From Euzebyales bacterium (GTDB taxonomy: Bacteria; Actinomycetota; Nitriliruptoria; Euzebyales; JAHELV01), in assembly GCA_036374135.1 (NCBI GenBank), contig DASUUK010000079.1, positions 1-37,159 on the forward strand: DNA of 37,159 nt, written 5' to 3'. The translations under genes were made by a program, and so were the position numbers. The notes under the pieces are model-generated. The model was not told the origin of the DNA and did no database searches. It was given only the letters and a program-made list of their open reading frames with translations. This document shows, in pieces, positions 1-37,159 of the stretch; position 1 is the stretch's first letter; the number at the start of each line of letters is the position of its first letter.

Positions 1-159
1 AATCCGGGTCTCGAGTACGGCACCGTCCAGCAGGGTGAATGGTTGCGCGGGTTCGCGGACCGCCAGATCCAGGTCACGCCACGGGCGACATTGCTGGACA
101 TGGGCCCGATCGGCGAGTTCACCGAAGCGCTGCAGGAACGCCGACCGCCGGAGTCGTAG
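1..159 (+). CDS. C-terminal end of an unidentified protein (partial)
   Basis: Reading frame 1 is open from the left edge to TAG at 157-159 and gives 52 residues that look like real protein (NPGLEYGTVQQGEWLRGFAD at the start, ending RRPPES). The next gene begins inside this stop codon (TAGTG), so both are probably in one operon and this gene likely belongs to the same surface-glycan cluster. The fragment is too short to name a family. Confidence 0.6.
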   Translation, partial: NPGLEYGTVQQGEWLRGFADRQIQVTPRATLLDMGPIGEFTEALQERRPPES

Positions 160-1484
160 TGGAACCACGCCGGCGACCCGACGGCGGGCCCAACGGGCGC
201 GTGTCGCGCCGCGGCGTTGCACGAGATTCGTTCGCGCTGCTCGTCGGCACCGCGGCCAACGGCATCCTGGCATACGCCTTCTTCGCGTTGGCGACGCGCG
301 CCCTCGGCGCCGCCGACGCGGCCCCGGTCGCGCAGCTGTGGACGCTGTGGAGCGCGTCGGCGGCCGTGCTGACGTTCCCTGTGCAGCACTGGATCATCCG
401 CACGATGCAGGCCGACGGTGACGCGGCGGCCGTGCGCGCGGCGCTGCCCCGCGTCACGCTCCTCATCAGCGGTGCCGCAGCGGCCGTCGCCGCCGTGTCC
501 TGGCTCGCACGCGAGCAGTTGTTCCTGACCGGCGGGGCGATCTTCCCGCTGCTGGCCGGCGCCGTCACCGTCGGGGCGTTCTTCGTCGGCCTGGTGCGCG
601 GACGGCTGGCGGGCGTGCGCCGCTTCGTCGCGACGGGCGCGGTGATCGCCGCCGAGAACCTGCTACGCGTCGTCCTGGCCGCGGTGGTGATTGTCGGCGG
701 CGGCGGTGCCGTCGGCTTCGGTGTAGCGCTTGCCCTGGGCGGCCTGGCAGCGCTGGCGTGGCCGTCGGCCTACCGCTTCAGCGACGTGCGGGACGCGCCG
801 GCGGCCACAGACGGCTCACCGCTGGCGTTTCTCGGCGGCGTCGCCGCCGGCTCGCTGATCGCGCAACTCGTGCTGACGGGCGGACCGGTCGTGCTGGCCA
901 CGATCGGTGGCGCCGCGGAGGAGGTCACGGCGTTGTTCATCGCGCTGGCGCTGTTCCGCGCACCCTATCTGGTGACCCTCGGGCTTGTGACCCAGGTCAC
1001 CGGCGCGCTGACCAACCTGATCTCGACCGGCCGCGAGCGCACGCTGCGGCGCGTTCGCCACGGGCTCGCGGCGGCAGCGGTCGTCGGCGCGCTCGCCGTT
1101 GGTGCACTGGGTTGGTCGCTCGGTCCGCTCCTGATCACGCTGGTGTTCGGCGCCGGCACGTCACCGCCGCGCGCCGTCGTCGCCGTGGTCGCGGCCGCCA
1201 CGGCGATAGCGCTCGCCAACCTGGTGTTCACCGTGCTCCTGGTCGCTCGCGGCACGTCCGGCGCGCTCACGACCAATTGGGTGGCCGCCGTGGCGGTGGG
1301 CGCCGCGGCACTCGTCGTGCCCGTCCCCCCGCTCGCCCGGGTGGCGGGTGCCTTCCTGGCGGCCGAGGTGACCGCGCTGGCGCTGATGTGGTGGACGGAG
1401 CAGCGGGCCGCGCGCCGGGTCGGCGTCAGCGGGCCGGCGCCTGCTCCATCAGACCGCGACGCTGCGTCGCGCCGCCCTGCTTGA
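159..1484 (+). CDS. Multi-pass polysaccharide flippase-like membrane protein
   Basis: About 441 residues with roughly 12 hydrophobic segments and a Gly/Ala-rich composition, resembling the Wzx/MurJ/MATE-type exporters that flip lipid-linked oligosaccharides. No catalytic motif is visible, as expected for this class. The open frame extends to 39, but its first 40 codons overlap the upstream gene and read as out-of-frame translation. I chose GTG at 159 because GGAG lies at 149-152 and the start overlaps the upstream TAG. GTG at 201 is the alternative. The 3' end runs 59 bp antisense into the end of rmlB. The dTDP-sugar genes next door support a glycan-export role, but the exact family (Wzx, EpsE-like or other) is inferred from hydropathy. 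Confidence 0.7.
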   Translation: MEPRRRPDGGPNGRVSRRGVARDSFALLVGTAANGILAYAFFALATRALGAADAAPVAQLWTLWSASAAVLTFPVQHWIIRTMQADGDAAAVRAALPRVTLLISGAAAAVAAVSWLAREQLFLTGGAIFPLLAGAVTVGAFFVGLVRGRLAGVRRFVATGAVIAAENLLRVVLAAVVIVGGGGAVGFGVALALGGLAALAWPSAYRFSDVRDAPAATDGSPLAFLGGVAAGSLIAQLVLTGGPVVLATIGGAAEEVTALFIALALFRAPYLVTLGLVTQVTGALTNLISTGRERTLRRVRHGLAAAAVVGALAVGALGWSLGPLLITLVFGAGTSPPRAVVAVVAAATAIALANLVFTVLLVARGTSGALTTNWVAAVAVGAAALVVPVPPLARVAGAFLAAEVTALALMWWTEQRAARRVGVSGPAPAPSDRDAASRRPA

Positions 1485-2430
1485 GTGGCCGCCACCACCA
1501 CTCGTTGTCGCGGTACCACGTGATCGTGGCCTCGAGCCCGCCGTCGAAGTCGAACTCGGGCTTCCAGCCCAGCGCACGGATGCGGCTGGTGTCCACCGCG
1601 TAGCGCAGATCATGGCCTGGCCGGTCAGCGACGCTGCGGATCATGTCGTCCGAGTGCCCGAGCGCCTCGAGGATCCGATGGGTCAGCTCCAGGTTGGTCA
1701 TCTCGTTGCCGGCACCGACGTTGTAGATCCCACCGGGCTCGCCGTCGGTCAGCACGAGCCACTGCGCAGCGCAGTTGTCGGTGACGAAGGTCCAGTCCCG
1801 CACGTTGGCACCGGCGCCGTACAGCGGAACCGGCTCACCGTCGAGCAGGTTGGTGATGAACAGCGGGATGACCTTCTCGGGGTAGTGGTAGGGCCCGAAG
1901 TTGTTGGTCGTGCGTGTGATCGTGATCGGATAGTCGAACGTCACCCGGCTGGCGCGAGCGAGCAGATCGGCCGACGCCTTCGACACCGCGTACGGCGAGT
2001 TCGGCTCCAGCGCGTCGCCTTCGACGAACCGTCCCGGCTCGGCGATGCTGCCGTAGGTCTCGTCGGTCGAGATGTGGAGGAACCGCTCGATGCCGCACTC
2101 CCGCGCGGCCGTGAACAGAACGTGCGCACCCAACACGTTGGTCGTCAGGAACTCCTCCGAACCGGTGATCGACCGGTCCACGTGGCTCTCGGCGGCGAAG
2201 TTGACGACCGCATCGTGACCGGACAGGTGCTCGCGGACCACGTCGGCGTCGCGGACGTCGCCGCGCACGAACCGGTATCGGGCGGCATCAACGTCGCGCA
2301 GGTTGTCGAGGTTGCCCGCGTAGGTCAACGCGTCGAAGTTCGTCACGGTCACGTCGGGCTGCGTCCGCAGCACCCAGCGGATGAAGTTCGAGCCGATGAA
2401 GCCGGCGCCGCCGGTCACGAACACGTGCAT
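1426..2430 (-). CDS. rfbB: dTDP-glucose 4,6-dehydratase
   Basis: A 334-residue extended short-chain dehydrogenase that converts dTDP-D-glucose to dTDP-4-keto-6-deoxy-D-glucose in the cytoplasm. The NAD-binding GGAGFIG is at residues 7-13. The catalytic Thr-Asp-Glu (STDETYG, T122-E124) and the Tyr147-x3-Lys151 pair are present, followed by the family motifs NNFGPYHYPEK and VRDWTFV. The frame opens at 2475, but the fold begins at the ATG at 2430 (MHVFVTGG), which has AGAGG upstream. The 3' end overlaps the convergent flippase gene by 59 bp. It is separated from rmlA and wecE, on the same strand, by the oppositely oriented sulfotransferase gene. Also called rmlB. Confidence 0.95.
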   Translation of the reverse strand: MHVFVTGGAGFIGSNFIRWVLRTQPDVTVTNFDALTYAGNLDNLRDVDAARYRFVRGDVRDADVVREHLSGHDAVVNFAAESHVDRSITGSEEFLTTNVLGAHVLFTAARECGIERFLHISTDETYGSIAEPGRFVEGDALEPNSPYAVSKASADLLARASRVTFDYPITITRTTNNFGPYHYPEKVIPLFITNLLDGEPVPLYGAGANVRDWTFVTDNCAAQWLVLTDGEPGGIYNVGAGNEMTNLELTHRILEALGHSDDMIRSVADRPGHDLRYAVDTSRIRALGWKPEFDFDGGLEATITWYRDNEWWWRPLKQGGATQRRGLMEQAPAR

Positions 2431-2622
2431 GGTGGTACACCTCTGGTCGCCGGGCACGCGCGGGCGCGACGGCATCGATCACAAGGCCGATCCGGGTACG
2501 ATAGCCGACCGCCAGCCCGCCGTACCACGCGTCCGCGGTGACACGCTCAATCCATGCCAGTGGCGTCCGTCACGCCATGAGCTGCGCAGTCGACCTGACC
2601 GACACGTTCGAGGACGTCCGAC

Positions 2623-3384
2623 GTGCAACGATCCGATTCCGCTCCACGACGCGTGTTCGTCGTGGGCGCGCAACGCTGCGGCACCACCTACCTGCACCGA
2701 CTGCTCGACAGCCATCCGGACATCACCATGGCGGCGCCTGTGCGCCCGGAGCCGAAGATCTTCCTGTCCGACGACGTCACCGGGGACCACGACGCCTACG
2801 ACGCGCGCGCGTTTCCGCAGGCGCCCACGACGGCGGTGCGCGGGGAGAAGGGCACCAGCTACATCGAGCATCCCGCGGCGCTCGACCGCATGGCCGCGAC
2901 GTTCCCCGACGCCCACGTGGTGGTCGTGCTGCGCGATCCCATCGAACGGGCGCTGTCGAACTACCGCTTCTCGGTCGACCACGGCCTCGAGGACCTCGGC
3001 GCCGACGAGGCGCTGCTGGCCGATCTGGACGGCGAGGACCGCCCGTACGACCGCGCGCGCATCTCGGTGTCGCCGTACGCGTACGTCCGGCGCGGCCGGT
3101 ACCTGCCGTACCTGCGCGAGGTCGAGCGGCGGTTCCGCCCCGACCGGGTGCACGTCGTCGTGTTCGAGGACCTGGTCGCCGGCACTGATGCGCTGCGCCG
3201 GCTGTACGCGGCGCTCAGCGTGGATCCCGACCACCGACCGCCGATGACCGGAGCCGTCACGAACGCGTCACAGGCCGCGGCCGCCCTTGCGCCGGCCACA
3301 CGCGCGCGGCTGCGGGCGCACTTCGCGGAGACCAATGCGGCGCTGGCGCGCCATCTCGGCCGATCGCTCGACGCCTGGCAGTGA
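2623..3384 (+). CDS. PAPS-dependent sulfotransferase
   Basis: A 253-residue P-loop sulfotransferase expected to move sulfate from PAPS onto a hydroxyl or amine, here probably of a glycan. The 5'-phosphosulfate loop GAQRCGTTYL is at residues 15-24. The 3'-phosphate site is the RDPIERALSNYRFS stretch with R104 and S112. Length fits the bacterial heparan-type or Stf0-like enzymes. The start is GTG with GAGGAC about 8 nt upstream. It is divergent from rmlB and ends 17 bp from the convergent wecE stop. Its position inside the dTDP-sugar cluster suggests sulfation of the exported polymer; the acceptor cannot be read from sequence. Confidence 0.85.
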   Translation: MQRSDSAPRRVFVVGAQRCGTTYLHRLLDSHPDITMAAPVRPEPKIFLSDDVTGDHDAYDARAFPQAPTTAVRGEKGTSYIEHPAALDRMAATFPDAHVVVVLRDPIERALSNYRFSVDHGLEDLGADEALLADLDGEDRPYDRARISVSPYAYVRRGRYLPYLREVERRFRPDRVHVVVFEDLVAGTDALRRLYAALSVDPDHRPPMTGAVTNASQAAAALAPATRARLRAHFAETNAALARHLGRSLDAWQ

Positions 3385-3401
3385 GCCCGGACGTCGACGG
3401 G

Positions 3402-4547
3402 TCACCCCAGGCAGGCGATGAACGTCTCGACGACCCGCTCGACGTCCTCACGCCGCAGCGCGTTGTGGAACGGCAGCCGCAGCAGCCGTCCGCTCACGCT
3501 GTTGGTCACCGGGCAGTCCGTCAGCTTGGCCGCGTAGCGGAACCCGCCGTCGGAGGAGTGCAACGGCACGTAGTGGAACGTCGGGTGGATCCGCTGCTCG
3601 CGCATGCGGTCGAGCACGCGGTCGCGCGTCGAGTGGTCGGGCAGCAGCAGGTAGTACATGTGCCAGGCGGCCTCACGGTCCGCCGGCACGACCGGCGTGC
3701 GGAAGCCGTGCTCGGCGGCCAGCGGCGCGAGGAGCTCCTCGTAGCGCTCGAACACGGCGCGGCGCTTGTTCAGGATCTGCTCACGCTGCTCGAGCTGTGC
3801 CAGCAGGTAGGCGGCCAGGATGTCGGACAGCCCGAACGACGACCCGGTGTCCTTCCACGAGTACTTGTCGACGTCGCCGAGCATGAACGCGCGGCGGTTG
3901 GTGCCCTTGTCGTACAGGACGTGGGCGCGATCGACGTCGTCGGCGTCGTTGAGGACCAGCGCCCCGCCCTCGCCGCAGACGAAGTTCTTCGTCTCGTGGA
4001 AGCTCAGCGTCGCGAACCGCCCGAAGCTGCCCAGCGGACGCTGCTGGTAGGTGCCGAACAGGCCGTGGGCGTTGTCCTCGATCAGGTCGACGCCCGGCGC
4101 GCCGGCCAGCACCTTCTCCAGGCCCGCGACGTCGCAGCCGATGCCGGCGTAGTGGACGCCGACGACGGCACGAACCCGCTCGTCGAGCAGCGACGACACG
4201 TGTTCGGGGTCGATGCCGAGTGTCTCCTCCTCGATGTCGGCGAAGACCAGCCGTGCGCCGCCGCGGACGTACGCGAGGGCCGTGGTGACGAACGTGAAGG
4301 ACGGCACGATCACGGTGTCGCCGGCCTGCAGGTTCAGCAGCAGGCCGCTCATCTCCAGCGCCGCGGTGCACGAGGTCGTCAGCAGCACGTCCTGCGCGCC
4401 GATCGCCTCACGCAGCAGCTCGGACGCCTGCTCGGCGAAGTGACCGGAGCTCGACGTGTGGCCGCCCTCCACCGACTGGCGCACGTACGCAAGCTCGTCA
4501 CCCTCCAACGTGGGGCGGTTGAACGTCAACCGTTGCGGTTCGGTCAT
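3402..4547 (-). CDS. wecE: dTDP-4-amino-4,6-dideoxygalactose transaminase (WecE-like)
   Basis: A 381-residue PLP aminotransferase of the DegT/DnrJ/EryC1/StrS family. It probably aminates dTDP-4-keto-6-deoxyglucose (the RmlB product) to dTDP-Fuc4N, using glutamate. The PLP lysine is K187 in SFHETKN, and the Asp contacting the pyridine nitrogen is in LIEDNAHG. The stretches TTSCTAALEM, VPSFTFV, KGTNRRAF, VDKYSWKDTGSS and HYVPLHSS closely follow E. coli WecE, making this sub-family call better than a generic one. ATG at 4547 has GAGG about 8 nt upstream; the frame itself opens at 4607. It lies 64 bp downstream of rmlA on the same strand, probably co-transcribed. No WecD acetyltransferase is seen. 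Confidence 0.88.
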   Translation of the reverse strand: MTEPQRLTFNRPTLEGDELAYVRQSVEGGHTSSSGHFAEQASELLREAIGAQDVLLTTSCTAALEMSGLLLNLQAGDTVIVPSFTFVTTALAYVRGGARLVFADIEEETLGIDPEHVSSLLDERVRAVVGVHYAGIGCDVAGLEKVLAGAPGVDLIEDNAHGLFGTYQQRPLGSFGRFATLSFHETKNFVCGEGGALVLNDADDVDRAHVLYDKGTNRRAFMLGDVDKYSWKDTGSSFGLSDILAAYLLAQLEQREQILNKRRAVFERYEELLAPLAAEHGFRTPVVPADREAAWHMYYLLLPDHSTRDRVLDRMREQRIHPTFHYVPLHSSDGGFRYAAKLTDCPVTNSVSGRLLRLPFHNALRREDVERVVETFIACLG

Positions 4548-4611
4548 GCGGGTGCCTCGCGATCCGTGAGATGGTGCGGTCGCGCGCCGTCGGTCCCGGC
4601 CGCGCACCCGG

Positions 4612-5679
4612 TCATGGCAGGTCCACCTGGCTGTGGTCGCCGACCATCAGGCGGTGCGCCCGCGGGCGGCGGTCGCTACGGCCGACGCGCGCCTCCTTGC
4701 CGATCAGCGAGTCCTCCAGCCGTTCCACGCCGCGGATCTCGCTGTGGTCCAGGATCACCGAGTGTTCGATCGTGGAGTCGACGATCTCGCAGTCCGGAGC
4801 GATCGACGTGTAGGGCCCGACGAACGTCCGCACCAGTCGGGTGCCGCGGCCGATGATCGCCGGCCCCCGCACGAAGCTGTCGACCAGCTCGGCACCGGGT
4901 TCGATGATGACCCGACCCTGGGTGCCACTGCCGGCGTGCAGCAGTCCTTCGACGCTGGGGACCAGCGCGTCGAGCACGATGCGGTTGGCCTCCAACAGGT
5001 CCTCGAGCTTGCCGGTGTCCTTCCACCAGCCCGTCTCGACCACGTGGGCGTCCACCGGGTCGCCGTTGTCGATCAGCCACTGGATGGCATCGGTGATCTC
5101 CAGTTCGCCGCGCGGCGCCGGTGGGATCGCGCGTGCCGCGTCGATGATGCGCGACGAGAACAGGTACACGCCGACCAATGCGAGATCGGACGGCGGGTCG
5201 GCGGGCTTCTCGACCAGTCGCACCACACGGCCGTCCGCGTCGAGCACCGCGACGCCGAACTGCTGCGGCTGCTCGACCTTGGCGAGCATGACCTGCGCCG
5301 CGGACGATCCCGCGCGGAACTGCTCGACGAAGTCGACGATCCCACTGGTGAGCAGGTTGTCGCCCAGGTACATGACGAAGTCGTCGCCGTCGAGGAAGTC
5401 GGAGGCGACGAGCACTGCGTGGGCCAGCCCCAGCGGCTCGGGCTGATGGATGTAGGTGACGTTCAGTCCGTACCGCGACCCGTCACCGACGTGTGCACGG
5501 ATCTCGCGGTGGGTCTCGCCCACGACGACGCCGGCCTCCGTGATGCCCGCCTCGGCGATCGCCTCCAGCCCGAAGTCCAGGACGGGGCGGTTGCCGATGG
5601 GTACGAGTTGCTTGGCGCTGGTGTGCGTGATCGGGCGCAGTCGTGTGCCGGCACCACCCGACAACACAAGACCCTTCAT
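4612..5679 (-). CDS. rfbA: Glucose-1-phosphate thymidylyltransferase, long form
   Basis: A 355-residue nucleotidyltransferase that makes dTDP-glucose from glucose-1-phosphate and dTTP, the first step of the dTDP-sugar pathway. The signature GGAGTRLRP is at residues 8-16 with the conserved Lys23 (SAKQLVPI), and the metal-binding Asp is in MYLGDNLL. Residues from about 240 form a left-handed beta-helix tail (IIEPGAELVDSFV, AIIGRGTRLVRTFVGPYTSI), as in the StrD-type long enzymes rather than the ~290-residue RmlA. It is the first gene of the rmlA-wecE unit and is divergent from the glycosyltransferase at 5962 across a 282-bp gap. Also called rmlA. Confidence 0.92.
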   Translation of the reverse strand: MKGLVLSGGAGTRLRPITHTSAKQLVPIGNRPVLDFGLEAIAEAGITEAGVVVGETHREIRAHVGDGSRYGLNVTYIHQPEPLGLAHAVLVASDFLDGDDFVMYLGDNLLTSGIVDFVEQFRAGSSAAQVMLAKVEQPQQFGVAVLDADGRVVRLVEKPADPPSDLALVGVYLFSSRIIDAARAIPPAPRGELEITDAIQWLIDNGDPVDAHVVETGWWKDTGKLEDLLEANRIVLDALVPSVEGLLHAGSGTQGRVIIEPGAELVDSFVRGPAIIGRGTRLVRTFVGPYTSIAPDCEIVDSTIEHSVILDHSEIRGVERLEDSLIGKEARVGRSDRRPRAHRLMVGDHSQVDLP

Positions 5680-5961
5680 CTACCGGCTCCCACGCGCATC
5701 GCTCCACCCGTTGCGGGACGTCTGGACGTCGCCCGGTTCCCGTCCGGTCCGGCCGACCACCACCCGAGCGTAGTGGCCCGGTGCGCAGACACCAACCTGG
5801 GCTGGCCGCACGGCGGGTCAGGTGTCGCTGCACGGGATGTGCCGTAGACTCGCCACGACCGACGGGAGTGATCAGCGTACGCCGTCGGCTCGCGCACCGC
5901 CCAGGTGTCCCCCGCCGGATCGGCACCACCGCGCGGCAGGGCGCACCACCGACGAGGCCGC

Positions 5962-7029
5962 ATGACATCCGCCAACCAGTCCGAGCTCGCAGCCACCACA
6001 CGCCGGGACGATCCCGGCGCCGTGGTCGACGACCCCGCCGTGCGGGTGCCGCCGAAGATGCGCCCGGCGCTGTACAGCGTGGTCATTCCGGTGTTCAACA
6101 GCGCCGACATCGTCGGCGAGACGATCGACCGCACGGTCGCCTTCTTCCGTGAGCACGGGCTGACCTTCGAGATCGTCTGCGTCAACGACGGCAGCCGCGA
6201 CGACAGCTGGCAGGTGCTCGAGGCGAAGGCGGCCCAGAATCGGGAGGTCGTCCCGATCAACCTGCTGCGCAACTACGGCCAGCACAACGCGAACCTCTGC
6301 GGCTTCCGCCACGCGCGCGGCGACTGGATCGTCACCATCGACGACGACCTGCAGAACCCACCGGAGGAGATCCTCAACCTGCTCGTCGCGGCCGACGCCG
6401 GCGATCACGACGTCGTGTTCGGCAGGTTCGACCGCAAGCAGGCGGCCGGCCACCGCCGACTGGGCAGCCTGGTCATCGGGATGATCAACCGGCGCGTGTT
6501 CGGTCAGCCGCGCGACCTGGTCGTCAGCAACTTCCGCCTGCTGCGGCGCGACGTGGTGGACCGCATCTGCGCCGATCGCTCGGCGTTCCCCTACATCACC
6601 GGCCTGGCGCTGCTGTACTCGCGCAACCGGGGCAACACAGGCGTGCGGCACGCGCCGCGCGCCACCGGTCACAGCAACTACAACTTCCTGCGCATCACCC
6701 GGCTGGTCCTGACGATCCTCTTCAGCTACTCGGCGTTCCCGCTCCGGCTGTCGGCGGTGCTCGGCGCGATCGTCGCGCTCGTGGCGTTCGCGACGGGCGC
6801 CGTCTACCTCGTCGCCGGGCTGATGGGCGCAACGCGCGTGCAGGGCTGGACGTCGCTCATCGTGCTGCTGTCGTTCTTCAACGGTGTGACGATCCTGATG
6901 CTGTCGATGCTGGGCGAGTACATCGTCCGCACGTTGAACCAGACGAGCTCGCGCGAGCCGTACCACGTACTGGAGATCATCCGGCACGAATCCGGTGACG
7001 AGGGCGCGGCCCCGCCGGACGCGGTCTGA
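5962..7029 (+). CDS. Family 2 glycosyltransferase, ArnC/DPM1-like with membrane anchor
   Basis: A 355-residue enzyme with a GT-A domain (residues about 38-250) followed by two transmembrane helices, the plan of ArnC/GtrB-type polyprenyl-phosphate sugar transferases. The motifs YSVVIPVFN, VNDGSRDDS (NDGS 75-78) and IDDDLQNPPEE (DDD 127-129) give the nucleotide-sugar and metal site. The AFPLRLSAVLG stretch before the first helix is typical of the class. The frame opens at 5905, but ATG at 5962 has GAGG at 5954-5957 and removes a basic, non-conserved leader. It probably charges a lipid carrier with a sugar for the neighbouring glycan pathway; the sugar is unknown. Confidence 0.85.
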   Translation: MTSANQSELAATTRRDDPGAVVDDPAVRVPPKMRPALYSVVIPVFNSADIVGETIDRTVAFFREHGLTFEIVCVNDGSRDDSWQVLEAKAAQNREVVPINLLRNYGQHNANLCGFRHARGDWIVTIDDDLQNPPEEILNLLVAADAGDHDVVFGRFDRKQAAGHRRLGSLVIGMINRRVFGQPRDLVVSNFRLLRRDVVDRICADRSAFPYITGLALLYSRNRGNTGVRHAPRATGHSNYNFLRITRLVLTILFSYSAFPLRLSAVLGAIVALVAFATGAVYLVAGLMGATRVQGWTSLIVLLSFFNGVTILMLSMLGEYIVRTLNQTSSREPYHVLEIIRHESGDEGAAPPDAV

Positions 7030-7341
7030 CTCCAGGGATTCCCGGCGCTCTCCGATGTGCCGGTGAGGCTCGACGAGACACCGGCCGACGCGGCCTGACA
7101 CCCGGGGCGCCGGCGCTCTCGGACCCGGCCCGGTGACGCCCGACGTGAGCCCGCGCCAGCGGTCCGACGCCTCGACCGCGGTGCCCACGACGCCTATGTG
7201 GCGTCCACCATCCGAGATGGGTGACCGCCCGCGCCGACATGGGTGACCACCACCGAGTTGCGGCGACCGCAACGCTCATACCGTGCCTCCAAGGCCTGCG
7301 ACCCGGGCCCCGGCGACCCGCCCGCCACGTCTGGAGACACC
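7030..7341. other. Intergenic gap of 312 bp with a 10-bp direct repeat
   Basis: I see no gene. The stretch is GC-rich and contains a loosely repeated CCGGCGCTCTC element near 7040 and 7115. ATGGGTGACC occurs twice, at 7217-7226 and 7239-7248, 22 bp start to start and about 100 bp upstream of azlC. The latter pair could be a regulator half-site array for azlCD, but nothing further supports that. Confidence 0.4.
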
Positions 7342-8109
7342 ATGAGCACCGCTGTGTACGACCGGCTCGACGCGTCGAAGGAGCTCGCGGTCGTGACCGC
7401 ACCGCCCGACGTCGTCACGCGGGCGCCGGAGACGACCGTGACCCGCGAGGGAATGCGCGCAGGACTGCGCGACATGGCCCCGATGACCGTCGCCATCGCG
7501 CCGTTCGCCATGGTGCTGGGCGTCGCGATCGGCGCGTCGGTGGTCCCGGACCTCCTCGGCGCCGTCATGGCGCCGGTGCTGTACGCGGGGTCGGCCAACT
7601 TCGCCGCCATCGCCGTGCTCGACGCCGGCGGCACGGCGTTCATCGCCGCCCTGACCGCCATCGTCGTCAACATCCGATTCATGATGTACGGGGCCGCGCT
7701 GGCGGGGCGCTTCGATGATCAGCCCCGCTGGTTCCGTTGGCTGGGCCCGTGGTTCATCATCGACCAGCTCTTCGCCCTGGCGTCGTCACGCGACGAGCAG
7801 GACCCGGTCTGGTTCCGCGCCTACTGGCTGTCGGCGGCCGCACTCATCGGTGGGATCTTCACCGCGATGGTCGTCGTGGGCATCCTGCTCGGTCCGGTCC
7901 TGCCGACCGGCGCCGGCCTCCAGTTCACGGTGCCCGCAATGTTCCTTGCCCTGCTTGTCGGCCAGCTGCGTGACAGGCCGGCGTTGGTCGCCGCCATCGC
8001 CGGCGCCGGCGTCACCGCCCTCGCCCTCGACCTGCCCCACGGTCTCGGCCTCATGGCCGGTGCCGTCGCCGGTGCCGCCGCCGGCGCGATCACCCGGAGG
8101 ATGTCATGA
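7342..8109 (+). CDS. azlC: AzlC-family branched-chain amino acid exporter, large subunit
   Basis: A 255-residue inner-membrane protein of the AzlC/YgaZ family, which with AzlD exports branched-chain amino acids or their analogues. After an N-terminal cytoplasmic leader of about 50 residues come the family segments GMRAGLRDMAPMTVAIAPF, YAGSANFAAIAVL (GS-x-NF) and IVVNIRFMMYGAAL. ATG at 7342 has GGAG at 7333-7336; the frame opens at 7243 in sequence without family similarity. Its stop overlaps the azlD start by 4 nt (ATGA), so translation is coupled. No Lrp or AzlB regulator lies beside it. Confidence 0.9.
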   Translation: MSTAVYDRLDASKELAVVTAPPDVVTRAPETTVTREGMRAGLRDMAPMTVAIAPFAMVLGVAIGASVVPDLLGAVMAPVLYAGSANFAAIAVLDAGGTAFIAALTAIVVNIRFMMYGAALAGRFDDQPRWFRWLGPWFIIDQLFALASSRDEQDPVWFRAYWLSAAALIGGIFTAMVVVGILLGPVLPTGAGLQFTVPAMFLALLVGQLRDRPALVAAIAGAGVTALALDLPHGLGLMAGAVAGAAAGAITRRMS

Positions 8110-8420
8110 CCGCCACGTTCGCACTCGTCGGCGCCGCCGCCGGCAGCTACCTGCTGCGCATCGCCTTCGTCACCCTGATCGACGTCGACCGGCTGCCGGC
8201 GACGGTCCGCGCGTCGCTCGCGTACGTCGGCCCGGCTGTCACCGCCGCCATCGTGGTCTCGTCGCTGGCCGGCGGCGCCGGCCGCGCCGGCCTGGCACTG
8301 TCGGCCGCACACGTCGCGGGACTCGCGGCCGCCGCGCTGATCGCGTGGCGCACGAAGTCGCTGCTGTGGGCGCTGGGCGCGGCCATGGCGACCTTCACCA
8401 TCGTCGGATTCGTCAGCTGA
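8106..8420 (+). CDS. azlD: AzlD-family small exporter subunit
   Basis: A 104-residue protein with about four transmembrane helices, matching AzlD/YgaH in size and pattern (N-terminal SYLLRIAFVTL, then PATVRASLAYVGPAVTAAIV). It is the obligate partner of AzlC in branched-chain amino acid export. It starts inside the azlC stop codon and is followed 13 bp later by a strong hairpin. Confidence 0.88.
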   Translation: MTATFALVGAAAGSYLLRIAFVTLIDVDRLPATVRASLAYVGPAVTAAIVVSSLAGGAGRAGLALSAAHVAGLAAAALIAWRTKSLLWALGAAMATFTIVGFVS

Positions 8421-8433
8421 CACGCCGCAACCA

Positions 8434-8466
8434 AGACGGCCCGGGTGAGATCCACCCGGGCCGTCT
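8434..8466 (+). terminator. Perfect 14-bp hairpin after azlD
   Basis: AGACGGCCCGGGTG (8434-8447) and its exact complement at 8453-8466 enclose a 5-nt loop. It starts 13 nt after the azlD stop. There is no long T tract, which is usual in high-GC actinobacteria. Confidence 0.8.
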
Positions 8467-8505
8467 CGCGTCCGGTCACCGGTGCCATCGAGGTGACCGG
8501 ACGCG
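8467..8505 (-). terminator. Second perfect 14-bp hairpin, serving the convergent cupin gene
   Basis: CGCGTCCGGTCACC (8467-8480) pairs exactly with 8492-8505 around an 11-nt loop. It abuts the azlD hairpin without a spare base and lies 33 nt beyond the stop of the minus-strand cupin gene. The two hairpins form a back-to-back barrier between converging transcripts. Confidence 0.7.
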
Positions 8506-8538
8506 ATCGGCGTGCTCGGCGGCCCGGCACACCGGCCC

Positions 8539-9258
8539 TCAACCGGCGATCGTCGGGAACCGCTTGGGGGACGCCGGGTCGGTCATGTCCGTGCGGTACC
8601 AGCTGTGGCCGCCGATGTCTCCGCGGCGTACGAAGACCCCGAAGACAGGGCCGCCCTCGGTGCGGATCGCGTGGCTGGTGTCGCTCGGCAGGACGACGAC
8701 GGCGCCGGGGTCGTGTGCAACGAACGACGCGTCGGCGCCGACCTGGAATGCCTGCCGGCCCGCCAGCACCACGTAGACCTCGTCGGCCGGGTGCGCGTGC
8801 GCCGGGTAGCGCATGCAGGGCCCGTACAGGTACAGCCCGACGATCAGGCTGTCGTGTGCCAGCCGCCCTTCGGGGCCGATCCCCTCCGCGCACGAGAACA
8901 GCGAAAGGAACGGTCGACTCCAGTCGTCCTCGCCGTAGAACTCGGTCCAGTGCACCTCGGCGAAGCAGCGCACGGCGAAGGCGTGAAGGTCCGCGATCCC
9001 GTTCGACGGCGGCTGGGTGAACACCATCGGCGCGTACTGCAGGGCGCGGACCGGCCCTCCCGGGCGACGCTGACGCGGGAGCGACGCCGTCGAGGCATCC
9101 GTCAGGTCGTCGGCGACGCATCCGATCAGGTGCGGGTCGGTGGCGTCGTCGAACCCCTGGTCACGCAGGTGCTGCGCGACCTTGGCGGCGAGCGTCTGGA
9201 GCGGATGGGTGCCTTCCACGGTGCGTCCGAGCGTCGTCGTGCGGCCCCACGATGGCAC
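8539..9258 (-). CDS. Cupin protein of the DddQ-like (DMSP lyase) superfamily
   Basis: A 239-residue single-cupin protein. The metal-site pattern is YPAHAHPADEVYVVLAG (H154, H156, E160, Y162) with H196 in PSDTSHAI. The His/Glu/Tyr spacing (H156, +4 Glu, +6 Tyr, then a second-motif His) matches what I recall of DddQ-type dimethylsulfoniopropionate lyases, which release dimethyl sulfide and acrylate using a metal ion and a catalytic Tyr. The N-terminal 130 residues are helical, as in that family. The GTG start has AGGA about 7 nt upstream. The wider superfamily contains non-DMSP enzymes and no acrylate or DMSP-uptake genes are adjacent, so the substrate is open. Confidence 0.6.
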   Translation of the reverse strand: MPSWGRTTTLGRTVEGTHPLQTLAAKVAQHLRDQGFDDATDPHLIGCVADDLTDASTASLPRQRRPGGPVRALQYAPMVFTQPPSNGIADLHAFAVRCFAEVHWTEFYGEDDWSRPFLSLFSCAEGIGPEGRLAHDSLIVGLYLYGPCMRYPAHAHPADEVYVVLAGRQAFQVGADASFVAHDPGAVVVLPSDTSHAIRTEGGPVFGVFVRRGDIGGHSWYRTDMTDPASPKRFPTIAG

Positions 9259-9403
9259 CGGACGTCCTGTCGTTCAGTGTCGGGGCGAGCCGGAATCATC
9301 GCGACGTCGTGCGTCCGATGCCGCTCCCGGCCGACGCGACGGTCCAACGCGGGGTGGGACTAGGATCATCGGTGATCACCGGCGTGCACGGAGGTGGGAG
9401 CTG

Positions 9404-9730
9404 GTGGCTGACGCGGTCGACGACGGCGAGGCCCTGTTCTGGGACCTCGCGGAAGAGCTGTACGGCGATCCCGCGGTCACGCGCGGCACGATGATGGGCC
9501 ACCCGTGCCTGCGGGTGGATGGCGCATTCTTCGCGACCTTGCGCCGGGAGACCGGCGACCTCGTCGTCAAGCTGCCACGGGACCGCGTCGCGGCCATGGT
9601 CGAGGAGGGCAGCGGCGCGCCGTTCGCGCCGAACGGCCGGGTGTTCCGCGAGTGGGTCTCAGTGACCACGGTCGACGAGGACCGGTGGCGCGAACTGCTC
9701 GCCGACGCCAAGGCCTTCGTCAACGCGTAG
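9404..9730 (+). CDS. TfoX/YjbR-like small protein
   Basis: A 108-residue protein with the pattern of the TfoX N-terminal / MmcQ-YjbR group: TRGTMMGHPCLRVDGAFFA, then DLVVKLPRDRVAAMVEEG and FREWVSV, ending in a helix. These are small alpha/beta proteins, often suspected DNA-binding, of unclear role. The frame is open from 9140, but GGAGGTGGGAG at 9390-9400 points to GTG at 9404, where similarity begins. It stands alone between the divergent cupin gene and trpS. Confidence 0.7.
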   Translation: MADAVDDGEALFWDLAEELYGDPAVTRGTMMGHPCLRVDGAFFATLRRETGDLVVKLPRDRVAAMVEEGSGAPFAPNGRVFREWVSVTTVDEDRWRELLADAKAFVNA

Positions 9731-9861
9731 CCGGCGCGGCGGGCACGGACTCAGAACGTCGACCGTGACGCGCGAGTAGTAGGGTTCGACATCCCACGCC
9801 GGCGCGGCGCTGGGGTCTTCCGACGCGGCCACTGAGCAGCAGAAAGCACCGAGGCAAGGTC

Positions 9862-10863
9862 ATGCAGACGCAGCGTCCCCGGGTGTTCTCCGGGGTCCAA
9901 CCGACGGGCAAGCTCCACATCGGCAACTACGTCGGGGCGCTGTCGCTGTGGGCGGAGAACCAGGACCAGTACGACAACGTGTTCTGCGTCGTCGACCTGC
10001 ACGCGGTGACCATTCCGGAGGTCGTCGACCCAGCGGTGCTGCGCGCGAAGACCCGTGAGAGCGCGGCCCTGTACGTCGCTGCGGGCATCGACCCGGAGCG
10101 CTCGACGATCTTCGTGCAGTCCCACGTGAAGGCCCATGCCGAGTTGGCGTGGATCCTCACCTGCGTCACTCCGGTCGGCTGGCTCGAGCGCATGACGCAG
10201 TACAAGGTCAAGTCGGCGCAGCAGGAGTCTGTCGGCGCCGGCCTGCTGAGCTACCCGGTGCTGCAGGCCGCGGACATCCTCCTGTACGACGCCGACCTCG
10301 TACCCGTCGGTGAAGACCAGCGCCAGCACATCGAGCTGACCCGCGACATCGCAGCGCGGTTCCACCACATGTTCGGCGACGTGTTCGTGCTCCCCGAGGC
10401 GCTGGTGCGCGCCAGCGGCGCACGCATCATGGGACTGGACGACCCGACCGCAAAGATGTCGAAGTCGATCGGCCAGGCCAAGGTCGGTCACGCCATCGGG
10501 CTGACCGATCCGCCGAACGTGATCCGCAAGGCGATCATGCGGGCCGAGACCGATTCGGGCAACGACACGCGGTTCGAGACGGCCGGACCAGGCGTGCTGA
10601 ACCTGTTGACGATGTACGAGGCACTGTCGGGGCAGCCCCGCGACAAGATCGAGGCGGCGTTCGACGGCGAGGGTTACGGCCACCTCAAGCGGACGGTCGC
10701 CGACCTCGTGCTGTCCACGCTCGAACCGATGCAGCAGCGCTACCACGAGCTGATGGACGATCCGGCCGAACTCGAACGCATGCTGGCCGCGGGCGCCGAC
10801 CGCGCCCGCCCCCGCGCCGAGGCGACGCTCGCCCGTGCGAAGGAAGCGACGGGCATCGGCTGA
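9862..10863 (+). CDS. trpS: Tryptophanyl-tRNA synthetase
   Basis: A 333-residue class Ic aminoacyl-tRNA synthetase that charges tRNA-Trp with tryptophan. It begins VFSGVQPTGKLHIGNYVGAL, which carries the HIGH-equivalent HIGN (residues 19-22). The KMSKS loop is intact at residues 198-202. MTQYKVKS and DLVPVGEDQRQHIELTRDIA are also diagnostic. AAGG precedes the ATG. Length is normal for bacterial TrpRS. A VOC protein gene follows after 24 bp and is probably co-transcribed, without an obvious functional link. Confidence 0.97.
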   Translation: MQTQRPRVFSGVQPTGKLHIGNYVGALSLWAENQDQYDNVFCVVDLHAVTIPEVVDPAVLRAKTRESAALYVAAGIDPERSTIFVQSHVKAHAELAWILTCVTPVGWLERMTQYKVKSAQQESVGAGLLSYPVLQAADILLYDADLVPVGEDQRQHIELTRDIAARFHHMFGDVFVLPEALVRASGARIMGLDDPTAKMSKSIGQAKVGHAIGLTDPPNVIRKAIMRAETDSGNDTRFETAGPGVLNLLTMYEALSGQPRDKIEAAFDGEGYGHLKRTVADLVLSTLEPMQQRYHELMDDPAELERMLAAGADRARPRAEATLARAKEATGIG

Positions 10864-10887
10864 CCCGCTCTGCCGGAAGGCAAGGCA

Positions 10888-11253
10888 ATGACGACCAAGC
10901 TCGCGGCGATCGTCATCAACGTCGTCGACCTCGAGAAGGTCGCCGACTTCTGGAAGGCCTTCCTCGAGGTCGACGAACGGCATCGGGTGCCCGGCTTCGT
11001 GTGGCTCGAGCGCCAGCCCGGCGCCAGCGTCTCGCTCGCCTTCCAGCAGGTTGACCACCCCACCGAGGGGCGCAACCGCCTGCACCTCGACTTCGGCTCC
11101 AGCGACGCTGCGACCTCTGCGGAGCGCATCGTGGAACTCGGCGGCTCCGAGCTTGAACAGCACGAGATGGGCGGCTTCAGCTGGACGGTCTTCGCCGACC
11201 CCGAGGGCAACGAGTTCTGCCTGGCGCAGGCGGATCCGGACGACTACGCCTGA
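10888..11253 (+). CDS. VOC-superfamily (glyoxalase/bleomycin-resistance fold) protein
   Basis: A 121-residue protein with two beta-alpha-beta-beta-beta modules: AAIVINVVDLEKVADFWKAF at the start and WTVFADPEGNEFCLAQ at the end, the latter with the usual C-terminal Glu. The middle NRLHLDFGSSD is typical of the actinobacterial glyoxalase-like group. ATG at 10888 has AAGG upstream. Substrate is not predictable: the superfamily includes dioxygenases, isomerases and antibiotic-binding proteins. Confidence 0.82.
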   Translation: MTTKLAAIVINVVDLEKVADFWKAFLEVDERHRVPGFVWLERQPGASVSLAFQQVDHPTEGRNRLHLDFGSSDAATSAERIVELGGSELEQHEMGGFSWTVFADPEGNEFCLAQADPDDYA

Positions 11254-11414
11254 TCCGTTCGTGCCTCGGTCAGTTGTCTCCCACGAGCCTGCGCCCGGCT
11301 CGGTCGCAAGGGTCAACGACCTGCGTCGTTGCACACCTGTGACGTCCCCGTGAGACGCCCGTGAAGGCCACGCGCCACTGTGGATGGCGTACAGGACCGG
11401 CACGAGGTGGGATC

Positions 11415-12257
11415 ATGCGACCGATGAAGTGGTGGATCGTGGTGGTGGTGCTGCTGGTGGCGGCGTGCGCCCCGAGCGGGCGCGTGGTCGACGTCGGTGC
11501 GGCGCCGACGCAGCCGAGCGGGGAGAGCACGACGCCGTCGGCCGCGGCAGATGAAGCGGCGGAACCGAGCGAGCCCGCTGGACCCGACGAGCCGGCCGAG
11601 CCCGGCACCGACACCGACCCGGCACGGGATGACGGCGACGTCCCGCTGCCGGGCCAACCGTTCGACTGGCCGTACACCGACGGTGAGGTGGGCGTGGTCG
11701 GTGTCGAGGCCGACGACGTGCTCAACGTCCGTGCGCAGCCAGGCGTCCAGGCGGAGATCATCAACCGGCTCGACCCCCTGCGCCGTGGGTTCTCCTACAC
11801 GGGACGCGCGCAGCGCATCAGCAGCTCGATCTGGACCGAGATCAGCGTCGACGGCGAGCTGGGCTGGGTTAACACCCGGTTCGCGCGCCTGATCGCGGGC
11901 ACCGACGACGTCACGTCGCAGCTCGGCGGCGCAGGCAGCGCGACAGCACCGACGCTGCCGGAGCTGGCCGAGGAGGTCGTCGACGCCTACGGGCTGGCCG
12001 AGGGTTACCAGATCACCTGGGGACCCGACCTCGATCCGAACGTCCCGGCTGAGGGCCAGCGCCGTGTGGTCATCAGCGATGGTCCCCGCGAGGGCGATCT
12101 CGGTGAGATCACCATCGATGTCATCGATCTGTTCGACGATTCGGTGGCCGCGGAGCGGCTGGCGATCTTCGCGAACCCGGACGCCGGTGGCTACAGCCTG
12201 CGGGCCGTCGAGCGGACGTTGTTCTGCTGGCGCGGCGGCACCGACGTCTGCGTGTAG
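11415..12257 (+). CDS. Lipoprotein with an SH3-like domain
   Basis: A 280-residue predicted lipoprotein. After M-R-P-M-K come a hydrophobic run and the lipobox LLVAAC, with Cys18 as the lipidation site. Residues about 22-80 are a disordered Pro/Glu/Ala linker. Residues about 95-155 form a bacterial SH3-like module (DVLNVRAQPGVQAEIINRL, then WTEISVDGELGWVNTRFARL), a type often involved in cell-wall binding. The C-terminal third (about 175-280) is a compact domain with two Cys near its end that I do not recognise. ATG at 11415 has GAGG 7 nt upstream. It acts outside the membrane, possibly on the wall; this is inference. Confidence 0.75.
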   Translation: MRPMKWWIVVVVLLVAACAPSGRVVDVGAAPTQPSGESTTPSAAADEAAEPSEPAGPDEPAEPGTDTDPARDDGDVPLPGQPFDWPYTDGEVGVVGVEADDVLNVRAQPGVQAEIINRLDPLRRGFSYTGRAQRISSSIWTEISVDGELGWVNTRFARLIAGTDDVTSQLGGAGSATAPTLPELAEEVVDAYGLAEGYQITWGPDLDPNVPAEGQRRVVISDGPREGDLGEITIDVIDLFDDSVAAERLAIFANPDAGGYSLRAVERTLFCWRGGTDVCV

Positions 12258-12289
12258 CACTCGACCTCTTCGGCGGATCGTGCGACCGT

Positions 12290-12317
12290 TGTCGATATCG
12301 GCGGTGTGCCGTTCGTA
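12290..12317 (+). promoter_or_regulatory. Candidate ECF42-type promoter of the DGPF-sigma operon
   Basis: TGTCGA at 12290-12295 is followed 18 bp later by CGTA at 12314-12317, 54 bp upstream of the DGPF start. From memory, ECF42 factors of Streptomyces recognise TGTCGA at -35 and CG(A/T)C at -10. The -35 is exact and the -10 matches three of four bases, consistent with autoregulation. Confidence 0.5.
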
Positions 12318-12370
12318 GCTGTTGTGAGCGGCGGGAACGGCCCGCCGACACGACCGCGAGGAGCGCGACC

Positions 12371-12736
12371 ATGGCGCAGTACCTGCTGTCCGTCCACACA
12401 GCCAGCGACGACGCCGCACACGCGGCGATGACCGACGAGGAGATGCAGCGCACGTTCCAGCAGATCGCTGAGCTGGAGGAGGACATGAAGACCCAGGGGG
12501 CGTGGATGTTCTCAGCGCGCCTGCACGAGCCCGACACGGCGACGGTGGTGCGCAACAGCGGCGGTCAGATCGTCACGACCGACGGACCGTACGTCGAGTC
12601 CAAGGAGCACCTGGCAGGGTTCTACATCATCGAGGCACCCGACCTGGATGCGGCATTGGAGTGGGCCGGCAGGACGACGTCGATCGTCGGCGCGCCGATC
12701 GAGGTCCGGCCCTTCGCGGGGTTCAAGAGCGACTGA
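12371..12736 (+). CDS. DGPF-domain (YCII-related) protein
   Basis: A 121-residue member of the YCII/DGPF family, with the ferredoxin-like fold and the signature VTTDGPYVESKEHLAGFYII (here DGPY rather than DGPF). Such proteins are encoded next to ECF42 sigma factors in many bacteria and are usually targets of that sigma factor; their biochemical role is unknown. The gene is 6 bp upstream of the sigma factor gene, in one transcription unit. The start is preceded by GAGGAG about 8 nt upstream. Confidence 0.85.
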   Translation: MAQYLLSVHTASDDAAHAAMTDEEMQRTFQQIAELEEDMKTQGAWMFSARLHEPDTATVVRNSGGQIVTTDGPYVESKEHLAGFYIIEAPDLDAALEWAGRTTSIVGAPIEVRPFAGFKSD

Positions 12737-12742
12737 CCCGGC

Positions 12743-13963
12743 ATGTCGCGCCGCGAGGTCGACGAGGCCACGGTCGGCCGGATCTTCCGCACCGAGTCCG
12801 GTCGGTCGGTGGCCACCCTGATCCGCGTCTTCGGCGACATCGACCTCGCCGAGGACGCGGTCCAGGACGCCTTCACGACCGCGCTTCGACGCTGGCCGAC
12901 CGACGGCCTGCCGCCGAACCCCGGCGCGTGGATCACGACGACCGCGCGCAACCGCGCCATCGACCGGCTGCGACGCGCGGCGCGCGGACGCGAACTGCTG
13001 GACGACGTCGCGCGACTGCCGTCCGGTCCGGAGGAGGTGGGCGCCGTGCACGACGACCGGCTACGCCTGGTGTTCATGTGCTGCCACCCCGCCCTGTCGA
13101 CCGCCGCACAGGTCGCGCTGACCGTGCGCCTGTTGGGTGGCCTGACGACGCCCGAGGTCGCCCGCGCGTTCCTGGTCGGCGAGTCGACGATGGCCCAGCG
13201 CCTGGTCCGCGCGAAGCGCAAGATCAAGGCGGCACGCATCCCCTACCGGGTGCCACGCGACGAGGAACTGCCCGATCGTCTGCCACCGGTGCTGGCCGTG
13301 GTCTATCTGATCTACACGACCGGAGCGGACCGGCTTGCGGACGACGCACGCGGCGACGACCTGCGGGCCGAGGCGGTGTGGCTCGCCCGCCTCCTCGGCC
13401 AGCTCATGCCCGACGAACCCGAGGTCGCAGGACTGCTGGCGCTGCTGCTGCTGACCGAGGCGCGCCGACCGGCGCTGTTCGCGGCCGACGGCTCGCTGGT
13501 CGTCCTGCGTGAGCAGAACCGTCGACGGTGGGACGGGGCGCTGATCTCCGAGGGTCACGAGCTCGTGCGCGCGTGTCTGCGACGGGACCGCCCCGGGCCG
13601 TATCAGCTGCAGGCTGCGATCAACGCCGTCCACACCGACGCCGCGACCTTCGCCGACACCGACTGGGCGCAGATCATCGCGCTCTACGACCAGCTGCTGG
13701 CGCACGTGCCCAGCCCCGTGGTCGCGCTCAACCGCGCGATCGCTGTCGGCGAGGTCGACGGCGCGGCAGCCGCGCTCGAGCTCGTCGATGCTCTCGATCT
13801 CGACGGGTATCAGCCCTTCCACGCCGCACGCGCCGACCTCCTCCGGCGGCTCGGGCGCCGAACCGAGGCGCGTGCGGCATACGAGGCGGCCGCCGAGGCG
13901 GCGCCCAACGACGCCGTCCGGAGCCACCTCGTCGACCAGGCGCGACTGGTCGTCGGTGGGTGA
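12743..13963 (+). CDS. ECF42-type RNA polymerase sigma factor with C-terminal extension
   Basis: A 406-residue sigma factor. Sigma-2 is at about residues 10-80 ([38 protein letters not shown]) and sigma-4 at about 110-165 ([32 protein letters not shown]). The remaining ~240 residues are the long helical, TPR-like extension typical of ECF42 ([53 protein letters not shown]). The extension replaces the usual anti-sigma factor, and none is encoded here. Directly preceded by its DGPF partner. Confidence 0.92.
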
Positions 13964-14063
13964 CCACACGCACGCGAGCTGATCACCGGCGCCTCCTGGG
14001 CACACCTCCAGCGAGTGACGTCACGTGTGTGCGCCTCCCGCAGATCGCCCGCCGACACCACTG

Positions 14064-14852
14064 TCACGACGCCCCGGCGACCGATCGTGGCAGCGGGACC
14101 AGCCGATGATCACGGGTGAACAGCCGGCGGATGCCGACCAACGTGATCACGGCGGTCGACGTCGCGACGGCGCCGAGGATGATGTACATGAGCGCGGCCT
14201 GGACCATCACCGCGTCGATCGGATCGACGCCGGCCAGGATCAGTCCGGTCATCGCCCCGGGCAGGAACACGAGACCCACGGCCTTCGTCGTCTCGATCTG
14301 CGGACTCAGCGCGGTGCGCAGCACGGAGCGGGTGATCGGCCGCGCCGCGACGCTCGACGGCTGGCCGAGCGCCAGCCGGGCCTCCAGCTCCAGCCGCCCC
14401 TGCGCGACGGTCTCGACCGTGCGCTGGGCCGACACCACCTGTGCCTTCATCGCGTTGCCGATCACCATGCCGGCGATCGGCACCAGCGTGCGGGATTCGA
14501 GCGGGAACACGCCCATGCCGAAGACGAGGCCGAAGGCGACGACGGCGGTCACGGCGTTGGCCAGCATCGAGATGCCCAGCACCCCCGGCAGGGCCGGCGC
14601 CCGCGACCGGACGGTCGCACCGGCGAACGCCACGATGCCGAGCACCCACACCCAGGACCACCACAGCGGCGCGTCTGGCGCGAGCACCAGCGCCAGGGCG
14701 GAGCCGACGGCGAGCAGCTGCCCCGCCGCACGGACGGTGGCGATGGCGATGTCGCGCTCCAGACCGAGACGACGCCAGACGGAGACGCCGATCGCGACGA
14801 CCACCAGCAGCGTCGACGCGATGAGACCGACCCACGAGACGTCCTGATCCAT
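14064..14852 (-). CDS. fetB: FetB/UPF0014-type ABC transporter permease
   Basis: A 262-residue permease with about seven hydrophobic segments, matching the YbbM/FetB family: ATVRAAGQLLAVGSALALVL, then GMVIGNAMKAQVVSAQRT, and FLPGAMTGLILAGVDPIDAV near the end. With FetA it forms an exporter linked to iron homeostasis and peroxide resistance in E. coli. The start lies 1 nt after the fetA stop, so translation is coupled. It converges on the ECF42 gene across a 100-bp gap. Confidence 0.85.
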   Translation of the reverse strand: MDQDVSWVGLIASTLLVVVAIGVSVWRRLGLERDIAIATVRAAGQLLAVGSALALVLAPDAPLWWSWVWVLGIVAFAGATVRSRAPALPGVLGISMLANAVTAVVAFGLVFGMGVFPLESRTLVPIAGMVIGNAMKAQVVSAQRTVETVAQGRLELEARLALGQPSSVAARPITRSVLRTALSPQIETTKAVGLVFLPGAMTGLILAGVDPIDAVMVQAALMYIILGAVATSTAVITLVGIRRLFTRDHRLVPLPRSVAGAS

Positions 14853-14853
14853 C

Positions 14854-15567
14854 TCAGCCCTCCTCGACCGTGTCGAGCCGTGCCTCGACGTCTGCCGGAG
14901 CTCCTGTCGCGACGACCCGCCCGTGGTCGAGCGCGAGCACCCAGTCGGCCAGTCGGCGTGACTGGGCGGGGTCGTGGGTGACCCACAGCACGGGGACGCC
15001 GTGGTCGACGAGCGCTCGGATCATGCGTTCGAGCGTGCGGGCGGTGCCCTGGTCCAGCGACGACGTCGGCTCATCCGCCAGCAGCACCTCGGGCCCGGTC
15101 ACCAGCGTGCGCGCAAGGCAGGCCCGTTGCGCCTCGCCTCCTGACAGCGTGTCGGCGTCGCGGTCGAGGAACGTGCGATCGAGCTCGGCGCGCGCCAGCG
15201 CGTCGATCCACCGGTCCTCGGTGGCGTCGGGCGCCGCGACCACGAGGTTGTCGCGCACCGTGCCCGCGAACAGCGTGGGTGCCTGGAACACCATGCCGAC
15301 CCGCCGGCGCGTGGCGAGCACGTCCAGGTCGGCGAGGTCGGTGCCCCGCAGCAGCACCCGGCCGCGCGACGGCACCGCCAGGCGGTTGCACAACCGGAGC
15401 AGCGTCGACTTGCCGCCGCCGGAGGGGCCGACGATCGTCGTCAGCGCCCCGTCGGGGATCTCGGCGTCGACGCCGCGCAGGACGTCATGCCCACCCAGCT
15501 CGACGTGCACGTCTTCGAACGTGAACAGCGGGGTACCCGCGGCCAGCGCGTGGTCCCGGTCCACCAT
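14854..15567 (-). CDS. fetA: FetA-type ABC transporter ATP-binding protein
   Basis: A 237-residue ATPase. Walker A is GPSGGGKST (residues 47-55), followed by a Q-loop (MVFQAPTLF), the LSGGEAQRACLAR signature, Walker B LLADEPTSSLD and the switch His in WVTHD. Size and pairing with the UPF0014 permease identify it as the FetA/YbbL partner; ABC domains alone would not reveal substrate. The ATG has GGAGGG about 9 nt upstream. It is divergent from the LAATG microprotein gene across a 352-bp region. Confidence 0.87.
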   Translation of the reverse strand: MVDRDHALAAGTPLFTFEDVHVELGGHDVLRGVDAEIPDGALTTIVGPSGGGKSTLLRLCNRLAVPSRGRVLLRGTDLADLDVLATRRRVGMVFQAPTLFAGTVRDNLVVAAPDATEDRWIDALARAELDRTFLDRDADTLSGGEAQRACLARTLVTGPEVLLADEPTSSLDQGTARTLERMIRALVDHGVPVLWVTHDPAQSRRLADWVLALDHGRVVATGAPADVEARLDTVEEG

Positions 15568-15919
15568 CGGCGACTGCCCTCCGCCACTCGACGATCGATC
15601 GGGGCACCCCGATGGTAGTGGATCGTTCGGGGATCTCGGCGGTTACCCCGCCCCGCCTCACACTGCATGTCCGTCGCCGGACCTGTGAGCGGCGATGGTT
15701 CAAATATAGGGAAATCCATCGAAACGTATCATGAAAGGGACTTGTGCTGTACCTCAGAGAGATTTCCGTAACCATGGGTTAAGGGGTGGAGCGGGGGGGT
15801 ACCAGAGTGCCGGCCAACGGATCTGGCAGTCGGAGAGCGCGACATGCAGCACAGCAGATCGACCTGTCAGACGCGGCCGACCGCTCCGCGGCACACCTGA
15901 TCAGCCTGAGGGGGCACCG
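15568..15919. promoter_or_regulatory. 352-bp divergent region with an AT-rich island
   Basis: No gene is visible. Around 15696-15780 the base composition drops sharply (for example TTCAAATATAGGGAAAT at 15699 and CGAAACGTATCATGAAAGG at 15720) in an otherwise 70% G+C window, and a G-rich run (GGGGTGGAGCGGGGGGG) follows at 15783. The segment between the island and the ATG at 15920 is about 140 nt, long enough for a structured leader. A promoter for the microprotein gene within the island is likely, but I find no convincing -35/-10 pair. Confidence 0.45.
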
Positions 15920-16084
15920 ATGTACAACGACATTCCGACACCAACCATCATCGAAGCGGGCGCCGGTGGCGCCGCGCTGGCAGCCACCGGCGCGTTGGAC
16001 GTCCCACTGCTGCTGATGGTCATCATCAGCCTGGCCGCCACCGGCGCCGTGATGGTGGGACGGCGCGCCTTCGCACGCCGCTGA
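15920..16084 (+). CDS. 54-residue membrane microprotein with LAATG sortase-like tail
   Basis: The peptide starts MYNDIPTPTIIEAG and has no signal peptide. LAATG at residues 20-24 is followed by a hydrophobic stretch and a basic end (RRAFARR), the order of a sortase sorting signal. LAATG recurs at 38-42 inside the hydrophobic stretch. The N-terminus carries only acidic charges (D4, E12) and the C-terminus only basic ones, so an N-out/C-in topology is likely. ATG at 15920 has GAGGGGG about 6 nt upstream, although the frame opens at 15731. A perfect hairpin begins 3 nt after the stop. Neighbours are a polysaccharide synthase and a class F sortase. I know no named family; a role as sortase substrate is inference. 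Confidence 0.65.
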   Translation: MYNDIPTPTIIEAGAGGAALAATGALDVPLLLMVIISLAATGAVMVGRRAFARR

Positions 16085-16087
16085 TGA

Positions 16088-16114
16088 CGTGTGGGCGCGC
16101 AGAGCGCCCACACG
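16088..16114 (+). terminator. Perfect 11-bp hairpin after the microprotein gene
   Basis: CGTGTGGGCGC (16088-16098) pairs exactly with 16104-16114 around the loop GCAGA. It starts 3 nt after the stop codon, which supports the microprotein as a separate transcription unit. Confidence 0.75.
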
Positions 16115-16294
16115 CGTTGACATGTCGGCCGTAGTACGGCGGGCCGACCTCTGATCTGGACACCCGGGGGGCTAGCTGACGCCTGCACTGATTGACGAAG
16201 CATCTCGACCGCTTCGATCGCTCGCACGGCGTCAGCCCTGTCCACTCGCGCATGCGCAGGTAGGAGCAACAGTGGCCGACACCGTGGGCACATC

Positions 16295-18010
16295 GTGACG
16301 GCATGGGCGTTGGCGCTCATCGCCGCGCCCGTGCTCGCCTTCCCGATCGGGCTCATGCTCGCCTTCCGGGCAACTGACGGCGGTATCGGCCGTCCGACCA
16401 CGCGGCGCGTCCCTTGCGTCGTCCGTTCCATGAGGGCGCAGCGGGGGACCCGCAGCCGACGCGACCGCTCACGCCGTCTCCGGCGTGGCATCTTCGCGGC
16501 TGCGCATGACATCCCCTGGCCTGGCCGGGAGCGTCACACGCTGGTCCCCGGGCGCACCCCGGAGCAGCGCAACCCCGACGGCGCGTCAGAACCCGCACGT
16601 CGCGCCAAGCGCGAGCCGCGGGACGCGGTCGTCGACCCGCTCGTCGTTGCCGATGCCCGCGCGGTCGCCACCGCGGGCGCCGTCACCGCCACCGGCACTG
16701 TCACCACCACCGGCACTGTGACCGACACCGGTCCTGTCGCCGAGCGGCCCTCCCAGCGCGGCGACGGCCGCACCCAGCGCGACCTCGCGGCGCTCGTCGT
16801 GCTGGGCGTGTGTGCGATCGGGGCGTCGGCGGCCCTGATGTTCCCCCGCCACTCCGTCCATCCGCTGGCGACCGCCGCGGCCGTGTGGGTGCTGATCCGG
16901 CTCGCGATCATGTGGATCTACAAGCCCACGCGACGGCCGGTGCCGCCCGGGTTCGCCCGCAGCGTACGCGCTGCCGCGCTCGTGCCGGCCTACAACGAGG
17001 ATCCCGCTTCCGTCCTCGCGACGCTGCGGTCGCTCGAGAGCCAGACGCGGGCGCCCGATCGCGTGTTCTTCATCGACGATGGCTCGAAGGACCGGTCGGC
17101 GGTGGACGCCGCCCGCGACCACGCGAGGCAGAGCAGTCTCGACATCCAGGTGATCGCGCTCACCGAGAACCGCGGCAAGCGCTTCGCGCAGGACGCGGCG
17201 TGGGCCAGGACGAGACCGGGTGAGTTCGACGTCTGGTTGTTCATCGACTCCGACACCACCCTGGCGGACGACGCCATCGAGCGGATGCTCGAGACGTTCG
17301 CCGACGAACGGATCGACGCCGCGACGTCACTGATCCTGCCGCGCAACCGCAACAGCGTGTTCGCTCGTCTCCAGGAGACGGAGTACGCCAACGGGATCCT
17401 GTTCGAGCGGGCGCTGGCCGGCGTGCTGGGCGCCGTTCCGGTGATGTCAGGCGGATTCTGTGCCGTCCGCGACGCCGTGGTCTTCTGGAACCGTCGTCGC
17501 TATCTGGAGGGCTACTGGGGCCAGCACATCAGCGACGACCGGCACCTTGCGATCCTCGCGGGAGCGACGGGTCGGGTGGTGACCCAGACGGCCGCGCGCT
17601 CCTACACCGAGGCACCGACCCACTGGCGCCCATACCTCAAACAGCGCATCCGCTGGCAGCGTGGCGCCTGGATCGGCCAGTTCTGGACCATCGCCCACCT
17701 CCCGGCCAACCGATGGATGTGGTGGGTGGTCGCGGGTCAGATCGCGGTGTTCCCCGCAGCGCTCACCCTGATCGTCATCGCGCTCGCGGTGGTGCCGTTG
17801 TCGAAGGTGGTCGCGCTCTGGGCCTACGTCGCCGTGCTCGTCCTCGCCCGTTCGCTGCGCTACCTCGCCGAGCCCCATCCGCGACCGTTCGTGCAGTACG
17901 CGGCGTGGCTGACGACGCCCTTCCAGCAGTTGGTCGGACTGTTCGTGCTGACACCGCTCAAGGTCTACGCGCTGGCGACGTGCCGTCGGGGCAGTTGGGG
18001 AACGCGCTGA
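16295..18010 (+). CDS. Processive family 2 glycosyltransferase (polysaccharide synthase)
   Basis: A 571-residue membrane synthase of the hyaluronan/PgaC/cellulose-synthase type. All processive GT2 signatures are present: VPAYNED, DDGS (261-264), DSD (318-320), the acceptor-base SDDR (413-416) and QRIRW (450-454). One helix lies near the N-terminus, two before the catalytic domain (about 168-210) and three or four after it (about 475-560), suiting synthesis coupled to export. Residues 25-165 are a basic, low-complexity linker containing three 6-residue V-T-x-T-G-x repeats. The GTG start overlaps the stop of an 8-codon upstream frame. It ends 3 bp from the convergent sortase stop. The polymer is unknown. 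Confidence 0.85.
   Translation: MTAWALALIAAPVLAFPIGLMLAFRATDGGIGRPTTRRVPCVVRSMRAQRGTRSRRDRSRRLRRGIFAAAHDIPWPGRERHTLVPGRTPEQRNPDGASEPARRAKREPRDAVVDPLVVADARAVATAGAVTATGTVTTTGTVTDTGPVAERPSQRGDGRTQRDLAALVVLGVCAIGASAALMFPRHSVHPLATAAAVWVLIRLAIMWIYKPTRRPVPPGFARSVRAAALVPAYNEDPASVLATLRSLESQTRAPDRVFFIDDGSKDRSAVDAARDHARQSSLDIQVIALTENRGKRFAQDAAWARTRPGEFDVWLFIDSDTTLADDAIERMLETFADERIDAATSLILPRNRNSVFARLQETEYANGILFERALAGVLGAVPVMSGGFCAVRDAVVFWNRRRYLEGYWGQHISDDRHLAILAGATGRVVTQTAARSYTEAPTHWRPYLKQRIRWQRGAWIGQFWTIAHLPANRWMWWVVAGQIAVFPAALTLIVIALAVVPLSKVVALWAYVAVLVLARSLRYLAEPHPRPFVQYAAWLTTPFQQLVGLFVLTPLKVYALATCRRGSWGTR
16682..16735 (+). repeat. Three tandem 18-bp units inside the synthase gene
   Basis: Three in-frame copies of an 18-bp unit encode VTATGT, VTTTGT and VTDTGP. 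The first two units differ at one base (GCC against ACC in the third codon). They lie in the disordered linker before the catalytic domain, so copy number can probably vary without loss of frame. Confidence 0.8.
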
Positions 18011-18013
18011 CGG

Positions 18014-18772
18014 TCACGCCGGCTGGCGCGCGGCATAGACGATGACGTTCGACCGGTAGTGGCGCTCCTCGTAGTCGAAGTCGCCGCCACAGGTCACCAG
18101 ACGGAGCACCGGTTGGCGCGTGTCGTTCCAGATGCGGTCGACCGGCAACTCCTCCTTCAGTTGCTGCTCGGAGGACCGGACGACGAAGCGTGACGACGTT
18201 CCGTCGCGGTGGCGCACCCGGATCTCGTCGCCGCGGGTGAGCTCGCGCAGCCGGAAGAAGACGTCCGGGCCCTCGTACGAGTCGACGTGCGCGACGATGA
18301 CCGCCGGCCCCGGCTCACCCGGGCGGGGTCCGACGTTGTACCAACCGGCCAGACCGAAGTCGGGCACCTGCATCGACCCGTCCCCGTTGAGCCCGACACC
18401 GATGAGCTCGGCGTCGACACCGATGGATGGGATCTGCACCCGGACAGGTCGGGCGGCCCGCGCCACCTGCGTGGTCCGCTCCTCGCGGTCGGGCGCGGAT
18501 GACGGCGGTGCAGCCTCGGTCGACGCCACGGAACCGGAGGATTCGCTGTCGGCTGACGCGACGGTGTCAGCCGATTCCACTGACGCCATGGTCCTGGCCG
18601 GCGTCACCTTCTCGATCGGGGCAGGCGCGGACGGCGGCGGCGGCGGCGCCTCCTCCTCCTCGGCCGCGAACGGCAGGCTCGCCCCGATCACCGGCCGCAG
18701 TGGCCCGGCCACGAGCACCGCGGTGACCACGATGCACACGAGCAACAGCACACGTCCGGCCGGCCCGCTCAT
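18014..18772 (-). CDS. Class F sortase
   Basis: A 252-residue membrane-anchored cysteine transpeptidase. It has an N-terminal anchor (VLLLVCIVVTAVLVAG, about residues 8-23), a disordered acidic/Pro/Ser linker (35-108) and a compact sortase domain. Catalytic residues are H162 (IVAHVDS), C228 (LVTCGG) and R240 (HYRSNVIVYA). IPSIGVDAELIGVGLNGDG and DVFFRLRELTRGDEI are characteristic of class F. It would cleave a sorting signal outside the membrane and join the product to an amine. The start could also be GTG at 18799; neither has a strong ribosome site. The only sortase-like tail in the window is the microprotein at 15920. It converges on the synthase gene with a 3-bp gap. Confidence 0.9.
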   Translation of the reverse strand: MSGPAGRVLLLVCIVVTAVLVAGPLRPVIGASLPFAAEEEEAPPPPPSAPAPIEKVTPARTMASVESADTVASADSESSGSVASTEAAPPSSAPDREERTTQVARAARPVRVQIPSIGVDAELIGVGLNGDGSMQVPDFGLAGWYNVGPRPGEPGPAVIVAHVDSYEGPDVFFRLRELTRGDEIRVRHRDGTSSRFVVRSSEQQLKEELPVDRIWNDTRQPVLRLVTCGGDFDYEERHYRSNVIVYAARQPA

Positions 18773-19028
18773 GCCGTCGCCCCGCGCTCGAGCGCCCACC
18801 GGACCACAGCCGACGCCCCCGCCACGACATCGGCGGGTTCACCGTACGAGGCCGGCCACCGTGCGCGGGCCAGGCCAGCACCAGATCGGCTGCCGGCTCC
18901 GGTCACATCTCCCCCTCATGGACTGCTCCCAGTCCAGTATCGACCGACCAGCATGACGCCGCCAGCGGTCATGGCGACCGGAAACGCCGGCGCGATCCGC
19001 ATTCGCGCGGCAGGCGCGGCCTCGTCAC

Positions 19029-20009
19029 TCACACGCTGATGACAACCTTGCCACGGGCGTGACCCGCTTCGACGTGCGCGATCGCCGCGGCAGCGTCGCT
19101 CAACGGGAAGACCCGGCCGATCACGGGGGTCACCAGTCCGGCGTCGACCAGGTCGACCAGCGCGGCCAGGTCCTCGCGACGCATCGGGGACTGCACCGGG
19201 CGGATCCGCTCGGCGACGAACGGCGCTACCAACTGCGCGCCGACCGCACGGGCTGCAGCGCCGAACCAGCGGTCATCCGAGTCCCCGTTGTTCGGCATGA
19301 CCGTTCCACCGGCCGTCACGACACGACGGAGCGCCGACAGCCGGTGGTTGGCCACGTTGTCGAGGACCACGTCATACCGCTCCGTGCCCGCGGTGAAGTC
19401 CTCGACCGTGTAGTCGATCACGCGGTGCGCGCCGAGTGAGGCGACCAGATCGGCGTTGCGTGCGCTGCACACGCCCGTCACCTGCGCACCGAGCGTCCGT
19501 GCGATCTGCACGGCGAACGTGCCGACGCCTCCCGACGCCCCGTTGATCAGGACCGACCGCCCTGGCGTCAGCCGTCCGATGTCGCGCATCGCGGCCAGCG
19601 CCGTCAGCCCGGCGACCGGCAGTGCCGCGGCCCGGTCGTAGGCCAACGCGTCCGGCTTGGCGACGAGGCTGTCCTCGGTCGCGCAGACGTACTCGGCGAG
19701 CGCGCCGCCGCCGTCCCACAGGTGACCGACCACGGCGTCACCGGGTGAGAACCGCGTGACCTGCGCTCCGACAGCCTCCACGACGCCGGCGACGTCGAAC
19801 CCAGGGATCCGATTGCGCGGGCGGCGCAGTCCAAAGCCCATCACCCGCATGACGTACGGCTCACCACGCATGAAATGCCAGTCAGCCGGATTCACCGCCG
19901 CGGCGCGCACGCGCAGGAGCACCTGGTCCGGCTCCGGGGACGGCATGTCGACGTCCTCGAGCCGCAGGACGTCCGGGCCGCCGTACGTGTCCTGGACGAT
20001 CGCCTTCAT
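19029..20009 (-). CDS. Zinc-free MDR-family quinone/enone oxidoreductase
   Basis: A 326-residue NAD(P)H-dependent oxidoreductase of the medium-chain dehydrogenase superfamily (quinone oxidoreductase / ZTA1 type). It starts MKAIVQDTYGGPDVLRLEDV, has the substrate-domain motif AAAVNPADWHFMRG, and the nucleotide motif INGASGGVGTFAVQIAR in place of the zinc-enzyme GxGxxG. The cysteine and histidine zinc ligands are absent. ATG at 20009 has GGAGG 5 nt upstream; the frame opens at 20087. It is divergent from the Ddn-like gene and may share its palindrome-rich promoter. Confidence 0.87.
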   Translation of the reverse strand: MKAIVQDTYGGPDVLRLEDVDMPSPEPDQVLLRVRAAAVNPADWHFMRGEPYVMRVMGFGLRRPRNRIPGFDVAGVVEAVGAQVTRFSPGDAVVGHLWDGGGALAEYVCATEDSLVAKPDALAYDRAAALPVAGLTALAAMRDIGRLTPGRSVLINGASGGVGTFAVQIARTLGAQVTGVCSARNADLVASLGAHRVIDYTVEDFTAGTERYDVVLDNVANHRLSALRRVVTAGGTVMPNNGDSDDRWFGAAARAVGAQLVAPFVAERIRPVQSPMRREDLAALVDLVDAGLVTPVIGRVFPLSDAAAAIAHVEAGHARGKVVISV

Positions 20010-20153
20010 GGCTTCCTCCCTGCTCCGGCCGCCTTGGTCACGAGCGGCCGCGCCAGCAGCGTTGTCGACGCGACCGCTCCGCACCATCGGGGAGCACCCG
20101 CATCAGCGCTCAGGGTCCCTGGCGTCAACCGCTCGCCGTTCTGTCGCAGGGAC

Positions 20154-20208
20154 TTGACAAGCTTGCGACGTATGCATACCTTACGACGTACGACTTACAG
20201 AGTAAGGT
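20154..20208 (+). promoter_or_regulatory. Promoter with overlapping palindromes (candidate operator)
   Basis: TTGACA at 20154-20159 and TACCTT at 20177-20182 are 17 bp apart, a good sigma-70-type promoter. GTATGCATAC (20170-20179) is a perfect palindrome in the spacer. ACCTTAC (20178-20184), overlapping the -10, is inverted as GTAAGGT at 20202-20208, and CGACGTA is directly repeated at 20167 and 20184. Such symmetry over a -10 box suggests a dimeric repressor of TetR or MarR type, although no regulator gene is adjacent. Confidence 0.6.
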
Positions 20209-20273
20209 CCGCGGCGTGGCTGCTCGCGCGCGGGGCGGCAACCATGCCGCGACGGCATAGACGGGAGTCGATC

Positions 20274-20771
20274 ATGCATCGAATCCTCATACCGGCCGCG
20301 CTCGCGCTCGCGACGGTGGTGGCAACGGTCGGCATCGTGTTCGTGGTTGGGATGCGCACGAGATCGCGCTGGGTGTTGAGCGCGGTCCGGCGGCTCAACC
20401 GCCGGTTCTTCAACCCGTACCAGATGCGCACCGCCGGGACGCCGGGAGCGTACGCGTCGGTGATCCAGCACCGGGGACGGACGTCGGGCCGGAACTACGA
20501 GACACCCGTCGGCGCCATGCCGACGGCCGACGGGTTCGTGATCGCGCTGCCGTACGGCACGCACGCCGACTGGCTGCGCAACGTCGTGGCGCACGGATCC
20601 GCAACCGTGGTGCACGAGGGAGCCACCTACGACGTCGATTCGCCGCAGGTGGTGCCCACCGCGTCGGTCAGTGACGACCTGCCGTCCGGCGAGGAGCGGC
20701 TACTGCGACGATTCAACGTCGACCAATGCCTCCGGCTCCGGATCGTGACGCGCGCGTCGATGCCGACGTGA
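20274..20771 (+). CDS. Ddn-like deazaflavin (F420)-dependent nitroreductase family protein
   Basis: A 165-residue split-barrel protein with an N-terminal hydrophobic segment (ALALATVVATVGIVFVVG). The core RGRTSGRNYETPVGAM, FVIALPYGTHADWLRNVVAH and EGATYDVDSP follows the pattern of the F420-dependent nitroreductase (Ddn) family, which reduces quinones or nitro compounds in mycobacteria. ATG at 20274 has GGGAG 6 nt upstream; the open frame extends far upstream without similarity. Shares a promoter region with the divergent quinone-type oxidoreductase, suggesting a joint response to electrophiles or redox stress. Confidence 0.78.
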   Translation: MHRILIPAALALATVVATVGIVFVVGMRTRSRWVLSAVRRLNRRFFNPYQMRTAGTPGAYASVIQHRGRTSGRNYETPVGAMPTADGFVIALPYGTHADWLRNVVAHGSATVVHEGATYDVDSPQVVPTASVSDDLPSGEERLLRRFNVDQCLRLRIVTRASMPT

Positions 20772-21067
20772 ACGCACGTCGACGGACTGCTCCGACGACA
20801 ACCGTTCGGGACGCATGACCTGTGCCCGGAACGACGCGCACGGCGTTCCGGGGAGACATCTCACCGCATACGTGCCATCGTCTCCCCAGATCCACCGCGC
20901 ACGGCGTTCCGGGGCGCCGCGGACCACGCCCCGCGGGCTGGAACAGCTCGATCGGGTTGCCGGCCGGGCCCACCCCACACTCCATCAAGGTATGCTGGTG
21001 GAAGAACATGAGGATGATGGTTGATCCCGTTGGGTCCATCCTTGTGGGTCAGATGTAGGAGAATGGT
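20772..21067. other. Intergenic region with an imperfectly explained 19-bp direct repeat
   Basis: I see no gene. CGCGCACGGCGTTCCGGGG occurs exactly at 20835-20853 and again at 20896-20914, 61 bp apart. The last 80 bp before the HdeD-like gene are less GC-rich and probably hold its promoter; TATGCT at 20991 is a possible -10 without a matching -35. Confidence 0.45.
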
Positions 21068-21616
21068 ATGTCTTCGTCTATTTTTGAGCGCCAGCGCACG
21101 GGTTGGGACATCGTCCTCGGTGTGATCCTGCTGATCGGCAGCTTCATCATCTTCGGCAACGCTGTGGTCGCCACCGCGATCTCGGTCCTGCTGCTGGGGT
21201 GGATTGCCTTCATCTCCGGTGTCGTGCTGCTCGTGAGCGCGTTGTTCAGGATCGGATCCGGAGGGTTCTGGTCGGCAGCACTCGGCGGCGGGGTGCTGAC
21301 CGTGCTGGGCCTGTTCCTGGTCCGCAATCCCGGTGCCGGCGCCCTGAGCCTCACCCTGGTCGCCGGGGCGTTGTTCCTCGCGACCGGCCTGGTCCGCATC
21401 TTCCTGGCCTTCCAGGTGTCCGAGGCGCGGTGGCTGCTGGTCTTCAGTGGCGTCGTCTCGGTGGTTCTGGGCCTGCTGGTCCTGTTCAACCTGATGACCG
21501 CGACGCTGACCCTGCTCGGGGTTCTGCTGGGCGTGCAGACGCTGCTCGAGGGCACGACGCTGATCGTGGCGGGACGGCTGCGTCCCGTCGCCGCGGGGTC
21601 CGCCGCGACCGCCTGA
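21068..21616 (+). CDS. HdeD/DUF308-family membrane protein
   Basis: A 182-residue protein with six predicted helices in three similar hairpins, the plan of HdeD (acid-resistance membrane protein) and its DUF308 relatives. It begins after a short polar N-terminus with WDIVLGVILLIGSFIIFGNA. FSGVVSVVLGLLVLFN in the third repeat is typical. GGAG lies about 7 nt before the ATG. A hairpin follows the stop after 9 nt. First gene of a same-direction run to 26078. Confidence 0.82.
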   Translation: MSSSIFERQRTGWDIVLGVILLIGSFIIFGNAVVATAISVLLLGWIAFISGVVLLVSALFRIGSGGFWSAALGGGVLTVLGLFLVRNPGAGALSLTLVAGALFLATGLVRIFLAFQVSEARWLLVFSGVVSVVLGLLVLFNLMTATLTLLGVLLGVQTLLEGTTLIVAGRLRPVAAGSAATA

Positions 21617-21625
21617 CGCCTCCGC

Positions 21626-21658
21626 GGTCCCTCGTCGCCATCGTGGCGTCGGGGGACC
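21626..21658 (+). terminator. 15-bp hairpin after the HdeD-like gene
   Basis: GGTCCCTCGTCGCCA (21626-21640) and TGGCGTCGGGGGACC (21644-21658) pair with one wobble and one mismatch around the loop TCG. It begins 10 nt after the stop. Confidence 0.65.
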
Positions 21659-21806
21659 ATCGGCGACCGACGAACGTGCCGATCGCCCTCACCGTCGTGG
21701 CCAGCGGGCGGCATGTTCGTCGTTGGACGCCGCCGGAGCCTGGAGGCTCGTCGGTCGCCCCGGGCGAGACGTCCATGCGCCACCACGGTGTCCGAGGAGG
21801 TGCGCC

Positions 21807-22250
21807 ATGACCGTCAGCGAGCCAGCCTCTGCGTCGACGAGACGCCGCGCCGGGACGACGAGCGGCTACGTGGCCGCCATCGTGGTCAACATCATCATGC
21901 TGCTGCTCGTCAACAGCGACGCCGTGTGGCGGTGGCTGAGGTTCGTGACGGACGACATCGACCGCGTGCTGCCACTCATCGAGCTGTCGCTGATGGCGTC
22001 GATCGTCGCGAACGCGGCCTACCTGGTCTACGACGCCCGGTGGTTCACATCACTGACCCAGATCGGCGTGCTCGGCATCAGTCTGCTGGTCACCGTCCGG
22101 ATGCTCGAGGTGTTCCCCTTCGACTTCCCGACGGACGGCGTGGCCTGGGCGACCATCGCCCGGGTTGTGTTGATCCTCGCGCTGGTGGGCGTGGCCATCG
22201 CCATCGTCGTCGAGGTCGCCCGGTTCTTCGGTGCGATCATCCGGGGATGA
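21807..22250 (+). CDS. Small four-helix membrane protein, unknown function
   Basis: A 147-residue protein with a Ser/Arg-rich N-terminus of about 22 residues and four predicted helices (YVAAIVVNIIMLLLVN; LIELSLMASIVANAAYLVY; IGVLGISLLVTVRML; VVLILALVGVAIAIVVEVA). I do not recognise a family with certainty. ATG at 21807 has GAGGAGG about 6 nt upstream; the frame opens at 21723. It lies between the HdeD-like gene and an FMN-binding protein gene. Confidence 0.7.
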   Translation: MTVSEPASASTRRRAGTTSGYVAAIVVNIIMLLLVNSDAVWRWLRFVTDDIDRVLPLIELSLMASIVANAAYLVYDARWFTSLTQIGVLGISLLVTVRMLEVFPFDFPTDGVAWATIARVVLILALVGVAIAIVVEVARFFGAIIRG

Positions 22251-22353
22251 CGCGGGGCGGGGCGCGAGCGTCCCGGGCGGGACGGGGCGGCGCGATGGCG
22301 GGTCGTCCGTGGCGTGACGTGGCATGCTGACCCCACGACGAGCTGGAGGATCG

Positions 22354-22767
22354 ATGAGCCAGACACCGCCCACGCTCACGGAGCTGTCCGTCGACGAGTG
22401 CTGGGGTCTGCTGGCGGCGCACCGTCCGACGCTGGGTCGGATCGCGTTCGACAACGACGGCGGACGGCCCGTCATCCACCCGATGAACTACGCGGTCACG
22501 GAGCGGACCGTCTATCTGCGCACCGATCCCGACAGTGGCCTGACCGGCGCCGTCGGGACGCAGACCGTGGCCTTCGAGGTCGATGACGTCGACCCCGACT
22601 GGGAGCGGGGGTGGAGCGTGCTGATCCAGGGCCGCCTGCACGAGGTCGATGATCCCGATGAGCTCGCACGACGCCGCGAGCTGCGACTGCGCACCTGGGC
22701 ACCGGGCGAACGGCTGTACCTGCTGCGACTCGACGCCGAGCACGTGTCGGGTCGCCGCCTCGAGTGA
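22354..22767 (+). CDS. Pyridoxamine 5'-phosphate oxidase-like FMN split-barrel protein
   Basis: A 137-residue protein with the order of the actinobacterial split-barrel flavin-binding group: LSVDECWGLLAAHRPTLGRI at the N-terminus, RPVIHPMNYAV, then TVYLRTD, TVAFEVDDVD and SVLIQGRLHEV. Members bind FMN, F420 or heme; true PNPOx activity is unlikely. ATG at 22354 has GGAGG 5 nt upstream; the frame opens at 22324. Related proteins belong to the DosR dormancy regulon in mycobacteria. Confidence 0.8.
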   Translation: MSQTPPTLTELSVDECWGLLAAHRPTLGRIAFDNDGGRPVIHPMNYAVTERTVYLRTDPDSGLTGAVGTQTVAFEVDDVDPDWERGWSVLIQGRLHEVDDPDELARRRELRLRTWAPGERLYLLRLDAEHVSGRRLE

Positions 22768-22944
22768 CGCGGCCGCGGGCGACAAGACGCTGGGCCGGTG
22801 GGCCCGGACGCGGCGGGCCGACCGGCGGTGCCACAGACCGACACTCGATTCAGTCTCGACGGTGACCGCGGCGTTCCCGGTCCCGGCGACCATGGACGCT
22901 CCGGCCGATGGAGCCACACAACGGACGCACCGAGGAGGTCCACC

Positions 22945-23421
22945 GTGCCTGCGATCACCGAGGCAGCCGCCGCCTTCCTGGCCAACAAACGCGTCGCGGT
23001 GACCGGCGTCTCCCGTAGCCCCGGGGATCATGGCAGCAACGTCGTGTACCGTCGACTGCGCGAACGCGGATACGACGTCTTCGCCGTGAACCCGAACGCC
23101 GAGACGGTGGAGGGCGACCAGGCCTTCCCCGACCTCGCGTCGATCCCGGACGGCGTGGACGCCGTGGTCATCGGAACGCGCCCGGAGCGCGCCCGCGCCA
23201 CGATCGACGAGTGCGTCGAGCTGGGCATCGGCCAGGTGTGGATGCACCGGGCGTTCGGTGCGGGCAGCGTCTCGCCGGAGGCGGCCGAGCACGGGCGATC
23301 GCAGGGCATCTCGGTGATCGAGGGCGGCTGTCCGCTCATGTTCGGTCCGACAGCCGACACCGGACACAAGGTCATGCGGTGGGTGTGCACCATGACCGGC
23401 AACGTCCCGCGGAGCGTCTGA
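22945..23421 (+). CDS. CoA-binding domain protein
   Basis: A 158-residue single-domain Rossmann protein of the CoA_binding type, related to the N-terminal domain of ADP-forming acyl-CoA synthetases. It has VAVTGVSRSPGDHGSNVVYR (nucleotide loop), FAVNPNAETVEGDQAF, VDAVVIGTRPERA, QVWMHRAFG and VIEGGCPLMF. GTG at 22945 has GAGGAGG 5 nt upstream; the open frame begins at 22798. No catalytic partner domain is present, so it probably senses or carries a CoA ester. Confidence 0.85.
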   Translation: MPAITEAAAAFLANKRVAVTGVSRSPGDHGSNVVYRRLRERGYDVFAVNPNAETVEGDQAFPDLASIPDGVDAVVIGTRPERARATIDECVELGIGQVWMHRAFGAGSVSPEAAEHGRSQGISVIEGGCPLMFGPTADTGHKVMRWVCTMTGNVPRSV

Positions 23422-23438
23422 TCGGCGGCCGGCCGACC

Positions 23439-26078
23439 GTGCGCCCGCGCGCGCCCGACCGCGGCGCCGGACGCAGCAGCGCGGGGTCCGGACAGGTCAT
23501 CCCCCGCGCCGACCGGCACACCGTCGAGGACGTGCTGGAGGCGGCCGGCGTCGACCCGGCCCGCGGCCTGACACCGGGCGAGGCACGCGCACGCGCCGAG
23601 CTGGCCGGTCCGAACGCCCTGCCCGAGCCGAGGCGTGCGGGCCTCGGCGAGCAGGTCCTCACCCAACTGCGCGAGCCCATGGCGGTGCTGCTGCTCGTGG
23701 CGGCCGCGGTGTCGGGCGTCGTGCTCGGCGAGGTCGTCGACGGCGTGGCGATCGCCGTCATCGTCGTGGTCAACGCGGCGATCGCCGTGGTCGAGGAGCG
23801 ACGGGCTGACGCCGCGTTGACCGCGTTGCGTGCGCTCACCGTTCCCGAGACGCGGGTCCGCCGCGATGGTGCGGTGCTGCGCATCCCCGCTCCGGAGCTC
23901 GTACCCGGTGACGTCGTGCTGCTCGAGCCCGGCGACCGTGTGCCCGCGGATCTGCGCCTGGTCGCAACGGCGGGGGTGGAGATCGACGAATCGGTGCTCA
24001 CGGGCGAATCTCAGGCGGTGCGCAAGGACGCGTCCGCCGTGTCGGCGGATGACGCGGGGCTCGCCGACCGACCCGGGGCCGCCTTCACCGGCACGTTCGT
24101 GGAACGGGGCACCGCGACCGGGATCGCCGTCGCCACGGGCGCGTCGACGACGTTGGCCGCGATCGCCCGCGAGGCGACCGCGACGCGGCGCCTGACGCCG
24201 CTGCAGACCGATCTGGTGCACGTGACACGGCAACTGGCGACGGTGTCGATCGCGGTCGCCGGCGGGGTGCTGCTGCTGTTCCTGGCGCGGTCCGGTGTCG
24301 GAGAGGACACGCTGCAGGAGGGGTTCCTCGCCGCGGTGGCGCTGGCCGTGGCGGCCGTCCCCGAGGGGCTCGCCACGGTCACCGCCGTCGGACTGGCGCT
24401 GGGCGTGCGCCGCATGGCGGAGCGGGGCACGGTCGTCCGCCGCCTCGCCGCGGTCGAGACCCTGGGATCGGTCACCGTGCTGCTGCTCGACAAGACCGGC
24501 ACGCTCACGCAGAACCAGATGGGCGTCGCGGGCGTGTACGACACCGCGGGCGGCAGTGCGACCGCGCGACAGGCTGCACGCGGGGCGGTCCGCGTGATGG
24601 CGCTGTGCAACGATGCGACGCTCGACCCACCGGTCGGCGATCCGATGGAGGTCGCCCTGCTCGACGCGGTCGGCGACGACGAGCTGCGCGACCTGCGCGC
24701 CCGGTGGACCCGGGTCGCCACCAGTCCGTTCGATGCGGACCGTCGGTGGATGGCCACCGTCCACGTGCCCGAGGACGGGTCGTCCCCGCCCGAGCTCCTC
24801 GTCAAGGGCGCACCCGAGTCCGTGCTGCCGCACTGCGCGCGCGATGCCGATGGCAGCCCCCTCGACAACGCACGGCGCGCGGTGCTCGACGCGCGCGTGC
24901 ACGACCTGGCCGACACAGGCGTGCGCCTGCTCGCGCTGGCACGACGGCCGCTCGTCACCGTGCCTGACGATCTCGACGGAGCCCTCGAGGACCTGGAGCT
25001 GGTCGGGCTCGTCGGGCTCCACGACCCCGTGCGTGAGGCGGCGGCGGCATCGGTCGCGACCGCCAGGCGGGCGGGCATCACGCTGCTGATGGCGACCGGT
25101 GACCATCCAGGCACGGCCCGCGCCGTGGCCGCCGCCGTGGGCATGGCGGACGCCCGGAACGCACGGGTGATCACCGGCCACCGGCTGCGCGTCGACGGCA
25201 TCGCGGACGACCCCGCGTCGTCGGACGTGTACGCGCGGGTGGATCCGGACCAGAAGCTCGCCCTGGTCGAACAGCTGCAGCGACGCGGCGAGGTGGTCGG
25301 CATGACCGGTGACGGCGTGAACGACGCGCCGGCGCTGCGGCGTGCCGACATCGGGATCGCTCTGGGCCGGCGCGGCAGCGACGTCGCCCGCGAGGCCGCT
25401 GACATGGTGATCACCGACGATGATCTCGCGACGATCGTCGCCGCCGTGGCCGAGGGCCGTCGCATCTACGACAACCTGCGCAAGGTCGTCGACTACCTCG
25501 TGGCGGGCAACCTCGGAGAGATCTTCGTGGTCATGGGTGGCCTGTTGTTCGTGCCGGCGCTGGGCCTGCCGCTGCTGCCCCTGCAGCTGCTGTGGATCAA
25601 CCTCGTGACCGATGGCCTGCCGGCGGTGGCGCTCGGCGTCGACGCCGCCGACCGGACGGTCATGCAGCGCCCTCCGCGCGCCCCGGGCACGCGTCTGCTG
25701 TCGTGGGCACGCGTGCGTCGGCTCGCGTTGCGCGCTCTGGTCATCGCGGCGAGCGTGCTGGCCGCACTTGCGGTCGCGCGCCTGGCGCTGGATCTGTCAT
25801 GGGACCAGGCACGGACCGTCATGTTCGGCGCGCTCGTGTTCGCCCACCTCGGCTACGCGTACGTCGTCCGGCGTGGCAGTGGCGGGCCGGGCGGCAACCC
25901 GTGGCTGCTGATCGCCACCGCCGGGGGGATCGCGCTGCAGGTGCTGCTCGTGCTGCTGCCAGCCACGCGGGCGCTGTTCGACGTCACCGCGCTGACGGCG
26001 GCCGGGTGGTTCACGGTCCTCGTCGCCGGCGTGGTCCCGAACGTGGTGCTCTGGGCGGTCGAGGCACGTCGGTCCTAG
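23439..26078 (+). CDS. P2-type (Ca2+-like) cation-transporting ATPase
   Basis: About 879 residues. The N-terminal domain (DVLEAAGVDPARGLTPGEAR) is followed by M1-M2, the actuator TGES (188-191), M4 with AVPEGLATVT, phosphorylation site DKTGT with D351, the hinge TGDGVND (623-629) and six C-terminal helices. PEGL in M4, VAGNLGEIF in M5 and LWINLVTDGLPAVALG in M6 match Ca2+-transporting P2 ATPases and mycobacterial CtpF-like pumps. Residues P-E-G, N-E and N-D are candidate ion ligands. The frame is open from 23211, overlapping the CoA-binding gene. GTG at 23439 is the first start after that gene, but its ribosome site is poor, so the exact start is uncertain. Confidence 0.9.
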   Translation: MRPRAPDRGAGRSSAGSGQVIPRADRHTVEDVLEAAGVDPARGLTPGEARARAELAGPNALPEPRRAGLGEQVLTQLREPMAVLLLVAAAVSGVVLGEVVDGVAIAVIVVVNAAIAVVEERRADAALTALRALTVPETRVRRDGAVLRIPAPELVPGDVVLLEPGDRVPADLRLVATAGVEIDESVLTGESQAVRKDASAVSADDAGLADRPGAAFTGTFVERGTATGIAVATGASTTLAAIAREATATRRLTPLQTDLVHVTRQLATVSIAVAGGVLLLFLARSGVGEDTLQEGFLAAVALAVAAVPEGLATVTAVGLALGVRRMAERGTVVRRLAAVETLGSVTVLLLDKTGTLTQNQMGVAGVYDTAGGSATARQAARGAVRVMALCNDATLDPPVGDPMEVALLDAVGDDELRDLRARWTRVATSPFDADRRWMATVHVPEDGSSPPELLVKGAPESVLPHCARDADGSPLDNARRAVLDARVHDLADTGVRLLALARRPLVTVPDDLDGALEDLELVGLVGLHDPVREAAAASVATARRAGITLLMATGDHPGTARAVAAAVGMADARNARVITGHRLRVDGIADDPASSDVYARVDPDQKLALVEQLQRRGEVVGMTGDGVNDAPALRRADIGIALGRRGSDVAREAADMVITDDDLATIVAAVAEGRRIYDNLRKVVDYLVAGNLGEIFVVMGGLLFVPALGLPLLPLQLLWINLVTDGLPAVALGVDAADRTVMQRPPRAPGTRLLSWARVRRLALRALVIAASVLAALAVARLALDLSWDQARTVMFGALVFAHLGYAYVVRRGSGGPGGNPWLLIATAGGIALQVLLVLLPATRALFDVTALTAAGWFTVLVAGVVPNVVLWAVEARRS

Positions 26079-26173
26079 GCGTCGGCTGACCGTCGCGGTG
26101 GCCGGGTTGCCGCGCGGCGCCCGTGGGCCGGCCGCGGCGCGCGACGATCGGCCACCCGTGCGACACTGCAGGC

Positions 26174-26596
26174 ATGGCAACCAGCGCTGACATCACCGAC
26201 ACCCTCGCCTCGTTCGCGCTGTTCTCCGACCTGTCGCGCCCGCAACTCGACGCCGTGATCCACAGCATGGACGAGCAGTGGTTCAGCGAGGGCCAGCGCA
26301 TCCTGCGCCAGGGCTTCACCGGCACGGGGTTCTACGTGATCCTCGACGGTGAGGCGACCGTCAGGATCGACGGCCGGGACCGCGCCCGACTGTCGCGCGG
26401 CGACTTCTTCGGCGAGATCTCGATCCTGCTGGACGAACCGCCCACGGGAGACGTCGTCGCTTTGCGGGCGCTGCACTGCCTGGTGCTGCCGCGCGCCGAC
26501 CTGCACGACTGGCTGCAGGAGCGGCCGACCGTGGCGTTCCGCATGCTGCAGGCCGAGGCCCGGCGCCTGCGGACGACGAGCAGCGCACGCAGTTGA
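26174..26596 (+). CDS. Stand-alone cyclic-nucleotide-binding-fold protein
   Basis: A 140-residue CRP-type beta-barrel domain without a DNA-binding domain: FALFSDLSRPQLDAVIHSMD, ILRQGFTGTGFYVILDGEA and GDFFGEISILLDEPPTGDVV. The phosphate-binding cassette keeps G80-E81, but the usual Arg-(Ser/Thr)-Ala is replaced by P-T-G-D at 90-93, so cAMP binding in the normal way is doubtful. Its stop overlaps the TTG start of the FAD oxidoreductase (TTGA). It may regulate or bind that enzyme; some thioredoxin-reductase-like proteins carry such a domain as a fusion. Confidence 0.82.
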   Translation: MATSADITDTLASFALFSDLSRPQLDAVIHSMDEQWFSEGQRILRQGFTGTGFYVILDGEATVRIDGRDRARLSRGDFFGEISILLDEPPTGDVVALRALHCLVLPRADLHDWLQERPTVAFRMLQAEARRLRTTSSARS

Positions 26597-28095
26597 GCGA
26601 GCAACCGTTCCCCCCGAGCACCTATCCCGTCGTGGTCGTCGGCAGCGGGCCGGGTGGCCTGCAGATCAGCTACCAGCTCAGCAGGCTCGGCGTGCGGCAC
26701 GCCGTGATCTCCGCCGACCGCACGCCGGGCGGCATGTTCCAGCGGTATCCGGTCTTCCAGCGACTGGTCACGTGGACCAAGCCGCACGCCCCGGCCGCCC
26801 GCGACTCCGAGTGGTACGAGCGGTTCGACTGGAACAGCCTGCTGGCCGAGGACGCCGAGCACCGGTTCCTCGTGCGCGACCTGATGGGCACCGAGTCGTA
26901 CTTCCCCACCCGGGCCGAGATGGAGCGCGGGATCGCTGCGTTCGCCGAACGCACCGGCATCGCGGTCCGCTACGCCACCCAGTGGCGCGCCACCCGCCGG
27001 ACCGACGACGGGTTCGTGCTCACGACCTCGGACGGCGAGTACCGGTGCACCATCGCGATCTTCGCGGTCGGCATGGCGCGCCCGTGGAAGCCGCCGATCG
27101 AGGGGATGGACGCCGTCCCCCACTACGTCGACGTCAAGCAGCCCGAGTCCTACGCGGGGCGGCGCGTGCTCATGATCGGCAAGCGCAACTCCGGCTTCGA
27201 ACTGGCCGACGGGCTGCTGACCCACGCACGTCAGATCATCCTCGTATCTCCGCGACCTGCACGGATCTCGGTGCGCACGCACTCGACCGCAGCCGCGCGT
27301 GCGCGGTACCTGCAGCCCTACGAGGACCACGTGCTCGGCGGCGGCAACGTGGTGCTGGACGCGTCGGTCAAGCGCATCGAACGGACAACTGGGGGGTACC
27401 GGGTCCACACGCGGGGGACGACGACTACCCGCGATCTCGTGTTGGACGTCGACGATGTCCTCGCCGCGACCGGGTTCACGGTGCCGCTGGGCGATCTCCG
27501 CGACCTCGGCGTCGCGACGTTCTTCCAGGACCGCCTGCCGGCGCTGACGCCGTTCTGGGAGAGCGCAACGGTTCCGGGCATCTACTTCGCCGGCACGATC
27601 ACACAGGGCGCGGTGGGCCTGAAGAAGTACGGGATCCCGAGCAACTCCGCCGCCGTGCACGGGTTCCGCTACAACGCGCGCGTGCTGGCCCGGCACGTGG
27701 CGGACAGGCACTTCGGCATCCGACTGCCCGTGCCGACCGTGGCACCGGATGCCGTGGTCGATCACCTGCTGACCCTGGCGACGCACGCACCTGACCTGTG
27801 GAACCAGCAGTCCTACCTCGCGCGGGTGCTGCAGTTCGCCGAGGACGGTCGCGTGCTGGACCAGGGTGCGGTCCCGCTGGCGCACTTCGTCGACGCCGAC
27901 GGCCCCGATGCCACCGCGATCACCGTCGAGACCGATGCGGACGGCGACATCCATCCCGCGCTGTACGTCCGCCGCGGCGGCGCGGTCGTCGAGCACCTAT
28001 TCGAGTCCGATCCGCTCCACGACTTCAGCACCGGACGGCATCGTGCACAACTGCGTGCCGTGCTGTCCGACATCGTCGGGACGCGGGACGCATGA
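26593..28095 (+). CDS. FAD/NAD(P)-dependent oxidoreductase (flavin monooxygenase-like)
   Basis: A 500-residue two-dinucleotide-fold flavoprotein. VVVVGSGPGGLQISYQL (residues 13-29) binds FAD. A second Rossmann motif VLMIGKRNSGFELA (about 192-205) binds NAD(P)H, with Ser-Gly in place of the usual Gly-x-Ala. DVLAATGF is the ATG motif shared by FMOs and lysine/ornithine hydroxylases. It lacks a CxxC redox pair, so it is not thioredoxin reductase. A C-terminal ~110-residue tail after position 385 is outside the core. TTG at 26593 is the only start before the FAD motif and overlaps the upstream stop. Substrate unknown. Confidence 0.83.
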   Translation: MSEQPFPPSTYPVVVVGSGPGGLQISYQLSRLGVRHAVISADRTPGGMFQRYPVFQRLVTWTKPHAPAARDSEWYERFDWNSLLAEDAEHRFLVRDLMGTESYFPTRAEMERGIAAFAERTGIAVRYATQWRATRRTDDGFVLTTSDGEYRCTIAIFAVGMARPWKPPIEGMDAVPHYVDVKQPESYAGRRVLMIGKRNSGFELADGLLTHARQIILVSPRPARISVRTHSTAAARARYLQPYEDHVLGGGNVVLDASVKRIERTTGGYRVHTRGTTTTRDLVLDVDDVLAATGFTVPLGDLRDLGVATFFQDRLPALTPFWESATVPGIYFAGTITQGAVGLKKYGIPSNSAAVHGFRYNARVLARHVADRHFGIRLPVPTVAPDAVVDHLLTLATHAPDLWNQQSYLARVLQFAEDGRVLDQGAVPLAHFVDADGPDATAITVETDADGDIHPALYVRRGGAVVEHLFESDPLHDFSTGRHRAQLRAVLSDIVGTRDA

Positions 28096-28547
28096 CACCC
28101 CGCCACTCCGGGGCGGATGGCCCCGCCGGTCCCGAGGGCGTCACGTACGAGGTGATCCCCATCGGGTGGGTCGAATCATCGTTGACCGACCGCGCCGACG
28201 CACCGCGGCAGGGCGATGAGGGCGCACCGTCCGCGCGGATCGTGTTCCAGCCCGGACTCTCCGAGGCCACCGCCGACCTCCACACCGGGGACCGCATCAT
28301 CGTGCTGACGTGGCTGCACGCGGGCAGCCGTGACGTGCTGTCCGTGCATCCACGCAGCGACCCCGATCGGCCACGTCAGGGTGTGTTCTCCACGCGGTCG
28401 CCGGATCGTCCGAACCCCGTCGGCCTGCACACCGTCACGATCTCCGACGTCGATGGGGAGGGCATCACGGTCGACGGGCTCGAGGCGATCGACGGCACGC
28501 CGGTCATCGACATCAAACCGGTGCTCGGCGCCGTCCACGAGCGCTGA
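28092..28547 (+). CDS. trmO: tRNA m6t6A37 methyltransferase TrmO-like
   Basis: A 151-residue TsaA/YaeB-type beta-barrel protein that N6-methylates the threonylcarbamoyladenosine at position 37 of some tRNAs using S-adenosylmethionine. The signature is intact: VLSVHPRSDPDRPRQGVFST then RSPDRPNPVGLHTV, and EAIDGTPVIDIKPVL at the C-terminus. It is the short, single-domain form. ATG at 28092 overlaps the preceding TGA (ATGA), so its translation is coupled to the flavoprotein. Confidence 0.9.
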   Translation: MTPRHSGADGPAGPEGVTYEVIPIGWVESSLTDRADAPRQGDEGAPSARIVFQPGLSEATADLHTGDRIIVLTWLHAGSRDVLSVHPRSDPDRPRQGVFSTRSPDRPNPVGLHTVTISDVDGEGITVDGLEAIDGTPVIDIKPVLGAVHER

Positions 28548-28559
28548 CGAAGCCCGTGT

Positions 28560-28578
28560 CGGGGCGGGCGATGCCCCG
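28560..28578 (+). terminator. Weak hairpin after trmO
   Basis: CGGGGC (28560-28565) pairs with GCCCCG (28573-28578) around a 7-nt loop, 12 nt after the stop. Short and without a T tract. Confidence 0.35.
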
Positions 28579-28611
28579 CCGGCGCCGGGCGAAGGCCGGC
28601 ATGCGACCGCC

Positions 28612-29096
28612 ATGGGCCGCAGAGGTTGCCCACTCGCTGAATCTGCGGACTGGCCGCATGACTGGCTGGTGCTCGGCGTCGCCGTGACCTGGTGGGTCCA
28701 TGACACGGGCTCGGTGTGGAGCCAACCGCTCGGCGCACCGATCCTCGGACCCCGGGCCGACACGGACATGACGCTGCCTCGCCGCTGACCACCTGGGCGT
28801 CGTGGGTCGACGCGCACCCGAGGATGGTCGCGGCGGTCATGCCCCACCGATCCGCAGCGTGGCGCATCTACTCGCGCCGCGTCAGCGAAGGTGACGTCGA
28901 GCTGGCACTCCACAGCGCGCAGCTCCACGACTCCGTCTCCGGGACGCGCTGGGATCTACGGACCGGTCGCGGCCTCGACGGGCCGCCAGCCCGCCGACGC
29001 GCCCGCCCGCTTCCCGGCGTTCAGGTCGTTCCCCGACGACTACCGCGGGTCATTCCCCGACGGGCGCGTGTGGCCGGGCGTGACCGACGGCATTGA
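28612..29096 (+). pseudogene. Decayed DUF3179-family gene
   Basis: Three stretches in two frames read as one DUF3179 protein. In frame from 28612: DWLVLGVAV and then TGSVWSQPLGAPILGP. One base appears missing after about 28778; restoring it gives DMTLPSPLTTWASWVDAHP. The next frame continues IYSRRVSEGDVELAL and GTRWDLRTGRGLDGPPA. After a compensating shift near 28990 the first frame resumes as FPAFRSFPDDYRGSFPDGRV. The Cys-rich middle (CPLCGTA-type motif) expected between the first two stretches is absent, so there is also an internal deletion. Intact relatives are extracytoplasmic proteins of unknown function. Identification is from remembered family patterns. Confidence 0.58.
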
Positions 29097-29129
29097 CCGA
29101 ACATCATGGACGCGCCGTCGAGCAGAACG

Positions 29130-30929
29130 TCACCTGGCGACCGATTCGGACAGCGTCATCGACGAGCCCGCCGAGCCCACGGGCAGGTCTTGCTTCACGT
29201 CGATCGTCTCGACGCGACGCGCGCCAAGGTTGGTCTTTCGCCAATTGAGCAGCGACTTCGCCGTCGGATCCCGTTTGAGCGTGCGCACAAGCGTCTCCCA
29301 CTGGGATTGCTCCTCCCGCGTCCGGCCGACAATCGCAGGTCGTGCATCCTTCCAGAAGAGGACCTGAGTTGCTGTGCGGATCCCCGCCCGCTGCAACTCA
29401 TCGAATATGCGGTTCCTCTCAAGCCTGCCACTGTCCGTGGACCGTGACGTGTGGAGTTGCAGCACCGCCTGGTCGACCCAGTCCAACAACCGGGATGCAG
29501 GAATCCGCGTCCGCATGAGCAACGCGACCAGATCCGGTTTGGCGAGCGCCTGGAAGTGGTCGACCCCTTCATCCGCCAGTCGTGTGCGGTCGTAGATGTC
29601 GAGCCCGATCAGTCCACTCAGGTCGTCACGTGGGAGAGACTTCTCGTCGCCTTCGTCGGACTTGCGGCCAAAGAAACTCTTCACACGCTCATTCAGATAA
29701 CGCAACCATTCGTCCGGCATGAAGCCCGCGAAGAAGGCAGCCCCTTGGAGCGGCCTCGCCGGTCCACCGATGACCACCTCGAGCAGCCACGCCGTTATCA
29801 CGGCGATCATCAACCTGACGCTCATACCGCTGTAGGACTTCGCCTGCAGATCGCCGCGCACATGTCCCTGCAGCGCAGTCCTGAGCCCGAAGACATACGC
29901 GCCGAGAAAAGCGAAGGCGACGGGCGACGGCGGAGGTCGCCAGAAGTCGGTCATTCTGAACTGCGGTGGCGCCACATCGACCGGCAATCCGTTGCCTGAG
30001 TGGATCATCAGCGCGGTCCAGCCGATGCTGATCAGCAGCGTGGCGACCACCACAGGCGAACGGCGACCGGCGGCCAGTTCGGCGTCACCCTTGGAGACCG
30101 TGCCGTACGTCTCCTCGATCTGTCTCCCATACTTGGCATCAAGGTCGCTCAGCGTCTGCATCGTCGGGTCTAGTCTCAACGCGTCGTGGATGAACTCGTG
30201 CTTGAGCGTACCGAGCTGGGTGCGGTCGAACAGGAAATACAACAGCGCAGGAAGCAGCGAGGCCAGCGCGATCAGGAGCCACTGCAACATCCATGCTGCG
30301 GCCAGCGAAGCGTTCTCCACCTCCGCCAGGAACATGAACAGGTCGGACACGCTGTTCACGGTTCCGCTGAGACGACCGACGTGCCAGGCAACGGCACCTG
30401 GGAGGAGGATCGTCACCACGAGGACGATCGTCAGGCTCCCGAGCTGCACCAGCCAACGGCGGGCACCCTGCCAACCCCTCCGCCAGACCGCGTGCGCGAG
30501 CCATAGCGCGATGCCGATGCTTGCGACGGCGATCCAGGTGACGCTGAACCACGGGACAGAGACGAACGGCAGCAGCGCGGTCAACAAGACGGCGACGATC
30601 ACAACGGTGCCCAGCGCGGCCAGGATTCCGGTCAGCCTCGATGGACCCTTACGAAGCCGCTCCAGCCGGATGAACCGAGAGTTGCGCACCTTCTTCATGT
30701 CCATCCGGCTCGTGTCACCGTGTGCGAGCGGCCGACGTTCAAGTGGGGCGAGATGGATTGTCTGTCCGTCATCCATGATGACGTCAACCGGACCAGCGCG
30801 AAGATTGACGATTTCGGGCGGCGAGATGCTCGACCACACCGGTAGCGGCGAAGGTTCGAGGCGCTGCCCATTTCGCACGTTGTGCGAGCCATTGCTCGAG
30901 CTGTGATCTGTTGTGAAGTCAGTGGACAT
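29130..30929 (-). CDS. Large multi-pass membrane protein with helical C-terminal repeats, unknown
   Basis: A 599-residue protein. Residues 1-100 are cytosolic and polar, with a small beta-rich segment (IVNLRAGPVDVIMDDGQTIH). About seven helices occupy 105-240 and 300-400. The C-terminal ~190 residues are charged and contain two similar helical units: LIGLDIYDRTRLADEGVDHF (about 440-495) and FDELQRAGIRTATQVLFW (about 520-570), reminiscent of helix-hairpin-helix/DUF4332-type repeats. I know no matching family. ATG at 30929 has AAGGAG 6 nt upstream; the frame opens at 31187. G+C is visibly lower than its neighbours, suggesting recent acquisition. It stands alone. Confidence 0.8.
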   Translation of the reverse strand: MSTDFTTDHSSSNGSHNVRNGQRLEPSPLPVWSSISPPEIVNLRAGPVDVIMDDGQTIHLAPLERRPLAHGDTSRMDMKKVRNSRFIRLERLRKGPSRLTGILAALGTVVIVAVLLTALLPFVSVPWFSVTWIAVASIGIALWLAHAVWRRGWQGARRWLVQLGSLTIVLVVTILLPGAVAWHVGRLSGTVNSVSDLFMFLAEVENASLAAAWMLQWLLIALASLLPALLYFLFDRTQLGTLKHEFIHDALRLDPTMQTLSDLDAKYGRQIEETYGTVSKGDAELAAGRRSPVVVATLLISIGWTALMIHSGNGLPVDVAPPQFRMTDFWRPPPSPVAFAFLGAYVFGLRTALQGHVRGDLQAKSYSGMSVRLMIAVITAWLLEVVIGGPARPLQGAAFFAGFMPDEWLRYLNERVKSFFGRKSDEGDEKSLPRDDLSGLIGLDIYDRTRLADEGVDHFQALAKPDLVALLMRTRIPASRLLDWVDQAVLQLHTSRSTDSGRLERNRIFDELQRAGIRTATQVLFWKDARPAIVGRTREEQSQWETLVRTLKRDPTAKSLLNWRKTNLGARRVETIDVKQDLPVGSAGSSMTLSESVAR

Positions 30930-31279
30930 CACGAACTCCTTGCAGGATGCTACATGGAGTGAGCGGTCCACCAGGGCATTGATACATCGAGTTGCGCACA
31001 TCTCTCTCAGCATTGCCGTGCCGCCCGACGGGCCTGTTCGCGGACCTCCGATCGAACGAGTAACAGATCGTCTACATCGTACGAACAATGCCTGATCGCA
31101 CTCCCGACGTCTGTTCGGTGCAAAGTCTCTGAGCACTCTCCACGAGGGTATGACGAGCCTGCGGGAAGGCGATTGCGCGCACGGCAACTACGTACGGCAC
31201 GCGCTTGCCAGCGAGTTGTTGCGGCCTCGGCCATCACGTCGCTCGCCCGCTGGCAGGGCACTGTCGCGCCGTTGCGATG
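30930..31279. other. 350-bp gap of lower G+C upstream of the membrane protein gene
   Basis: No gene is visible. On the minus strand, TTGTTC and TGTTAC (17 bp apart, in 31055-31085) are a weak candidate promoter for the membrane protein gene. TCGTACGA nearby is a perfect 8-bp palindrome. The left half, up to the ATG at 30929, is a possible 120-nt leader. Confidence 0.35.
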
Positions 31280-31287
31280 TCAACGGC
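31268..31287 (-). terminator. 7-bp hairpin spanning the stop of the MBL hydrolase gene
   Basis: GCCGTTG (31268-31274) and CAACGGC (31281-31287) pair exactly around CGATGT. It overlaps the stop codon at 31280-31282; a modest terminator candidate. Confidence 0.4.
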
Positions 31288-32137
31288 CGAGCCGGATCGT
31301 CCGCGTCTCGATCGCCGCGTCGACCCGCACGCGTCCGGCTGTGCGGTTGGCGCGGGCGATCGCGTCGAGTTCGCGGTCGGTTCGCGCCGGACTGTGGTGG
31401 AACAGCAGCAGCCGCCGCACGTCACACGTCCGCGCCAGGCCGACGGCGTACTCGACCGTCGCGTGCCCGAAGCCGCGCCAGACCGCGAACTCGTCGCGCA
31501 GGTGATGCGCGTCGTGGAACAGCAGGTCGACATCTTCGACGAGCGCCCGGATCGCGGGATGGACGGTGCCGAGCCCGTCAGGGCCGTCGCCGAACGCGAT
31601 CGGTGAGTGGTCGGGCACGTATGCGATCGTCGACACGCCGTCGCTGATCCGATAGCCGAAGGTCCGGCCGCCCTTGTGGGGGATCTCCAGGGCCAGCACC
31701 GACAGGTCTGCGATGCCGTGCGCGCCTTCGTCCAGATCGACGAAGCACCAGTCCCCGTTCAGACCGGCCGGGTCGATGGGAAAGTGCGGCGGCGACATCA
31801 TCTTCGCAACGGTGAGTTCCGCGCCGTCTCCCCACACCGCGGACGACTGCGCCGGAACGGTGACGGTCACCCGCGCGCCGGGCCGATCGGCCGCGGCGAA
31901 GAACGGCAGGCCCTGCAGATGGTCCCAGTGCATGTGCGTCAGCAAGATCGTGCCCTCGAACGGGGATCCGTCGAGCAGCCCGGTGAGGCGACGGATGCCG
32001 GTGCCCGCGTCGAGCACAAGCCGCGGTGGGCCGTCGTCGCAGGCGATCGCGACGCACGACGTGTGTCCGCCGTAGCGCGCGAACGCGAAGCCGGGAGCAG
32101 GCGTAGACCCGCGTACCCCGCAGATCAGCACGCGCAT
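31280..32137 (-). CDS. MBL-fold metal-dependent hydrolase
   Basis: A 285-residue metallo-beta-lactamase-fold protein. HMHWDH at residues 68-73 is the HxHxDH metal motif, and further ligands are likely in IPHKGG, VPDHSP and LLFHDAHH. The N-terminus (VLICGVRGSTPAPG, RYGGHTSCVAI) is typical of the RNase Z/phosphodiesterase-like branch rather than of beta-lactamases, so a phosphodiester or similar substrate is plausible. ATG at 32137 starts the fold; the frame opens at 32206. The ribosome site is weak. Confidence 0.83.
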   Translation of the reverse strand: MRVLICGVRGSTPAPGFAFARYGGHTSCVAIACDDGPPRLVLDAGTGIRRLTGLLDGSPFEGTILLTHMHWDHLQGLPFFAAADRPGARVTVTVPAQSSAVWGDGAELTVAKMMSPPHFPIDPAGLNGDWCFVDLDEGAHGIADLSVLALEIPHKGGRTFGYRISDGVSTIAYVPDHSPIAFGDGPDGLGTVHPAIRALVEDVDLLFHDAHHLRDEFAVWRGFGHATVEYAVGLARTCDVRRLLLFHHSPARTDRELDAIARANRTAGRVRVDAAIETRTIRLGR

Positions 32138-32716
32138 GGCCCACGCACGCTCAGGTCTCCAGTCCCGTCCCGCCTTCAGCTCGGCGCGGCACGCCGAGAT
32201 GAGCACAGCATGGACCAGCCGACCCGGCCGGTCTGTCGCGTGGACGACACAACGCCTGAACGGCGCAACGGAACCTTCGGGAGCCTGGTTCCACGAACAC
32301 GCGACGGACCGGCTTCGCCGGACAGATGTTCGTCGCCCGGGCGGCGCACCCCGGCACGCTGCCCACGGTCAGCCCACTGCCCGCAGCTACGGTGTCGCGC
32401 GCCGACCCCTGCGCGGCCCGAAGGCCGAGCGGCCGGCGCGCGTCCCGCCACCGCAGTCGGTCACCGTCGCAGCCGGTGCATCTCGCGTGCTCCAGCACGC
32501 TCCGGGACTGACTGCGACGCATGATGCCCGACGATCACGCACCGGTCTGTCGTCCAGCTGACACTTCCACGGTGTCCGCGATGACGTAACGCGCCGCCGC
32601 GCCACGTCGTCGCGGCGGCGGGAGCCCTGCGGCCGACCGCCACCACACCCACCGCGCGGCTGGTGCGCCCGCAGATCGTGCGCTAGCGTCGCCCGCGGGA
32701 CGGAAAGGATCGTGTC
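32138..32716. other. 579-bp gap without a recognisable gene
   Basis: Frames are open on both strands only because of high G+C, and none gives a protein-like composition (all are Arg/Pro/Ala-rich). CCGGCTTCGCCGG near 32307 is a short hairpin. The last 20 bp hold the GGAAAGGA ribosome site of the DUF4242 gene. I see no tRNA, repeat or operator here. Confidence 0.5.
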
Positions 32717-32986
32717 ATGCCGATCTTCATGATCGAGCGGCGCTACGCGGCGGAGCTGGAAGCCAGCGCTGACGTGCTGGACGACATCAACAGGGTCAAC
32801 GACGCCGAGGGCGTGCGCTGGTTGTACTCGTTCCTCTCCGCCGACAAGCGCCGGACCTACTGCCTGTACGACGCGCCGTCACCGGAGGCGATCCGGCGCG
32901 CTGCAGAGCGGGCGGGGCTGCCGGCGGACGCGATCATCGAGGTGACCGACCGCCTCATGCCCGACGGCAGGATGGCGGAGATCTGA
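32717..32986 (+). CDS. DUF4242 (SCO4226-like) small protein, copy 1
   Basis: An 89-residue ferredoxin-like protein of the DUF4242 family, whose Streptomyces member SCO4226 was described as nickel-binding. MPIFMIERRYAAELEASADV opens the first strand and helix; VRWLYSFLSADKRRTYCLYD and AIRRAAERAGLPADAIIEV follow the family pattern. GGAAAGGA precedes the ATG by about 8 nt. The stop is 11 bp from the convergent LAL regulator stop. A paralogue lies on the other side of that regulator. Confidence 0.8.
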   Translation: MPIFMIERRYAAELEASADVLDDINRVNDAEGVRWLYSFLSADKRRTYCLYDAPSPEAIRRAAERAGLPADAIIEVTDRLMPDGRMAEI

Positions 32987-32997
32987 CGCGACCGGTC

Positions 32998-35904
32998 TCA
33001 CGCAAGGCCGTGCTCGACCGCGTACATGGCCGCCTGCGTGCGGTTGGCCGCCCCCGTCTTGAGCAGGATGCTGCGCACGTGGTTGGCGGCGGTGTTGCCA
33101 CTGATGTAGAGGCGGTTGCCGATCTCCCGGTTGCTCAGCCCCTCGGCGAGCAGGCGGAGCACCGCCACCTCGCGGTCGCTGAGCTCGTCGGGGTGCGGTG
33201 ACGCCTCCACCGCGTCGAGCAGTCGCAGCACCCGCTGCTGGCCGAGCGGAGCGGCGACCTCGCGCGCGCGGGCCGCGAGCACGGTCGCGCGGCGCGCATC
33301 ACCCGTCCCCGCGAGGAACTGTGCATGGCGCGCCAGGGTCTCCGACAGGTGCACGGTCGACCCCATGCGCTCATCCATCTGCGTCGCCGTGACGAAGTGG
33401 CGCTCGGCCGTGGCGTCGTCGCCACCCAGCGCTGCGATGCGGCCCAGGTAGCGGTCGGCACTACCGAACAGGGCGAGGAACTCGCCGGCGACCATGTTCA
33501 TCCCGGCGTAGTTCGCGACGAGGGGCCGCAGCGTGCGCGCGATGTCGAGGTCTGCGCCCGCCAGACCCGCTTCGGCCATGAACACCAGCTCCATCGGCCA
33601 CTGCGCGCCGAACACCTGCGCGTCGAGATCCCGATTGAGCAGGTGCCGCAACGCGCGTTGTCTGCCGTGCTCCACACCGAGCTCCGTGTAGAGCGCGAGC
33701 AGCCCCGGGACCCACCGTCCGTCGAACGACTCGTGACCGGTGAGGTGCGGGCGGAACGCGTCCAGGCCGCCGGTCTCACGCCGGATCATGAACATCTGGA
33801 CGCCGTAGGGACCTTCCGTCGCGTCGATCCCGAACGAGTCACCGAGTGCGAGCAGTCGTTCGGCACGGCGTTCCGCGCTCTCGAAGTCACCGTGCAGGAA
33901 CGCCCGCCCCTGCACCAGGCATCCCGCGACGTAGCTGAACAGCGGCGTCCTGCTGGACGCTTCAGCGCGCTGCGCGTCGGTCGTCGCCTCGTCGACCACA
34001 TCGGGCCTGCCCAGCACATAGCCGGCCATCGCCCGGAAGTACGCGGCGGACCCGCGCTTCTCGTGGTCACCGCGCCGCCGCGCCATGCCGCACACCTGCG
34101 CGGCGCGCTCGACCTGGACCTCGGCCATGTCCGGGGTGATGCCGTGCCACAGGCTCGCCTCCAACGCGACCATCACCGCGTCGTCATCGCCGAGCCGACG
34201 GGCGGCGGCGATGGCCCGGCCGCCGACCTCGCGAGCCCGCGGGGTGTCGCCCGCGAAGACCAGCGCCCGCCCCAGGCTGCTGAGCGCCGACACGTACCGC
34301 GGATCGTCGTCCTGCAGGCCGCACTCCGAGATCGCCGCCGTGAGCAGGTCGGCGGCGCGCGAGCTGGCCAGGCCCGGCCGCCAGCTGGCGTCCTCGTAGC
34401 CGATCGCGGCCTCGAGACGAACGAGGGGGTCCGACATGCCCGACAGGCGCTCGTAGATGTCGCGGGCGCGCGCGAAGTCGCCGGCGCGCACGTGGTTCGC
34501 GGCCGCGTCGAACAACATCGCCGCGCGCGTCCGGGCGTCGGACTCGGGCAGGCGGGCCGCGCGCTCGAACCACATGGCCGCTTCCTCGTAGGCCAGGCTG
34601 CGCTCGGCCAGACGGCCGGCCGCTCCCGCCGCCTCGAGCGCCTGGTCGTGGAACCCGAGCACGTGCGCCGCGAGGTAGTGGGCGGCGATCCGTGGCACCA
34701 CTGTCGCGTCGGCGCGGTGCGGCTCCAATGCCTCCGCAGCTCTGGCGTGCAACAGGATGCGTCGCGAGGAGGTCATCCCGTCGATGACCGCCTCACGGGT
34801 CAGCGAGTGGACGAACGCGTAGACGCCATCGAGTCCGTCGACCGCCTCGATCAGGCCCAGTGCCGTCGCCGCATCGATCGCGGCGAGGGCGGCGCTGCCT
34901 TCGACAGCGCCGGCAGCGGTGAGCGTCGGGAGGTCGAAGGTGTCGCCGAGGATGGCCGCGGTCTCCACGACGGCCCGGAACTGCTCGCTCAGACCTGCCA
35001 GGCGGCGGCGGAGGGTGTCGCCGATCGAGGCCGGCACCTTGTGGGCCGATCGCAGGGCGGCCACTCCGCCCCGACGCTCGAGATCACCCCACAGCTCCCG
35101 CAGGAAGAACGGGTTGCCGCCCGTCCTGTCGCGGAGCATGGCTGCGGGCACCTGCGCGGCGGTCAACGGCATGCCGTCGCGCAGGTTGAGGAACTCGGCG
35201 ATCGCGTCAGTGTCGAGGCCGCTGAGATCGAGCCGACGGACACCCTCGAGACGATGCAACTCGGCGACCCGGGACAGCAGGTCGTCGGAACGATCCGGCG
35301 CAGTCGTGCGGAACGTCGCGAGCACGAGCATCCGGACGTCGGAGCAGACCCTGACGACGTGTTCCAGCAGCGCCACGGTCGGAGACTGCGCCCAGTGCAG
35401 GTCGTCGAGGATCAGCGTGAGCGGCCGGTCCGCCGCCATGCCGCGGACCAGGTCGGACACCGCATCGAACAGTTCCCGGCGCACCTCTCCGGTCCGTTCA
35501 CCGGCCGTCCGGGCGTCGCGGCGATGGCGTGCCACGTGGGTCGACAGCCGTGCGAGCTCACCGGCTTTGTCGTCGAGCAGATGGTTCAGCGAACCCTCGG
35601 CCGTCTCCGCGAACAGTCGATCCAGCATCTCGGCGAAGGGCTGGTACGGGACGCCCGCGTCCCGGCTGGACCGGCCGACGAGCACGGCGACGTCATGGTC
35701 GGCCAGCGCCCGTGCGACCTCGGCCACGAGTCGCGTCTTGCCGGCGCCGGGCTCACCGCCGACGAACACGAGGTGTCGGTGGCCCTGCTCGACCGACGCC
35801 CAGACCATTGCCAACGTCTCCAGCTCAAGCCGTCGGCCGACGAGGGGCATCTGGCTCGACGTCGCCAGCTGCGGTGGGAGGGAAGGCGGGTTCCAGGGCG
35901 CCAC
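32998..35904 (-). CDS. LAL-family LuxR-type transcriptional regulator with AAA ATPase
   Basis: A 968-residue regulator. The N-terminal ATPase has Walker A GGEPGAGKT (residues 49-57) and Walker B LTLILDDLHWAQ (about 170). A long helical TPR-like middle (about 400-890) follows. The C-terminal LuxR HTH (about 905-965) reads LSDREVAVLRLLAEGLSNRE then TAANHVRSILLKTG, with NTAANHV in the recognition helix. Large ATP-binding LuxR (MalT/STAND-type) proteins are switched on by ligand or ATP. The GTG start lies 30 bp from a 26-bp near-perfect palindrome. ATG at 35850 is an alternative start just before the ATPase. Flanked by two DUF4242 genes, which are possible targets. Confidence 0.92.
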   Translation of the reverse strand: MAPWNPPSLPPQLATSSQMPLVGRRLELETLAMVWASVEQGHRHLVFVGGEPGAGKTRLVAEVARALADHDVAVLVGRSSRDAGVPYQPFAEMLDRLFAETAEGSLNHLLDDKAGELARLSTHVARHRRDARTAGERTGEVRRELFDAVSDLVRGMAADRPLTLILDDLHWAQSPTVALLEHVVRVCSDVRMLVLATFRTTAPDRSDDLLSRVAELHRLEGVRRLDLSGLDTDAIAEFLNLRDGMPLTAAQVPAAMLRDRTGGNPFFLRELWGDLERRGGVAALRSAHKVPASIGDTLRRRLAGLSEQFRAVVETAAILGDTFDLPTLTAAGAVEGSAALAAIDAATALGLIEAVDGLDGVYAFVHSLTREAVIDGMTSSRRILLHARAAEALEPHRADATVVPRIAAHYLAAHVLGFHDQALEAAGAAGRLAERSLAYEEAAMWFERAARLPESDARTRAAMLFDAAANHVRAGDFARARDIYERLSGMSDPLVRLEAAIGYEDASWRPGLASSRAADLLTAAISECGLQDDDPRYVSALSSLGRALVFAGDTPRAREVGGRAIAAARRLGDDDAVMVALEASLWHGITPDMAEVQVERAAQVCGMARRRGDHEKRGSAAYFRAMAGYVLGRPDVVDEATTDAQRAEASSRTPLFSYVAGCLVQGRAFLHGDFESAERRAERLLALGDSFGIDATEGPYGVQMFMIRRETGGLDAFRPHLTGHESFDGRWVPGLLALYTELGVEHGRQRALRHLLNRDLDAQVFGAQWPMELVFMAEAGLAGADLDIARTLRPLVANYAGMNMVAGEFLALFGSADRYLGRIAALGGDDATAERHFVTATQMDERMGSTVHLSETLARHAQFLAGTGDARRATVLAARAREVAAPLGQQRVLRLLDAVEASPHPDELSDREVAVLRLLAEGLSNREIGNRLYISGNTAANHVRSILLKTGAANRTQAAMYAVEHGLA

Positions 35905-35934
35905 GCCCTGAAGGTACGGTCCCGCTGGCGCAGG

Positions 35935-35960
35935 GTCGATGATCAGATCTGACCATCGAC
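35935..35960. promoter_or_regulatory. 26-bp near-perfect palindrome, candidate operator
   Basis: The outer arms GTCGATG (35935-35941) and CATCGAC (35954-35960) are exact complements. The core TCAGATCTGA (35943-35952) is a perfect 10-bp palindrome. Only one base pair in the whole 26 bp is mismatched. It lies 30 bp upstream of the LAL regulator start and about 190 bp upstream of the divergent DUF4242 gene. Confidence 0.65.
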
Positions 35961-36146
35961 GTCGGAACAGCTGGGTCCGATCCGGTCATGACGGGCGCTC
36001 GGCGGCTTCGTACGTTCGCCGCAGGCACCGACGATGGGCCGGCCCGTCACAGGACCGCACAGTGGCCAGCGGGCGGCAACACGCGTCGGCGCACCGCGGC
36101 AGCAGCACCTGCCGATGAACGTCCACGCCGGAGGAAGGACCACGTC

Positions 36147-36398
36147 ATGCAGTTGTTCATGGACGTCCACACGAAGGTCGACGGTCTGACGGCCGAGGCC
36201 GTCGCCGAGGCGCACGGCCGGGACCTCGAGGTGCAGCAGGCACACGGCGTCGAGTACCGGCGGTACTGGTTCGACGAGGACTCCGGCATGGTGTTCTGCC
36301 TCGTCGCCGCTCCCGACGCGGACGCCGCGACCGCCGTCCACCGGGAGGCACACGGCCTGGTCGCGGATCAGGTGATCCCGGTCACCGAAGGTCGATGA
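36147..36398 (+). CDS. DUF4242 (SCO4226-like) small protein, copy 2
   Basis: An 83-residue paralogue of the protein at 32717: MQLFMDVHTKVDGLTAEAVA, then VEYRRYWFDEDSGMVFCLV, and DAATAVHREAHGLVADQVIP. The histidine-rich HREAHG segment is closer to SCO4226, described as a nickel-binding protein, than copy 1 is. ATG at 36147 has GGAGGAAGGA upstream; the frame opens at 35988. Divergent from the LAL regulator, with the palindrome between them. Confidence 0.82.
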   Translation: MQLFMDVHTKVDGLTAEAVAEAHGRDLEVQQAHGVEYRRYWFDEDSGMVFCLVAAPDADAATAVHREAHGLVADQVIPVTEGR

Positions 36399-36421
36399 CC
36401 GCAACTGATGAGGGGAACCCG

Positions 36422-36769
36422 ATGAGACGTACAACGATCATCATGACGCTGGCGCTGACCGCGGTGCTGCTGACGGCTCCGGCGGCACTGGCCGACCCGT
36501 CGTTCGAGACGTTCGACGCCAAGGACGGCTGGATCTGCGGCGCCGACGAGGGCCTGGTCGACAACCACTGCCTCAACGCCAACTCCAGCGGCACCACGCT
36601 CAACATCAAGGTGTTCAGCCCCGACCCGCGGGGGCCGCAGGAATCCGCGAGCTTCGACGCCAAGACCGATGGCCGGCCGTGCCCGCACGACAGCGGCTCC
36701 GATGACGGCACGTGGTGGGAGTTCGCCGACGGTCTCTACGTCTGCCACCACTCTGGCGTCCAGCCATGA
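36422..36769 (+). CDS. Secreted four-cysteine protein, unknown
   Basis: A 115-residue protein with a clear Sec signal peptide (MRRTTIIMTLALTAVLLTAP, cleavage after ALA at about residue 24). The mature part of about 90 residues has four cysteines (WICGAD, DNHCLN, RPCPHD, YVCHHS), suggesting two disulfides. I do not recognise the fold. ATG at 36422 with GAGGGG upstream is preferred to ATG at 36395, which overlaps the DUF4242 stop but would hide the signal peptide behind nine polar residues. Probably co-transcribed with DUF4242 copy 2. Confidence 0.75.
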   Translation: MRRTTIIMTLALTAVLLTAPAALADPSFETFDAKDGWICGADEGLVDNHCLNANSSGTTLNIKVFSPDPRGPQESASFDAKTDGRPCPHDSGSDDGTWWEFADGLYVCHHSGVQP

Positions 36770-36983
36770 GCCGGCCTCGACCGGGCGACGCCGGGCACCA
36801 CGGGTGCGTGCACGGTCGCGGGAGGCGTCGCGCCCCGACGGGCGCCCACCGGGGGCGCTCCGGCGCGGGCGCCGAGGTCGCCGGCCGGCTCTCGAGCACG
36901 CGAACGTCGTTTGTGCGATGTCGCGCCGAGTCCCTACTTTCTCGAGCCTGACCAGCGCGTCCGCGACCTAGCGTGCCACACGA

Positions 36984-37159
36984 CTACTCCTGGCCACCGC
37001 CGGTCGTTCCGCCCTTATCCTTCCGCACGACCGGTTGTCCGCTCGGTTCGGGCTCCGGGTCCGGTTTCGGCTCCGGGCCCAGCTCCTGGTCCCGGTCCGC
37101 ATCTGGTGTCGGCGTCGGCCCCGCGTCGGCGTCGGCCGTGGCACCGGCATAGTCGACCC
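36984..37159 (-). CDS. C-terminal tail of an unidentified protein (partial)
   Basis: A minus-strand frame open to the right edge ends with TAG at 36984-36986. Its 57 residues are a disordered Asp/Glu/Pro-rich tail (PTPTPDADRD, DPEPEPSG) ending GGTTGGGQE. That composition looks genuine against the Arg-rich alternatives in the other frames. Such tails are common on penicillin-binding proteins and other wall enzymes, but there is no domain here to identify it. Confidence 0.5.
   Translation of the reverse strand, partial: VDYAGATADADAGPTPTPDADRDQELGPEPKPDPEPEPSGQPVVRKDKGGTTGGGQE

Follow-up and report, generated by a model that had tools for sequence, protein, structure and literature searches.

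A group of tiny membrane peptides with putative sortase tags encoded beside hyaluronan-synthase-like GT2 genes

We analysed a stretch of 37,159 nucleotides from a Euzebyales bacterium (in the following, the window) and found in it a gene for a 54-residue peptide. Judged by sequence and gene order, this peptide is one of a group of tiny membrane peptides, so far undescribed and for the most part sortase-tagged, which in many actinobacteria are encoded beside genes of hyaluronan-synthase-like GT2 enzymes. On balance, we favour the view that the reading frame encodes a minimal sortase substrate which works with the neighbouring GT2 and anchors its polysaccharide or helps with it. That the peptide is a sortase substrate is supported by its sequence layout and by its relatives, and we infer a role in glycan synthesis. 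A first-pass annotation, made from the letters alone, had proposed the sortase substrate; its observation is confirmed, and its interpretation is partly supported, being largely right with the corrections given below.

The gene and the peptide

The reading frame translates to MYNDIPTPTIIEAGAGGAALAATGALDVPLLLMVIISLAATGAVMVGRRAFARR (54 residues), for which Pfam gives no match. Since GC3 is 0.83 within it and 0.56 where the frame stays open ahead of the ATG, the start listed in Table 1 was preferred, and the longer frame of 117 aa was dropped as a gene. The good ribosome site and the perfect hairpin pointed out in the first-pass annotation are both there. The stretch with the hairpin folds at -24.5 kcal/mol, and the whole window has only one other perfect stem of at least 10 bp (loop 3-8); Markov shuffles (n = 20) gave a mean of about 0.3 perfect stems with at least 11 bp. 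It is possible that the hairpin is a terminator or an attenuator ahead of the GT2 gene. The other long perfect hairpin of the window is found at 8434-8466 and has a 14-bp stem and a 5-nt loop.

Table 1. Position of the peptide gene, its signals and its neighbours in the window
Feature	Position	Strand	Evidence or remark
Shine-Dalgarno-like GAGGGGG	15908..15914	+	5 nt upstream of ATG, from sequence
ORF of the 54-aa protein, little more than a putative sorting signal	15920..16084, stop included	+	translation, GC3, homologues adjoining GT2 genes
IPTPTIIEAGAGGAA, residues 5-19, class-F-type sorting motif	15932..15976	+	PSSM, HMM; predicted cut A13/G14
LAATG, residues 20-24, class-E-type sorting motif	15977..15991	+	aligned L[AP]xTG in relatives; alternative cut T23/G24
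Hydrophobic helix, residues 28-47	16001..16060	+	sequence; mean hydropathy 2.52 over best 16 residues
Positively charged tail RRAFARR	16061..16081	+	sequence
Perfect 11-bp hairpin, 5-nt loop, no T-run	16088..16114	+	begins 3 nt past the stop of the 54-aa ORF
Membrane processive GT2, hyaluronan-synthase/NodC-like, 571 aa	16295..18010	+	PF00535 2e-21
Class F sortase, 261 aa	18014..18799	-	NF033748 172.1 bits vs cut-off 166; PF04203 4.1e-22

The layout first described for the peptide, that is, 19 residues, LAATG, a hydrophobic stretch and RRAFARR, is borne out by the translation. Ahead of the motif we could see neither a basic n-region nor a hydrophobic h-region of a signal peptide. Two negative charges (D4 and E12, -2) precede the helix and four Arg (+4) follow it, which fits an orientation with the N-terminus outside; both points agree with the earlier reading. 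Export would need the single helix to act as an N-out anchor. A pentapeptide-type motif, a hydrophobic stretch with a positive tail behind it, and sortases in the same genome (class E and class F, both above their cut-offs) are what we looked for in a sortase substrate, and all are present. The second LAATG that had been noticed within the helix does exist (residues 38-42); it is not common to the relatives, and we dropped it as a functional site.

The best NCBIfam match of the neighbouring GT2 is NodC (3.8e-36), although its 124.9 bits stay below the curated cut-off of 550 of this model (TIGR04242). It also matches hyaluronan synthase 1 (PDB 8smm, 1.4e-06), and it carries QRIRWQRG and a C-terminal WGTR. 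Its N-terminal extension of about 200 residues (16295-16903) is Arg-rich, has TG/TV repeats (..AGAVTATGTVTTTGTVTDTG..) and is absent from the aligned GT2 relatives. Elsewhere in the window there are an ECF-type sigma factor with a DUF6596/TPR C-terminal part (12743-13963, + strand) and a pair of a UPF0014/FetB-like permease and an ABC ATPase, an iron-efflux-type ABC transporter (14064-15567, - strand).

Relatives of the peptide adjoin GT2 genes

Using profile and neighbourhood searches, we found about 17 further proteins of 50-80 residues with a single helix, no signal peptide and L[AP]xTG, each of them adjoining a membrane processive GT2. The window peptide has the same length range, the single helix, the motif and the GT2 neighbour. 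Among the hosts are Acidimicrobiia-like genomes, Thermoleophilia, Streptomyces, Embleya, Cellulomonas and Catellatospora. In summary, about 18 copies of the module have L[AP]xTG (the window included, and the near-identical G140 and G169 taken as one) and five do not. The first-pass annotation had made its case depend on homologues that retain LAxTG, and relatives with L[AP]xTG do exist.

Searching with the peptide alone gave nothing convincing in 61 related genomes, mostly weak matches; in three genomes of the same genus neither the peptide nor the GT2 was found. The NCBIfam model NF058583 had no match above its cut-off in 61 and 296 genomes. In G005, a genome of the same taxonomic order, a weaker match to this model pointed to an evident relative, MYQTIGAPAAAGIGALAYTGSDLLWLAVGAFALIAAGSAVLRIIPRRVQA, the ATG of which lies 2 nt past the stop of a GT2 gene. 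A degenerate DNA pattern (ATGTAY..LAxTG) gave counts like those of its backward control, yet the members in G005 and G030 were included.

Using the G005 GT2 as a query against 326 genomes of the phylum, we obtained 12 loci. A small one-helix protein that starts with MYN, MYG, MYQ or MANY lies directly downstream of the GT2 in nine of them; L[AP]xTG is present in eight of these nine (LAYTG, LAFTG, LPITG, LPETG, LPDTG, LPETG twice, in near-identical genomes, and LAATG), and the remaining one has LTYAG. The GT2 of G005 and that of the window are not orthologues (29% over 110 residues). A search of relatives with the window GT2 at E <= 1e-60 returned no match but itself, and among 326 genomes of the phylum it has two relatives. 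In G039, a genome of the same class, a GTG-started MYDDVLGIAGAGTAAGAAVLATTG.. precedes the GT2 relative, and its stop overlaps a GTG start of the GT2.

An alignment of three GT2 sequences, scanned against GTDB contigs, gave 80 loci. Small one-helix proteins directly upstream of the GT2 are found in S. himalayensis (LARTG), S. hilarionis and S. ochraceiscleroticus (LAQTG), Cellulomonas (LAATG), Catellatospora (LPVTG), G369 (LAATG) and a Thermoleophilia MAG (MYDDVLGITAAGG...LPFTG). After a second GT2 family they are found in G005 (LAYTG), G068 (LAFTG), G227 (LPITG and LAATG), G160, G150 and G169 (LPETG, LPDTG and LPETG, respectively), G030 (LAHTG) and Embleya (AGAGGALAATGA). The last comes from a plasmid collection, in which the only GT2 relative, that of Embleya, lacks usable annotation and has the module, with MYHASTGAAAAGAGGALAATGANV... 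after its GT2; AGAGGALAATGA nearly equals AGAGGAALAATGA of the window. On the other hand, five small proteins in the same place are without L[AP]xTG: G188 (LTYAG), Saccharibacteria L174, Propionibacteriaceae L175, Klugiella L179 and Microbacteriaceae L210. The motif is therefore not essential everywhere. When the relatives are aligned, the columns M, L and G are invariant and Y, T and R nearly so, and little else is common.

The link to the GT2 genes can be quantified. We applied a strict filter to both strands of 657 kb around the 80 GT2 relatives, and all five ORFs that passed were on the GT2 strand and directly upstream of the GT2; the many proteobacterial and other loci yielded no such ORF and served as a negative control. 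Furthermore, a profile of twelve small proteins, blind to the GT2, was run against 396 genomes: G030 (LAHTG) and G369 (LAATG) were among the best new short-frame matches, and both proved to adjoin a GT2.

A polysaccharide deacetylase gene lies 3' of the pair of GT2 and small LAxTG protein in G030 (L268:1677-2492, PF01522), and another, recognised by its motifs, 3' of the small gene in Embleya (L286:3843-4571). Both would fit an amino-sugar polymer.

Sortases near the modules

The sortase of the window is above the NF033748 cut-off and has the LxTC catalytic motif (LVTCGG), which places it in class F. Its gene begins 1.9 kb downstream of the 54-aa ORF, in convergent orientation and with the GT2 in between, in agreement with the 2 kb noted before. 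Its own genome (G000) has six sortase matches, among them a class E sortase on contig 35 (164.1 bits, cut-off 160). The closest paralogue, on contig 45, is 63% identical. This paralogue adjoins its own VDTGGGG-tagged substrate gene (L082:6269-6922 and 5195-5782 for the pair, - strand), with counterparts in G001 and G002.

Three of the about 18 modules have an adjoining sortase: the window, the Thermoleophilia contig and G227. On the Thermoleophilia contig (L186) the small LPFTG protein, the GT2 and the sortase follow one another on one strand, the sortase 16 nt past the GT2; in G227 one strand carries, in this order, the GT2, a 57-aa LPITG protein and a class E sortase, with short gaps (9504/9523 and 9696/9754 in L159). 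By a rough estimate (1-13 sortases per 3-10 Mb genome, that is, about 0.3-0.9% per locus) fewer than 0.1 such cases would be expected by chance. Around most modules the stretch read holds no sortase gene, and so conservation without a sortase nearby, which the first-pass annotation had named as speaking against its reading, is found in part. Sortases act in trans, and all ten genomes that we checked encode at least one; since sortases are common in the phylum, this is weak evidence alone. The conserved partner, that is, the gene that travels with the peptide, is the GT2 and not the sortase. The pairing of LAATG with the nearby sortase is not supported either: LAxTG is a known class E signal (PMC5148588), the enzyme 2 kb away is of class F, and the class E enzyme is on another contig.

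A class-F-type motif in the peptide

The top match of a single-sequence search with the peptide (G007, E 0.002) was identified as a class F substrate tail, and this revealed a second motif in the peptide. Residues 5-19, IPTPTIIEAGAGGAA, fit the tag P-x-P-T-R-[VI]-[DE]-[TA]-G-x-G-G of proteins whose genes adjoin class F sortases. Examples of such tags in the same class are IPVPTRVDTGGGGAG, VPVPERVDTGGGGTG (own genome, contig 45), VPRPNRVEAGAGGAA and IRTPTRVDTGAGGTE, with a helix and basic residues behind them. In a profile search of 66 genomes, 18 of 32 class F-tagged tails had a class F sortase at a distance of 1.5 kb or less. The candidate tag is borne by secreted proteins encoded beside class F sortases at L033, L034, L035, L036, L038, L041, L082 and other loci.

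To score the motif, we used a PSSM of 14 columns built from 13 tails which were found without the window peptide and most of which lie beside class F sortases. With 27.3 bits, IPTPTIIEAGAGGAA is within the training range (24.9-37.1); among 2.41 million background 14-mers only class F tails scored as high, and none of 100,000 shuffles reached this score. A profile HMM gives the window peptide 19.6 bits, a value that includes a large composition bias of 15.4 bits, and eight other small GT2-linked proteins 2.2 bits or less; in a genome-wide search with the class F tail profile at E <= 0.001 the window peptide was not returned. Since the GT2-linked relatives also have AGAGG, PTPTIIE is the discriminating part. 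The P1 residue in IIEAG is Ala and not Thr; VEAG is also found adjoining class F sortases. The motif was seen only in that GT2-linked peptide which adjoins a class F sortase.

We consider it likely that the class-F-type motif is a real second signal. The peptide thus seems to be addressed twice, with the class F signal first and the class E signal second. Because LAATG suits class E, the nearby sortase is of class F and IPTPTIIEAGAGGAA matches the class F tag, the local enzyme may cut at A13/G14 (in PTPTIIEAGAGGAA) rather than at T23/G24 (in ALAATGALD). The first-pass annotation was right to read a sorting signal, as L[AP]xTG is retained in relatives, and it missed the motif that fits the nearby enzyme better.

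Possible function and alternative explanations

The proposed sequence of events is as follows. The peptide would insert by its single helix as a reverse signal-anchor, with the N-terminus out and held by the -2/+4 charges. A sortase would then cut within the exposed tail; this could be the class F enzyme nearby, with ..IIEA/G as its site, or the class E enzyme encoded elsewhere in the genome, with LAAT/G as its site, and the freed N-terminal peptide of 13 or 23 residues would be linked to peptidoglycan. The GT2, if it acts like its hyaluronan-synthase/NodC-like family, would make and extrude a polysaccharide. In the last and weakest step, the wall-linked peptide, typically with an MY(G/N/D) start, might anchor, prime or organise the polymer at the wall. 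The gene order suggests that a surface polysaccharide is made or fixed with the help of the anchored peptide. In a more specific version, which we regard as quite unlikely, the polymer of the GT2 would be primed by, or attached to, the exposed N-terminal peptide, in which a Tyr recurs at residue 2 (2-4). Transfer by the sortase would fix this polymer to peptidoglycan, and with the tandem class F and class E signals in this genome either enzyme could set the peptide.

The main rival to a sortase substrate is an accessory subunit of the GT2 that needs no sortase: the small helix would bind the synthase and help its assembly, folding or export, and the TG motif would be a by-product of helix packing by small residues or be used in some lineages only. 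BcsF and PgaD are such helper subunits of cellulose and PNAG synthases. We see this as a possible but rather unlikely explanation. It would account for the tight coupling to the GT2 (the stop/start overlap in G039, the 2-nt offset in G005), for the absence of a sortase near most modules and, which is its best evidence, for the small helical proteins that occupy this place but lack L[AP]xTG. It does not explain why about 18 proteins with little else in common retain L[AP]xTG, why a class F motif is present where a class F sortase adjoins, or why in two cases from other phyletic groups a sortase gene follows immediately downstream on the same strand.

Potentially, the peptide could also be a substrate of the class F sortase only, left by a duplicated sortase-substrate pair in which the substrate has shrunk to its sorting signal, with the GT2 neighbourhood and LAATG being incidental. 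The match of IPTPTIIEAGAGGAA to the tags of proteins beside the closest sortases, the 63% identity to the contig 45 copy with its VDTGGGG substrate, and the lack of any other gene with a class F tag in the window speak for it. We nevertheless find it improbable, as the MY[ND]D start, the AGAGGAALAATGA segment and the GT2 neighbourhood are common to GT2-linked relatives (Embleya AGAGGALAATGA, G039 MYDDV). Least probable is a spurious or decaying reading frame: it is short and absent in three genomes of the same genus, but GC3, the ribosome site, the position and the homologues in the same gene order all argue against this. The 54-aa ORF is a real gene, as had been claimed, its profile homologues and its position adjoining GT2 genes being beyond chance.

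A typical sortase substrate is a surface protein of hundreds of residues, whereas here the sorting signal makes up nearly all of the protein and the partner gene codes for a polysaccharide synthase. Should this link hold, sortases would be tied to glycan synthesis of the hyaluronan-synthase/NodC type, with a route for fixing a synthase-type polymer to the wall. What class F sortases do physiologically is, according to PMC13251363, not known, and the candidate class F tag gives these enzymes testable substrates. In the open-licence literature on sortases and GT2, sortases and polysaccharides, and sortases and small proteins, we did not find the GT2 pairing, the class F tag or the tandem signals described.

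Comparison with known systems

Sorting signals as such and, in the form of an NCBIfam model, tiny LAXTG proteins are well known. This model, NF058583 (LAXTG_small_WW, 54 positions), resembles the window peptide in size and in LAxTG followed by a helix and a charged tail. The window peptide scores 12.1 bits with it, below the cut-off of 65, and the G005 relative 29.8 bits over nearly the whole model length; a link to GT2 cannot be read from the model name. To a second model, NF058571 (GVDTG_CTERM), residues 12-49 align at positions 7-44 of 44 with 14.0 bits, below the cut-off of 29; the tails adjacent to class F sortases also match it, themselves below the cut-off (13-24 bits). The GT2 of the window is alike in sequence to the hyaluronan synthase/NodC type, yet below the NodC cut-off.

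The class E LAXTG substrates, for example the long chaplins of Streptomyces (PMC5148588), have the same LAxTG, hydrophobic stretch and positive tail. Unlike them, the window peptide lacks both a cleavable signal peptide and an extracellular domain, and only about 20 residues precede its motif. The XrtG-associated GT2 systems (TIGR03111) differ in that their enzyme is of the exosortase type, and the window GT2 has 38 bits with that model against a cut-off of 364; they offer an analogy in that there, too, a GT2 is encoded together with a protein-sorting enzyme.
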